Source: a virus. From it: a stretch of 39,886 nucleotides of DNA. Made by a program: the position numbers and the translations under genes. Under the pieces are notes generated by a model. The model did not search any database. It was not told where the DNA came from and saw nothing but the letters and a program-made list of their open reading frames with translations. Shown one piece after another: positions 1 through 39,886 of this stretch (position 1 is the stretch's first letter; the number at the start of each line of letters is the position of its first letter). Where the stretch lies: the IMG/VR virus record IMGVR_UViG_3300015171_000012, positions 1-39,886 of that record; one strand, 5' to 3'.

Positions 1-189
1 GGCGCTACGATCTACACTTCCCCGACCCTGGGCGTTGCTCAGATTGCTCAGCAGTTTAAGTTTGGCTTTAGCGCTGTGGCAACGGACGCAATCTCAGTAA
101 TTATCTCTTCGAGTCAGGTAGGCGCTCCAGCGCTAGACAATCAACTAAACACTGTTAAATCGACAGTGTACATTCAACAGGGGTTATAA
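1..189 (+). CDS. Small head-fibre/decoration-like protein, C-terminal part (gene continues from 39728..39886)
   Basis: Open in frame from base 1 to a TAA at 187-189. Read with 39728..39886 it gives one protein of 112 residues if the 9-base end repeat is merged, or 115 if it is not; both are in frame. The C-terminus LNTVKSTVYIQQGL closely matches LNTVKATIAISQGV of the next gene, so the two are tandem paralogues. The stop overlaps the next start (TAATG), which indicates translational coupling. Position between terminase and portal and the small beta-rich composition suggest a capsid decoration or head-fibre protein. That role is inferred from position only. Confidence 0.8.
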   Translation, partial: GATIYTSPTLGVAQIAQQFKFGFSAVATDAISVIISSSQVGAPALDNQLNTVKSTVYIQQGL

Positions 190-554
190 TGTCAGCACCA
201 TTTAGTCAGAACGTAGAGCTTGTAGGTCCTTATCAGTCTTGTGCTCCTGGAGCTGCAGGTGCAATGTCTTACTCTTTCTCTTGCCCCAATGCTGGGATCT
301 ATATGATTGACTGGAAGATCAGTCTTCCTAGTCTCTCTCAAGGCGGTGGGCAGTCTGGATTGATCGTAACGATTACTAACCAAACTGGACCCGTTACTTT
401 GTATTCTAGCTTGCCCGGAGCCTCTGGCGGCAAGATGGAGCTACTCGCAGCGCTCAATGATGTGATTAAGTTCGAGATGTCTTCTGTTACCGCAGGGGAT
501 CTTGCTTCTCTCAATACAGTTAAAGCCACAATCGCTATCAGCCAAGGAGTTTAA
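189..554 (+). CDS. Small head-fibre/decoration-like protein, tandem paralogue
   Basis: 121 residues, Gly/Ser/Thr-rich, no membrane segment, predicted all-beta. It starts at the ATG overlapping the upstream stop. Its last 14 residues match the last 14 of the preceding gene almost position for position, and the middle (VTITN..GPVTLYSSLPG) parallels VVIKKNGATIYTSPTLG there. It is probably the product of a tandem duplication. The place just upstream of the portal is typical of small virion surface proteins. No enzymatic motif is seen. Confidence 0.75.
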   Translation: MSAPFSQNVELVGPYQSCAPGAAGAMSYSFSCPNAGIYMIDWKISLPSLSQGGGQSGLIVTITNQTGPVTLYSSLPGASGGKMELLAALNDVIKFEMSSVTAGDLASLNTVKATIAISQGV

Positions 555-555
555 T

Positions 556-1059
556 ATGAGCTTTGGAATGGCTTACGCAATGAAGAAGCGTCAGAAGAAG
601 GCTTGCGACGGCGGCAAGATGTCCGAAGGTGGCGAAGTAGAGAATGAAGCGCCTAATGCTGCCGAGAATTACGCAGGTTTCGAGGAAGAGCATCCAGAGA
701 TGCAATCTGCAAAGATGCCTAGTGATGTGTCTGCCGACCTAAAGAAGTACGAGAAGCTTCCATCTGGCGAAAGTACACTTATGGGCCCCGGTTATGCTCA
801 TGGTGGTTTAGTTGATCGCATCATGGCTAAGAAGTATTCCGAAGGCGGAATGGTTGCTAATGACACTGGTAACGGTGACGAGGCAGATGAAGAGCCTAAT
901 CAGTTTGATGATGTGGTTCTTGATGACACTCAGAGTGCAGAGCAGCCAGAAGATTCTAACATGAAGGGCAACGAAGCTGAGATGGCCGACCGTCAAGACA
1001 TAGTTTCTCGCATCATGCGCTCATGGGAAAAGAAAGATAAGCTTCCGAGACCCGCTTAA
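556..1059 (+). CDS. Acidic hypothetical protein upstream of portal
   Basis: 167 residues starting MSFGMAYAMKKRQKK, then a long acidic, low-complexity region with repeated G-G-x-V/M and HGGLVDRIM / IVSRIM patches. An upstream extension of the frame exists, but the ATG at 556 sits after AAGGAG and just behind the previous stop, so it is preferred. The motif SEGGxV/M occurs twice (about residues 22 and 97). Proteins of this composition are common near the portal in short-tailed phages and have no assigned function; virion association is possible but unproven. Confidence 0.7.
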   Translation: MSFGMAYAMKKRQKKACDGGKMSEGGEVENEAPNAAENYAGFEEEHPEMQSAKMPSDVSADLKKYEKLPSGESTLMGPGYAHGGLVDRIMAKKYSEGGMVANDTGNGDEADEEPNQFDDVVLDDTQSAEQPEDSNMKGNEAEMADRQDIVSRIMRSWEKKDKLPRPA

Positions 1060-1232
1060 TGGATTTGTTAAAGCTAACAATGGATTGCCCGAGCGAAAGC
1101 AAAAACTATGAGGTTGGGCAAAAGCTAGAGGTTAGATCCGTAAATAGGCAGACGGGAGAAATTACAGTTGAGACTGATTGGGACAAGTTTATCATAAAGG
1201 TTGAATGCGTTAATGGACCTACCAAATCTTAA
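1059..1232 (+). CDS. Small hypothetical protein
   Basis: 57 residues starting MDLLKLTMDCPSESKNYEVG. The ATG overlaps the preceding stop (TAATG) and the 3' end overlaps the next gene by 20 bases, so the frame is embedded in a coupled head operon. The composition (alternating charged and beta-branched residues) looks like a genuine small beta-rich protein. No family recognised. Confidence 0.55.
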   Translation: MDLLKLTMDCPSESKNYEVGQKLEVRSVNRQTGEITVETDWDKFIIKVECVNGPTKS

Positions 1233-1434
1233 AGAACTTAAAGCGATTCTACGGCTATGCCGCGATCAAGGCGTTACTGACATAAAGTTCGGGACGTTCG
1301 ATATTAAGTTTGGTGAGCTTCCTCAGTCTAATCAAGAATCGGTACCAGAAGACGCCGTGAATCCTCATGGGCTTACAGATGAGCAACTACTGTTCTATTC
1401 GGTTGACCCTCTTCAAGATAGGGCTGAGCAGTGA
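1213..1434 (+). CDS. Small hypothetical protein preceding portal
   Basis: 73 residues from the ATG at 1213 (a TTG at 1201 in the same frame is less likely). The N-terminus MDLPNLKELKAILRLCRDQG is helical. A following segment, FGTFDIKFGELPQ, and a C-terminal acidic tail with GLTDEQLLFYSVDP resemble the short proteins often found directly before portal genes. Function unknown. Its stop overlaps the GTG start of the endonuclease gene. Confidence 0.65.
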   Translation: MDLPNLKELKAILRLCRDQGVTDIKFGTFDIKFGELPQSNQESVPEDAVNPHGLTDEQLLFYSVDPLQDRAEQ

Positions 1435-1880
1435 AGATTTGTAACTCATGCAATGAAGTTGGCGAGTTCAGGTCAGACGCTAGAAGTAGCGACGGTCTAC
1501 AAGGCATTTGCAGAGAATGCCAAAGAAAATACCAAAGAGAATATAATAAAACCTATAATTCTCTACAGTCAACCAGAGACTATAAGCGAGATAGGGAGCT
1601 TAAAGACTTTTGGCCAGATTGTAGCCCAAAACAGGCCAGAGAAAATTACAATACGCTATACGCTAGACAAGACGGATGCTGCGCAGTATGTCAAAAGCAC
1701 CAATCAGAGTTTAGTATTTCGTTGTCCGTCGATCATGACCACGATACGGGCTTTGTGCGCGGACTTCTATGCGGAAATTGCAATAGAGGCCTTGGCCTAT
1801 TTATGGACTCCGAAGATTCCTTAATGAAGGCGGCGTCATATATTTCTAAAAATAAAGAAATTAAATTGGTGGCTTTATGA
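1431..1880 (+). CDS. Endonuclease VII-like HNH nuclease (free-standing homing endonuclease)
   Basis: 149 residues with a GTG start overlapping the previous stop. The N-terminus has a Cys4-type zinc site (CNSC about residue 4, CREC about 27). The C-terminal half carries the recombination endonuclease VII signature: CCAVC (about 87), SVDHDHDTG (about 102), RGLLCGNCN (about 114), the His/Asn metal-finger active site. Two relatives occur at 5338 and 8553. It is squeezed between a head gene and the portal with ATGA overlap. Such genes usually act as selfish homing nucleases, although a Holliday-junction resolvase role cannot be excluded. Confidence 0.88.
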   Translation: MKICNSCNEVGEFRSDARSSDGLQGICRECQRKYQREYNKTYNSLQSTRDYKRDRELKDFWPDCSPKQARENYNTLYARQDGCCAVCQKHQSEFSISLSVDHDHDTGFVRGLLCGNCNRGLGLFMDSEDSLMKAASYISKNKEIKLVAL

Positions 1881-3799
1881 AAATAAAGAAGCCCAAAGAC
1901 CCAATAACTAAAATAGTAATGCAGACAAAACCTAAGGCTGACTTATCCGGAAAAGGGGCTTTAGCTGAGTGGTGGTTAGAGAAGTCCGATGAGAAACGTG
2001 CTGCTGAACTCTGTGGCACTGCTGCATACTTAAAGACAAATCAAACATATGCAACACGACAAGACGCCGCCAATGTACGCTTATACTGCGGATTAAGCGT
2101 TTATAGCTATGCTGGAAGCAATGTTTCCAACATGAACAGGACTCGCACTCTTCCTGAAGACCGCCCTACGTTCAATCTCATTCAGGCTTGTACGGATACC
2201 CTAGTGTCTCGCATTGGGCAGGATAGGCCCGAGCCCAAATTCTTAACTGATGGGGCTGATTACAAACAACGTCACTTAGCCCAAAGACTCAATCAATTCA
2301 TTCTAGGCGAGTTCTATCAAACAAAAGCATACGATAAGGCAATTAAGATGCTTCGTGACGCTATTGTTATGGGGACTGGATGTTTAAAGGTTTATGAAGG
2401 CGAAGACGGTAAGGTTTCTGTTGATCGAGTGATGAAAACGCACCTTTATGTAGATGACAATGATTCTATCAATGGCGACCCGCAACAGCTTTATCAATTG
2501 AAGTTAATGGATCGGGATAAGTTACTTGCTAATAGCCCTAAAAAGGCAGCTAAAGTAATTGAAGGCACTCCTAATAGCTATCCAGACAATACTCCTGATT
2601 CGGGTAGAACGGTTTCTGATCAAGTTATGGTCGTAGAGGGATGGAAGTTACCTAGCGGTCCAGACAAAGAAGCTCCTGGCTATCAAGCTGGACGTCATAC
2701 GATTGCTACAGTTAACGGCATTATATTCGACGAGGAATGGCACAAGCCAAAATTCCCATTCGTCTTCATGAATTACTCCGATCCCTATTTAGGGTTCTTC
2801 GGCCAGGGTCTCGCGACCCAACTATTTGGAACCCAGCTTACGCTGAATCGCATTCTGTACACAATTGCGCAAGCCATCACGCTTGTTGGCGTCCCACGTG
2901 TGTTTATTGAGCAAGGCAGTAAAGTCAGTAAGACAGCGATCAATAATCAACTCGGCGTCATGTGTACTTATACTGGAGTAAAGCCCAGCTACGAGGTCGC
3001 TCCCTGTAACGCTCCCGAGCTCTACGCCGAAAGAGATAAGCTCATACAGTATGGGTTCCAACAATGCGGTGTCTCTATGATGCAAGCGTCCTCCCAGAAG
3101 CCAGAGGGATTAAACTCCGGAGCTTCAATACGTTCCTTTGATGATATTTCCACAGATCGAATGGCAACGGTATCTAAAAAGTATTCAAACGTCTTCGTTG
3201 ACCTCGCATATCTCATTGCTGACTGCGCCATGGATATTGCTGAACGAGATGGTAAGTACCAAACTGTTTACCCTAATAAGGATGGAACGAAGGAAATTGA
3301 CCTTCCCGCAATGAAGTTCTTGAAAGATCCTTTTGTTATCCAGTGCTTCTCGGAAAGCTCCCTTCCTAGGACTCCAGCCGGTCGCATTCAAACAGTTACA
3401 GAGCAAGTTCAGGCTGGAATGCTTACCATTAAAGAGGGACGTCGCTTGATGCACTTCCCTGATTTAGAACAAAATGAGCGTCTTGATAACGCTTCTGAAG
3501 AGAGAATCTTTAAAATCCTTGATGATATTGTCGAGAAAGGTAAATACGAACCACCAGATCCGTTTATTGACCTTCAATTGGCTACACAGTTAACTGTTCA
3601 GTACATTAACTTGTACCTTGCTGCCAACTTGGAAGAGAAGAAAGCTGATTTACTTAGGAACTTCTTCAAACAATGCCAAACATTGATCCAAGCAGCCATG
3701 CCGCCTCCCATGCCTCAACCACAAGCCAACCCAGAGGCCCCTCCAACATCTCCACTAGTTCCCAATAGTCCCGCCGCGCAGCCACAACAAGCGGCATAA
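1877..3799 (+). CDS. Portal protein, podovirus P22-like
   Basis: 640 residues. The portal forms the dodecameric DNA channel at one capsid vertex and docks terminase and tail. The size, the place between terminase and scaffold/coat genes, and the core (FGQGLATQLFGTQLTLNRIL, about residues 305-330, the wing/stem region of P22-type portals) support the call. The C-terminus is a Pro/Gln/Ala-rich tail, as in many podovirus portals where it leads into the barrel. The ATG overlaps the endonuclease stop. A 43-base gap with a small hairpin follows before the scaffold gene. Confidence 0.88.
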   Translation: MKIKKPKDPITKIVMQTKPKADLSGKGALAEWWLEKSDEKRAAELCGTAAYLKTNQTYATRQDAANVRLYCGLSVYSYAGSNVSNMNRTRTLPEDRPTFNLIQACTDTLVSRIGQDRPEPKFLTDGADYKQRHLAQRLNQFILGEFYQTKAYDKAIKMLRDAIVMGTGCLKVYEGEDGKVSVDRVMKTHLYVDDNDSINGDPQQLYQLKLMDRDKLLANSPKKAAKVIEGTPNSYPDNTPDSGRTVSDQVMVVEGWKLPSGPDKEAPGYQAGRHTIATVNGIIFDEEWHKPKFPFVFMNYSDPYLGFFGQGLATQLFGTQLTLNRILYTIAQAITLVGVPRVFIEQGSKVSKTAINNQLGVMCTYTGVKPSYEVAPCNAPELYAERDKLIQYGFQQCGVSMMQASSQKPEGLNSGASIRSFDDISTDRMATVSKKYSNVFVDLAYLIADCAMDIAERDGKYQTVYPNKDGTKEIDLPAMKFLKDPFVIQCFSESSLPRTPAGRIQTVTEQVQAGMLTIKEGRRLMHFPDLEQNERLDNASEERIFKILDDIVEKGKYEPPDPFIDLQLATQLTVQYINLYLAANLEEKKADLLRNFFKQCQTLIQAAMPPPMPQPQANPEAPPTSPLVPNSPAAQPQQAA

Positions 3800-3842
3800 C
3801 ATAAACCCCAACGCCTAAGTTATAGGCAGAAGGATAGTCCCC

Positions 3843-4799
3843 ATGAAAATCACCCCAATAGCGTCCACAGGTCAGGTCTTAGGCGCAGCAGAGTCTACTA
3901 GCGGCACAAGTTCAATGAAGATGGAACGCGCAAGAGCCATCGCACGCGGAGAAGTAGTAAGAGAAGAAGAAAAACCATCCGAAGTAGCTCAACCCCGTCC
4001 CGATATACGTAAGATTAAGATGCAAACACAGCAGTCTACTAGCGTTTCTGAGCCAGTTGAGGAGCAAAGCAGCAATCCTCTACCTGTAGAGCCAGCGACT
4101 GTAGAAGCCACACAGCCGCTTAGCCCTCAGTTTGCCGCCATTGCAAAGCAAAAGCGGGCCCTCCAAGTTAAAGAGAGGGAGTTAGCGGATAGAGAGAAGG
4201 CTTTGAGTGAAGCGCAGCCCAAGACGGGAGGCGAAGATTTAATAGCCAGATTGAAATCCCAACCATTGAGCGTGTTGCAAGAACACGGCGTCACTTACGA
4301 TCAACTTACAGAAGCAATCCTTTCAGATCAAAGCGGAAATAACCACGAACTCCAGGCACTCAAAGCTCAAATCAAAGCTCTCGAAGAGGGTGTAGATAAG
4401 AAATTTGTAGATAGGGAAGTTCAACAGGAAGAAGCCGCATTGAATGAAATGAGCAAGGAAGCGGAACGTCTGTCTAAGGAAGGCGATGCTTTTGAATTAG
4501 TGCGGGAAACTAAAAGCCTCCCAGCAGTAAGAGAGCTGATTAAGCGCACCTATAAAGAACAAGGAGAAATCCTTGATGTGTCTGAAGCGCTTCAATTGGT
4601 TGAAGATGCGTTGATCGAAGACAGCCTTAAGCTTGCATCATATAAGAAGGTTCAGGGTCGCTTGACTCCGCCTCCTGTCCAACAGTTGCAGCCACAGCAA
4701 AAACAAATGAGAACATTAACCGCTAGAGATACGGTTACGAGTTCTATGTCTCCCAAGGCTAGAGCTTTAGCCGCTTTCGCTGGCACATTAAGAAAGTAG
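3843..4799 (+). CDS. Scaffolding protein (putative)
   Basis: 318 residues, highly charged, Gln/Glu/Lys-rich, no cysteine. A heptad-rich region (about 95-230) is predicted as coiled coil, a disordered Pro/Ser/Gln N-terminus precedes it and a basic C-terminus (SPKARALAAFAGTLRK) follows. This is the usual make-up of podovirus scaffolds, whose basic C-terminus binds coat protein. It is located directly between portal and coat protein, 6 bases before the coat start. A good ribosome site (AGAAGGATAG) precedes the ATG. Confidence 0.75.
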   Translation: MKITPIASTGQVLGAAESTSGTSSMKMERARAIARGEVVREEEKPSEVAQPRPDIRKIKMQTQQSTSVSEPVEEQSSNPLPVEPATVEATQPLSPQFAAIAKQKRALQVKERELADREKALSEAQPKTGGEDLIARLKSQPLSVLQEHGVTYDQLTEAILSDQSGNNHELQALKAQIKALEEGVDKKFVDREVQQEEAALNEMSKEAERLSKEGDAFELVRETKSLPAVRELIKRTYKEQGEILDVSEALQLVEDALIEDSLKLASYKKVQGRLTPPPVQQLQPQQKQMRTLTARDTVTSSMSPKARALAAFAGTLRK

Positions 4800-4805
4800 T
4801 AATGT

Positions 4806-5117
4806 ATGGCAATTTCGCCCGTATATGCAAACAGTAGTAATCAGATCGCAGCTTTGAAAGAGTTGACGACTGATGACAAAGATTACATGAAAAATATCGT
4901 GTATTCTAAGAACCCACGTCTAGCAATGGTCCATAAGAACGAAAGTCCTGATGGCTTTGCTGGTAAATATATTCCGGTTCCTCTGGAATACGGCAATCCT
5001 CAAGGTCGCGCACACGTGTTCGCAAATGCTCAGAATCAGCAAACTGCTTCTGATGTAGTTTCGTACTTCGTGTATGCGGTACAGGATTACCAACTTGTTA
5101 CCATTACTAACCTCCTT
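4806..5117 (+). CDS. Major capsid protein, exon 1 (residues 1-104)
   Basis: Encodes the N-terminal 104 residues of the coat protein. The frame runs on to a stop at 5142-5144 inside an intron; unspliced RNA would give a 112-residue truncated product. The proposed splice point is after T5117: UCCUU pairs with GGGGA (5126-5130) to form P1 with the expected U.G pair. Joining 4806..5117, 5871..6789 and 7017..7078 gives 1293 bases, exactly 431 codons including the stop, a 430-residue protein, the same length as the P22 coat protein. YGNPQGR lies at residues 62-68. Confidence 0.85.
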
Positions 5118-5309
5118 AACTTCATGGGGACCTTGGCCGCGTAAGCGCCATTGAATAACTAACCAAAAACGGTGGACGCTGAGACGCCAATACCGTGCTA
5201 AGTATGGGAATTAAAAAGACTATACCAGTGTAGAGCATAGCACTTGAAACTTTTCCTTATATTTGTTACAATACATGGAACAGACTAAAATAGTGCCAAG
5301 AGTGGTTGG

Positions 5310-5330
5310 CACCCTAACAATAAAAGGGTG
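5310..5330 (+). promoter_or_regulatory. Ribosome-site-masking hairpin of the intron ORF
   Basis: CACCCT (5310-5315) can pair with AGGGTG (5325-5330), which is the only Shine-Dalgarno sequence of the intron endonuclease at 5338. In T4 introns similar masking keeps the nuclease silent on long transcripts. Confidence 0.5.
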
Positions 5331-5337
5331 ATGAGAT

Positions 5338-5838
5338 ATGCCGAACTTGTTCAAAAAGTGTGTGAAGTGTGAAGAGATGAGAAATGCAGATACAGAGTAT
5401 CATCTAAACGGAGCCTACTACAAAGGTGGGATAAAGAAGCGAAGAACTGATTGCGTTTATTGTTGCCGAAAGAGAAGAAGCGAATATTTTAAAAACGCCG
5501 ATTCAAGGGTAAAAATAAACACAAGAAGGCGCAGAAATTATCAAACCGATGGCGGAGCCAGAAGAGAGAAGAACAGAAAAAACTCTCTCAAGCAGCTTTA
5601 TGGAATGTCAGTTGAGCGCTATGACGAGCTTAGAAAAGAGCAAAATTATAGTTGTGGAATCTGCAAAATCCATGAGTCTAAAGCTATCCGCGGTAAGCTA
5701 TATGTCGATCACAATCATATCACTGGAGAAAATCGAGGATTGCTTTGTAGCAAATGCAATTCGGCTCTAGGTTTCTTTCTGGATAGCCCAGAAATAATGA
5801 AAAGAGCGATTGATTTTATTTCAAGAACAAGAAGTTAG
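5338..5838 (+). CDS. Intron-encoded endonuclease VII-like homing endonuclease
   Basis: 166 residues. N-terminal Cys4 zinc finger (CVKCEEM about residue 8, CVYCC about 41), a basic helical linker, then the endonuclease VII core SCGIC (about 109), YVDHNHITG (about 125) and RGLLCSKCN (about 136). It lies wholly inside group I intron 1, the classical arrangement for a homing endonuclease that spreads its intron. Its ribosome site AGGGTG (5325-5330) can pair with CACCCT (5310-5315), so translation may be restrained from full-length capsid mRNA. Confidence 0.88.
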   Translation: MPNLFKKCVKCEEMRNADTEYHLNGAYYKGGIKKRRTDCVYCCRKRRSEYFKNADSRVKINTRRRRNYQTDGGARREKNRKNSLKQLYGMSVERYDELRKEQNYSCGICKIHESKAIRGKLYVDHNHITGENRGLLCSKCNSALGFFLDSPEIMKRAIDFISRTRS

Positions 5839-5870
5839 GATAAAAAGCCTAACGATAACAGCTCTGCATG

Positions 5871-6789
5871 GAGCAAACAAAAAGTAATGCTGGCGCCTTC
5901 GTTGATGAAGCAAGCCGTACCCTTGACAACGGGTTTCGCAACTTGTCGAACAACATGGCGTTTGAATTGTTCTTCGGTGGTACAGCTTCACGCGGTGTCA
6001 TCGGTAGCGCAGTTCTAGCTGCAGGTGTAGTGACTATCGTACTAAGCAATGCGCAAAACGTAGTACAATTTGAAGTAGGAATGACGCTTCAAAATAGTGC
6101 AACGGACGGCGGCGCAGCCCTTCTTATCGGTGGTGTAATTGACGCAATTCAATTGACCTCGGTAAACCGTGGTAACGGCACTCTCGTAGGTACGGTAGTT
6201 CAAGGCTCGGGCGCTTCGTTCGTAGCTGGTGACTTCCTACAGGTTCTTGGCGACATCGGTTCTGCCGGTGCTTCCACGATCGCTGGATTGCTCGGTTTGT
6301 CTGGTTTGGCTGCATGGATTCCAGCAGTTGACCCAATCAACACGGACAATTTCTGGGGTGTAAATCGTTCTGCTGATCCAACTCGTTTGGGCGGTCTACG
6401 ATACAATGCATCTGCACAGTCCATTAGCGAAGGCATTACAAACGCCCTTGCTTTCGGTAACCGTGAAGGCGCATCGTTTGACCTGATCACGATTGACTTC
6501 GTAAGCTACAGCACGTTGATTAACGAGCTTGGCGCGAAAGTTCAGTATGTTCAGCTTGAGCATGATGAAGTAGAAGTAGCTTTCGAAGCTATCCACTTCC
6601 ATAGTGCTTATGGAAAGATCCCAGTATTGGCAGATCGTTCTTGCCAAGCTCAAACTGCATGGGCAACTACCGAGGAGACGCTTAAACTCCGTACTCTTGG
6701 TAAAGCTCCTCACATTTTGACATATGGGATGGAAGGCCTAGAGGGTTTGCGGGTTGGAAACGCGGACGCGCTCGAAGTACGTATTGCCT
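5871..6789 (+). CDS. Major capsid protein, exon 2 (residues 105 to 411)
   Basis: Central part of the coat protein; an ATG at 5868 makes it look like a separate 317-residue gene, but no ribosome site precedes it. It includes a beta-rich Gly/Val insertion (about residues 150-240), then FWGVNRSADPTR (from 265) and FGNREGAS (about 299-306), both shared with the short protein at 37469. The frame ends at 6821 only because it enters intron 2. The splice after T6789 is set by the P1 pairing AUUGCCU with AGGGCAAU. Confidence 0.85.
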
Positions 6790-7016
6790 TAAAAAACAGC
6801 TACTTACAAGTAGCAGCGTAAGGGCAATTAAAATTTTCTCTGATTGACTTGGAAGCCTAGAAGTAGGTGACAGGGCGGAAGCGAAAGCACCGTGAACGAC
6901 TAAGTGAGAAAACCCGATAAAAAGGGATGCGATAGTCTGACCTTGGGTATAACAAAAGAAACCCAAGAGAAGAATCCGAAGAGGTTCTTCCCGCCGAAAG
7001 GTGAGTAACAAAAGTG
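6790..7016 (+). ncRNA. Group I intron 2 in the capsid gene (small, ORF-less)
   Basis: About 227 bases between coat exons 2 and 3, with no reading frame of its own. P1: ATTGCCT (6783-6789) pairs with AGGGCAAT (6821-6828) with U.G at the splice site. P2-like hairpin CCTA-GAAG-TAGG (6855-6866). P4/P5 region around GCGGAAGCGAAAGCACCG. P7 strands GACTA (6898-6902) and TAGTC (6933-6937) with a P8 hairpin CCC-GGG between them. P9 hairpin GGGT...ACCC follows. It ends at G7016. The splice gives RIAYYGNLICSAPGYN, a normal coat C-terminus. P10 could use GTAG (6810) with the 3' exon CTAC. Confidence 0.82.
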
Positions 7017-7078
7017 ACTACGGCAATCTTATTTGTAGCGCACCGGGCTACAATATGCAAATCGCTCTTAGCGCTTAA
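7017..7078 (+). CDS. Major capsid protein, exon 3 (C-terminal 19-20 residues)
   Basis: Very short last exon encoding YGNLICSAPGYNMQIALSA and TAA. It would be missed by normal gene finding because it has no start. It is supported by its strong resemblance to the C-terminus VICTAPGYNLRG of the 37469 protein, by the in-frame join with exon 2, and by the terminator that follows 25 bases after the stop. Without it the coat protein would lack its last beta strand. Confidence 0.82.
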
Positions 7079-7102
7079 TAGCTCGAAAGAACAACAAAAT
7101 CA

Positions 7103-7128
7103 GGGCTCCGAAAGGGGCCCTTTTCATT
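7103..7128 (+). terminator. Intrinsic terminator after the capsid gene
   Basis: GGGCTCC (7103-7109), tetraloop GAAA, GGGGCCC (7114-7120) and then TTTTCATTT. A strong GC stem with one G.T pair and a short T run, 24 bases after the coat stop. It would limit read-through so that coat mRNA is produced in excess, and the next late-unit motif starts 4 bases after it. Confidence 0.85.
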
Positions 7129-7131
7129 TCT

Positions 7132-7152
7132 AAGCAGCACTTTCCTACATAT
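7132..7152 (+). promoter_or_regulatory. Late-unit motif AAGCAGCA + TACATAT (copy 1)
   Basis: AAGCAGCA at 7132-7139, six bases, then TACATAT at 7146. It sits directly behind the coat terminator, as expected for a new transcription start. It is one of five exact copies in the plus-strand late regions, all with TA exactly six bases downstream. Two leader hairpins follow: GCAC-GTGC at 7157-7168 and CTAGGG...CCCTAG at 7187-7214. A promoter role is inferred. Confidence 0.55.
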
Positions 7153-7233
7153 GAAGCACGTAAGTGCATACTGCTGGGCAAGTGGTCTAGGGCTACCCAG
7201 AGAGAAATCCCTAGTCATATAAGGAAACAGCCT

Positions 7234-8553
7234 ATGAGTCAGCCACGTGGTTTTGGTCTAAACGGTAAATCCCTCTACACTAACATTTGTCTACCCCAAG
7301 AAGTTAACTGTAACTTCGTTGTAGATTCGCAAAATGGTAACGGTTTAGGCATTCGCTCTCTTAAGAGCAACGGATATGTTGCTAACGTATTCATGAATAC
7401 CTCCGCAGCTCCTGCTGGAAGTCCCGCAATGGGCGCAGCTCGTGCATTCGCAATCTTAGGCGCTTCCGCTGTAACCAACACCGGTAACAGCGTACTTACT
7501 GGTAACCTTGGCGTTAGCCCTGGTGTGGCCATCACTGGTTTTCCTCCTGGTACCTTTAGCGGTACTGAGCATATTACTGATGTTCTTGCGGCCCAAGCTC
7601 AAGCGGCTGCTCTAGTTTCTTACAACGATCTTCACTCTCGCGCATCTTCTGTTATCGCTACGGAATTAGGCGGTCAGAGTTTGACGGCTGGTGTTTATAG
7701 CTCTGCTGGCGGTACTTTCACTGGTACTGGCGGTCTTACGCTTACACTTACTGGTACGGCTACTGATATTTTCGTATTCCAAACCGCTACAACCCTTACA
7801 ACGGGCGTTGGAGCCGGTGGTAACTTCGTAATCACCCTCGCTGGTGGTGCATTAGCTTCAAACGTATATTGGGCAGTAGGATCTAGCGCAACGATCAACA
7901 GCGCAGCATCTTCTGCTGGTTCTGTGTTTAAGGGTAACGTAATTGCACAATCTAGCATTACGGCTACACAGGTTGGAACAATAGACGGTAGTTTGATCGC
8001 TCTTACTGGCGCGGTGACATTGAGTGCTGCAAACGCTGTTCTTGCTCAGCCTTTCGCTGGAGCTCCTCTTGGTGGAAACCCAAATCCTCTTCCAGGTTAT
8101 GCTTGGATTCAATTAAACAATAACTTCAACAAATACATTGGCGGTTTCTCTGGTTTCGTATCTCCGCTTAACGGTGTATCTGTAACGAGCGTAGTTCTTG
8201 GACAGGCTTATGTGATCGTCTCTCTTGGTACGACCACATTAGCTCAATGGCAGTCTGCTGGTCTCCCTCCTGGATTGGTTCCAGCAGTTGGTCAGAGCTT
8301 CATTGCTAAAGCTTCTCAAGCATTGGGCGGATCTGGCGCAGTTCAGGCTCCAATCGTTTCCGGAATTAACTCTCTAGAAGTTATTGGTGATCCTAATCTT
8401 TCGATTAGCAACTCCAACATCGCTAAAAATAACGGCGCATGGCTTCTTGTTCAGTTCTTGTCTAACGGTGTTCTACAAGCACCCAAAGACGGTTCTGTAT
8501 GCGGAATGCAAATGATCTTTGACGGATCTAGCGTTAGCATAGACGGCCTTTGA
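7234..8553 (+). CDS. Capsid-associated protein with an inserted ice-binding (DUF3494) domain
   Basis: 439 residues. Residues 1-66 and about 280-439 look like one virion protein (NCNFVVDSQNGNGLGIRSL...; PGYAWIQLNNNFNKYIGG). Between them, about 70-270, lies a full DUF3494 ice-binding-like beta-solenoid: FAILGASAVTNTG, GNLGVSPG, TGFPPGTFSG, AAQAQAAALVSYNDL, ELGGQSLTAGVYS, FQTATTLTT, VYWAVGSSATI, and GSLIALTGAVTL. The domain borders carry similar APxGxP motifs. It follows the coat gene, and an AAGGAA ribosome site precedes the ATG. Host DUF3494 proteins bind ice or act as adhesins; here a virion-surface role is inferred. Confidence 0.85.
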   Translation: MSQPRGFGLNGKSLYTNICLPQEVNCNFVVDSQNGNGLGIRSLKSNGYVANVFMNTSAAPAGSPAMGAARAFAILGASAVTNTGNSVLTGNLGVSPGVAITGFPPGTFSGTEHITDVLAAQAQAAALVSYNDLHSRASSVIATELGGQSLTAGVYSSAGGTFTGTGGLTLTLTGTATDIFVFQTATTLTTGVGAGGNFVITLAGGALASNVYWAVGSSATINSAASSAGSVFKGNVIAQSSITATQVGTIDGSLIALTGAVTLSAANAVLAQPFAGAPLGGNPNPLPGYAWIQLNNNFNKYIGGFSGFVSPLNGVSVTSVVLGQAYVIVSLGTTTLAQWQSAGLPPGLVPAVGQSFIAKASQALGGSGAVQAPIVSGINSLEVIGDPNLSISNSNIAKNNGAWLLVQFLSNGVLQAPKDGSVCGMQMIFDGSSVSIDGL

Positions 8554-9041
8554 TGCATAGCATGATTACAAAATCATGCACAAGATGTCTTGAGAATAAG
8601 CCCCTAACTGAATTCTGGAAACACCCAGGAGCTAGAATGGGGCTTACTCCACGCTGCAAGCCGTGCCATAGAATTACTGCCAAAGAATGGAGAGATAAAA
8701 ATCCAGAAAAGTTGGCAATAAAACAGGCTAAAAATGCAGAGTATGAAAGAAATCATCCAGCCGAGGCGTTTAATAGAAGACTTAAATATACTCATGGAAT
8801 AGATAAAAAAGAGTGGGATTCTATGTATTCTTCACAAAATGGTTGCTGCGCGATATGCGAAAGACACAGCAGTGAGCTGTCTAGGGTTCTTCAGGTCGAC
8901 CATAACCATGCTACTGGGGAGATTAGAGGCCTACTCTGTACCAAATGCAACACAAGGCTAGCAGCAGTTGAGGATGAAAAGTTCTCAAAAAGGGCCATAA
9001 TTTATTTAAATAAAGTTAGATTAAGATTGGTTGGTGCGTAA
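8553..9041 (+). CDS. Endonuclease VII-like HNH nuclease (free-standing)
   Basis: 162 residues from the ATG overlapping the upstream TGA (TTTGATG). N-terminal zinc finger CTRC (about residue 9) and CKPC (about 35), then the nuclease core CCAIC (about 96), QVDHNHATGE (about 111) and RGLLCTKCN (about 123). It is paralogous to the nucleases at 1431 and 5338 but diverged outside the motifs. It is wedged between two virion genes with overlaps at both ends, typical of a free-standing homing nuclease that replaced an intergenic junction. Confidence 0.87.
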   Translation: MHSMITKSCTRCLENKPLTEFWKHPGARMGLTPRCKPCHRITAKEWRDKNPEKLAIKQAKNAEYERNHPAEAFNRRLKYTHGIDKKEWDSMYSSQNGCCAICERHSSELSRVLQVDHNHATGEIRGLLCTKCNTRLAAVEDEKFSKRAIIYLNKVRLRLVGA

Positions 9042-10093
9042 TGGCTATACCAGCAGTCCCAACTAATCTAGCCGCCGAGCAATCGGACGGAAACATACTA
9101 TTGTCTTGGACTCCCTCGGTAGGTGCGTTGAATTATCAGATTCAGCGCTCTACTGATGGGGTTAACTTTTCAAATCTAATTCTAGTTGGTATTGTAAATC
9201 AGTATGTAGATCCATTGCCTGGAATTGGGATTATGTACTACTACCAGATAGCCGCACAGAACGGATCTGGGACTAGTGCTTATGGAAATATAGCGCAGAT
9301 TGTAGCGGCACCCCCGTCAGAAATGTCTCTTTTTGAGATGCGCTTAAGGGCTCAAGAAACAGCAGACAGGGTAAACTCTCAGTTTGTAATCCAATCGGAA
9401 TGGAATTCCTTTTTAAGGCTTGCGATGTACGAGCTTTATGATTTACTAATTACAGTCTATGAAGATCTATTCGCGAGCTCGTTTGTGTTCATTAATACCA
9501 ACGGAACCACTCAGAACTACGCTATTCCTGATGGCGTTACCAATTATTTGGGCGGTAGTTACGGTGGATTATCTGGTGCTCCAGCACTTGCCTTTTACAA
9601 ACTTGCGGGGATGGATCTTGGAATCAACACTTCGAATAATGCGTGGGTTACACTACTAAAATTCGATTTCATTGAGCGCAATAAATATGTTTATCCGAAC
9701 AGCACCTCTACCATTTATGGTGTTTATAATATGCGTTATCGCCTTATGGGCAATTTCGTCAATATCATCCCGACTCCAGCGGGCAATCAACAGATTAGAA
9801 TGTGGTACTCACCCAAACTCCCTGCTTTGCTTAAGGACACTGATCTAACTACGCTTGGATATTCTGGGTGGCTTAGGTACCCGATTGTAAGAGCCGCAAA
9901 GTACGCTCTAGACAAAGAAGAGGGCACAGACACCACTAAGCTTGATCAGGAGATTCTATTCCTTAAAGCGCGTATAGAGCAGTCTGCAACTAACAGAGAC
10001 AATGCAATGCCAGATACAATATCCGCTACCAGACAAGACTCTACATATGGCGGAAATGGTTTCGCCGGCGGCGGATCTTCAGCGGGATGGTGA
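9041..10093 (+). CDS. Head-tail adaptor-like protein with N-terminal fibronectin type III domain
   Basis: 350 residues. Residues about 3-90 form a fibronectin type III fold (PTNLAAEQSDGNILLSWTPS, YQIQRSTDG, YYYQIAAQNGSGTSAYG). The remainder is a helical/beta domain beginning EMSLFEMRLRAQETADR with LRLAMYELYDLL and a late helix with ATNRDNAMP, the pattern of podovirus head-completion/adaptor proteins that join portal and tail. The start overlaps the nuclease stop (TAATGG). The FN3 fusion probably adds a surface carbohydrate- or protein-binding module; that is inference. Confidence 0.7.
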   Translation: MAIPAVPTNLAAEQSDGNILLSWTPSVGALNYQIQRSTDGVNFSNLILVGIVNQYVDPLPGIGIMYYYQIAAQNGSGTSAYGNIAQIVAAPPSEMSLFEMRLRAQETADRVNSQFVIQSEWNSFLRLAMYELYDLLITVYEDLFASSFVFINTNGTTQNYAIPDGVTNYLGGSYGGLSGAPALAFYKLAGMDLGINTSNNAWVTLLKFDFIERNKYVYPNSTSTIYGVYNMRYRLMGNFVNIIPTPAGNQQIRMWYSPKLPALLKDTDLTTLGYSGWLRYPIVRAAKYALDKEEGTDTTKLDQEILFLKARIEQSATNRDNAMPDTISATRQDSTYGGNGFAGGGSSAGW

Positions 10094-10386
10094 TGCTTAC
10101 CAAATTCAATAACGTAGACAGAAGCCTTTCAATGCTCCAAACATCTTGGGCGTCAGAGATTGATCCGTTTCTTGCTCGTCCCACCAATCAAATGAATGTC
10201 ATTCCAAATGTTCAACTTGCTATAGGGAATAATGTCATTAATCATTTATTGGGTCAGGTTATGCAAGGATGGAGCATTTTAGATATTGACGGACCCGCGA
10301 CCATTTATCGCTCTGCTCCTCTCAATAAACTAACGCTTACACTTAACAGCTCTGCTGCTGTCATGATCAAACTAGGGGTATTCTGA
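10087..10386 (+). CDS. Small structural protein (putative)
   Basis: 99 residues (97 if the ATG at 10093, overlapping the previous TGA, is used). Pattern: N-terminal helix, then PNVQLAIGNNVINHLLGQVMQG, an acidic turn, and a C-terminal beta segment LNKLTLTLNSSAAVMIKLGVF. The same architecture recurs in short proteins near tail genes of podoviruses, without a proven role. It overlaps both neighbours, which supports co-translation in the tail block. Confidence 0.65.
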   Translation: MVMLTKFNNVDRSLSMLQTSWASEIDPFLARPTNQMNVIPNVQLAIGNNVINHLLGQVMQGWSILDIDGPATIYRSAPLNKLTLTLNSSAAVMIKLGVF

Positions 10387-11525
10387 TGAGCACTTATTTA
10401 ACTCCAAACATGAATTTAAATGTCCCCATTGTAGGCGTTGAGCCTGGACCAGCGTGGGCATCAGATATTAATAATTGCTTTGGGTCTGTTATCGGCGGTG
10501 GAATTGATTCCCACGACCATTCTCCTGGTAAGGGCGTACAGATTACCCCTGCTGGATTGAATATCAGTTCAGATCTTAATTTCCTGGTTAATAATGCCAC
10601 AGGACTTCGCTCTGCAAGACTAAGCCCCGGAACGGTAAACGGTGCTTCTGACTTAAATGCAATTTATGTAAATAACGCCGGAGATCTATTTTATATTAAT
10701 GGTTCTGGAAGCCAGGTTAGATTAACCAACGGCGGATCAATAGCCGGTACAGCCGGTTCTATTACTGGACTTCCTTCTGGTACTGCATCCGCTGCGTATC
10801 TTTCTGGTCCTGGAACGTTTCAATTTCAATCTGCCACAAATACACCGGCAAATCTTGATGCAGCCTCTATTATTTTAAGAAACCAAACCGTAAGCTCTCA
10901 TAGTCTTACTCTTCAGGCCCCAGCCGCAATGGCTTCTGATTACTCTATTGTTCTCCCCGCGCTTCCAGGCGTTACGAATATTCTAACAATGGACACATCG
11001 GGAAACATTGTAGCCGGACTTAATGTAGACAACGCTTCTCTTCAGAATTCCGGAACAGTACTTTCTATTAAGGCAGGAGGCGTAACAAAGCCGATGCTTG
11101 CTGCCTTGGGGCAACAGATAAGCGCAAGCTCTGGAGCATTCTCTGTTTCTGGAGTTACTCCTACAGTTGTAACAAACCTATCTGTTACAATTACAACAAG
11201 CGGTAGGCCGGTTTGGATTGGGTTGATTCCAGATGGAACAAACAACCAATCTTATTTTGGATGTGGAAATCTTTCTTCTCCTAAAGTAATCGCAGCAACA
11301 TTACAGATACTTAATGGGGCAAGCATCATAGGCCTTCCTACAGTAGCGACAGGACAGGCATTTGGTACTCCTGCGGTATCTGGATCTTTTGTGCCAGTTG
11401 GTTCTGTATTCACAATAGACGTGCCAGCTGCAGGAACATACACATATAGCATTAAAGCATATGCCGATTCAGCCGGTAGCTCGGCATCGGTTAATTACGC
11501 TAAGTTAATAGCCTACGAGCTTTAA
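10386..11525 (+). CDS. Tail fibre-like protein
   Basis: 379 residues. The N-terminus has IDSHDHSPGKGVQITPAGL (about residues 38-58), a motif of phage tail-fibre and collar proteins. It is followed by repeated beta-helix or coiled stretches rich in Gly/Ser/Ala/Asn and a C-terminal beta-sandwich (VTITTSGRPVWIGLIPDG ... AGTYTYSIKAYA), like the terminal knob of fibres. It probably forms a trimeric fibre or spike attached near the adaptor. The receptor is unknown. No hydrolase motif is seen. Confidence 0.7.
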   Translation: MSTYLTPNMNLNVPIVGVEPGPAWASDINNCFGSVIGGGIDSHDHSPGKGVQITPAGLNISSDLNFLVNNATGLRSARLSPGTVNGASDLNAIYVNNAGDLFYINGSGSQVRLTNGGSIAGTAGSITGLPSGTASAAYLSGPGTFQFQSATNTPANLDAASIILRNQTVSSHSLTLQAPAAMASDYSIVLPALPGVTNILTMDTSGNIVAGLNVDNASLQNSGTVLSIKAGGVTKPMLAALGQQISASSGAFSVSGVTPTVVTNLSVTITTSGRPVWIGLIPDGTNNQSYFGCGNLSSPKVIAATLQILNGASIIGLPTVATGQAFGTPAVSGSFVPVGSVFTIDVPAAGTYTYSIKAYADSAGSSASVNYAKLIAYEL

Positions 11526-14500
11526 ATGATCAGAAAGCAGAATATACCAATTTCCATGGGTCAGGGGTTAGATCAGAAGTCTGATCCTAAGCAAATTGCT
11601 ATTGGTAAGTATTCTATTCTTCAAAATACAGTTTTTGATAAGTCTGGACTATTACAGAAGAGAAATGGGTACGGCTATCTACCAGACCTTCCAGATACTA
11701 GTTCAAAGTATTTGACAACATTCAATGGTGACTTGACTGCTATAGGCACTAATTTAAAGGCTCTAGCTGCAGGGTCAAATCGTTGGGTTACCAAGGGCAA
11801 TATTCAGCCAGTTGATTTAGAGACTCTTCCACTTATCCGCTCGAACCTAAATCAGTCTCAATGTGATGCGGCTGTAAGTTCAAACAGCCTTGTATGCACT
11901 GTATACACGGATGTAGGCGGAACCATTTCGCCGCAGTACAAGTATGCTGTAGCTGATTCTGTTACAGGGCAGAATATCATAGCGCCCACTGTTTTAACTG
12001 CCACCGGAAGTCCAAGAGTGTTCGTATTGGGCAACTTCTTTGTAATCGTATACACGAATGGAACTTCGTTAAACTTTATAGCAATAAGTTTATTTAACCT
12101 TTCTGTGACATCTCCCTCGACGATATCAAGCTCTTATACTCCCGCTTCGACTGTGGCGTTTGATGGATTCGTAGTAAACGGAGAGCTTTATGTAGCATGG
12201 AATGGGTCTGATGGTGGTGGCGCGATACGCATGACCAGGATCGACGCTACGCTGACCCAGTACAATACAATAGTTGTAACGGGTCATTCTGCCACGATAT
12301 TAAGCGTTTGCGCTGATATTCAAAATTCTATAATTTATGTTTCCTATTACAATTCAGGGACAAGCACTGGTTATGTTTTCGCAGTCAATACAACTCTTGG
12401 AGTAGTTCTAGCCAATACTCAAATAATTGCCGCTGAAACGGTACTTAATATAACCGCGTCTGCACAAAGTGGTGTATGTACAGTGTTTTATGAAGTGCAA
12501 AACGCTTATGGTTATGACGGAGCCATTCCTACTAATTACATTAAAGCGAGGACTGTAACTCAAGCCGGAGTTCTGGGAGCGGCATATATTGTAATTAGGT
12601 CTCTTGGGCTAGGGTCTAAATCATTCATTATTGGTAGTGCTATCTATGTTCTTGGTGCGTACAGTTCAGCATATCAGCCTTCTTATTTTGTTATCAATGG
12701 ATCACTTAGTACTTCCGCGTATCCTGTTGTAATAGCTAAATTGGCCTACTCAAATGGTGGCGGATATTTAACGCTTGGACTACCCGGAATTTCTCTTAAT
12801 GGAACAACGGCTAGTTCAGCGTATTTAGTTAAGGATTTGATTGAGGCTACTAATAAAACTCAGGGAGCTACAAATACCGCCCCTGTATATAGTCAGACAG
12901 GCATAAATCTAGCCTCATTTGATTTAACCACGGTAGGATTAAACACCTCTGAAATTGGCGGAAACCTTAACCTTAGTGGCGGATATCTTTGGGCGTATGA
13001 CGGGTATTCTCTTACAGAGCAAGGTTTCCATTTGTGGCCTGATTCTGTAGAGGCCGCTTTCCTTGATCAAGCAGGAGGCATGTCTGCGCAGCAGTATTAT
13101 TATGTAGCGGTTTATGAGTGGTCAGACAATCAAGGAAATGTATTTAGAAGCGCACCTTCAATTCCAGTGAATGCGAATAATACCCATGGAAACGCCAGAT
13201 ATGACATATTTGTGCCCACGTTAAGGGTTACATCTAAGATTGCAAATCCCGCTAAAATCTCTATTTATAGGTGGTCAACAGCGCAACCAATTTACTATCA
13301 AATTACATCAATTACTTCCCCGATATTAAATGACCCAACTATCGACTATATAACTTATGTTGATTCAGTGGCAGATTCTTCTATAGCTGGGAATAATATC
13401 CTATATACTACTGGTGGTGTTGTGGAAAACATCGGTCCCCCAGCGACAAGCGCTATGACCCTCTATAAATCAAGATTGTTCCTTGTAGACTCAGAAGATA
13501 GAAACCTGTTGTGGTTCTCCAAACAAGTAATTGAGAACACCCCAGTAGAGATGAGCGACCTATTCACCATATACGTCGCACCAACGACCTCAGCTGCCTT
13601 TAATACTGGTCCTATAACGGCTTTATCGGCTTTGGATGATAAATTAATTATCTTCAAAAATGACGCAATCTACTATATAACCGGCACCGGACCAGACAAC
13701 ACGGGGGCCAACAATGATTTCAGTGATCCTATTTTTATTACTAGTACTGTTGGGTGTGCCAACCAGAATTCTGTTGCTTTTATACCTAGCGGGTTGCTTT
13801 TTCAATCTGATAAAGGGATATGGCTTTTGGGTCGCGACCTGTCTACTAGTTATATCGGTGCTCCTGTAGAGGATTTCAATTCCTTTAAAGTAAGCTCCGC
13901 AGTAAACATACCGGCGACAAACCAAGCTAGATTAACTTTATCTAATGGCGTAACCTTAATGTATGACTACTACTTCAATCAGTGGGGTACATTTGTAAAT
14001 GTTCCTGCTGTGTCGAGTTGTATCTACCAAGGTCTACACACTTACATTAATTCTTTTGGAAAGACTTACCAGGAGACGCCTGGGAAGTATATTGATGGAT
14101 CTAGTCCTGTCCTTATTGGTTTGACTACTGGTTGGATCAATCCTGCGGGCTTGCAGGGATACATTCGTTCGTACTTCTTTTACATACTTGGGCAATACTT
14201 TACACCCCATAAATTACAGGTTTCTGTAGCATATGATTATAATTCTTCTCCTAGTCAGACTGATTTAATAGGACCAGATAACTTCTCCCCTAACTATGGC
14301 GGGGATTCTCCTTATGGTGCTGGTTCTCCTTATGGTGGACCTGGAGATTTAGAACAATGGCGTATTTTCCTTCAAAGACAGCGTTGTCTGGCATTTCAAA
14401 TAAGCATCAATGAAATCTATGATGCTTCGTTCAATGTTCCAGCGGGGCAGGGGCTTACCATATCGGGATTAAACCTTGTTGTTGGTATAAAATCCGGCTG

Positions 14501-14534
14501 GAATACAATATCCGCGGCAAATTCCGTAGGGTAA
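11526..14534 (+). CDS. Large tail nozzle/tubular-type protein
   Basis: 1002 residues, starting one base after the previous stop. The N-terminus MIRKQNIPISMGQGLDQKSDPKQIAIGKY with LLQKRNGYGYLPD is characteristic of podovirus tail nozzle or stabiliser proteins, in which each chain forms a large beta-propeller body. Long alternating beta segments and a late TLMYDYYFNQWGTF (about residue 810) followed by GSPYGGPGDLEQWR support this. It likely forms the hexameric lower part of the tail tube that channels DNA. Membrane segments are absent. Confidence 0.75.
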   Translation: MIRKQNIPISMGQGLDQKSDPKQIAIGKYSILQNTVFDKSGLLQKRNGYGYLPDLPDTSSKYLTTFNGDLTAIGTNLKALAAGSNRWVTKGNIQPVDLETLPLIRSNLNQSQCDAAVSSNSLVCTVYTDVGGTISPQYKYAVADSVTGQNIIAPTVLTATGSPRVFVLGNFFVIVYTNGTSLNFIAISLFNLSVTSPSTISSSYTPASTVAFDGFVVNGELYVAWNGSDGGGAIRMTRIDATLTQYNTIVVTGHSATILSVCADIQNSIIYVSYYNSGTSTGYVFAVNTTLGVVLANTQIIAAETVLNITASAQSGVCTVFYEVQNAYGYDGAIPTNYIKARTVTQAGVLGAAYIVIRSLGLGSKSFIIGSAIYVLGAYSSAYQPSYFVINGSLSTSAYPVVIAKLAYSNGGGYLTLGLPGISLNGTTASSAYLVKDLIEATNKTQGATNTAPVYSQTGINLASFDLTTVGLNTSEIGGNLNLSGGYLWAYDGYSLTEQGFHLWPDSVEAAFLDQAGGMSAQQYYYVAVYEWSDNQGNVFRSAPSIPVNANNTHGNARYDIFVPTLRVTSKIANPAKISIYRWSTAQPIYYQITSITSPILNDPTIDYITYVDSVADSSIAGNNILYTTGGVVENIGPPATSAMTLYKSRLFLVDSEDRNLLWFSKQVIENTPVEMSDLFTIYVAPTTSAAFNTGPITALSALDDKLIIFKNDAIYYITGTGPDNTGANNDFSDPIFITSTVGCANQNSVAFIPSGLLFQSDKGIWLLGRDLSTSYIGAPVEDFNSFKVSSAVNIPATNQARLTLSNGVTLMYDYYFNQWGTFVNVPAVSSCIYQGLHTYINSFGKTYQETPGKYIDGSSPVLIGLTTGWINPAGLQGYIRSYFFYILGQYFTPHKLQVSVAYDYNSSPSQTDLIGPDNFSPNYGGDSPYGAGSPYGGPGDLEQWRIFLQRQRCLAFQISINEIYDASFNVPAGQGLTISGLNLVVGIKSGWNTISAANSVG

Positions 14535-14577
14535 GCAGCAAAAGTCTACTCATAGAGGCAGCTTAACGCGCTCTATG
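14533..14577 (+). promoter_or_regulatory. Late-unit motif AAGCAGCA (copy 2) plus leader hairpin
   Basis: AAGCAGCA at 14533-14540 overlapping the TAA stop of the nozzle gene, six bases, then TACTCAT at 14547. A perfect 7-bp stem CATAGAG (14551-14557) with CTCTATG (14571-14577) follows, and GGAG right after it is the ribosome site of the next gene. Same layout as the other late-unit copies. Confidence 0.55.
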
Positions 14578-14584
14578 GAGAATT

Positions 14585-14911
14585 ATGCACAAATTGGCGG
14601 CATATCTTAAGGAACGCGAAGGCGTTGATTCTATCATAGCCCCAGAGGGGTTTGCCTCTTATCTTATAAACGGCGATGAGTGTTACATTAAAGACATTTG
14701 GGTTGAGCCGGACTTTAGAAATACCAAATTCGCATCTACTATTGCCAACGATATTGCAGATATTGCAAGGGCTTCTGGTTGCAAATATCTAACTGGTACA
14801 GTTTCAACTACCGCACATAATCCAACTGCATCGGCTAAAGTTCTCCTTGCTTATGGATTTAATATATTCGAAGCCATTCAGCATGGAATAATCTTTCGGA
14901 AGGACCTGTAA
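14585..14911 (+). CDS. GNAT-like acetyltransferase (small)
   Basis: 108 residues. The GNAT core is visible: YIKDIWVEPDFRNTKFASTIANDIADIA (beta4, then the acetyl-CoA loop in diverged form, N-T-K-F-A in place of R-G-x-G/A, at about residues 35-62) and a late TASAKVLLAYGFNIFEA (about 82-98), the typical alpha4-beta7 with the GF motif. It would transfer acetyl to an unknown amine, possibly a host or phage protein. It is oddly placed inside the tail block, between the nozzle gene and the ejection proteins. Confidence 0.72.
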   Translation: MHKLAAYLKEREGVDSIIAPEGFASYLINGDECYIKDIWVEPDFRNTKFASTIANDIADIARASGCKYLTGTVSTTAHNPTASAKVLLAYGFNIFEAIQHGIIFRKDL

Positions 14912-15951
14912 TGGGAGCTATTGGCGGATTACTTGGTCTTAATGGTGGATTTCAGGGATCTGGTGCACAAACCCCACAACAGGCCAACATAGTTCAGCCA
15001 ACTAACGCGGGTCAAATCGGACAGGCATATTCCGGCGCTCAAGGCAGCCTACAGCAACAACAAGCACTTTTACAGGCATTGCAGGGTCAAAATGGTATCG
15101 GCAATCAAAACCAGGTTTATGGTCAACTTCAAGGTGTAGCTAATGGAACTGGCCCCAATCCAGCCCAAAATATGCTCAATCAAGCCACTGGTCAAAACGT
15201 GGCAAATCAAGCCGCACTAATGGCTGGACAACGCGGAGCGGGATCTAACGTAGGAATGATTGCTCGCCAAGCCGGTCAACAAGGCGCCGCAACTCAACAA
15301 CAAGCTGCAGGGCAAGCCGCTACATTACAGGCAAATCAATCCCTTAATGCTCTTGGTGCCGCAGGGAATATGGCCAATAATCAGGTCGCTAATCAAATCG
15401 GGGCAGTGGGCGCAAATACCAATGCAAACCTTGCCGAACAGGCTAATTTATTGGGGGCTCAAGGTCAGGCTAATGCCGCCGCTGTCGGATCTCAACAAAG
15501 TGTAAATCAGGGGAACACTGCTTTAGCTACGGGAATAATGGGACAACAAACTGGCATTATCGGTGGACTCTCGAAGGGAGCTTCTGCTGGCTCTATCCCG
15601 CTTCAACAGGCCCATGGTGGATTAATCGAAGGCGGCCCAGTTAGCTCTTGGGGTAAAAAGATGGCCCAGGGAGGTCCCGTGAACGTCGTATTGAGTCCGG
15701 GAGAGCTTGCATTAGATCCAGAACAAGCTAGAGAAGTGGCCGTAGACAAATCTAAAGCCCCTCAAATTATGGGTCAAGCTAAAGTAGTCCCGGGTCAAGC
15801 CAAGGTTAAGGGAGATTCACTTAAAAATGACATAGTTCCAGATAAACTGCGCCCCGGCAGCGTTGTTGTTCCTCGCAGTAAGGCTGGTATACCAGAAGAC
15901 GCCGCTAAATTCATTGAAGCCGCTTTAGCTAAAAAGGGCAAAAAGAAATGA
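14911..15951 (+). CDS. Internal virion / ejection protein 1 (Gln/Gly/Ala-rich)
   Basis: 346 residues. Residues 1-230 are dominated by Gln, Ala, Gly and Asn in short repeats (QQAAGQAATLQANQ and similar), predicted helical. The C-terminal third has HGGLIEGGPVSSWGKK, VVLSPGELALDPEQAREVA and a basic end KKGKKK. Low-complexity, alpha-helical proteins of this kind in the slot after the tail nozzle are typical of the first ejection protein of podoviruses. The GTA ATG start overlaps the acetyltransferase stop. Confidence 0.65.
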   Translation: MGAIGGLLGLNGGFQGSGAQTPQQANIVQPTNAGQIGQAYSGAQGSLQQQQALLQALQGQNGIGNQNQVYGQLQGVANGTGPNPAQNMLNQATGQNVANQAALMAGQRGAGSNVGMIARQAGQQGAATQQQAAGQAATLQANQSLNALGAAGNMANNQVANQIGAVGANTNANLAEQANLLGAQGQANAAAVGSQQSVNQGNTALATGIMGQQTGIIGGLSKGASAGSIPLQQAHGGLIEGGPVSSWGKKMAQGGPVNVVLSPGELALDPEQAREVAVDKSKAPQIMGQAKVVPGQAKVKGDSLKNDIVPDKLRPGSVVVPRSKAGIPEDAAKFIEAALAKKGKKK

Positions 15952-17540
15952 AGCACCTTCTAAAGGACTTTAAAAAGGTTGATGACAACGAAAAATATTC
16001 AACTTTTAAGCATAAAAACGGCCATGAGATAAAGATTGCCAAAAAGGGATTATCTAAGAATATGAAGAAGGGTCTTGAAGACCTTCCGCATTACGATAAG
16101 GGCGGTGTTTTTGAGGGCGATCGATCTCCTGATTCCGCCGATTCATTTGCTGACCCAAATTCCCATGCTCCCGCCGAACCAGTGGACACAACGGTACAAG
16201 ATGAAGTTCCTCAAGCTGCATCAGCGCCAGTAAATCCAGCCCAAGATCCTAAAAACTATTCTGCTGGTGTTTATAATTTAGGCGATCAAGGTCAATCTAA
16301 TGGCGTAGCTCAACCAGCCATGAACTCTGCGCCTCCTCCAGTTTCTCAAGAAGGCAAAAAAGAAGCACAGCAGTATTCTGGCCCCGCTGCAACCAAGCAA
16401 CAGCAAGGGCCTGGATTTGTAAGTAAATACGCTCAAGAGTACATGGGTGGAGTTGGTCAGCAACAAGCTGGTATTGCTGGAACGGCAGGGGTTGAAGAGC
16501 AGGGTCAAAAAGACATTGCCAATACATTAGGAAATCTTTCTAATTTCGAACATGGCCAAGTTGGCGGCATGGGCGATATTATCCAGAATAAAGCCACGCA
16601 AGCCTTAGATGAGCAAAGAAAAGTTCAATCTGATCTTGCAAATAACCACATTGATCCAAATAGATTATGGCACAACAAAAGCACTGGATCTAAAATAGCC
16701 ACAGCAATAGGGCTTTTCCTTGGTGGATTTGGTCAGGGGCTTGTTGGTGGATCTAATCCCGCAATGGACTACCTACATCAGCAGATAGACAAGGATGTAG
16801 AGGCTCAGAAAACAGATAATCAGAATTTAGATTCTATCTATCAGCATAATTTTCAAATGTTCGGAAACGAGATGGATGCTGTAAAGATGAGTAAAGCTAA
16901 CTTATTGGACGCCACTGCACACAAGATTGAATCTTTTGGTGCCACAATGAAAAGCCAGAATGCTATCAATAACGCATTGAATCTTAGCGGCGAATTGCGC
17001 AAACAAAGTGCGATGCTTACTAGTCAAATTGGCCAAGGTTCCGGCGGTCAGCCAGGACAGCAATCGCGCCCAGAAGACACCATTCGTCAGCTTGAAATCA
17101 GTAAGTTTATGAGTCCCGAAGAATCAAAAGAGACGATGAAGCAACTGGACGAATACAGGAATACAGAAAGTACCAAGAACAACATTCTTGATGCTGCAAA
17201 TCAGATTTATAAGGAACAAAACTTAGCAAATAGGGTTTTAAATCCAATACAGTCAAGGCAGCAAATAGATAACCTTAATCTAAAAATAGATGCACAAGGA
17301 GCAAAGGCTCTTGGCGCTCGCTATGCGTCTATTAAAGATGATATGCACAATTTGACTGCTAGCTTCTTAACAAATAAAATCACTGCAAAGCAAATGCAAG
17401 ACACGCTTAATAATATATTTGGCCAGCATGAGAATTACTCCTATCTTACGAAATGGGGATTAATTAATCAGCCGCAAACTCAAGGGCCGATGAAACAAGA
17501 ATCTTCCGGACAAATTAAATCGTTTAGACCGAAGCAATAA
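15948..17540 (+). CDS. Internal virion / ejection protein 2
   Basis: 530 residues, with ATG overlapping the upstream stop (ATGA). It starts with a basic region (FKHKNGHEIKIAKKGLSKNMKK), then HYDKGGVFEG, a Pro/Gln/Ala-rich linker (60-170) and a long helical region. A Gly-rich hydrophobic segment TAIGLFLGGFGQGLVGG (about 250-266) could insert into a membrane during DNA ejection. The C-terminal part is helical with many Asn and Gln. Second of three consecutive candidate ejection proteins; no enzymatic motif found. Confidence 0.65.
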   Translation: MKHLLKDFKKVDDNEKYSTFKHKNGHEIKIAKKGLSKNMKKGLEDLPHYDKGGVFEGDRSPDSADSFADPNSHAPAEPVDTTVQDEVPQAASAPVNPAQDPKNYSAGVYNLGDQGQSNGVAQPAMNSAPPPVSQEGKKEAQQYSGPAATKQQQGPGFVSKYAQEYMGGVGQQQAGIAGTAGVEEQGQKDIANTLGNLSNFEHGQVGGMGDIIQNKATQALDEQRKVQSDLANNHIDPNRLWHNKSTGSKIATAIGLFLGGFGQGLVGGSNPAMDYLHQQIDKDVEAQKTDNQNLDSIYQHNFQMFGNEMDAVKMSKANLLDATAHKIESFGATMKSQNAINNALNLSGELRKQSAMLTSQIGQGSGGQPGQQSRPEDTIRQLEISKFMSPEESKETMKQLDEYRNTESTKNNILDAANQIYKEQNLANRVLNPIQSRQQIDNLNLKIDAQGAKALGARYASIKDDMHNLTASFLTNKITAKQMQDTLNNIFGQHENYSYLTKWGLINQPQTQGPMKQESSGQIKSFRPKQ

Positions 17541-17541
17541 A

Positions 17542-20085
17542 ATGGCAGACGAAGCACCACAATCTCCTCAAGTCGATATATACGACATAAGCCAGGATAA
17601 GCCTGTTCTTGGTACTATTGCCCCGGAGGAAGTCGAACCAGCCATTTCAAGCGGAAATTATAGCTTCCCCAAAGAAGCTCGCGTTCCGGTTATCAATCCA
17701 GACGGACAGCAAGGCGACATAGCCGCAGAAGACGCTCCACAAGCTTTTCAACAAGGATATAAATACGCTACGCCTGGATTAGTAGATGAAGCAAAATATG
17801 GAACTACTGGTCAGCAAGTCATTACCGGAATAGAGGGCGCATTACAGGGCGCTGCCGGTCTATTTGCTACTGCCGCCGAGGTTGGTCTTGGCGTTGATCC
17901 GAAAGACATAAGAAAAAGAGCGGAAACAAATCCGCTTACACATGGATTCACTGAAGCGGCAGGATTTGTTGCTCCGGCATTATTGAGCGGCGGAATGTCC
18001 GCCGAGGCCAGGGGAGTAATGGAGGCCGCAACGCTACCCGGCATTGCTGGAAAGATTGGCTCTGCAGCCGTAGAGCACCTTGGCGTTGATGCCGCAGGAA
18101 TTGGTTCAAGAATAGCGAATGGGGCAATTAGGGCTGGCGCTGAAATGGCTGCGATTCAATCTAGCGATGAGATGACTAAGGCCATTACCCAAGACCCAAA
18201 TCAATCAATTGGAAGCGCTGTAGCGGATATCGGTCTTTCTGGATTATTGGGTAGCGCAACTGGTGGTGTTTTATCTGGCCTTGGCGGCCTTGTTTCTAAA
18301 GGTCTTGAAGGAGTTGGTGATTCGCAAGTACTAAACGATTTTAAAAATAGAATCGGTGCGCGTGCTTCCGGAGTTTCTCAATCCGAAGCGATAGGAAGTG
18401 AAATCAAGAACTCCCTAGATTTCTTCCACTCTACTGGTAACGAGATAAGCGGAGCCGATGGCCTTACATCTCAGTCATTGCAAAAAGTATTGCCAGAGAG
18501 CATGACTCCAGAAATAGCCTCTTCTGTTTTTGAAACGACAAATAAGGCGCTTGAAGCAATCAATGATATGAAAAAAGAAGGCGTACCAGATCGCCTAATT
18601 AAGAAATATCAAAATAAGCTAAATGACTTTATGTCAGTAGCTTCGGACGCTAATGCGACACCGGCAGAACATTTCGACGCATTGAATGAATTTAAAAGGG
18701 ATCTTGCTGGTTTTTCTAAAGGAGCATTTGGTCAGGGTGCCGTTCCTGCACATAGCGAAGCTTATGATTTCTTAAATATAACTAAAAATTTAGGTCACGA
18801 TATAAGGCTTGGATTAGAGAATCCTGAAATTTGGGGTAAAGACGCCGCTGGGATTCAAAAAGAGATTAATGCTGCCTGGGTTGCTGCCATAAAGCCAGCA
18901 AAACAAGTTGAACAAAAATTCATGGCTCAGGTCGGAAACGATAGAGTAATGAACGCAAAGGCCCTTGACGGTTACTTAAAGGAGGGAGAAAAGGCAACCT
19001 CCCCTTCAATAAGACAGCAGATAATGGGCAAATATGCCGATGCAATGGAACAGTTCCACGGAGCCATTAGTAGTATTTATGAAAAGAACGGCATTCAAGC
19101 TCCTGACATCCCAGGAATGGGCGCTATTAGAGAAAGCCTAAATAAGCCCACTCTTGGCACTAAGTTAGCAGATGCGTGGACAGATAAACTCGGCGCAAGG
19201 GCTGGCGGAAACGCCTTAGGGATAGCCGTTGGTACAGCAATATCTCCTGGCCTTGGCGGCGCGTATGTAGGAAGAGAGGTTCTTGGGCCCGCATTCGGGG
19301 CAATGCTTCAGCCGATATTAGAGAAGTCCGCAAATTCCTCTGCATTTAAGCAATCTATTAAATTCGGCGGTTCGATTATAGATGGCGTTAAAAACCTTAC
19401 AAAGGCGTCTAAGGGAATATTTAACGGATCTGCGCTTCCGGTAATGCTCATTCCTAAAGAAGAAGAATTACATAAACTAGATAAGCAGTTAAAAGACCTT
19501 CACTCCAATCAAAATAAGATGCTCAATGTTTCTGGAGATATTGGTCATTACGCCCCTGACCACGCAACTGCACTAGCTGCTACGGCAATGAACGCGGTTA
19601 ACCTCGCCAATCAGGAAAGACCTGGTAACCAAAAGCAATCCCCTCTTGATGCTGATCTTCCAATAACTCAGCAACAGAAATCAGAGTGGAATAGGACTCT
19701 TTCCATTGCCCAACAACCTTTAATGGTAATGCAACACATAAAGGACGGGACGTTGCAGGCTAGCGATATTTCTACCGTTACAGCTTTATACCCAGATTTT
19801 TACAATAAAATGACTCAAGAAGTTATGCATTCAATGACTGATCACATATCTAAGGGTGAGACAATCCCTTATAAAATGCGCCAATCCTTGTCCCTGTTTC
19901 TTGGACAACCACTGGACTCCGTTCTTGCCCCAATGAACATAATGGCTTCTCAAGGTGTATTTGCTCAACTTGGAGCCCAACAGCAACAACCTGCGCCTAA
20001 AAAGAACACTGGAAAGATGGATAAAATGGCCGGTCAGTACCGTACCAACGAACAAGCCGCCCAAGAACGTCAAACCAAGGCTTAA
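17542..20085 (+). CDS. Internal virion / ejection protein 3 (large)
   Basis: 847 residues. The N-terminus contains two short repeats resembling ID-segment patterns (VPVINPDGQQGDIAAEDAPQ; APEEVEPAISSGNY). Hydrophobic Gly/Ala-rich stretches (about 90-120, 125-150, 220-250 and 550-590, for example GNALGIAVGTAISPGLGGAY) could cross a membrane, and helical segments separate them. This matches the large inner-core protein that forms a trans-envelope DNA channel in short-tailed phages. A lytic transglycosylase motif was looked for and not seen. A late-unit motif follows immediately. Confidence 0.65.
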   Translation: MADEAPQSPQVDIYDISQDKPVLGTIAPEEVEPAISSGNYSFPKEARVPVINPDGQQGDIAAEDAPQAFQQGYKYATPGLVDEAKYGTTGQQVITGIEGALQGAAGLFATAAEVGLGVDPKDIRKRAETNPLTHGFTEAAGFVAPALLSGGMSAEARGVMEAATLPGIAGKIGSAAVEHLGVDAAGIGSRIANGAIRAGAEMAAIQSSDEMTKAITQDPNQSIGSAVADIGLSGLLGSATGGVLSGLGGLVSKGLEGVGDSQVLNDFKNRIGARASGVSQSEAIGSEIKNSLDFFHSTGNEISGADGLTSQSLQKVLPESMTPEIASSVFETTNKALEAINDMKKEGVPDRLIKKYQNKLNDFMSVASDANATPAEHFDALNEFKRDLAGFSKGAFGQGAVPAHSEAYDFLNITKNLGHDIRLGLENPEIWGKDAAGIQKEINAAWVAAIKPAKQVEQKFMAQVGNDRVMNAKALDGYLKEGEKATSPSIRQQIMGKYADAMEQFHGAISSIYEKNGIQAPDIPGMGAIRESLNKPTLGTKLADAWTDKLGARAGGNALGIAVGTAISPGLGGAYVGREVLGPAFGAMLQPILEKSANSSAFKQSIKFGGSIIDGVKNLTKASKGIFNGSALPVMLIPKEEELHKLDKQLKDLHSNQNKMLNVSGDIGHYAPDHATALAATAMNAVNLANQERPGNQKQSPLDADLPITQQQKSEWNRTLSIAQQPLMVMQHIKDGTLQASDISTVTALYPDFYNKMTQEVMHSMTDHISKGETIPYKMRQSLSLFLGQPLDSVLAPMNIMASQGVFAQLGAQQQQPAPKKNTGKMDKMAGQYRTNEQAAQERQTKA

Positions 20086-20127
20086 AGCAGCATAACACTA
20101 TAAATGAGGCTTGGAGACCCCTAAGCC
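20085..20127 (+). promoter_or_regulatory. Late-unit motif AAGCAGCA (copy 3) plus leader hairpin
   Basis: AAGCAGCA at 20085-20092, right behind the stop, six bases, then TATAAAT at 20099, the copy closest to a consensus -10 box. A hairpin GGCTT (20108) ... AAGCC (20123) follows in the leader of the fibre genes. Confidence 0.58.
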
Positions 20128-20147
20128 ATATAGCGGAGACCCTGTCT

Positions 20148-20534
20148 ATGAGTTCTAGAACCACGCTTCGGCCCAATCCAGTTATCGTCAACGGCGATAT
20201 GTCCGGGAACATCACTTCCGCTCCAACAGTTTTACAATCAATGACCATTGCTAGCTATGCTTATTCGTGGGTTGGCACCGTTCCTGTGGGTGCAATTTCA
20301 ATCGAAGTGTCTAACGATTATGCAATCAACGGAAATGTAGTCATTAACCCCGGTACATGGGTTGTCGTTCCCATTTCTTCTGGCGGTGTTTCCGCTAACT
20401 CCGTTCCACTAACTGGTAACTCTGGCGAGGGATATATCGAAGGCGCATCCGGGGCTTACGCAGTACGCACGAAATACAGTTTCACATCTGGCATTGGAAC
20501 ACTTCAAGTAGTCTTCGTAGGAAAGGTCTTTTAA
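20148..20534 (+). CDS. Small tail-associated beta-sandwich protein
   Basis: 128 residues, entirely beta-prone (TMTIASYAYSWVGTVPVGAISIEVSNDYAING...). It ends TSGIGTLQVVFVGKVF, a typical last strand of a jelly-roll. It has the same general plan as the 117-residue protein at 22657, including the SNDxG/YAING pattern and C-terminal GTxxVxxxGxx, so both may be tail knob or fibre-associated subunits. First gene behind the third late-unit motif. Confidence 0.6.
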   Translation: MSSRTTLRPNPVIVNGDMSGNITSAPTVLQSMTIASYAYSWVGTVPVGAISIEVSNDYAINGNVVINPGTWVVVPISSGGVSANSVPLTGNSGEGYIEGASGAYAVRTKYSFTSGIGTLQVVFVGKVF

Positions 20535-20535
20535 T

Positions 20536-22647
20536 ATGGATTTTTACGGCTTTTTTGGTGGTTCTGGAGGCGGAGGCGGAGGTGGTGTAACCACATTAAA
20601 CGGATTATCCGGAGCTGTAATTCTAGCTGCTGGTGCAGGGATTACGCTTACACCTGCCGGTAACACAATTACCATAGCTGCCACAGGCACCGCACTTGCT
20701 CTAGGGGCATTCGACGGTCAGGCGGCTACTGCCAACGGTCTTGCTCTTGTAGCAAACGTACTTTACGCACAATCCGCTGATGCCACACACCCCGGGATGG
20801 TGAATACTGGCGTTCAGACTTTCGCTGGAGCTAAAACCTTCACTGGTGCTATTTCTGCTTCTAACCTTTCTGGAACAAATACTGGTAACGTTACACTTAC
20901 CGCAGTTGGTGTGGCTCCAAACGCGAATGGGGCTAGTCTTGCTGGTCAGGCTTTAACCCTTCAATTATTCGACGCTACCAATCCTGGACTTGTTCCATTA
21001 TCTGGCGGTGGTACTACAAATTTCTTAAGAGCTGATGGTACATTCGCTCCTGCGACAGCTACTCCGGCATGGCTTTTAGTTGGTAATGCTGGAACTACTG
21101 CCGGTACAAACTTCGTAGGAACAACAGACGCCATAGATTTAGTATTTAAAACTAACTCCGCTGAATCTATGCGTATTGTTGAGTCTACTGGTGGTGTAAC
21201 GATAAATCAAGCCGTTACAAATACTGGGGCACTGAACATAAAATCAAAAGGAGCAGGACTTGCTCAATGCTTGGTTCTCGAGTCTCCTAGTTCTACTGAT
21301 ATTTTAGAAATGGAAATTCGTGACGGCGGGGACATGTTCTTCTGTCGTCCGTCACAAAGCACATATCCACTTGTGTCTTCCGGAGCGTTTACTGGAACTG
21401 GACCAGCATCTCCATTGTGTCAATGGGACGTTGTAAACGGTATAGCTGGAACAACACTTTCTACTATTCAAAAACAGGCAGCAGCTCAAATTACAAACAA
21501 TGACATGACCGATGGCAACTTTTCCGCTTTAAACTTTCAAGGTGGAAACGTAGTAGATCTAAGAATCTTAGCGGTACACGATCTTCACGCTGCTGGTGGA
21601 TCTGGTCACTTTGAGTTTTGGGGTAATAACGCTGGAACGCAAGCAAAGAGAATGGGCATTGCGATTGATGGTACTGTGGATATGCCTAAATACGGCGCCG
21701 GTCTTGCCACATTTAACGGATCTGGTGTTATTTCTTCTGTTGCTGCTGGTAACTTAACCGATGTGGGAACTGACGGAATCACAATTACTGGCGGTTCTGG
21801 CGCACTAGTCTCTTCTGCATCTATTTCTCAGCAAGTAGCAGATGCAACGCACAATGGGTATCTTTCATCTGCTGACTGGTCTACCTTCAATGGCAAGGGA
21901 TCTGGCAGTGTAACGAGCGTTGCATTATCGGTGCCTGCATCTAGTTTATTCTCTGTTGCTGGCTCTCCGGTTACCTCAAGTGGCACTCTGGCGATTTCTA
22001 CTGCCGGAACAAGCGGCGGTATACCGTATTTTGACACTGCTTCAACAATGAATACTTCTGCTGCATTATCGGCTCATGCTGTTGTTCTTGGTGGCGGCGC
22101 GGGTGCGGCTCCTTATGTTGTAACTGGCCTCGGTACGTCTGGACAAGTTCTTACATCCAACGGTGCGGCGGCGGACCCAACATGGCAAAATGCCGGTGGA
22201 GCGTCTTCTACTACATCCACTCAGTGGACTTCTTTTAGTCCTACGCTTAGTGCAAGCTTCGGAACCGCGACAAACGTAGCTGCATTCTGGCGTCGAGTTG
22301 GCGATACGATGGATATTAAAATAGCATTCACGGCGGGGACCACAACTGCTGCACTTGCGACAATTACAATACCAACAGCTTTATCAATGGACACTGCAAA
22401 AATGTTAATTGCAGCATCTAACACACAAGAAAGCGAAGTTGTGGGTACGTGGCAAACCGGAAACGCAAACCAAGACGGCGTAATGCTAGCGTCTACTACA
22501 AGCTCAACTACGTTGATTTATTTGGGCAGAGAATTCGTTGCCGGTAGCAGGTTCGTGCCAATCAACGCAAACTCTACACTAGCGGATAATACATTAACTC
22601 AATTTTTCATTAGCGTTCCAATTTCTGGATGGACAAATAATAACTAA
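20536..22647 (+). CDS. Tail fibre protein, long, with repeated beta segments
   Basis: 703 residues. It starts MDFYGFFGGSGGGGGGGVTTLNGLSGAV: a Gly-rich linker after a short anchor, then fibre repeats with motifs such as LSGTNTGNVTL, DATNPGLVPLSGGGTTNFLRADGTFAP and DATHNGYLSSADWSTFNGKG, which are hallmarks of trimeric phage and bacteroidete-type fibre shafts. The C-terminal domain (from about 570: FSPTLSASFGTATNVAAFWRRVG...) is a beta-sandwich tip that probably contacts the receptor. No enzyme site is evident. Confidence 0.8.
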   Translation: MDFYGFFGGSGGGGGGGVTTLNGLSGAVILAAGAGITLTPAGNTITIAATGTALALGAFDGQAATANGLALVANVLYAQSADATHPGMVNTGVQTFAGAKTFTGAISASNLSGTNTGNVTLTAVGVAPNANGASLAGQALTLQLFDATNPGLVPLSGGGTTNFLRADGTFAPATATPAWLLVGNAGTTAGTNFVGTTDAIDLVFKTNSAESMRIVESTGGVTINQAVTNTGALNIKSKGAGLAQCLVLESPSSTDILEMEIRDGGDMFFCRPSQSTYPLVSSGAFTGTGPASPLCQWDVVNGIAGTTLSTIQKQAAAQITNNDMTDGNFSALNFQGGNVVDLRILAVHDLHAAGGSGHFEFWGNNAGTQAKRMGIAIDGTVDMPKYGAGLATFNGSGVISSVAAGNLTDVGTDGITITGGSGALVSSASISQQVADATHNGYLSSADWSTFNGKGSGSVTSVALSVPASSLFSVAGSPVTSSGTLAISTAGTSGGIPYFDTASTMNTSAALSAHAVVLGGGAGAAPYVVTGLGTSGQVLTSNGAAADPTWQNAGGASSTTSTQWTSFSPTLSASFGTATNVAAFWRRVGDTMDIKIAFTAGTTTAALATITIPTALSMDTAKMLIAASNTQESEVVGTWQTGNANQDGVMLASTTSSTTLIYLGREFVAGSRFVPINANSTLADNTLTQFFISVPISGWTNNN

Positions 22648-22656
22648 GGAATTTAT

Positions 22657-23010
22657 ATGCGTAGTCCTGTAGCGATTTATACTCAAACAAATGCAAGCGG
22701 AAATCTTGCTTCTGAATATGTTGGGCAAATGTTTTCCTGTAGTGTCATCGCTAGCTTCACAGACGTCGCAGCGGCGGGGACATTAAAAATGCAAGCATCA
22801 AACGATTTGGGTTCTTCTAATGGAAGCTTCACGAATCAATTTGTTCCTACTGTTTGGGTGGATATTGCTGGAGCTGCTGCAACGTCCGCTGCTGGGGCAT
22901 CTATAATCATTCCAAAATTCGATATCTGTTATCAGTATATTCGATTGGTGTGGACTAAAACTGGCGGCGCAGGAACTTATACCGTTAAGTTAAATATGTT
23001 GGGCGCATAA
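22657..23010 (+). CDS. Small tail-associated beta-sandwich protein
   Basis: 117 residues, all-beta: VGQMFSCSVIASFTDVAAAGTLKMQASNDLG, then YIRLVWTKTGGAGTYTVKLNMLGA at the end. Such proteins (beta-sandwich with a GTYTVKLN last strand) occur beside fibre genes. It resembles the protein at 20148 in size and plan. Its ribosome site TAAGGA precedes the ATG by 8 bases. The stop abuts the endolysin start, so tail and lysis genes are one operon. Confidence 0.6.
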   Translation: MRSPVAIYTQTNASGNLASEYVGQMFSCSVIASFTDVAAAGTLKMQASNDLGSSNGSFTNQFVPTVWVDIAGAAATSAAGASIIIPKFDICYQYIRLVWTKTGGAGTYTVKLNMLGA

Positions 23011-23463
23011 ATGACTCAAGAAGAAGCCATAGCTAAGTACGGTCAAATAATTGACGGTCATTGGAGCATGGAAGATGCTTATATGGTCACAATTATGGTC
23101 GCAAGTGATTGTCCTAAATCTTGGATTAACTCCGCAACAGGAGATCCAGTTCATAAGATTTATTGCAACAAGGATTTCGCTGGACCGTTCTTTAAAGCTA
23201 TTACGAATCTTCGCCGTAGCGGATTATTCACAGAGTTGCATACATTCGACGGTTGTTTCAATATTCGAGACGTTAGAGGGCATCCTGGAGAGCTTAGCGC
23301 CCATTCCTGGGGCCTTGCTATAGACTTAAATGCAGCGGAGAATCCTCTTGGCGCAGAATCTAAATTAAGCGATAATTTCGTTAAGGCGTGGACGGATGCA
23401 GGATTTAAGTGGGGCGGAAATTTCGAACGCAAGGATTGTCAGCATTTCACACTAGGTTGGTAG
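23011..23463 (+). CDS. Endolysin, M15-type L-alanyl-D-glutamate / D-Ala peptidase
   Basis: 150 residues, cuts peptide bonds in peptidoglycan at lysis. Zinc and catalytic residues of peptidase family M15 are visible: SAHSWGLAIDLN (H98 and D105, the HxxGxAxD motif) and DCQHFTLGW (H145, the final zinc ligand with the ExxHf-type strand). No signal peptide or wall-binding domain, so export would rely on a holin. The following genes encode small membrane proteins that could supply it. The length is normal for phage M15 endolysins. Confidence 0.88.
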   Translation: MTQEEAIAKYGQIIDGHWSMEDAYMVTIMVASDCPKSWINSATGDPVHKIYCNKDFAGPFFKAITNLRRSGLFTELHTFDGCFNIRDVRGHPGELSAHSWGLAIDLNAAENPLGAESKLSDNFVKAWTDAGFKWGGNFERKDCQHFTLGW

Positions 23464-23464
23464 C

Positions 23465-23620
23465 ATGGAGCAAAAAGATCGCGACATTTTGATTGAAATA
23501 CACACAATCATTAAAGATGTAGCTCCGCTTGTAAAAAAGCACGAAAGAGATATAAATATTGGGAAGGGAATGTGGCTAATGGTGTTGGCTATTCTTTCCT
23601 GGCTTGGCTTTAATAAATAA
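23465..23620 (+). CDS. Small membrane protein, XhlA/holin-like
   Basis: 51 residues, starting one base after the endolysin stop. Charged amphipathic N-terminal helix (MEQKDRDILIEIHTIIKDVAPLV...) and a single C-terminal membrane segment WLMVLAILSWLGF. This is the layout of haemolysin XhlA-like phage lysis proteins that sit next to endolysins. A holin or holin-accessory role is inferred from this layout and neighbourhood. Confidence 0.6.
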   Translation: MEQKDRDILIEIHTIIKDVAPLVKKHERDINIGKGMWLMVLAILSWLGFNK

Positions 23621-23621
23621 A

Positions 23622-24086
23622 ATGAAAATATCGTCAGAAGAAAGATTTTTTAGAAAAGTACTAATTTCTCCATTCAATGAATGCTGGGAATGGCTCGCCT
23701 ATAAGCTTAAAGGATACGGGCGATTCGGAAATAATGGTTCAGTTGTTTATGCTCATAGATATTCATATGAATTTTATAATGGTAAAATAACCAATGGCCT
23801 GCATGTGCTACATAAATGCGACAATCCTGGATGCGTAAATCCATCGCATCTTTTTTTGGGCACACAAAAAGAAAACATAGCCGATATGTTTAATAAAAAA
23901 AGAAATCCTTCAAGAAAGGGCGAAAGGGGGGCCAATAAGCTTACCGAGAAAGAGGTAATATACATATTAAATTGCCTAGACAATGATATATGTAGTGGAT
24001 ACTCTTTAGCTAAGAAGTTTAATGTCTGTACAAGCGCTATATACGGAATTAAACATAGGAAAAGATGGAATTATTTAACCTCATAA
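23622..24086 (+). CDS. HNH endonuclease (HNH_3 type) with C-terminal DNA-binding region
   Basis: 154 residues from the ATG at 23622 (a TTG at 23604 overlapping the previous gene is in frame but lacks a ribosome site). The core GYGRFGNNGSVVYAHRYSYE followed by HVLHKCDNPGCVNPSHLFLGT (about residues 61-81) is the HNH_3 nuclease signature. The C-terminus SGYSLAKKFNVCTSAIYGI (from about 125) is a helix-turn-helix that would recognise the target. Its base composition is more A+T-rich than the surrounding lysis genes, in line with recent acquisition. It interrupts the lysis cluster. Confidence 0.87.
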   Translation: MKISSEERFFRKVLISPFNECWEWLAYKLKGYGRFGNNGSVVYAHRYSYEFYNGKITNGLHVLHKCDNPGCVNPSHLFLGTQKENIADMFNKKRNPSRKGERGANKLTEKEVIYILNCLDNDICSGYSLAKKFNVCTSAIYGIKHRKRWNYLTS

Positions 24087-24093
24087 AGGAGAT

Positions 24094-24249
24094 ATGAAAA
24101 TGCAGCATTTATTACAACAGATTTTAGCTCATTGGAAAGACGTAGTGGTTGCAGTATTGGCAGTAGACGCGGCTTTGCTTCCATTGTTCCCCGCAAGCGG
24201 TATTCTATTGAAGATTAAAGATTTGCTTTCTGGCCTAGCAGCTAAGTAA
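24094..24249 (+). CDS. Small membrane protein, candidate holin
   Basis: 51 residues: MKMQHLLQQILAHWKDVVVAVL then AVDAALLPLFPASGILLKI, one or two hydrophobic helices, and a short basic/hydrophobic end. A clear AAGGAG ribosome site (24087-24092 region) lies before the ATG. Placed three genes after the endolysin with overlap to the next gene. Could be the holin; size and single hydrophobic region fit, but nothing proves it. Confidence 0.55.
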   Translation: MKMQHLLQQILAHWKDVVVAVLAVDAALLPLFPASGILLKIKDLLSGLAAK

Positions 24250-24410
24250 TGCAATTCCTAGCAATTATATTGGCGGCGCTTAAATTCCCAACGGAGATGA
24301 GCGCCTTCATTAAACTACTTCAATCCACTCCACAAGAAAAGCACGATGCATTAATGGTGCAGATTGCGGATCAGGCGAAGAGTTTTCAAGAAACTGGTCG
24401 TCCATCGTGA
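24249..24410 (+). CDS. Small hypothetical protein in lysis cluster
   Basis: 53 residues, start overlapping the previous stop (TAATG). N-terminal hydrophobic stretch MQFLAIILAALKF, then a helical charged domain TPQEKHDALMVQIADQAKSF. It may be membrane-attached. Its stop overlaps the GTG start of the following lipoprotein (GTGA), which supports the frame. Function unknown; possible lysis accessory. Confidence 0.55.
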   Translation: MQFLAIILAALKFPTEMSAFIKLLQSTPQEKHDALMVQIADQAKSFQETGRPS

Positions 24411-24682
24411 AGGTGTATTTCTTAGGTATAATCACCGGATTTTTACTTATGGGATGCGCCGGAATGGCGTTTGTATACAATTATTACGGACTATCCGCAG
24501 CGTCCTATGACGGTAAACTATTAGCAGTAGATCCAAAGAACGATAAAGACCTATCAGAATGCGCCCCAGATGCTCAAATTAAGGGAAAGTGCATAGTTAT
24601 GTTCTCTTCTGAGTTCTATGCCTTGAAGCAAGATTATCTTAACGTACAACAAGAATTAAGCGATTGTCAGAAAAACCAATAA
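24407..24682 (+). CDS. Small phage lipoprotein, possible outer-membrane lysis factor (spanin-like)
   Basis: 91 residues, GTG start overlapping the previous stop. N-terminus MKVYFLGIITGFLLMGC is a lipoprotein signal peptide with lipobox LLMG|C. The mature part has paired cysteines (SECAPDAQIKGKC, about 57-69) and a C-terminal coiled-coil-like helix (EFYALKQDYLNVQQELSDCQ). The lipoprotein plus helix layout next to endolysin and holin candidates is reminiscent of spanins, but an inner-membrane partner is not clear. Confidence 0.62.
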   Translation: MKVYFLGIITGFLLMGCAGMAFVYNYYGLSAASYDGKLLAVDPKNDKDLSECAPDAQIKGKCIVMFSSEFYALKQDYLNVQQELSDCQKNQ

Positions 24683-24695
24683 CTAAGGAGAAAAT

Positions 24696-24899
24696 ATGCC
24701 AGTACTACAATCAGACTATAAAGCATTCATCGCAGCACTTCCGGTAGCGGACGACGGTAATTACATGAAGGCACAAGCCGGTGACGGTTCTAATGCCTTT
24801 GAATTACTTGGTACGGCTGAGTTGGATCTTGGAGATCAAACCATTGACTCTTCGGGAAACATTACCGTCGTTCGTCATGCTGCTACGATCTTGAAATAA
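24696..24899 (+). CDS. Small hypothetical protein, end of late operon
   Basis: 67 residues (MPVLQSDYKAFIAALPVADDGNY ... NITVVRHAATILK), preceded by AAGGAG. Acidic, probably a small globular beta-rich protein; no known family. Last gene of the rightward late block: its stop lies directly against the stop of the convergent minus-strand operon. Confidence 0.6.
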   Translation: MPVLQSDYKAFIAALPVADDGNYMKAQAGDGSNAFELLGTAELDLGDQTIDSSGNITVVRHAATILK

Positions 24900-24911
24900 T
24901 CAATTATCAAG
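24890..24911. terminator. Inverted repeat at the convergent gene junction (weak bidirectional terminator candidate)
   Basis: CTTG..ATAAT-ca-ATTAT-CAAG spans the two facing stop codons. The A+T-rich stem has a two-base bulge, and short T and A stretches occur nearby. It is the only structured element at the meeting point of two transcription units with no intergenic space. Thermodynamically weak. Confidence 0.35.
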
Positions 24912-25091
24912 AGTTGCGAATTGGGCACATTCTGTCTTGATATGGGATACGTCTTCGTACAACTCATGTCCTAGGTAGTCGTGCCCAACTACTTCTTTAA
25001 CCACGTAAGTAGAATTGACGTATCTTACGCAGACCTTTTTCTCTTCTTTACCGCATCCGATTAACATTATGCATAATAGTATATATTTCAT
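24900..25091 (-). CDS. Small lipoprotein
   Basis: 63 residues, MKYILLCIMLIGCGKEEKK: short signal peptide with lipobox LIG|C, then a basic mature region with two later cysteines (KVCVRY; KTECAQF). Last gene of the leftward operon; its start overlaps the stop of the upstream gene (ATGA-type). May modify the host envelope (for example superinfection effects), an inference from the lipobox only. Confidence 0.62.
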   Translation of the reverse strand: MKYILLCIMLIGCGKEEKKVCVRYVNSTYVVKEVVGHDYLGHELYEDVSHIKTECAQFATLDN

Positions 25092-25324
25092 AAAATCCCC
25101 TGTTGTTTAAATAAACTTCTTCGATCTAAATTGTCCACGTTCTTAACCTTTTCAATAGTCTTCATTAGTCTCGACTCACAAACCCTGCAACGCCTGTCGT
25201 CTCTTTCGTGATAACCTGGGCTTGGCATGAGACCATGATAACCGCCGCATAGGCTTTTCTGATCTCTGAAGTAATGCTTGGCCTTGGATTTACCGTTTAT
25301 TGCATGATACCAATTTTCTTTCAT
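25088..25324 (-). CDS. Small zinc-site protein, paralogue of 26423..26590 product
   Basis: 78 residues from the ATG at 25324, chosen because GAGGAG precedes it; the frame extends further upstream without a ribosome site. The pattern HYFRDQKSLCGG ... RRCRVCESRL gives a likely zinc site (Cys plus CxxC). The gene at 26423 has the matching pattern LKFWSLCGRG ... VTCKICKKKL, so they are relatives. These short proteins are common in phage early regions; function unknown. Confidence 0.65.
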   Translation of the reverse strand: MKENWYHAINGKSKAKHYFRDQKSLCGGYHGLMPSPGYHERDDRRCRVCESRLMKTIEKVKNVDNLDRRSLFKQQGIL

Positions 25325-25635
25325 TTTCTCTCCTCGAAATCTTTTATCGCTTGGCGCACCATATCCACGCAAGGAAGCTTTTCGTGTAATCCGTCTCCAT
25401 AACAATCAATTGCCATAGAAATACATTCTAAAGCCTCAAGCAAACGTCCGCTCCTAGCCCGCTCCTCTTCGAGTGCTTTCTGGCCGCGTTGGCGTTCGGA
25501 GGTTACTCCAAATCTGAATGCAGCATAAAAGTGTGTTTTACTTGGAGCAGTCATTAAGGCATCATGGCATTTAAGAAAGTCGTGCCAATATTCTTCCCAG
25601 GCCAAATCATCGGGGTTTGGGATTGTGGTGTTCAT
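25321..25635 (-). CDS. Hypothetical protein
   Basis: 104 residues (MNTTIPNPDDLAWEEYWHDFLK). Helical; FRFGVTSERQRGQKALEEERARSGRLLEALECISMA is a likely coiled coil (about 40-77). Starts and ends with 4-base overlaps to both neighbours. A similar helical layout is seen in phage accessory proteins that have no known role. Confidence 0.62.
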   Translation of the reverse strand: MNTTIPNPDDLAWEEYWHDFLKCHDALMTAPSKTHFYAAFRFGVTSERQRGQKALEEERARSGRLLEALECISMAIDCYGDGLHEKLPCVDMVRQAIKDFEERK

Positions 25636-25877
25636 TTCAGTCTCCCATCAATTCCAGGAAGAACATAAACTTCTTTAGCCCAGTTAGATTTTCCCTCTAG
25701 ATAATTTTCAAAGTGAAAGTAATAGTTTTTTCGTCTGTTAATTAATATTTCATGCCAGCTATTGCAGTCGATAATCTTCTTTACGCTTACTGATCCATAG
25801 TTATCGCTTTCGCTATGTCCAACGATTTTTAGCCTTGTTCCTACTTTAAGTTGGCTCAACGACATAAGTCTTTCCAT
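25632..25877 (-). CDS. Small hypothetical protein
   Basis: 81 residues from the ATG at 25877, which overlaps the upstream stop (TGATG) and follows GGAGGAA. The middle (LKVGTRLKIVGHSESDNYGSVSVKKIID) reads as a small SH3-like beta-barrel, a fold frequent in phage host-takeover proteins. No motif to assign function. Confidence 0.62.
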   Translation of the reverse strand: MERLMSLSQLKVGTRLKIVGHSESDNYGSVSVKKIIDCNSWHEILINRRKNYYFHFENYLEGKSNWAKEVYVLPGIDGRLK

Positions 25878-26155
25878 CACTTCCTCCGTTCGTTTTGTAG
25901 TTGTGTAACTTTACTTTGGTGGGTCCTGGATTTAATGTGCTCTAAATAATCGCCATCAAGCCTGGGTCTTAAAATCATAAGGTCTTCTGGTATTCCTCTT
26001 CGTGAATTTTTACCTTCATTTCCGGCAATCGAGAAAATGCATTCATCTGGATTTAATTGGTAAAATCGACAAAGATTTTCGGCAGAAATAAAATGCTTAT
26101 TGGCATCGTTCTTTGAAATTACATAGTCGCCTAATAATAAATATTTCTTATCCAT
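25877..26155 (-). CDS. Small hypothetical protein
   Basis: 92 residues starting MDKKYLLLGDYVISKNDANK; the ATG at 26155 is preferred over an upstream in-frame codon because GGAGGGGAT lies just before it. Contains SAENLCRFYQLNPDECIFS, a pattern often seen in phage small proteins of unknown role, and a basic C-terminus rich in Gln/Arg/Lys. Confidence 0.62.
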   Translation of the reverse strand: MDKKYLLLGDYVISKNDANKHFISAENLCRFYQLNPDECIFSIAGNEGKNSRRGIPEDLMILRPRLDGDYLEHIKSRTHQSKVTQLQNERRK

Positions 26156-26426
26156 TATCCCCTCCCCACTCGCCAACCGTCTTGTGCTTAAGCAGCTCGT
26201 CGAGGAGCTTTAAGGCATCCTTTTGTCTTTCTTCTTGATAAGGTCTTAAATCGTGCATGTCCCCTACATGTGAACGAATACGCATCAAGATTTCGTCGCG
26301 CTCTCGGAGGATTTGTTCTAACTCTATGGTTGAGAGATATTCATTTATCTCGAATTGATCGCCTTCATTTTTTATGCGGCTTCTTATTGATAGCCGTGGA
26401 GGCAGCTTGTCTTTCGGTTCGGTCAC
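26148..26426 (-). CDS. Small helical hypothetical protein
   Basis: 92 residues (MTEPKDKLPPRLSIRSRIKNEG). From about 30 on a long charged helix (STIELEQILRERDEILMRIR...) predicts coiled coil, ending in a Gly/Asp tail. Overlaps both neighbours by four or more bases. Function unknown. Confidence 0.6.
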   Translation of the reverse strand: MTEPKDKLPPRLSIRSRIKNEGDQFEINEYLSTIELEQILRERDEILMRIRSHVGDMHDLRPYQEERQKDALKLLDELLKHKTVGEWGGDNG

Positions 26427-26590
26427 AATGCCTCCAATTTTTTCTTACATATTTTACATGTAACTTTGTTTCTCGATGCGGCTAAATTTTTAAAGCGAAT
26501 GCCTCTTCCGCAAAGAGACCAGAATTTTAATGGGTGAGCATATCCGCTGTCTTCAAGATACCAATGTTGTCGAACATATTCTTGCTCCAT
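26423..26590 (-). CDS. Small zinc-site protein
   Basis: 55 residues from the ATG at 26590, preceded by GTGAGGAGTG. Pattern HWYLEDSGYAHPLKFWSLCGRG ... VTCKICKKKL suggests one zinc ion held by Cys/His residues and CxxC. Paralogue of the 25088 gene. A longer in-frame start at 26608 would overlap the upstream gene more and lacks a clear ribosome site. Confidence 0.6.
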   Translation of the reverse strand: MEQEYVRQHWYLEDSGYAHPLKFWSLCGRGIRFKNLAASRNKVTCKICKKKLEAL

Positions 26591-26591
26591 A

Positions 26592-26933
26592 TCACTCCTC
26601 ACATTCATAACTACCGCTAAGTTTCACTAAGGCGATGCGCTCACAGCCTGCTCTTGCATCTGCGCTTTCTTTCGATAGCGAAAGTCCGTGATCTCCATTA
26701 GGATAAACATTCGCCCAAGCTTCCACGGTCTTCGTGACTTTCTTCTTTGGTCTCTCGATTAGTTTTAGGGAGGGTTCGAGGTGCCAGTCTTTTTGTCTAC
26801 CGTCTCCATGAAAATCTACGTAATACCTGTTTGCAAGAGCAACACCGACTAAATCACCGCGAATTTCAATAACCACTCCCCGCACGCCAAACGCTTCTAC
26901 TATATCATTTACTTTGAATTTTTGGTCTGTCAT
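26592..26933 (-). CDS. Hypothetical protein with C-terminal SKESAD-motif domain
   Basis: 113 residues. N-terminal half is an SH3-like barrel (KFKVNDIVEAFGVRGVVIEIRGD). C-terminal half (VEAWANVYPNGDHGLSLSKESADARA...RIALVKL) is shared with the gene at 28012 (ELWVNF...AYLSKESADKASD...GEAVKF). The C-terminal module is widespread in phage early proteins; its role is unknown. Start overlaps the upstream stop. Confidence 0.65.
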   Translation of the reverse strand: MTDQKFKVNDIVEAFGVRGVVIEIRGDLVGVALANRYYVDFHGDGRQKDWHLEPSLKLIERPKKKVTKTVEAWANVYPNGDHGLSLSKESADARAGCERIALVKLSGSYECEE

Positions 26934-27208
26934 TTTATACCTAGTTTCTCAGCGATTTGTTCTAAGGCATTATCTGCAAAATGAGAAACTTCTGAATAGT
27001 TTTCTATTTCAGGTCCGCCGCCATGCTTAAACCAATTCCAGCTATCTGGTTTCATTAAAACTTCTTGTCTAGAATAAGAATTAAGCGCATCAACCGCAAT
27101 CTTTAGGCATTCGATTAATTTAAAAAGACCGTCTTGATTGAATGTTTTAAGGCCGGACTTGTCTAAGTCTCTCAACATTCTATTTAACTTTTCATTTATC
27201 TTTTCCAT
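26930..27208 (-). CDS. Small helical hypothetical protein
   Basis: 92 residues (MEKINEKLNRMLRDLDKSGL). Predicted four-helix arrangement with a Trp/Gly-rich loop DSWNWFKHGGGPEI in the middle. No homologue recognised. Tight spacing with both neighbours confirms membership in the leftward operon. Confidence 0.6.
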   Translation of the reverse strand: MEKINEKLNRMLRDLDKSGLKTFNQDGLFKLIECLKIAVDALNSYSRQEVLMKPDSWNWFKHGGGPEIENYSEVSHFADNALEQIAEKLGIK

Positions 27209-27209
27209 A

Positions 27210-27371
27210 TCAATACTCCAATTTCTCTACACAGATTTTGTATTCTCCGTCTTTTCTTAATTCCTGATGGCAGGAAATTGGATTGTGTTTTGGTGTGTGT
27301 ACGGGAGAAAAATACCACACAAGTGATACTCCGAGTGCTCCAAAAATGTATCCAAAAACATAATCTGTCAT
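27210..27371 (-). CDS. Small single-pass membrane protein
   Basis: 53 residues: MTDYVFGYIFGALGVSLVWYF, one membrane helix close to the N-terminus, then a polar tail with two cysteines (ISCHQ, KICVEK). The start codon overlaps the upstream stop (ATGA) and the stop lies two bases before the next start, so the frame fits the operon although it is short. Possible envelope-acting takeover or superinfection protein; not assignable. Confidence 0.6.
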   Translation of the reverse strand: MTDYVFGYIFGALGVSLVWYFSPVHTPKHNPISCHQELRKDGEYKICVEKLEY

Positions 27372-27664
27372 TTCACACCATCCTTAAAATCTACGAACCG
27401 TTTCTTGTATCTAATTATTTCTGCGGGCGTGCAGCTGCAAGCGAACTGCACCTTGAACCCACAGTGAGGACACTTTTTAACATAACCTATCCCGATTGCA
27501 CGTCCCCTCGGACTTGGTGCCATCCCTCTAGTGCATTTATCTGAATTACAAAAGCTCACAATTCTATCCCTATTTGCGCAATCTACCATTTCATTTAACG
27601 GAACAGAGCTCATGTCTGCAAGTCCCGCCGCTTTCATTTGATCGTAGAAAGTGTGGTTTTTCAC
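27368..27664 (-). CDS. Zinc-site hypothetical protein
   Basis: 98 residues from a GTG at 27664 whose GTGA overlaps the upstream stop; an earlier GTG at 27703 would overlap the neighbour by 43 bases and has a weak ribosome site. Cysteine pairs FCNSDKCTRG and KKCPHCGFKVQFACSCTP point to one or two zinc ions. MKAAGLADMSSVPLNEMVDCA forms the helical N-terminus. Function unknown. Confidence 0.58.
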   Translation of the reverse strand: MKNHTFYDQMKAAGLADMSSVPLNEMVDCANRDRIVSFCNSDKCTRGMAPSPRGRAIGIGYVKKCPHCGFKVQFACSCTPAEIIRYKKRFVDFKDGVK

Positions 27665-27912
27665 TCTGTTATGTCCCAGATCCCAAGGTAAACTTTTTTC
27701 CACGATTCTTGTGATTTTTGGCGATCAGCATATAGGTCCATGCACAGATTGTTCATCAGCTCCATTTTTTGTCTGTCCATGCGCCACGACATTACCCTGT
27801 GGTCAAATGGGATTCTTTTATCCGCACGCCACATTGCCCTCTTTCTCTTTCCAATAAAATCCGACTGAGCGCCTCTATCCAGCTCTGCAGATGCCGTACA
27901 CATCTCACTCAT
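27661..27912 (-). CDS. Small hypothetical protein
   Basis: 83 residues, basic and helical (MSEMCTASAELDRGAQSDFIGKRKRAMWRADKRIPFDHRVMSW). Preceded by TGAGGTAAT. Rich in Met, Arg, Lys and Trp, so nucleic-acid or protein binding is possible. No family known. Coupled with the next gene by a GTGA overlap. Confidence 0.55.
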   Translation of the reverse strand: MSEMCTASAELDRGAQSDFIGKRKRAMWRADKRIPFDHRVMSWRMDRQKMELMNNLCMDLYADRQKSQESWKKVYLGIWDITE

Positions 27913-27943
27913 TTAATTACCTCAGCTTGGTAAATCGAAAACA

Positions 27944-28015
27944 TTAAATAACCGCCAAAGCACACGCCCAGACAATTGCGATGATAACTAATAGGTAGAT
28001 CATTTCGTCTTTCAT
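27944..28015 (-). CDS. Membrane micro-protein (23 residues)
   Basis: MKDEMIYLLVIIAIVWACAL and a few more residues: a single hydrophobic helix with an acidic N-terminus. Start overlaps the upstream stop (ATGA), the same coupling used by its neighbours, which is the main support for translation. Its TAA overlaps another ATG (TAATG) that opens an 11-residue frame running into the next gene's start. Too short for standard gene calling. Confidence 0.45.
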   Translation of the reverse strand: MKDEMIYLLVIIAIVWACALAVI

Positions 28016-28332
28016 TTCTTTGCCTCTATGAATTTAACCGCTTCGCCTTTTCTCCAATTTTTGTCAGATGCCTTATCGGCACTCTCTTTGCTTAGATAGG
28101 CGTAAGCATTGTATATAGATGGATCGCTTTCATATGTTTTATGAAAATTAACCCAAAGTTCCCTGCGCTTCTTTTTTACTAGGCGTCGGCATTGTTTGTA
28201 ATGTGCCTGAAATCTTTTTCCGTCCGCTATTTTTCCAATAAGCATATATCCGTCAATGCCAGTAATGTCGAATATGTATTTTTTGTAATTGTCGTAACAA
28301 ACTGCTCTATCGCCGATTTTAAATTTATTCAT
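28012..28332 (-). CDS. Hypothetical protein with SKESAD-motif domain
   Basis: 106 residues; the start at 28332 makes an ATGA overlap with the upstream gene. N-terminal barrel-like half (KFKIGDRAVCYDNYKKYIFDITGIDG) and C-terminal AYLSKESADKASDKNWRKGEAVKFIE, matching the C-terminal domain of the 26592 product. The pair looks like ancient duplicates within the same operon. Role unknown. Confidence 0.65.
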   Translation of the reverse strand: MNKFKIGDRAVCYDNYKKYIFDITGIDGYMLIGKIADGKRFQAHYKQCRRLVKKKRRELWVNFHKTYESDPSIYNAYAYLSKESADKASDKNWRKGEAVKFIEAKK

Positions 28333-28601
28333 TCCCATACCGTCTTTACCTCTCTATTAAACTTCTTAAACCAAATTGTATCGCGTTGATATTCTCCCAC
28401 ATGGTCACGATAAACTTCGTACACCGCTAAAGAGTAATTTCCCAATGGAAGGGATTTGGTTTCTATTTCCTGCGCTAATTTAATTCCGTGTTCTTCGTCT
28501 CTGCATTGTTCTCTGTCCCCAACAACGCGCCATTTAACCTGGTCTTGATAAGTGCTTATGTATTGTTCTTCTAGTGCGTACCAGTAAGTTACGTTTTCCA
28601 T
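28329..28601 (-). CDS. Hypothetical protein, first gene after internal early promoter
   Basis: 90 residues (MENVTYWYALEEQYISTYQDQ), aromatic-rich, probably alpha/beta. It is translated from AGAGGTGATCA, an extended Shine-Dalgarno site identical to the one in front of the 31017 gene, and lies behind a strong promoter at 28622-28651. Its position suggests that abundant early expression matters. Function unknown. Confidence 0.65.
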   Translation of the reverse strand: MENVTYWYALEEQYISTYQDQVKWRVVGDREQCRDEEHGIKLAQEIETKSLPLGNYSLAVYEVYRDHVGEYQRDTIWFKKFNREVKTVWE

Positions 28602-28621
28602 TGATCACCTCTTGGGAATTG

Positions 28622-28651
28622 TTTATAGTCGAAGTGTTTATTGGAAGTCAA
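28622..28651 (-). promoter_or_regulatory. Early promoter (minus), twin of the 30967 promoter
   Basis: On the minus strand: TTGACT (28651-28646), 18 bases, TATAAA (28627-28622), then CAATTCCCAAGAGGTGATCAATG. The -10, leader and ribosome site repeat almost exactly those of the rightward promoter at 30967-30995 (TATAAACAGTTGCAAGAGGTGATCAAT, 17-base spacer). It starts right behind the stop of the nuclease gene and would raise expression of the distal leftward genes. Confidence 0.75.
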
Positions 28652-28656
28652 TAGGG

Positions 28657-29070
28657 CTAGGAATTAAATTTTCCAAATACCTGGGATTCGATAATCAAGG
28701 CGTTTTCGAAATGAGGACGCAAAACATCGGTTAATTTGGGATTCTTGTAGCTTCCCTTCCAGATCTCTAGTTTACCGGGCCCCCCAGCCTGCCACAAACG
28801 CTTATTACGGCGAAATAGGTCCGTTTCCATGCCCTTGGCCTCAATCCAGAAGATCGTGCCCGTAATCGAATCCTGGACGGTGAAGTCTGGCCAGTATTCC
28901 CCGAGCTTGCAAACCCCGTTAAGGTACCAGTGAATATGCTGCTGCTTGGCAATAAGCTTAAACTCCCCGGCCTTCTCCCGAAGCTTGATCATGTCCTCGA
29001 TCACGTTCTCCAGCTTGGAGGCGCCCCCGGTTGATTTACTGGCGTTGTATTTGTTTTTTCTATTCCACAT
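28657..29070 (-). CDS. PD-(D/E)XK-type nuclease-like protein (DUF1064-like)
   Basis: 137 residues from the ATG at 29070, which follows GAGGGTAAGT and overlaps the previous gene; a further upstream start is less likely. The core EYWPDFTVQD ... TIFWIEAKG (about 72-95) contains the D...ExK triad of restriction-like nucleases, and NKRLWQAGGPGKLEIW follows. Relatives occur in phage replication/recombination clusters and may resolve or trim DNA. Its start sequence (MWNRK) is partly repeated upstream at 29270-29282. Confidence 0.62.
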   Translation of the reverse strand: MWNRKNKYNASKSTGGASKLENVIEDMIKLREKAGEFKLIAKQQHIHWYLNGVCKLGEYWPDFTVQDSITGTIFWIEAKGMETDLFRRNKRLWQAGGPGKLEIWKGSYKNPKLTDVLRPHFENALIIESQVFGKFNS

Positions 29071-29254
29071 ACTTACCCTCGTAGGAAACATGGTATTCTG
29101 GATATAGCTTCATGATCTCTTCAATCGTTTGATCGCCAATATCAATATGAATCAGCTCTGGCTTTTGTTCCCATTCCAGCTCTTTGGCGGTAGTAGGGAA
29201 ACATCGAGAATTGTTAGCGCCAGTTTTGTAAATGCTTATGATCTTATGCTTCAC
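29060..29254 (-). CDS. Small hypothetical protein
   Basis: 64 residues from a GTG at 29254, placed by the ribosome site GGGAG in GGGAGTTATTGAGTG, a 15-base segment identical to the start region of the next upstream gene. Sequence MKHKIISIYKTGANNSRCFP ... IHIDIGDQTIEEIMKLYPEY. No motif recognised. Confidence 0.58.
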   Translation of the reverse strand: MKHKIISIYKTGANNSRCFPTTAKELEWEQKPELIHIDIGDQTIEEIMKLYPEYHVSYEGKYVE

Positions 29255-29514
29255 TCAATAACTCCCTTTTCTATTCCACATTATTCTATCACCATTTTAA
29301 TTGGATATGCGTATTTCATTTGTGCGTCGAATGATTCTTTTAGGTTCTTACGATTGATTTCTTCATTCTTCTTTCTTTGTTCAAAGCAATTATCGCACTG
29401 GCAGTACCACTTGCCTTTTACTCTTTGCAACCAGCCTTGACCTGATTGTTTAAGATCTCCACAATAAAAGCATTTAGTTGGAAAGCTAATTCTCTTGGCC
29501 ACTCAATAACTCCC
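29253..29514 (-). repeat. Duplicated translation-start segment
   Basis: GGGAGTTATTGAGTG occurs at 29267-29253 and 29514-29500 on the minus strand, each time as ribosome site plus GTG start. Beside it TTTTCTATTCCACAT (start of the 28657 gene, MWNRK) recurs at 29056-29070 and about 29268-29282. Confidence 0.6.
29281..29502 (-). CDS. Small zinc-ribbon protein
   Basis: 73 residues from a GTG at 29502. Two CxxC pairs (KCFYCGDL about residue 11 and QCDNCFEQ about 35) with a beta hairpin between them make a four-cysteine zinc ribbon, followed by a charged helix. Such ribbons bind nucleic acid or protein. Uses the duplicated start region GGGAGTTATTGAGTG. Confidence 0.65.
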   Translation of the reverse strand: MAKRISFPTKCFYCGDLKQSGQGWLQRVKGKWYCQCDNCFEQRKKNEEINRKNLKESFDAQMKYAYPIKMVIE

Positions 29515-29552
29515 GCTCTTTGGTTTAGTATTCCTAATCGTTTCCAGTATCC

Positions 29553-29942
29553 CTAAAATGGTATTTCTTCCGATTCTATTCTTTCATTCGTATCATAGGG
29601 CAATATTTTATTCATAAATTTCCGAATATCTGCCTTAATGAGCGGAATATAATAATCCGCAAGTTCCTTGGCCTTGGGATTTATCGGGTATTCCTCCCCT
29701 AATTTTTTACCGTCTCCGCGCCCCGAGAAAGAATTATTCCTCATCTGCTCGTCGAGGAAATCAATCAACTGCGTCGGGCCTGGCATCCGCAAAACAACCA
29801 TGTCGACCGCAAGAGAAAATTCATAATCGAATTTATTCTCATATTTTTTCCACATCATTTTAACGCGCTCGTCGGGAAAAATCTTCTCCCCGTAAGTGTT
29901 TTTTAAACGATTAAGCTGCTCTCCGAAAACGTCCTTAGTCAT
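29553..29942 (-). CDS. Putative helicase loader / replication accessory protein
   Basis: 129 residues (MTKDVFGEQLNRLKNTYGEKIFPDERVKMMWKKYENKFDYEFSLAVD). The helical N-terminal part with RVKMMWKKYENKFDYEF resembles the small loaders (G39P type) that deliver host or phage helicase; it is directly downstream of the initiator gene with a 4-base overlap and a good GAGGAAAA ribosome site. No ATPase motif, so it is not a DnaC-type loader. Moderate confidence. Confidence 0.5.
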   Translation of the reverse strand: MTKDVFGEQLNRLKNTYGEKIFPDERVKMMWKKYENKFDYEFSLAVDMVVLRMPGPTQLIDFLDEQMRNNSFSGRGDGKKLGEEYPINPKAKELADYYIPLIKADIRKFMNKILPYDTNERIESEEIPF

Positions 29943-30625
29943 TTTTCCTCCAAAATGTCGTGAATTGATCTTTTAGGGGCCTCTAACTGCAACGATGTGC
30001 CAGTTTCGGGGTCTAGCCAATCTCTCCAAGAGGCCATAAACGTGCTAAAATGCTTTATGAACCGACTTTCCGTCGCGGACAGGGCTACGTGGCCACAGTA
30101 CTTTTCTATCGCGCTGGCGAGGTCGTGGAAGTCTTTAGCGGTTTTAATCTGCGTTTGGCATATTTTCATGCCCTTCGCTTTTCCCTCCTTTCGAGGGTAT
30201 TTCCTATAAAGGGATTCTAGATCCCAACTAACTCTGTCAGGAACTTCAGTTCCGGCAATATCGTTCGTTCGTTCGTTACGTTCGTTACGTTCGTTCGTAG
30301 CAGTACCATTTGACGGCGTAATGACGGCGTAATGACGGCTATTATCCAAATCAGATATAACCCCTTCATTTAAAAGGAAATTTATGCATTCCAATATTTC
30401 AGATTTCTTCAAAACCAATAGTGATGCGGCAAGGTCAACATTAAGGTCTATGGATTCTTTGTTTTCTTGGGAAGCATAGCAGCAAATGTATATAAACATG
30501 CGTTGCTTATTTGGCCCCCAAGAGAAAGTATTCAAGAAGAATTTGTTCTCGAAACGGAACCACGTATAGTTTGAGCGGTCTGCCCGCGGGTTAAATTTAT
30601 TCCAATTATTGATTTTCAATATCAT
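29939..30625 (-). CDS. Replication initiator protein (phage O / DnaD-like)
   Basis: 228 residues. N-terminal winged-helix-like domain (WFRFENKFFLNTFSWGPNKQRMFIYICCYASQE ... LNVDLAASLLVLKKSEILECINFLLNEGVI, about 22-92), which would bind origin DNA. A linker with the repeat NERNERNERTND (about 112-123) is followed by a C-terminal helical domain (FHDLASAIEKYC, WRDWLD). This layout is that of lambda O-type initiators, and, as in lambda, repeated sequences lie within the gene (30262-30339). First gene of the leftward operon. Confidence 0.72.
   Translation of the reverse strand: MILKINNWNKFNPRADRSNYTWFRFENKFFLNTFSWGPNKQRMFIYICCYASQENKESIDLNVDLAASLLVLKKSEILECINFLLNEGVISDLDNSRHYAVITPSNGTATNERNERNERTNDIAGTEVPDRVSWDLESLYRKYPRKEGKAKGMKICQTQIKTAKDFHDLASAIEKYCGHVALSATESRFIKHFSTFMASWRDWLDPETGTSLQLEAPKRSIHDILEEK
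30262..30400. repeat. Iteron-like repeats and A+T-rich stretch: candidate replication origin in the initiator gene
   Basis: CGTT units (partly CGTTA) fill 30262-30298, and TGACGGCGTAA occurs twice plus a partial third copy at 30311-30339. A clearly A+T-rich stretch follows (30340-30400). Direct repeats beside an A+T-rich region within an initiator gene is the lambda-type origin layout. The repeats sit in the linker-coding section, so they can vary without harming protein folds. Confidence 0.6.
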
Positions 30626-30653
30626 AGAGCATCCTTTACGTGTTGCACGGCTG

Positions 30654-30673
30654 ACTACCTTGAAGGCAGTATT
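30654..30673. promoter_or_regulatory. Operator-like palindrome over a weak leftward promoter
   Basis: ACTACCTT-g-AAGGCAGT is a 17-base inverted repeat with one mismatch. On the minus strand a TTGCGT ... AATACT pair (-35 at about 30695-30690, -10 at 30673-30668) overlaps it. A DNA-binding protein here would block the initiator promoter. No repressor gene is recognised nearby. Both the promoter and the operator are inferred from sequence only. Confidence 0.4.
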
Positions 30674-30710
30674 TACCCGAATTAAAAAAAACGCAACTTC
30701 AATTTATTTA

Positions 30711-30838
30711 TTGATTTATGTTGTGGGGCATTCTACAACTGTCTTAGACATCCACTCCGCACGGTGTGTTTATCTACCTTATGCCCGGTAACGCATCTCG
30801 GATCACCTCTGTATGCTTATCGGGCATTTTTATTTTAT
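30711..30838 (+). ncRNA. Possible small RNA ending in a terminator hairpin with an anti-Shine-Dalgarno loop
   Basis: A moderate promoter (TTGATT 30711, 17 bases, TACAAC 30734) would start RNA near 30746. It ends in ATGCCCG (30781) ... CGGGCAT (30821) with inner stem GCAT/ATGC (30793, 30813) and TTTTTATTTT. The loop shows GGATCACCTC (30800-30809), identical to the 3' tail of 16S rRNA and complementary to AGAGGTGATC before the genes at 31017 and 28601. On the other strand the same bases read as a ribosome site before a 5-codon frame. Either reading is possible. Confidence 0.4.
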
Positions 30839-30911
30839 CGGGGCTTCGTTTAATTTAGTAAGATATTGGGGGCTCTCCCCAGTGATACTGGTGCAAGTCC
30901 GGTAGCCCCGG
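30839..30911 (+). tRNA. tRNA-like cloverleaf, divergent (Glu-type, nominal anticodon CTC)
   Basis: 73 bases fold as a tRNA: acceptor CGGGGCT/AGCCCCG (7 bp); T8; D-arm GTTT/AGAT with A14 and A21; anticodon stem TTGGG/CCCAG; loop GGCTCTC; 4-base variable loop; T-arm ACTGG/CCGGT with loop TGCAAGT; discriminator G. The beginning TTCGTTTA resembles tRNA-Glu, agreeing with CTC at 34-36. Odd points: position 33 is G, not the near-universal U; G18 is A; position 55 is G; no encoded CCA. It may be a decaying tRNA, a tRNA mimic or a former attachment site. Confidence 0.45.
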
Positions 30912-30966
30912 CCTTAATGTCCTACAGCACATCTTAAAATCATTTTATAATGTTCCAAAATACATG

Positions 30967-30995
30967 TTGACTTAATATTTCACTGGCACTATAAA
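30967..30995 (+). promoter_or_regulatory. Early rightward promoter
   Basis: TTGACT (30967-30972), 17-base spacer, TATAAA (30990-30995), a strong sigma70-type promoter. It is followed by a short leader and AGAGGTGATC (31004-31013), an extended ribosome site complementary to the end of 16S rRNA, 3 bases before the ATG at 31017. The promoter-leader module is duplicated at 28622-28651 on the minus strand. Confidence 0.8.
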
Positions 30996-31016
30996 CAGTT
31001 GCAAGAGGTGATCAAT

Positions 31017-31235
31017 ATGAATAATAAAATTCAAATGTATAAGGCATTACGTTCGGTTAAAGAAAAGATGGACAAAGGAACACTTGTCTTGATGGATAAG
31101 AATGGAAGACCAGATATTGGTGAAACCCTATTTCTAATAAATAGAGTTGTTAATGCGGTAGTGATCGCAAATCAAGATCCTGATCTGCAAGACATTAAGT
31201 TCAACTTGGACCAATCCAAGGGTGACATTGTATGA
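31017..31235 (+). CDS. Small hypothetical early protein
   Basis: 72 residues from the ATG at 31017, fixed by the AGAGGTGATC ribosome site (an in-frame TTG further upstream is unlikely). Helical, sequence MNNKIQMYKALRSVKEKMDKG, with ETLFLINRVVNAVVIANQDPD in the second half. First gene behind the strong early promoter; overlaps the exonuclease gene by 4 bases. Possible partner of the recombination proteins; not recognised. Confidence 0.65.
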   Translation: MNNKIQMYKALRSVKEKMDKGTLVLMDKNGRPDIGETLFLINRVVNAVVIANQDPDLQDIKFNLDQSKGDIV

Positions 31236-32020
31236 CACAGCAATTAGGTAAAGTTCCTTATTTAACGAATGAAGACTATCATGCTAATCCAGCTATTGGA
31301 TCTTCTAGCGTAATTAAACTTATAAAGAAAAGTCCCCTTCATTACAAAGCTTCGATGGATAGAAAAGAGCCACAGACTGAGGCCATGAAGTTCGGTCAGG
31401 CTTTTCATTCGGCGATACTTGAAGTAGAAAAATTTAAAGAAAACTATGTAGAACGACCAGAAGGAATGAGCTTCGTTTCCAAAGAAGGAAAATCTTGGCG
31501 AGACGCACAGACCAAAGAAATACTCACTTTCGACCAGTTCGCTGATTTAAGGGGAATGTTCGCCAGCGTCTATGGAAGCTCGCTTGTTGCTCCTCTTTTA
31601 TCCGGCGGAGATTCTGAACAGAGTTATTTCTGGAAGGATGAAGCAACCGATTTGATTTGTAAGTGTCGGCCAGATTATCTAAATGATATGTTTATGGTTG
31701 ATTTAAAATCTACAGAAGACGCAAGCGAATATGGTTGGACTTCCTCTAAGTTTAGGTGGAAATATGATATTCAGGCGCAATTCTACATGCGTGGATTAAA
31801 AGCGTGTACGGGAATTGATTATGACTTTAAATGGATAGTTGTTGAGAAAGCTTACCCTTACGCCGTGGCGGTTTATGAAATGACTAATGAAGAGAAAGTA
31901 AACGCCGATACGCAGATAGACCAAGCTCTTTCCACTATTAAAATGTGTCAAGATTTAAACACATGGCCAGGATACGACGATAGGGTAAGAACTACCGCCC
32001 CCGTTTACTTTGGAATATAA
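31232..32020 (+). CDS. RecE/exodeoxyribonuclease VIII-like nuclease (PD-(D/E)XK, DUF3799-like)
   Basis: 262 residues. It degrades one DNA strand to give 3' single-strand tails for annealing. Motifs in order: MKFGQAFHSAILE (G55, H59), CKCRPDYLND (D148), FMVDLKST (D157, K159), and KYDIQAQFYMRG (Q181 of the QxxxY motif), the full PD-(D/E)XK set of RecE/lambda-exonuclease-like enzymes. Length equals the C-terminal catalytic part of RecE. The probable annealing protein gene lies 57 bases downstream, a common pairing. Confidence 0.85.
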   Translation: MTQQLGKVPYLTNEDYHANPAIGSSSVIKLIKKSPLHYKASMDRKEPQTEAMKFGQAFHSAILEVEKFKENYVERPEGMSFVSKEGKSWRDAQTKEILTFDQFADLRGMFASVYGSSLVAPLLSGGDSEQSYFWKDEATDLICKCRPDYLNDMFMVDLKSTEDASEYGWTSSKFRWKYDIQAQFYMRGLKACTGIDYDFKWIVVEKAYPYAVAVYEMTNEEKVNADTQIDQALSTIKMCQDLNTWPGYDDRVRTTAPVYFGI

Positions 32021-32021
32021 A

Positions 32022-32081
32022 ATGGATAGAGAAAAGGAATTAAAGCGATTATTAAAACACATAAAATGGAGACACATATGA
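32022..32081 (+). CDS. Micro-ORF (19 residues) coupling exonuclease and annealing protein
   Basis: MDREKELKRLLKHIKWRHI: basic amphipathic helix. Starts 1 base after the exonuclease stop and ends with ATGA overlap on the next start. It carries the ribosome site (GGAG) of the next gene inside it, so its translation could control that start. May be a real micro-protein or only a coupling frame. Confidence 0.35.
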   Translation: MDREKELKRLLKHIKWRHI

Positions 32082-32557
32082 ACTCAGTAAAAACAAAAGC
32101 AGGTACGGAACTTCCATTATTGGACTTAAAAGGTAAAAACTATCTCGCAGTACAATGGAGACTGGTATGGTTTCGTGAAGAAAAACCAAACTGGACAATC
32201 GAAACAGAAACGGTAATTTTAGAACCAACTAGCGCCGTATTTAAAGCTACTGTAAAAGACGAAACAGGAAGGGTAATTTCTCAAGGTCACAAATCTGAGA
32301 CAAAAACTGGTTTCCCTGATTTCATCGAGAAGGCCGAGACTGGAGCGATTGGAAGGGCTTTGGCTAACTGTGGATATGGTACTGCATTCGCTGCTGATCT
32401 TGAGGAAGGCGATAGGATTGCAGACGCACCGATTGCTCCAAGGCAAGCACCAGTAAATAGCGCAAGAACCGTTGTTACAAACGTAACGCACAATCAAACC
32501 AATTCAACTGGGTATGGTCAAAATGCTCAAGCAAATGGCGTTAAAAAATTACTATAA
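32078..32557 (+). CDS. Probable single-strand annealing protein (Rad52/Sak-type, tentative)
   Basis: 159 residues from the ATG at 32078 (GGAG six bases ahead; an in-frame ATG at 32066 is less suited). Core segments: YLAVQWRLVWFREEKPNWTIETE, FKATVKDETGRVISQG and FIEKAETGAIGRALANCGYGT (about 83-103), the ETGAIGRAL motif of phage recombination annealing proteins. A disordered Asn/Thr/Gln tail ends in VKKLL, reminiscent of tails that bind partners. Next to a RecE-like nuclease, so annealing is the natural role. Confidence 0.6.
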   Translation: MNSVKTKAGTELPLLDLKGKNYLAVQWRLVWFREEKPNWTIETETVILEPTSAVFKATVKDETGRVISQGHKSETKTGFPDFIEKAETGAIGRALANCGYGTAFAADLEEGDRIADAPIAPRQAPVNSARTVVTNVTHNQTNSTGYGQNAQANGVKKLL

Positions 32558-32567
32558 AGGATAAAAT

Positions 32568-32780
32568 ATGAACAGCGACGATAAATTTTGGTCAATTCTA
32601 TGGTCTTGTATTTGTGTTACAATTTGCGTAACGTCTATTTTTATTAAAGGATGTAATGACTCCGATAATAAGCTATATGCCGATGCGGTATCTAAAGGAT
32701 GCTCTATTCGTCGTCATGACGGCGCGACGCAAGTATTATGTGGAAAAGATAGGTCAACAGACGTTCTTGGAGAAAAATGA
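32568..32780 (+). CDS. Small membrane protein
   Basis: 70 residues. One N-terminal membrane segment (FWSILWSCICVTICVTSIFI, about 7-26) and a polar, Cys-containing exterior part (KGCNDSD; GCSIRRHDGATQVLCG). The segment directly before Cys lacks a clean lipobox. Coupled to the next gene by a 4-base overlap. Envelope function unknown. Confidence 0.6.
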   Translation: MNSDDKFWSILWSCICVTICVTSIFIKGCNDSDNKLYADAVSKGCSIRRHDGATQVLCGKDRSTDVLGEK

Positions 32781-32995
32781 AATTTGAAGTAGGCGATACC
32801 GTTATCCATGTGATTCTAAACCATTCCAGTTACTCAGCTAAAGATGCGGAGAAAAAACCTCGCGCAACCGAACACACAGGAATTATACTATCTGTAAATA
32901 GAGACACGGAATATTGTAAGGTTCGCCTATTTAACGCGGAAAAGAAAACATCATTGATTAAACCGTGTAAGTTTAGCTCTCTCCGTAAAGCTTAA
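32777..32995 (+). CDS. Small SH3-like hypothetical protein
   Basis: 72 residues: MKFEVGDTVIHVILNHSSYSAKDAEKKPRATEHTGIILSVNRDTEYCKVRLFN..., a small beta-barrel pattern with a basic loop, similar in style to the barrels at 25632 and 26592. Start overlaps the previous stop (ATGA). An A+T-rich promoter region follows. Confidence 0.6.
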   Translation: MKFEVGDTVIHVILNHSSYSAKDAEKKPRATEHTGIILSVNRDTEYCKVRLFNAEKKTSLIKPCKFSSLRKA

Positions 32996-33000
32996 TAAAT

Positions 33001-33008
33001 GCTATAAT
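33001..33008 (+). promoter_or_regulatory. Extended -10 promoter directly before the 33015 gene
   Basis: TGC-TATAAT (TG at 32999-33000 with the next base, TATAAT 33003-33008 region) is a perfect extended -10 element; a -35 box is not obvious. The expected start point falls at the A of the ATG at 33015, so the mRNA may be leaderless. Confidence 0.5.
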
Positions 33009-33014
33009 TCTCCT

Positions 33015-33110
33015 ATGCGTGGAGATAACGAAGAGCTATGTGGCGCTAGTGCAAAAGAAGTAAAGAGGCGCCGTAAGCGTAAACGCATTATCCGAAAACG
33101 AAGGGCATAA
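33015..33110 (+). CDS. Very basic 31-residue peptide, possibly from leaderless mRNA
   Basis: MRGDNEELCGASAKEVKRRR followed by KRKRIIRKRRA: the C-terminal half is almost all Arg/Lys. Such a peptide would bind nucleic acid (RNA or DNA) or acidic proteins. No Shine-Dalgarno sequence; TATAAT lies 7 bases upstream of the ATG. Resembles small basic N-type antitermination or DNA-condensing peptides only in composition. Confidence 0.5.
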   Translation: MRGDNEELCGASAKEVKRRRKRKRIIRKRRA

Positions 33111-33151
33111 TTATTGCTTGCATTTAAATACTATTCATTCATGCTTGTGTG

Positions 33152-34147
33152 ATGGGATCGAGTGAAAATAGACACTTACTCATTCAAGAAATTATCCGCG
33201 TATCACGCGAACTAGGACGTACCCCCAATAGAATAGAATTCTCCTCCTTAACAGGACGATCAGAAAGCTTTATAAAATACACCTTTGGCAATTACTCAAT
33301 GGCTCTCGCTGCTGCGGGATTCGATCCACCAAAGAAACAAAAACCAGATAATCAAGAATTAAAGAAGAAAGCTTTTGAGCACTTAAAGAAAGAGATAGAA
33401 GAAAACAAGAAAATAGTAATACCGCCCAAAATATACAATCACATATTTATTTGGGGCGACGGACATGATCCGTATGGACACCCAGACAAGAACAAATTCT
33501 GGATAGCAATTAAAAAGCATTATGCGTCAATAGGAAAGCCGTTCGATCTAACTATAGACATAGGAGATGGCGAAGATTTTCACGGAATGAACTTTCACGA
33601 TCATGATCCAGACTTGTTCAGCGCAGGACATGAGCTAAGAGAAGTAATAAAGTCCAAAGAAGAGATTTACGACGAGTTTAAGGAAGTAATGGTGTGCGAG
33701 TCCAACCATGGAAGCATGGTTTATAGAAAACAATTGCATCATGGACTACCAAGAAGCGTATTCAAATCGTATCGAGAGATAATTGAGGCTCCGGCTGGAT
33801 GGACATGGCACCCTGAAATAGTAGTAACCATGAGCAATGGGAAAAAATGCTTATTCCATCATAGCTATAGTTCAAATGTTCTATTGGCATCTCAGAAGAG
33901 GGCAATGAATTTGGTTCAAGGCCATTCGCATTCTAAATTTTCCATTCAATATTGGTCAAACGCTAATGACGTTTATTTTGCAGCGCAAACCGGATGCTTG
34001 GTTGACGATAAAAGCATGGCACTGGCATATAATAAATTGCAGATAGAGCGCCCAATAATGGGCAGCATGAGAATAGAGAACGGAATACCGCATTTATTGC
34101 CAATGCTTCTAGATAAAGACGGAAGGTGGAGTGGATACGTTCCTTAG
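33152..34147 (+). CDS. Metallophosphoesterase with N-terminal DNA-binding repeat domain
   Basis: 331 residues (ATG at 33152; GTG at 33149 also possible). Residues 7-58 (LIQEIIRVSRELGRTP..EF....FIKYTFGNYSMALAAAGF) are an HTH repeat of the kind attached to homing nucleases. The remaining part has all calcineurin-like motifs: GDGH (about 103), DIGDGED (about 136-142), ESNHGS (about 183), HH (about 236) and GHSHS (about 257). This two-metal phosphoesterase could be a DNA nuclease (Mre11/SbcD-type) or a phosphatase. Located in the recombination region. Confidence 0.8.
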   Translation: MGSSENRHLLIQEIIRVSRELGRTPNRIEFSSLTGRSESFIKYTFGNYSMALAAAGFDPPKKQKPDNQELKKKAFEHLKKEIEENKKIVIPPKIYNHIFIWGDGHDPYGHPDKNKFWIAIKKHYASIGKPFDLTIDIGDGEDFHGMNFHDHDPDLFSAGHELREVIKSKEEIYDEFKEVMVCESNHGSMVYRKQLHHGLPRSVFKSYREIIEAPAGWTWHPEIVVTMSNGKKCLFHHSYSSNVLLASQKRAMNLVQGHSHSKFSIQYWSNANDVYFAAQTGCLVDDKSMALAYNKLQIERPIMGSMRIENGIPHLLPMLLDKDGRWSGYVP

Positions 34148-34370
34148 CTTAATGTTTTCGATTATGGCAGTAGCAAATTCAGAATGTAGAATTGCGTGCA
34201 TCTATGAAGGATACGGCGGCGGGTTCTATCATAAAGGGAAATGCGCTTGCGTGGATTTGATAGACATGGATTTAATTGAAGCAAGAAAAGTGCCAAGTAT
34301 AAATAAGAAATACTTTCCGCCTAACTTCCAAGAAGACGACAGACCGCGCATTAAATATGATTCAGATTAG
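34131..34370 (+). CDS. Small exported Cys-containing protein
   Basis: 79 residues, GTG start at 34131 preceded by GGAAGGTGGA within the upstream gene. N-terminal signal-like stretch (TFLSLMFSIMAVANS), then ECRIACIYEGYGGGFYHKGKCACVD with four closely spaced cysteines, suggesting disulphides outside the cytoplasm. The tail is charged. Possible envelope or superinfection factor. Confidence 0.55.
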   Translation: MDTFLSLMFSIMAVANSECRIACIYEGYGGGFYHKGKCACVDLIDMDLIEARKVPSINKKYFPPNFQEDDRPRIKYDSD

Positions 34371-34372
34371 TG

Positions 34373-34400
34373 TTGACAGAGTTTAATATATGCCTACACT
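34373..34400 (+). promoter_or_regulatory. Middle/early promoter
   Basis: Consensus TTGACA (34373-34378), 16-base spacer and TACACT (34395-34400). The next gene begins at 34426 behind AGGAGG. A perfect -35 and strong ribosome site imply high expression of the 34426-37147 genes. Confidence 0.72.
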
Positions 34401-34425
34401 TCTATTAAACAAATCAGGAGGACAA

Positions 34426-34716
34426 ATGACAGAACAAGCTAAAGCAAAAACCAATCAAGAAAAACTCGACGCACTTAAAGTAGAGCAAAGCAATAACTTG
34501 TTTGAGCTCGGAGTTAAGCATTACAATCTTGAGGACAAAGAAGCCCAAGTAAAAGAAGAAAAGGGCGCGATTGAAACGCTTCATATTAAGATTAAAAACA
34601 CCATAGTTGATTTAAATAAATTGGCAGAAATTCTTAAAAAAGAAAAAGCCGCCGAAGAAGCAAGTCTTTCCTTGGTTCCTTCCGCCACTCAAGAGGTTTC
34701 CAATGCTGTTCAGTAA
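34426..34716 (+). CDS. Small coiled-coil protein
   Basis: 96 residues from the ATG at 34426, set by AGGAGG four bases upstream and by the promoter at 34373 (an ATG at 34390 would lie before the transcription start). Nearly all helix, rich in Lys/Glu/Ala (KEAQVKEEKGAIETLHIKIKNTIVDLNKLAEILKK). Such proteins in phages may be scaffold-like or regulators; unknown. Confidence 0.65.
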   Translation: MTEQAKAKTNQEKLDALKVEQSNNLFELGVKHYNLEDKEAQVKEEKGAIETLHIKIKNTIVDLNKLAEILKKEKAAEEASLSLVPSATQEVSNAVQ

Positions 34717-35092
34717 GAAAGAAATCCAGAGTGAGCTTACCTTAAAGCGCCCGCTCCCCACTGGTATAACTGAGTTTCATGAGTGGGCAGAACGAATCAT
34801 CTCCGGCGTTCACATTAAGTCCGCTCCTGGAATGGAACAAGTCCTCATGGACAGTCAGAAATTCGCCCTAGCCGCTTCTTTTAAGAACCTTCCGCCCTCT
34901 CAGGCATTCGAGGAAGATGCTTATTTTATTAACATTCTTCGCAAAGCCGCAGCAAATCAAGTGGCAGAGCAAGTAATGCAGGACATTCGCGCGGCCAGAG
35001 ACGAGAGAATTAAACAACAACAAAACCAGGCTGTAGCTACGCCACCCGCGAGCGACGATGGCAAAGTTTTGGAAATCAAAAGAGTTCCTTGA
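34703..35092 (+). CDS. Hypothetical protein
   Basis: 129 residues (MLFSKKEIQSELTLKRPLPTGITEFHEWAERIISG). Helical, with ALAASFKNLPPSQAFEEDAYFINILRKAAANQVAEQ in the centre and a Gln/Pro-rich linker before the last DGKVLEIKRVP. Overlaps the preceding gene by 14 bases and the following one by 35. No known family. Confidence 0.6.
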   Translation: MLFSKKEIQSELTLKRPLPTGITEFHEWAERIISGVHIKSAPGMEQVLMDSQKFALAASFKNLPPSQAFEEDAYFINILRKAAANQVAEQVMQDIRAARDERIKQQQNQAVATPPASDDGKVLEIKRVP

Positions 35093-35489
35093 AGAGAAAG
35101 CGAAATGGGATCAAAAGTTAAAAGATTCTGGATTCGTAGACGCTGAGAAGGAACTGTCTGGTAAATCCGTTCTAATAGCATTCTCAAGCGACGAGGGATG
35201 TTGGAAGAATAAGGGATTGGCCAGGAGAGAAGAGCGTGAGGAATATTACACCGCCCTTTATCAGTGCTTCATAAAAGAAACTGATTTTGCAGATGAGTCC
35301 GATAGATTGATAATGGAGAGAACCGCAGAGGGTAAATCCAAAAGAGAAATATCTGATGAACTTAAAGAGAAGAAACAAAAGAAGCACAATAGGGACACCA
35401 TCACCTATATACGAAGACGGTACGAGAACAAATGGGGAATAAGGAAATGGCTTCCATACCAGATGGTCTCACGGCGAGTTACTCGGTAA
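35058..35489 (+). CDS. HTH-containing protein, candidate transcription factor
   Basis: 143 residues. The middle/late part SDRLIMERTAEGKSKREISDELKEKKQKKHNRDTITYIRRRYENKWGI (about 80-127) predicts a helix-turn-helix with a basic recognition helix, similar in plan to sigma region 4-like or phage activator domains. The remaining N-terminal half is helical and charged. As the only non-initiator HTH protein in the early/middle genes, it is a candidate regulator of the AAGCAGCA late units; this is inference. Confidence 0.5.
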   Translation: MAKFWKSKEFLEEKAKWDQKLKDSGFVDAEKELSGKSVLIAFSSDEGCWKNKGLARREEREEYYTALYQCFIKETDFADESDRLIMERTAEGKSKREISDELKEKKQKKHNRDTITYIRRRYENKWGIRKWLPYQMVSRRVTR

Positions 35490-35893
35490 TTGTTTATCCG
35501 GGGAAAGAACTTCCGGAACAATACCTAAATATGGTTCTTTCCAAATGGATGAGATCACTAAAATATGGCAATGATTACTTTAAGCTAATAGATTCAAAGT
35601 GTTATTATGAAGTTTACGAAAAATATATTAAAACACTTCTTAATAGGACTAACTCTATGGTTCGTTTGGCTGTTCTTAGTGATGACCGTGATGTCGTTCT
35701 TGGTTGGAGTCTGATGGAAAAAGAATCCCTACATTATGTTCATGTGACAAATGAATATAGAAATAATGGAATAGCTAGATTATTGGTGCCCGGTAAGATA
35801 CATAAAATAACACATCTCACAAAAGCAGGAATGAGCCTGTGGCATAGTAAAGCACCACACGCGATTTTTGACCCATTCAACATAGGAGAATAA
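35432..35893 (+). CDS. GNAT-like acetyltransferase
   Basis: 153 residues (ATG at 35432; a second at 35447 is also possible). GNAT features: MVRLAVLSDDRDVVLGWSLME (beta2-beta3), HYVHVTNEYRNNGIARLLV (beta4 and acetyl-CoA loop R-N-N-G-I-A, about 101-119). The C-terminal region is atypical. Transfers an acetyl group to an unknown target, perhaps to switch off a host factor. Second GNAT in the genome besides 14585. Confidence 0.65.
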   Translation: MGNKEMASIPDGLTASYSVIVYPGKELPEQYLNMVLSKWMRSLKYGNDYFKLIDSKCYYEVYEKYIKTLLNRTNSMVRLAVLSDDRDVVLGWSLMEKESLHYVHVTNEYRNNGIARLLVPGKIHKITHLTKAGMSLWHSKAPHAIFDPFNIGE

Positions 35894-35894
35894 T

Positions 35895-36278
35895 ATGCAA
35901 ATACTAAAAAGCGTTAAACTACATAGCACTGTATTCGTTGGTAAGACAAATCTACAAATGGACTTGGATACGGAAAAAAGACCGACCCTTAAGCTGGTTG
36001 ATGATCCAACTACTCAGAGCGTTTATGTGTACTTTAAGAATGCAAATGGTTTCGAGGAATATGCAGAGATTCCATATGCCAATGTTTCCATTAAATGTCC
36101 CGCACACCAGGGAAGCCTTAAAGAGCTATTTGGAACAATGTTCTCTGGTGTGAAGGAGAAACCCACTCCCGCATCAATCGCTATTGCTAATGCTCCAAAA
36201 GGCAAAGTAAAAGCTCAAGCATCTGGCCCAACTGATCACGTTTATGGTGGATTAGGTGCAGGAAAGACAAATGACTAA
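35895..36278 (+). CDS. Hypothetical protein
   Basis: 127 residues, starting one base after the upstream stop and ribosome site GGAG. Beta-rich N-terminal part (MQILKSVKLHSTVFVGKTNLQ, SVYVYFKNANGFEEYAEIPYANV) and an Ala/Pro/Lys-rich flexible tail ending DHVYGGLGAGKTND. Resembles small nucleic-acid or structural proteins only in general shape. Confidence 0.6.
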   Translation: MQILKSVKLHSTVFVGKTNLQMDLDTEKRPTLKLVDDPTTQSVYVYFKNANGFEEYAEIPYANVSIKCPAHQGSLKELFGTMFSGVKEKPTPASIAIANAPKGKVKAQASGPTDHVYGGLGAGKTND

Positions 36279-36852
36279 GTTTAGAATTGTAGAATTATTG
36301 GAGAGGAACCCGACTCATAAGGAGTATTTTGAGCGGATGCTTAAGGCCACTCTGGAAGGCCCGCGCCCACCTCCCGTAGTTCCCACTAAGACCCAAGCCC
36401 ACTCAACGGCAATGGCTCTCGCAGCTCAGTCTTTGAGAGATCCAAGTGAAGATGAAGCCTACTGGTCTAGGCCCATTAATCCTGATTATTTGGCAAATCC
36501 AAATGCTAAGAATCATGATGAGTTAACGGGTAAGAGAGAGCTTGGCATTGAAGAGATGATCTTGTATACTGATTACAGACATTCTCCAAAGAATTCAATG
36601 GGTACTGAAGACTTAACGATGCAGACGCCGGAGAATCGTAGACGTGCTGTGGAAGCATTTACTTACTCGAAACCCGCTGAATTGACTAAAGAAGAATTGA
36701 AGCGAGTGACTAAATTAGTTCCAATAGAATCAGAGAAACTAGACCCAGTAGAACCAAAGCCACAAGGATTCTGGGCTAGACTGTTCGGACCAAAGAAGCA
36801 CGACGACGGGGTGGGATTTGAGCACCCATACTTTAAATCGAAGTGGAAATAA
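36271..36852 (+). CDS. Hypothetical protein
   Basis: 193 residues from the ATG at 36271 (AGGAAAGAC before it; a GTG at 36256 is in frame). The N-terminus KFRIVELLERNPTHKEYFERML is helical; a Pro-rich stretch GPRPPPVVP and a central MILYTDYRHSPKNSMGTEDLTMQ region follow; the C-terminus WARLFGPKKHDD is basic/aromatic. No family recognised. Confidence 0.6.
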   Translation: MTKFRIVELLERNPTHKEYFERMLKATLEGPRPPPVVPTKTQAHSTAMALAAQSLRDPSEDEAYWSRPINPDYLANPNAKNHDELTGKRELGIEEMILYTDYRHSPKNSMGTEDLTMQTPENRRRAVEAFTYSKPAELTKEELKRVTKLVPIESEKLDPVEPKPQGFWARLFGPKKHDDGVGFEHPYFKSKWK

Positions 36853-36853
36853 C

Positions 36854-37147
36854 ATGCAAACACCAATAAGCTTTATATTGGACCTTATACTAGACTATGA
36901 ACTACCGCCAGACGCTCAGAAGGCTTGTAGGAAATACGTTCGGGAATTAGAGAAGTCCATCACACCAGTACCGACAGTAAGACCAATTAGACCAGTTGGA
37001 ATACAGCAAGCTCCAAGCACCCAAAGACTTATGGAACAACAGGAAACAAACCCAATTGTAGGACCTCCAGTGGTGACCGCAGCAAATAGAATAGTGGGCG
37101 GGGAAGTTAACACGGGGCACGGATCTAAGGGACCAAGGAAATGGTAA
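36854..37147 (+). CDS. Hypothetical protein with Pro/Thr/Gln-rich tail
   Basis: 97 residues from the ATG at 36854. Helical start MQTPISFILDLILDYELPPDAQKACRKYVRELEKS and a long low-complexity tail (PVPTVRPIRPVG...; GPPVVTAANRIVGGEVN). The last codons lead directly into the AAGCAGCA motif. Role unknown. Confidence 0.6.
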   Translation: MQTPISFILDLILDYELPPDAQKACRKYVRELEKSITPVPTVRPIRPVGIQQAPSTQRLMEQQETNPIVGPPVVTAANRIVGGEVNTGHGSKGPRKW

Positions 37148-37166
37148 GCAGCAGATGCCTATATTG
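37146..37166 (+). promoter_or_regulatory. Late-unit motif AAGCAGCA (copy 4)
   Basis: AAGCAGCA at 37146-37153, overlapping the TAA of the preceding gene, six bases, TATATTG from 37160. A small hairpin GTTA-aac-TAAC lies near 37180. It is in front of the terminase small-subunit gene, where the late region begins. Confidence 0.57.
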
Positions 37167-37200
37167 TAGTGCGTCGTGTTAAACTAACAGGTAAATAACT

Positions 37201-37479
37201 GTGACGTTCATAAAAGGACAACCAAAACCAGAGAAGGCAGGCAGAAAGCCTGGGACGCCCAACAAGCGACGATCTATTGAGGATCTATGCCTAGAGGCTG
37301 GAGTCGATCCCTTTCGTGTAATGGTCGATATGCTCCAAGATGAAGATAAGGTTTTAAGGTTTCAATCCGCTAAAGAGCTTGCTCAATACTTGGAAGCCAA
37401 GAAGAAACAACTTGAAATAGCTTTAGACCCAGACAAGAACAAAATAGAGATAATCATTAAGAGGTACGGTGAAGCCTAA
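37201..37479 (+). CDS. Terminase small subunit-like protein (putative)
   Basis: 92 residues, GTG start. N-terminus KGQPKPEKAGRKPGTPNKR is basic and disordered like that of many phage DNA-packaging proteins; then SIEDLCLEAGVDPFRVMVDML and SAKELAQYLEAKKKQLEIALD, a helical domain. This type of short protein regularly precedes the large terminase and is often annotated as its DNA-recognition partner. It overlaps the capsid-like gene by 11 bases. Confidence 0.55.
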   Translation: MTFIKGQPKPEKAGRKPGTPNKRRSIEDLCLEAGVDPFRVMVDMLQDEDKVLRFQSAKELAQYLEAKKKQLEIALDPDKNKIEIIIKRYGEA

Positions 37480-38044
37480 AAGATTCATAGATTCATTGCC
37501 CATTAGTAAGCTTGAGGGCGAGCCTGGATGCGATAAGGAGATAAAGAATATTGTCTTCCATCTGCAATATGGAACGCCACAAGGACGTTGTTGCTCATTT
37601 ACATCGGTACAGGATTATCATACCGCTGCAATTGTTCCACGCTTCACCGTCCCCATTGATTCTAATCTTGGCCCAGATGATTGGCTGACTAGAAGCCACG
37701 ACGAGCTTGGCGAGTTTTATTGCGTGGATAGATCTATTGACCCGGTTCGATGCGCTGGAATTCTCTACAAGATCCCAGATGTTACTCTCGAAGAGATGGT
37801 GGTAAATGCAATGGCTTATGCCAACAGAGAGGGCGCCAATCCAATAGAATGCTATCTTCCCTCATTATTGCTGCCAAAAGATGAGATTATTTTCACATGC
37901 TATGGCAGAGTTGAATGCTATTCATGTGACGATCTGACCAGTGATTTATTCCTTCTTCAGCGAGATACATGGATTAGATATAAGAATACGGTGATTTGTA
38001 CCGCTCCAGGATACAATCTACGCGGAATAATAAGTGAAGCTTGA
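37469..38044 (+). CDS. Miniature paralogue of the major capsid protein
   Basis: 191 residues, GTG start, overlapping both neighbours. It aligns with the phage's own coat protein in three blocks in the same order: YGTPQGR (34-40) with YGNPQGR (62-68); FYCVDRSIDPVR...NAMAYANREGA (83-123) with FWGVNRSADPTR...NALAFGNREGA (265-305), about 18 of 43 identical without gaps; VICTAPGYN (175-183) with LICSAPGYN (415-423). About 155 coat residues between blocks 1 and 2 and 55 between blocks 2 and 3 are missing. It is intron-free and lies beside the terminase genes. Role unknown. Confidence 0.82.
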   Translation: MKPKRFIDSLPISKLEGEPGCDKEIKNIVFHLQYGTPQGRCCSFTSVQDYHTAAIVPRFTVPIDSNLGPDDWLTRSHDELGEFYCVDRSIDPVRCAGILYKIPDVTLEEMVVNAMAYANREGANPIECYLPSLLLPKDEIIFTCYGRVECYSCDDLTSDLFLLQRDTWIRYKNTVICTAPGYNLRGIISEA

Positions 38045-39476
38045 AATCGCACTTCAACCAAAGCAGGAGAAGTTCCTTGAAACTATTGAAAAGACTCCTA
38101 TTACGTTTTACGGAGGAGCTAAGGGCGGCGGTAAGAGCAAGGGATTGCAGCTTATTATGCTGCTACGACGATTTGAGTATCCTGGAAGCACGGGAGCCAT
38201 CTTCCGACGAACATATCCTGAACTCGAGGGCAATCACATACGCCCGCTTTTTGCGGCATTCCCGGAACTAAAGGAATATTGGCATGAATCAAAGAAACTC
38301 CTTACTCTCCCGAATGGCTCTACGCTTCAATTCTGTCACTGCTCTAATGAGAATGATGTGGATCTTTATCAAGGCCGCGAGTTCCATGACTTGGCAGTTG
38401 ACGAGGCGGGTCAATGGACGGAAGGCATGTTTCGTAAGCTCCTTGGGTCTAATAGATCATCGCAATCTAGTATACGGGCAAGAGCGATACTCACTGGCAA
38501 CCCTGGCGGCATCGGGCACGGTTGGCTTAAGCGTTTATTTATTGAAAGACGATTCAACGAGAGAGAGCGGCCAGAGGATTATGCCTTTATCCAAGCTTTG
38601 GTGGACGATAATGCTGCGCTTATGGAGAACGATCCGTCATATGTACACAGGCTTAATTCTGAACCCAACGAAGCCCTACGAAAAGCCTATAGATTCGGAG
38701 ATTGGGATATATTTGCAGGACAGTTCTTTCAGGAGATAGATCGCAATGTACATTTTATTAAGCCCTTTGAGATACCTCGCCATTGGAATAGATTTGGTGC
38801 TTACGACTTTGGTTACAATCACCCTGCTGCCTTTGGTTGGTTTGCTAACGATGAGGACGGCAACACTTATCTGTATCGCGAGTTTGTCCAAGCCGGATTA
38901 CGCGTGGATCAATTTGCAAAGAGTATCAATCAATACACAGACACATCTCTATTGTACCCAATCGTCGCCGGACACGACTGCTGGACGACTAAAGGAGTTC
39001 TTAAGGATAATGCACAGCCACCTACGGTTGCAGAGGAATTCAATTCCCATGGAATTCAGCTTAAGAAAGCGACTATTGACCGTATTCAGGGGGCGGCGCA
39101 TCTTCGTTCATACTTAGCCCTGCGTGGAGAGAAGAAGAAACCACGCTTATACATCTTTAACACGTGCCCCATAAGCTTTGATTGCCTTAGCAGGATGATC
39201 CACGACCCAGATAGAGTAGAAGATGTTCTTAAGGTTGATGCTACCGAAGGCGATCCATTGAGCGGTGACGATGCTTACGACATGATTAGATATGGTCTTA
39301 TGTCTCGTCCAGCTATCACTGATCCTATTGTTCCTAAGCACGCTGTGGGCTCTAAACAGTGGTATCAGGAACAAGCTGACATCAATTGGGATAAAGAACG
39401 AGAAGCTATCGAAAAATCAGCAGGAATGGACAATAACTGGCCAGAAATGCCCGATAATCAGTGGAATAGTTACTAA
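38034..39476 (+). CDS. Terminase large subunit
   Basis: 480 residues, GTG start overlapping the capsid-like gene. Packages DNA through the portal using ATP and cuts it with a C-terminal nuclease. Walker A GGAKGGGKS (27-35), Walker B LAVDEA (120-125), coupling motif GNPGG (155-159). The RNase H-like nuclease has acidic residues at AYDFGYNHP (D258), AGHDC (about 326) and GDDAYDMIRYG (about 430). Complete length. Followed by the fifth late-unit motif. Confidence 0.93.
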   Translation: MKLEIALQPKQEKFLETIEKTPITFYGGAKGGGKSKGLQLIMLLRRFEYPGSTGAIFRRTYPELEGNHIRPLFAAFPELKEYWHESKKLLTLPNGSTLQFCHCSNENDVDLYQGREFHDLAVDEAGQWTEGMFRKLLGSNRSSQSSIRARAILTGNPGGIGHGWLKRLFIERRFNERERPEDYAFIQALVDDNAALMENDPSYVHRLNSEPNEALRKAYRFGDWDIFAGQFFQEIDRNVHFIKPFEIPRHWNRFGAYDFGYNHPAAFGWFANDEDGNTYLYREFVQAGLRVDQFAKSINQYTDTSLLYPIVAGHDCWTTKGVLKDNAQPPTVAEEFNSHGIQLKKATIDRIQGAAHLRSYLALRGEKKKPRLYIFNTCPISFDCLSRMIHDPDRVEDVLKVDATEGDPLSGDDAYDMIRYGLMSRPAITDPIVPKHAVGSKQWYQEQADINWDKEREAIEKSAGMDNNWPEMPDNQWNSY

Positions 39477-39477
39477 A

Positions 39478-39498
39478 AAGCAGCATTTATCTAATGGT
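39478..39498 (+). promoter_or_regulatory. Late-unit motif AAGCAGCA (copy 5)
   Basis: AAGCAGCA at 39478-39485, three bases after the terminase stop, six bases, TAATGGT from 39492. No strong hairpin in the short leader. Drives, if it is a promoter, the head block 39501 to the capsid gene. Confidence 0.52.
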
Positions 39499-39500
39499 AT

Positions 39501-39728
39501 ATGTTGCCATATCTAAAGCTTAAGAACGAAGCATCTGCATCTGGACCAATCGAGTCCAAACAAGTCAACACAATGGAAGGCGAGGAAGAGTACGACGGGC
39601 TAGAGAGCGCGGCGGAAGATCTTTGTAATGCTATTGAAGCTAAAGATTATAAGGCCGCTGCATCTGCATTACGCGCAGCATTTGAATTGCTAGACAGTCA
39701 ACCCCATGAAGAAGGCGAGCACATCTAA
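39501..39728 (+). CDS. Small acidic hypothetical protein
   Basis: 75 residues, strongly acidic (EGEEEYDGLESAAEDLCNAIEAKDYKAAASALRAAFELLDSQ). Helical C-terminal half. No clear ribosome site. Stop overlaps the next start (TAATGG). Similar acidic short proteins occur between terminase and portal in podoviruses, without known role. Confidence 0.6.
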   Translation: MLPYLKLKNEASASGPIESKQVNTMEGEEEYDGLESAAEDLCNAIEAKDYKAAASALRAAFELLDSQPHEEGEHI

Positions 39729-39886
39729 TGGCTGAAACACTATTTATTAATCAACCTTTCGTAATCTGTGGTCTTGATACGCTGAACTATACTGTGGCCG
39801 CCGATGGCTTATACAGCGTTCAAGTTCAGTTCTCCGAGAATCCTCCTTCCGGTCTTAGCGTTGTAATTAAGAAGAACGGCGCTACG
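39728..39886 (+). CDS. Small head-fibre/decoration-like protein, N-terminal part (continues at 1..189)
   Basis: 53 codons open to the last base: MAETLFINQPFVICGLDTLN and on to VVIKKNGAT. The last three codons (GGC GCT ACG) are the same as the first three of the window, so the reading continues with IYTSPTLGVAQ. See the 1..189 entry for the merged protein and its tandem paralogue. Confidence 0.8.
   Translation, partial: MAETLFINQPFVICGLDTLNYTVAADGLYSVQVQFSENPPSGLSVVIKKNGAT

Follow-up and report, generated by a model that had tools for sequence, protein, structure and literature searches.

Most known DUF3494 proteins are secreted by bacteria, algae or fungi; examples are AnpIBP (7bwx), EfcIBP (6eio) and FfIBP (4nu2). 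The ice-binding site of AnpIBP is its B-face, and the substitution S153Y or T156Y reduces its activity to 17% (PMC7277481). PF11999-type or antifreeze genes have also been reported in virus genomes from Arctic and Southern Ocean viromes, where the accessible portions of the reports describe them as auxiliary genes for host cryoprotection, without a virion-protein context (PMC11515562, PMC8407431). The DUF3494 proteins of Hyperionvirus are likewise virus-encoded and unexplained; among the top BFVD matches listed, no other DUF3494 models appeared. Phage decoration proteins such as T4 Hoc display Ig-like or similar domains. The domain described here has the same whole-domain fold as AnpIBP, EfcIBP and FfIBP (Z ~28-32, ~30-40% identity) but, unlike most known DUF3494 proteins, it is embedded in a head-operon protein that has no signal peptide. 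We propose, with a probability of roughly 0.6, that the protein holding it (hereafter the carrier) is a decoration-type protein of the head surface that presents the domain and lets the virion bind ice, the binding itself being predicted from sequence and model.

A DUF3494 domain in the gene after the capsid gene

The window, that is, the whole stretch of DNA analysed, spans the 39,886 bases of one IMG/VR virus record. An earlier sequence-only reading had pointed to an open reading frame at 7234-8553 and to a complete DUF3494 beta-solenoid within it, and both were recovered as follows.

7234-8553, + strand: head-region protein gene with inserted DUF3494 domain (439 aa; open reading frame and translation, PF11999, relatives)
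7411-8058, + strand: DUF3494 domain and linker (model residues 60-275; the Pfam match is 7453-8031)

The Pfam search proposed by that reading matched PF11999 (Ice_binding, formerly DUF3494) to residues 74-266 with an E-value of 3.2e-40 and 138.4 bits against a cut-off of 28.7, covering positions 1-205 of the 208 in the profile. No other Pfam match was found for the 439-aa protein and PHROGs holds no entry for it. By sequence, it is matched by 25 distinct DUF3494 sequences of the PDB, the best being 6eio (5e-35). Such agreement greatly exceeds what chance would give. NF045625 (the IBP_CFB equivalog of NCBIfam) gave a partial match over residues 141-265 with 55.4 bits against a curated cut-off of 400 bits; on this sequence evidence the domain is outside the equivalog and a member of the same superfamily only. 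A simple hydropathy test detected no hydrophobic N-terminal segment in the window protein (best 10-residue mean of 0.4). With this test, signal peptides were rare among 66 viral DUF3494 proteins and were seen in three of four cellular controls.

The borders of the domain had been described as similar APxGxP junctions. This description did not hold as the trace of an insertion: the left P-x-G-S-P motif accompanies the domain in other phages too, the right N-P-N-P motif is the carrier's own and is also present in versions without the domain, and no direct DNA repeats were found beside the insert. We therefore rejected an insertion scar. A foreign base composition was also rejected, the difference in GC content between the insert (~0.49-0.56) and the nearby sequence (0.41-0.49) not being striking.

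The surroundings of the gene contain the following features.

1877-3799, + strand: portal protein, P22-like (PHROG 156 at 1e-7; PF16510 at 2e-5, below the Pfam cut-off; weak but consistent)
4806-7078, + strand: major capsid protein gene (exons 4806-5116, 5867 to about 6787, and about 7016 to 7078)
7102-7121, + strand: terminator-like hairpin between the capsid gene and the DUF3494 gene (pattern scan; weak, with 3 found against 1.7 expected)
9041-10093, + strand: SU10-type adaptor, the next conserved virion gene downstream (PF24175 at 3.7e-5, just below the cut-off; synteny)

The order portal, major capsid protein, carrier and adaptor is common to many contigs. The joined capsid exons are colinear with the uninterrupted major capsid protein of locus L065 and extend to 7078, so that the DUF3494 gene comes immediately after the capsid gene, as had been claimed. 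The capsid gene itself is split by two probable group I introns (5117-5866 and about 6788-7015); the first has T/...G/ junctions and an endonuclease-VII-type reading frame (5338-5838), and Rfam gave no relevant match for either intron even at lax thresholds. Further endonuclease VII or HNH reading frames (PF02945, PF13392) lie at 1431-1880, 8550-9041 and 23604-24086. The one at 8550-9041 overlaps the stop of the DUF3494 gene, and homing-type endonucleases are abundant in the window. The capsid protein had no relative in 50,697 phage records and the whole phage group is therefore uncultured; the same records held no cultured relative of the 439-aa protein.

The carrier protein and its other inserts

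Outside the domain, three parts of the carrier were delimited.

7234-7404, + strand: carrier N-terminal part (residues 1-57; strands 21-30, 40-45 and 49-54 in the model)
8077-8550, + strand: carrier C-terminal part (residues 282-439; starts at the NPNP motif; invariant columns)
8164-8358, + strand: SLGTTTLAQWQ module in the carrier (approximately residues 311-375; also in L020 and L021)

In more than 50 relatives without the domain, residues 1 to ~57 and ~282 to 439 align with a single uninterrupted protein of ~232 aa, which agrees with the earlier proposal that the domain lies between two halves of another protein. More than 50 related contigs have the gene for this ~232-aa protein directly 3' of the capsid gene. 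Identity to the domain-free relatives is mostly 47-81% for the N-terminal part, compared with their N-termini, and 33-66% for the C-terminal part. The insert-free versions that the sequence-only reading had suggested searching for thus exist, and they make up most of the carrier's relatives. At the insertion point, most relatives have a loop of ~10 residues ending in the carrier's NPNP, and the window has 224 residues. The carrier belongs to no named family and has no Pfam or PHROG match. Its structural matches are weak (beta-sandwich, Z ~3-6.5), and no decoration-protein family stood out in the structure comparison, although the carrier may still belong to one. The SLGTTTLAQWQ module recurs inside putative tail fibre proteins of ~1000 aa (L020:6939-9932 and L021:5751-8876).

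Unrelated inserts occur in other carriers: L065 has one in the loop that holds DUF3494 in the window, L029 has one inside the SLGTTT module, and L016, L032, L047 and L049 have theirs between residues 409 and 410 in P0001 numbering. In the model, the insert sites come after strands 49-54, 300-309 (the module) and 403-410. Assuming that strand direction alternates, this strand order would place all insert sites at one end of the sandwich, and that end would face outward. Among the unnamed carrier inserts (L016, L032, L047, L049, L029, L042 and L065), one type presents a G-x-H-T-H motif. The existence of unrelated inserts in the same carrier is consistent with DUF3494 being a passive spacer or stabiliser without a ligand, one of several exchangeable inserts tolerated in carrier loops. 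We regard this as improbable: the face-specific conservation and the repeated gain of DUF3494 in different carriers, both described below, argue for a selected function.

Predicted fold and B-face

The full-length AF2 model, built from 60 aligned sequences, had a mean pLDDT of 88.8, with values mostly of 92-97 in the DUF3494 domain; an earlier model with only two DUF3494 rows had given ~40-65 for the domain. The strands form an irregular beta-solenoid with a long alpha-helix (residues 117-135) alongside. This structure prediction, one of the checks proposed beforehand, yielded a complete DUF3494 solenoid that superposes on AnpIBP with 1.2 A over 198 residues (Z 32). The top structure matches were 7bwy (Z 32), 7bwx (31.9) and 6eio (31.2); all DUF3494 ice-binding structures listed scored Z ~28-32, against Z 7 for the next unrelated fold.

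We mapped the B-face in the window from the B-face strands of the mutational study of AnpIBP (PMC7277481), whose six strand segments correspond to the following.

7465-7482, + strand: B-face strand b1, SAVTNT (residues 78-83; AnpIBP B-face mapping, PMC7277481)
7711-7728, + strand: B-face strand b2, GTFTGT (residues 160-165; DSSP strand 162-165; register from the out-in pattern, less certain)
7789-7806, + strand: B-face strand b3, TTLTTG (residues 186-191; AnpIBP mapping; DSSP strand 188-192)
7882-7899, + strand: B-face strand b4, SSATIN (residues 217-222; AnpIBP mapping)
7951-7968, + strand: B-face strand b5, SSITAT (residues 240-245; model and AnpIBP mapping)
8008-8025, + strand: B-face strand b6, GAVTLS (residues 259-264; model and AnpIBP mapping)

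The regular Thr/Ser/Ala arrays that the sequence-only reading would look for on the flat face are present: 23 of the 24 outward residues are T, S, A or G, 12 of them Thr, and none is charged (hypergeometric p ~1e-5). Column 4 consists of six Thr without a break. Residues S217 and T220 of strand b4 are the equivalents of S153 and T156 of AnpIBP, which are needed for ice binding. The same 24 positions were then compared across 69 viral domains, where 90% of the outward sites of the B-face were T, S, A or G (50% elsewhere) and 1.7% were charged (5.1% elsewhere). These sites were the least variable positions, with an entropy of 0.94 relative to 1.48 elsewhere, they were enriched in Thr (permutation p 3e-4), and the S153 and T156 equivalents were retained in nearly all domains. 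Judging from sequence and model, the predicted B-face has the features expected of a working ice-binding face.

The fold alone is insufficient to prove ice binding, because DUF3494 also occurs in bacteria without an evident link to ice (Erysipelotrichaceae MAGs, Streptomyces and Curtobacterium). For the same reason, adhesion to another surface is the chief rival to ice binding: the solenoid would be a virion-borne adhesin whose ligand is a polysaccharide, the cell envelope or the biofilm matrix, keeping the phage near or attached to its hosts. Display domains inserted into phage proteins often serve to bind surfaces. In addition, PF20597, a related putative adhesive family of Pfam, weakly matches one viral DUF3494 protein, and the DUF3494 protein of L187 also possesses Fn3-associated and chitobiase C-terminal domains. 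However, conservation among the viral domains is strongest on the ice-binding face, where charged and aromatic residues are nearly absent, as expected for contact with ice but not for a typical sugar-binding site; the retained S153 and T156 equivalents argue in the same direction. We therefore judge an adhesin for a ligand other than ice to be unlikely and favor ice binding.

Recurrence of DUF3494 in viral loci

A first scan using as query the two domains first known returned 12 viral loci, and a scan with a wider alignment extended this to at least 79. Besides the window, nine further IMG/VR loci present DUF3494 in the same loop of the carrier.

Same-loop DUF3494 carriers: L006, L103, L105, L133, L141, L146, L152, L153, L157

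The sequences of L152 and L153 are identical, and L104 duplicates L105. In a tree built from 64 carriers, six changes are needed to explain where the domain occurs, at least five of them by well-supported branches; according to this tree, the domain has been gained or lost repeatedly in the carrier. L105 contains tandem carrier paralogues, one without the domain (5130-5807) and one with it (5815-7140), which constitute a natural matched pair.

In other phages, the domain was found in further capsid-adjacent genes (L112 and L185) and in proteins of 1270-2900 aa adjoining baseplate genes (L106 and L110 among them). Tail sheath proteins contain it too: of 22 long reading frames scanned, 16 matched PHROG sheath families.

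Likely set of DUF3494 domains in contractile-phage tail sheaths (PHROG 279 or 2839 with PF11999): L173, L162, L169, L170, L180, L183, L188, L190, L192, L194, L195, L196, L198, L202

Circular permutation of the domain, with the C-terminal part of the profile matching ahead of the N-terminal part, was seen in nine loci, among them sheaths and L185. The capsid-adjacent gene of L185 (5821-6879, 353 aa) illustrates this, with profile positions 51-211 followed by 3-59. Several viral contigs carry two or more separate DUF3494 genes (L138/L175/L137, L151/L161/L192, L149/L188 and L169/L142); a single phage may, for example, have one in a sheath-type reading frame and another in a long tail-region protein.

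This distribution bears on the published interpretation of virus-encoded ice-binding-like genes, PF11999 and antifreeze genes among them, as auxiliary genes that shield the infected host against freezing (PMC11515562, PMC8407431). Host cryoprotection by a secreted viral protein fits poorly here and we consider it very improbable, since the protein has no signal peptide and is not obviously secreted, the domain is fused within a conserved head-operon gene, and elsewhere it lies inside tail sheaths and long tail-region proteins. The evidence gathered here on this viral domain points to virion structure over host cryoprotection.

Regarding the origin of the domain, 10 of the 11 viral domains tested form one clade with 100/100 support, apart from the cellular domains in our limited sampling. 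Within this viral clade, the head carrier L105 groups with the tail-region carriers L106 and L108 (98/96). The nearest cellular matches present 42-50% identity, and the viral domains may have a cellular origin from a source outside the limited sample. Reading frames for HNH or endonuclease-VII-type endonucleases were found within 1 kb of none of seven carrier genes with the domain (a count leaving out the window's own gene, which has such a frame at 8550-9041), two of 48 carriers without it, and five of 45 other DUF3494 genes with full flanks. These counts do not support spread of the domain by homing endonucleases. Finally, searching papers for IMG identifiers yielded no habitat for the contigs, and for this reason we make no claim of a cold habitat.

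A possible coat for virions

We infer that the carrier lies on the outside of the head, because its gene is adjacent to the capsid gene, it lacks a signal peptide, and the same domain is inserted in parallel inside the sheath, a virion protein. These results suggest that some phages coat their particles with a predicted ice-binding protein. The beta-sandwich core of the carrier would assemble with the capsid while one loop presents a complete DUF3494 domain. This domain would retain the flat B-face of Thr, Ser, Ala and Gly, the surface with which DUF3494 proteins order water molecules and attach to ice. With many copies on the head, the virion would bind ice or the quasi-liquid layer and recrystallisation around it would be stopped, such that particles might stay intact and positioned where their hosts are through freeze and thaw.

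A broader proposal, to which we give even odds, is that DUF3494 is a mobile virion-coating module on the heads and contractile tails of unrelated phages exposed to ice or frost, whose virions would adsorb to ice and resist recrystallisation damage. High-copy display would be reached on heads through the insert in the decoration protein and on tails through the sheath insert, sometimes circularly permuted. The domain would pass between phages and be swapped into and out of their virion proteins in much the manner of Ig-like display domains. If this is true, antifreeze-type domains serve phages as particle coats, a physical rather than metabolic adaptation to cold, and the published viral ice-binding auxiliary genes would be recast. 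The survival and transport of virions in snow, permafrost and soil frost would become directly testable, and these phages would offer natural ice-binding nanoparticles in dozens of natural variants with matched domain-free versions.

Comparison with known systems

We found no literature linking ice binding, DUF3494 and phage, and the sole match for PF11999 and phage treats the gene as auxiliary, most subscription papers and preprints lying outside this search. MpAFP is an RTX adhesin of the bacterial cell surface with a different ice-binding fold. In this ice adhesin of Marinomonas primoryensis (PMC5014055), an ice-binding domain serves to attach an entire particle, in that case the cell, to ice. 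With AnpIBP and the other known DUF3494 ice-binding proteins, the window domain shares a B-face with a T-x-T/S/N pattern and the two residues essential in AnpIBP. The window protein can be likened to T4 Hoc-type decoration as an exchangeable folded domain on a virion surface protein, an arrangement deduced here from genes; it differs in that the carrier has no detectable known decoration family and in that the displayed domain is an ice-binding-type solenoid. Priority is not proven for this arrangement; the window domain belongs in PF11999, and we class the whole protein as a variant of phage surface display.

Follow-up and report, generated by a model that had tools for sequence, protein, structure and literature searches.

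Results

A coat-derived gene at the terminase junction

The window, by which we mean the whole stretch of DNA analysed here (39,886 nucleotides; IMG/VR virus record IMGVR_UViG_3300015171_000012, positions 1 to 39,886), carries between the genes for a probable small terminase (terS) and the large terminase (terL) a short gene that we call mini (Table 1). The mini ORF shares 11 bases with terS and another 11 with terL, and it has no intron, both as the original prediction had described. Its start resembles that of terL, with 8 of 11 bases matching past the start codon, a level reached by 2 of 703 start pairs in the window.

Where the head genes of relatives are closely related to those of the window, mini is missing and terS and terL adjoin directly or almost directly; the nearest relatives, which lack mini at this junction, share head proteins about 60–90% identical to those of the window. 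A vertex or minor capsid paralogue of the gp24 kind would be expected to keep its presence and position in relatives, which mini does not. Two relatives carry something else at this place: L101, the relative with the terS most like that of the window, has an unrelated 93-aa ORF that overlaps both neighbours, and L096 has a 62-aa cysteine-rich ORF. The terS–terL junction is thus a variable slot, empty or holding unrelated inserts in relatives. The start of the L101 insert also matches the terL start at 8 of 11 bases (background about 1%), which suggests that mini and the L101 insert alike entered the slot with a duplicated terL start region. By eye the L101 insert had appeared coat-like, a resemblance that we rejected because the HMM gives it no support. 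In L039, a tRNA-like 3' end (GGTTCGAATCC) lies in the terS–terL gap at about 2352–2424.

Table 1 Features of the window and coat-derived ORFs of related viruses (locations without a record label refer to the window)
Feature	Location	Strand	Basis or remark
Portal	1877..3799	+	PHROG 156, E 1e-7
Coat exon 1	4806..5117	+	Boundary predicted from intronless relatives
Endonuclease VII-type HNH gene within coat intron 1	5338..5838	+	Pfam PF02945, E 3e-21
Coat exon 2	5868..6788	+	Boundaries predicted from intronless relatives
Coat exon 3, ending ICSAPGYNMQIALSA	7019..7078	+	Boundary predicted from intronless relatives
Probable terS (small terminase), 92 aa	37201..37479	+	Synteny, position, tblastn to relatives' terS
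Shine–Dalgarno-like AGAGG ahead of mini	37460..37464	+	Sequence
Coat-derived mini gene, 191 aa, GTG start	37469..38044	+	ORF and coat profile match
Start of mini GTGAAGCCTAAAAG	37469..37482	+	Like terL start, 8/11 beyond GTG
Mini block E, aa 26–61 = coat about 54–89, YGTPQGR	37544..37651	+	HMM domain 1
Mini block B, aa 80–125 = coat about 264–311, FYCVDRSIDPVR...NREGA	37706..37843	+	HMM domain 2
Mini stretch aa 143–166 (CYGRVECY..RDTW) = coat about 352–376, weaker	37895..37966	+	Alignment; tail beats 1000 shuffles
Mini block C, aa 169–185 = coat about 413–429, VICTAPGYN	37973..38023	+	HMM domain 3
terL (large terminase)	38034..39476	+	PHROG 979, E 1.5e-46; Pfam
terL start GTGAAGCTTGAAAT	38034..38047	+	Counterpart of mini start
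Class I	L003:3289-3471	+	
Class I	L010:4369-4626	+	
Class I	L020:3727-4047	+	L020 is the same virus as L019
Class I	L042:2476-2829	+	
Class I, 300 aa	L105:1799-2701	-	
Class I	L110:2862-3143	-	
Class I	L188:1992-2366	-	Between terS and terL
Class I	L190:1709-2023	+	Between terS and terL
Class I	L192:2031-2336	-	
Class II	L004:727-1062	+	After GNAT-like gene; flanking genes same as L191
Class II	L191:1843-2151	-	After GNAT-like gene; flanking genes same as L004
Class II	L189:1819-2166	-	Between portal and putative scaffold gene

The coat gene and the head module

The window's own coat gene is split by two introns and would yield, after splicing, a protein of about 430 aa, the exon limits being approximate; a search of the introns against Rfam returned nothing above threshold. 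One member of the coat family matches PHROG 9953, 'major head protein' (E 1e-8), and a model of the coat of relative L003, made from the family alignment, has the HK97 fold with the SU10 capsid as its best match (E 6e-7), its spine helix spanning residues 102–139 and its beta insertion residues 145–231. Profile searches find one full coat per record, and for this reason we rejected the possibility that mini belongs, as an exon, to a second and spliced copy of the coat. The head module of the window contains three related endonuclease VII-type HNH genes, at 1431–1880, 5338–5838 and 8550–9041; the first of these directly precedes the portal gene, a place that is occupied in L003 by a coat N-arm ORF.

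Homology of mini to the coat protein

A coat HMM built from 23 relatives matches mini in three collinear domains at 57.1 bits (E 6e-20 as a single target and 1e-15 among 14,705 ORFs), and a broader HMM of 39 sequences scores it at 52.9 bits, against 2.1 bits for the best of 1000 shuffles; a lack of significant profile similarity, which the original prediction had named as grounds for abandoning it, is the reverse of what was found. With the middle block removed, mini scores 16.7 bits (shuffle maximum 6.9), while its head (aa 1–78) scores 13.6 bits (maximum 2.5) and its tail (aa 127–191) 5.4 bits (maximum 4.3; n = 1000 in each case). The three blocks that had been read by eye as shared with the spliced coat are real, and the middle one is, as claimed, identical to the own coat at 18 of 43 residues without a gap.

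When aligned with 28 coats by MAFFT, mini is collinear with them from the N- to the C-terminus, with gaps at coat about 34–59, 90–240, parts of 310–345, and 380–412, in agreement with the earlier estimate that about half of the coat fold is missing. Mini has lost the spine helix, the beta insertion and the greater part of the N-arm. What it keeps are segments that correspond to the base of the E-loop, to the helix region of the A-domain and to the region of the C-terminal strand, together with an N-arm remnant (DKEIKNIVF, cf. DKDYMKNIVY of the coat) that alone is not a significant match. Mini does not contain the complete HK97 fold, with its N-arm, E-loop, spine helix, and P- and A-domains. 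The predicted structure of mini is of low confidence (mean pLDDT 49); the C-terminal half of this model has the helix and strand order of the coat, and the PDB entries that match it best, SU10 and HK97-type capsids, do so at weak E-values (0.04 or weaker). By profile and alignment, mini is homologous to the HK97-fold coat protein.

Age and origin of mini

Mini is 34% identical to the own coat over 188 aligned columns and 38% identical to the nearest coats, its middle block reaches 55% identity to coats of other phages, and it forms a long branch lying outside the coats; as a miniature of the phage's own coat in particular, which is how it had been introduced, it does not stand up. Between mini and the own coat, first and second codon positions are 0.56–0.63 identical, and third positions are 0.37 and 0.21 identical in the two main blocks, at or near chance. 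With third positions at chance, and with an own coat that does not rank among the closest, mini did not arise recently as a copy of that coat, and we rejected a recent duplication. Close homologues of mini were found neither in IMG/VR, queried with the single protein or with an alignment ranked on mini, nor in INPHARED; no close donor coat appeared in the best 80 of 262 IMG/VR coat relatives ranked by mini, and no relative was found in the bacterial genomes scanned with the coat profile. Mini may have undergone either long separate evolution or capture from an unsampled coat lineage, and the saturation of codon positions could also follow from the recent capture of a piece of an unsampled distant coat.

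Coat-derived short ORFs recur in related viruses

We ran profile searches on another 140 records of relatives, many of which are short fragments, and in 11 other viruses identified coat-derived ORFs lying elsewhere than in the coat gene; 9 of the 62 records of at least 25 kb, the window included, carry such a short ORF. In class I, the coat N-arm (coat about 17–66, NPFLALxPK...GKYIPVPL) usually forms the C-terminal part of a ~100-aa protein, in eight of the nine proteins the motif starts 23–44 residues from the C-terminus, and the N-terminal parts are mostly unrelated to one another across the nine viruses. The class I genes of L188 and L190 occupy the same slot as mini, terS being assigned there by position. 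The class I protein of L010 opens with MDRRGFLKTLLGTGVAL, which resembles a Tat-type signal or a membrane anchor. Class II consists of standalone ~110-aa proteins that correspond to coat about 287–370, a piece of the A-domain; those of L189 and L191 are 27–29% identical to that of L004.

Every class I and class II ORF outscores all of its shuffles. An HMM built solely from the three class II ORFs recovers the coat from most of 98 records (E 1e-4 to 1e-15), and a model of class I alone finds coats at E about 1e-14; none of the coat-derived ORFs scanned has a significant Pfam or PHROG match. The pooled identities of the other fragments at the three codon positions (0.51/0.68/0.30) follow the same pattern as in mini. 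Most of the coat-derived short ORFs occupy variable slots in the packaging and head operon. Mini is likewise a short coat-derived ORF outside the coat gene, with neither the class I nor the class II layout, and by its alignment it is a third kind in which several coat blocks are kept with deletions between them. The homology and its recurrence form the firm part of the case.

Two further candidates were set aside. The C-terminal part of the 300-aa ORF of L105 looked coat-like by eye and was rejected when 389 of 1000 shuffles scored as high, and a 72-aa ORF of L010 (coat about 288–320) was left uncounted as marginal, at 4.4 bits against a shuffle maximum of 4.0. Hitchhiking with homing endonucleases as a possible source of the fragments gained no support. 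HNH-like genes lie beside two fragments, those of L105 and L110, but none in the set is related to the one at L110, and the one at L105 matches none inside the coat introns of relatives.

Discussion

We favour, at just short of an even chance, a model whereby mini is an accessory gene for a long-diverged, internally deleted relative of the coat protein that acts by subunit mimicry. In this model, translational coupling between terS and terL would yield mini as a product of the structural operon, and mini would bind the coat or a coat recogniser, such as the scaffold, the portal/terminase complex, or a factor of the host or of a rival phage, via its retained coat surfaces, thereby modulating assembly or keeping the binding partner occupied. 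Translation, folding, partner and effect are steps that we infer, and so is the choice between a role in assembly and one in conflict. Because the spine helix, the beta insertion and most of the N-arm are lost, an ordinary lattice position is unlikely for mini, and the patchy, fast-turning-over distribution fits a role in conflict or competition at least as well as one in assembly. It is possible, and we propose it tentatively, that this uncultured SU10-like family repeatedly makes accessory proteins from coat pieces, either for capsid mimicry directed against hosts or rivals or as a capsid-docking module. A single mechanism common to all fragments is an assumption, because the fragment classes keep different coat regions. 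More generally, the recurrent homology suggests that phages repeatedly reuse pieces of their shell protein for another job.

Mini might act specifically as a decoy in counter-defence, with its coat-like surfaces keeping coat-sensing immune proteins of the host from being triggered by the real coat. Coat-sensing defences are established: CapRel contacts the P-domain sheet, the spine helix and A-domain loops of the HK97-fold coat (PMC9712102), and ThsB of Thoeris senses coat (PMC11312562). The recognised coat surfaces are partly present in the fragments. That such immunity is well established makes a decoy a testable proposal, with its tie to this phage group hypothetical. The presence of the fragments in accessory slots is patchy, as is typical of conflict genes, and the coat regions kept vary between viruses. 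We nevertheless regard a decoy as unlikely, because mini lies in the structural operon and is hence probably late, because it lacks the spine helix that CapRel contacts, and because no precedent for a coat-fragment decoy was found in the open-access literature searched. If mini were directed at competitors, it would be a coat piece of the defective-interfering type, able to poison or divert capsid assembly in related phages or satellites that co-infect the cell. Where a shell is shared, truncated subunits would make natural dominant negatives, and the genes are lineage-specific, none being common to the nearest relatives, but the own coat would have to be spared even though it is as similar to mini as other coats are, and such interference seems to us quite improbable.

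The location in the packaging module beside terminase would suit a minor structural or assembly protein (a vertex, portal-vertex, internal or size-determining subunit), as would the position of the class II gene of L189 and the precedent of gp24 of T4, which probably arose from duplication of gp23 (PMC9958956). However, mini is missing from the junction in the nearest relatives and is not syntenic, and most lattice-forming elements are lost from it, whereas gp24 retains the full fold. Absence from close relatives and the loss of lattice elements, among them the N-arm and the spine helix, together with residence in a cargo slot, thus argue against a conserved role as vertex subunit, portal-docking subunit or size determinant, possibilities that the original prediction had listed, and a structural role of this kind has in our estimation a low probability. 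Mini and the other fragments might instead be functionless, decaying remnants of coat pieces that recombination or homing-endonuclease repair scattered into intergenic slots. Introns and HNH genes abound in the family's coat genes, most fragments are singletons, and the start of mini resembles a duplicated terL start, a likeness shared by the L101 insert and expected by chance at about 1% in either case. What makes decay rather doubtful is that an open frame of 191 codons has a chance of about 1e-4, that mini has a proper start and tight overlaps, that first and second codon positions are kept while third positions are saturated, that class I repeatedly ends just beyond one coat position, and that the syntenic class II pair is only 27% identical.

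The nearest known parallel of mini is the derivation of gp24 from gp23. Both cases involve a second coat-derived gene in one genome that is about 20–35% identical to the coat, but gp24 has the full HK97 fold and is both essential and conserved, and mini is cut down and lineage-specific. The capsids of SU10-like podoviruses contain segments homologous to mini, and the coat of the family matches both the SU10 fold and PHROG 9953; mini, however, spans less than half of the fold and is not classifiable as a capsid subunit on the evidence. Interference and capsid-remodelling proteins, among them Gag-derived restriction factors such as Fv1 and satellite proteins such as P4 Sid or PLE TcaP, act by binding the viral shell protein, an activity that mini may share. 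These are host genes or satellite scaffolds, and to our knowledge none of them is a coat-derived fragment retained by the phage itself. The open-access literature searched yielded no account of coat-fragment genes recurring in phages and nothing matching on truncated or second coat copies.

The coat, which is known to trigger bacterial immunity, is the most abundant and among the most constrained of phage proteins. Our interpretation, if true, would reveal a recurrent route to new phage genes out of the shell protein, and repeated reuse of coat pieces would point to a class of capsid mimics that standard annotation misses. The genes reported here, about a dozen, make up a testable set in which shell fragments may be studied as assembly regulators, decoys or anti-rival weapons.

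Finally, we note several features of the coat genes and their surroundings. In the window and in many relatives, the coat gene is interrupted, the sites being coat about 28, 34, 38, 50, 56–64, 104–115, 340–353, 390 and 411, and the interruptions often hold HNH genes; by eye, the edges of the deletions in mini seem partly to coincide with family intron sites. The first gene 3' of the coat in the window (7234–8553) encodes an ice-binding-like domain (PF11999, E 3e-40) within the structural region.
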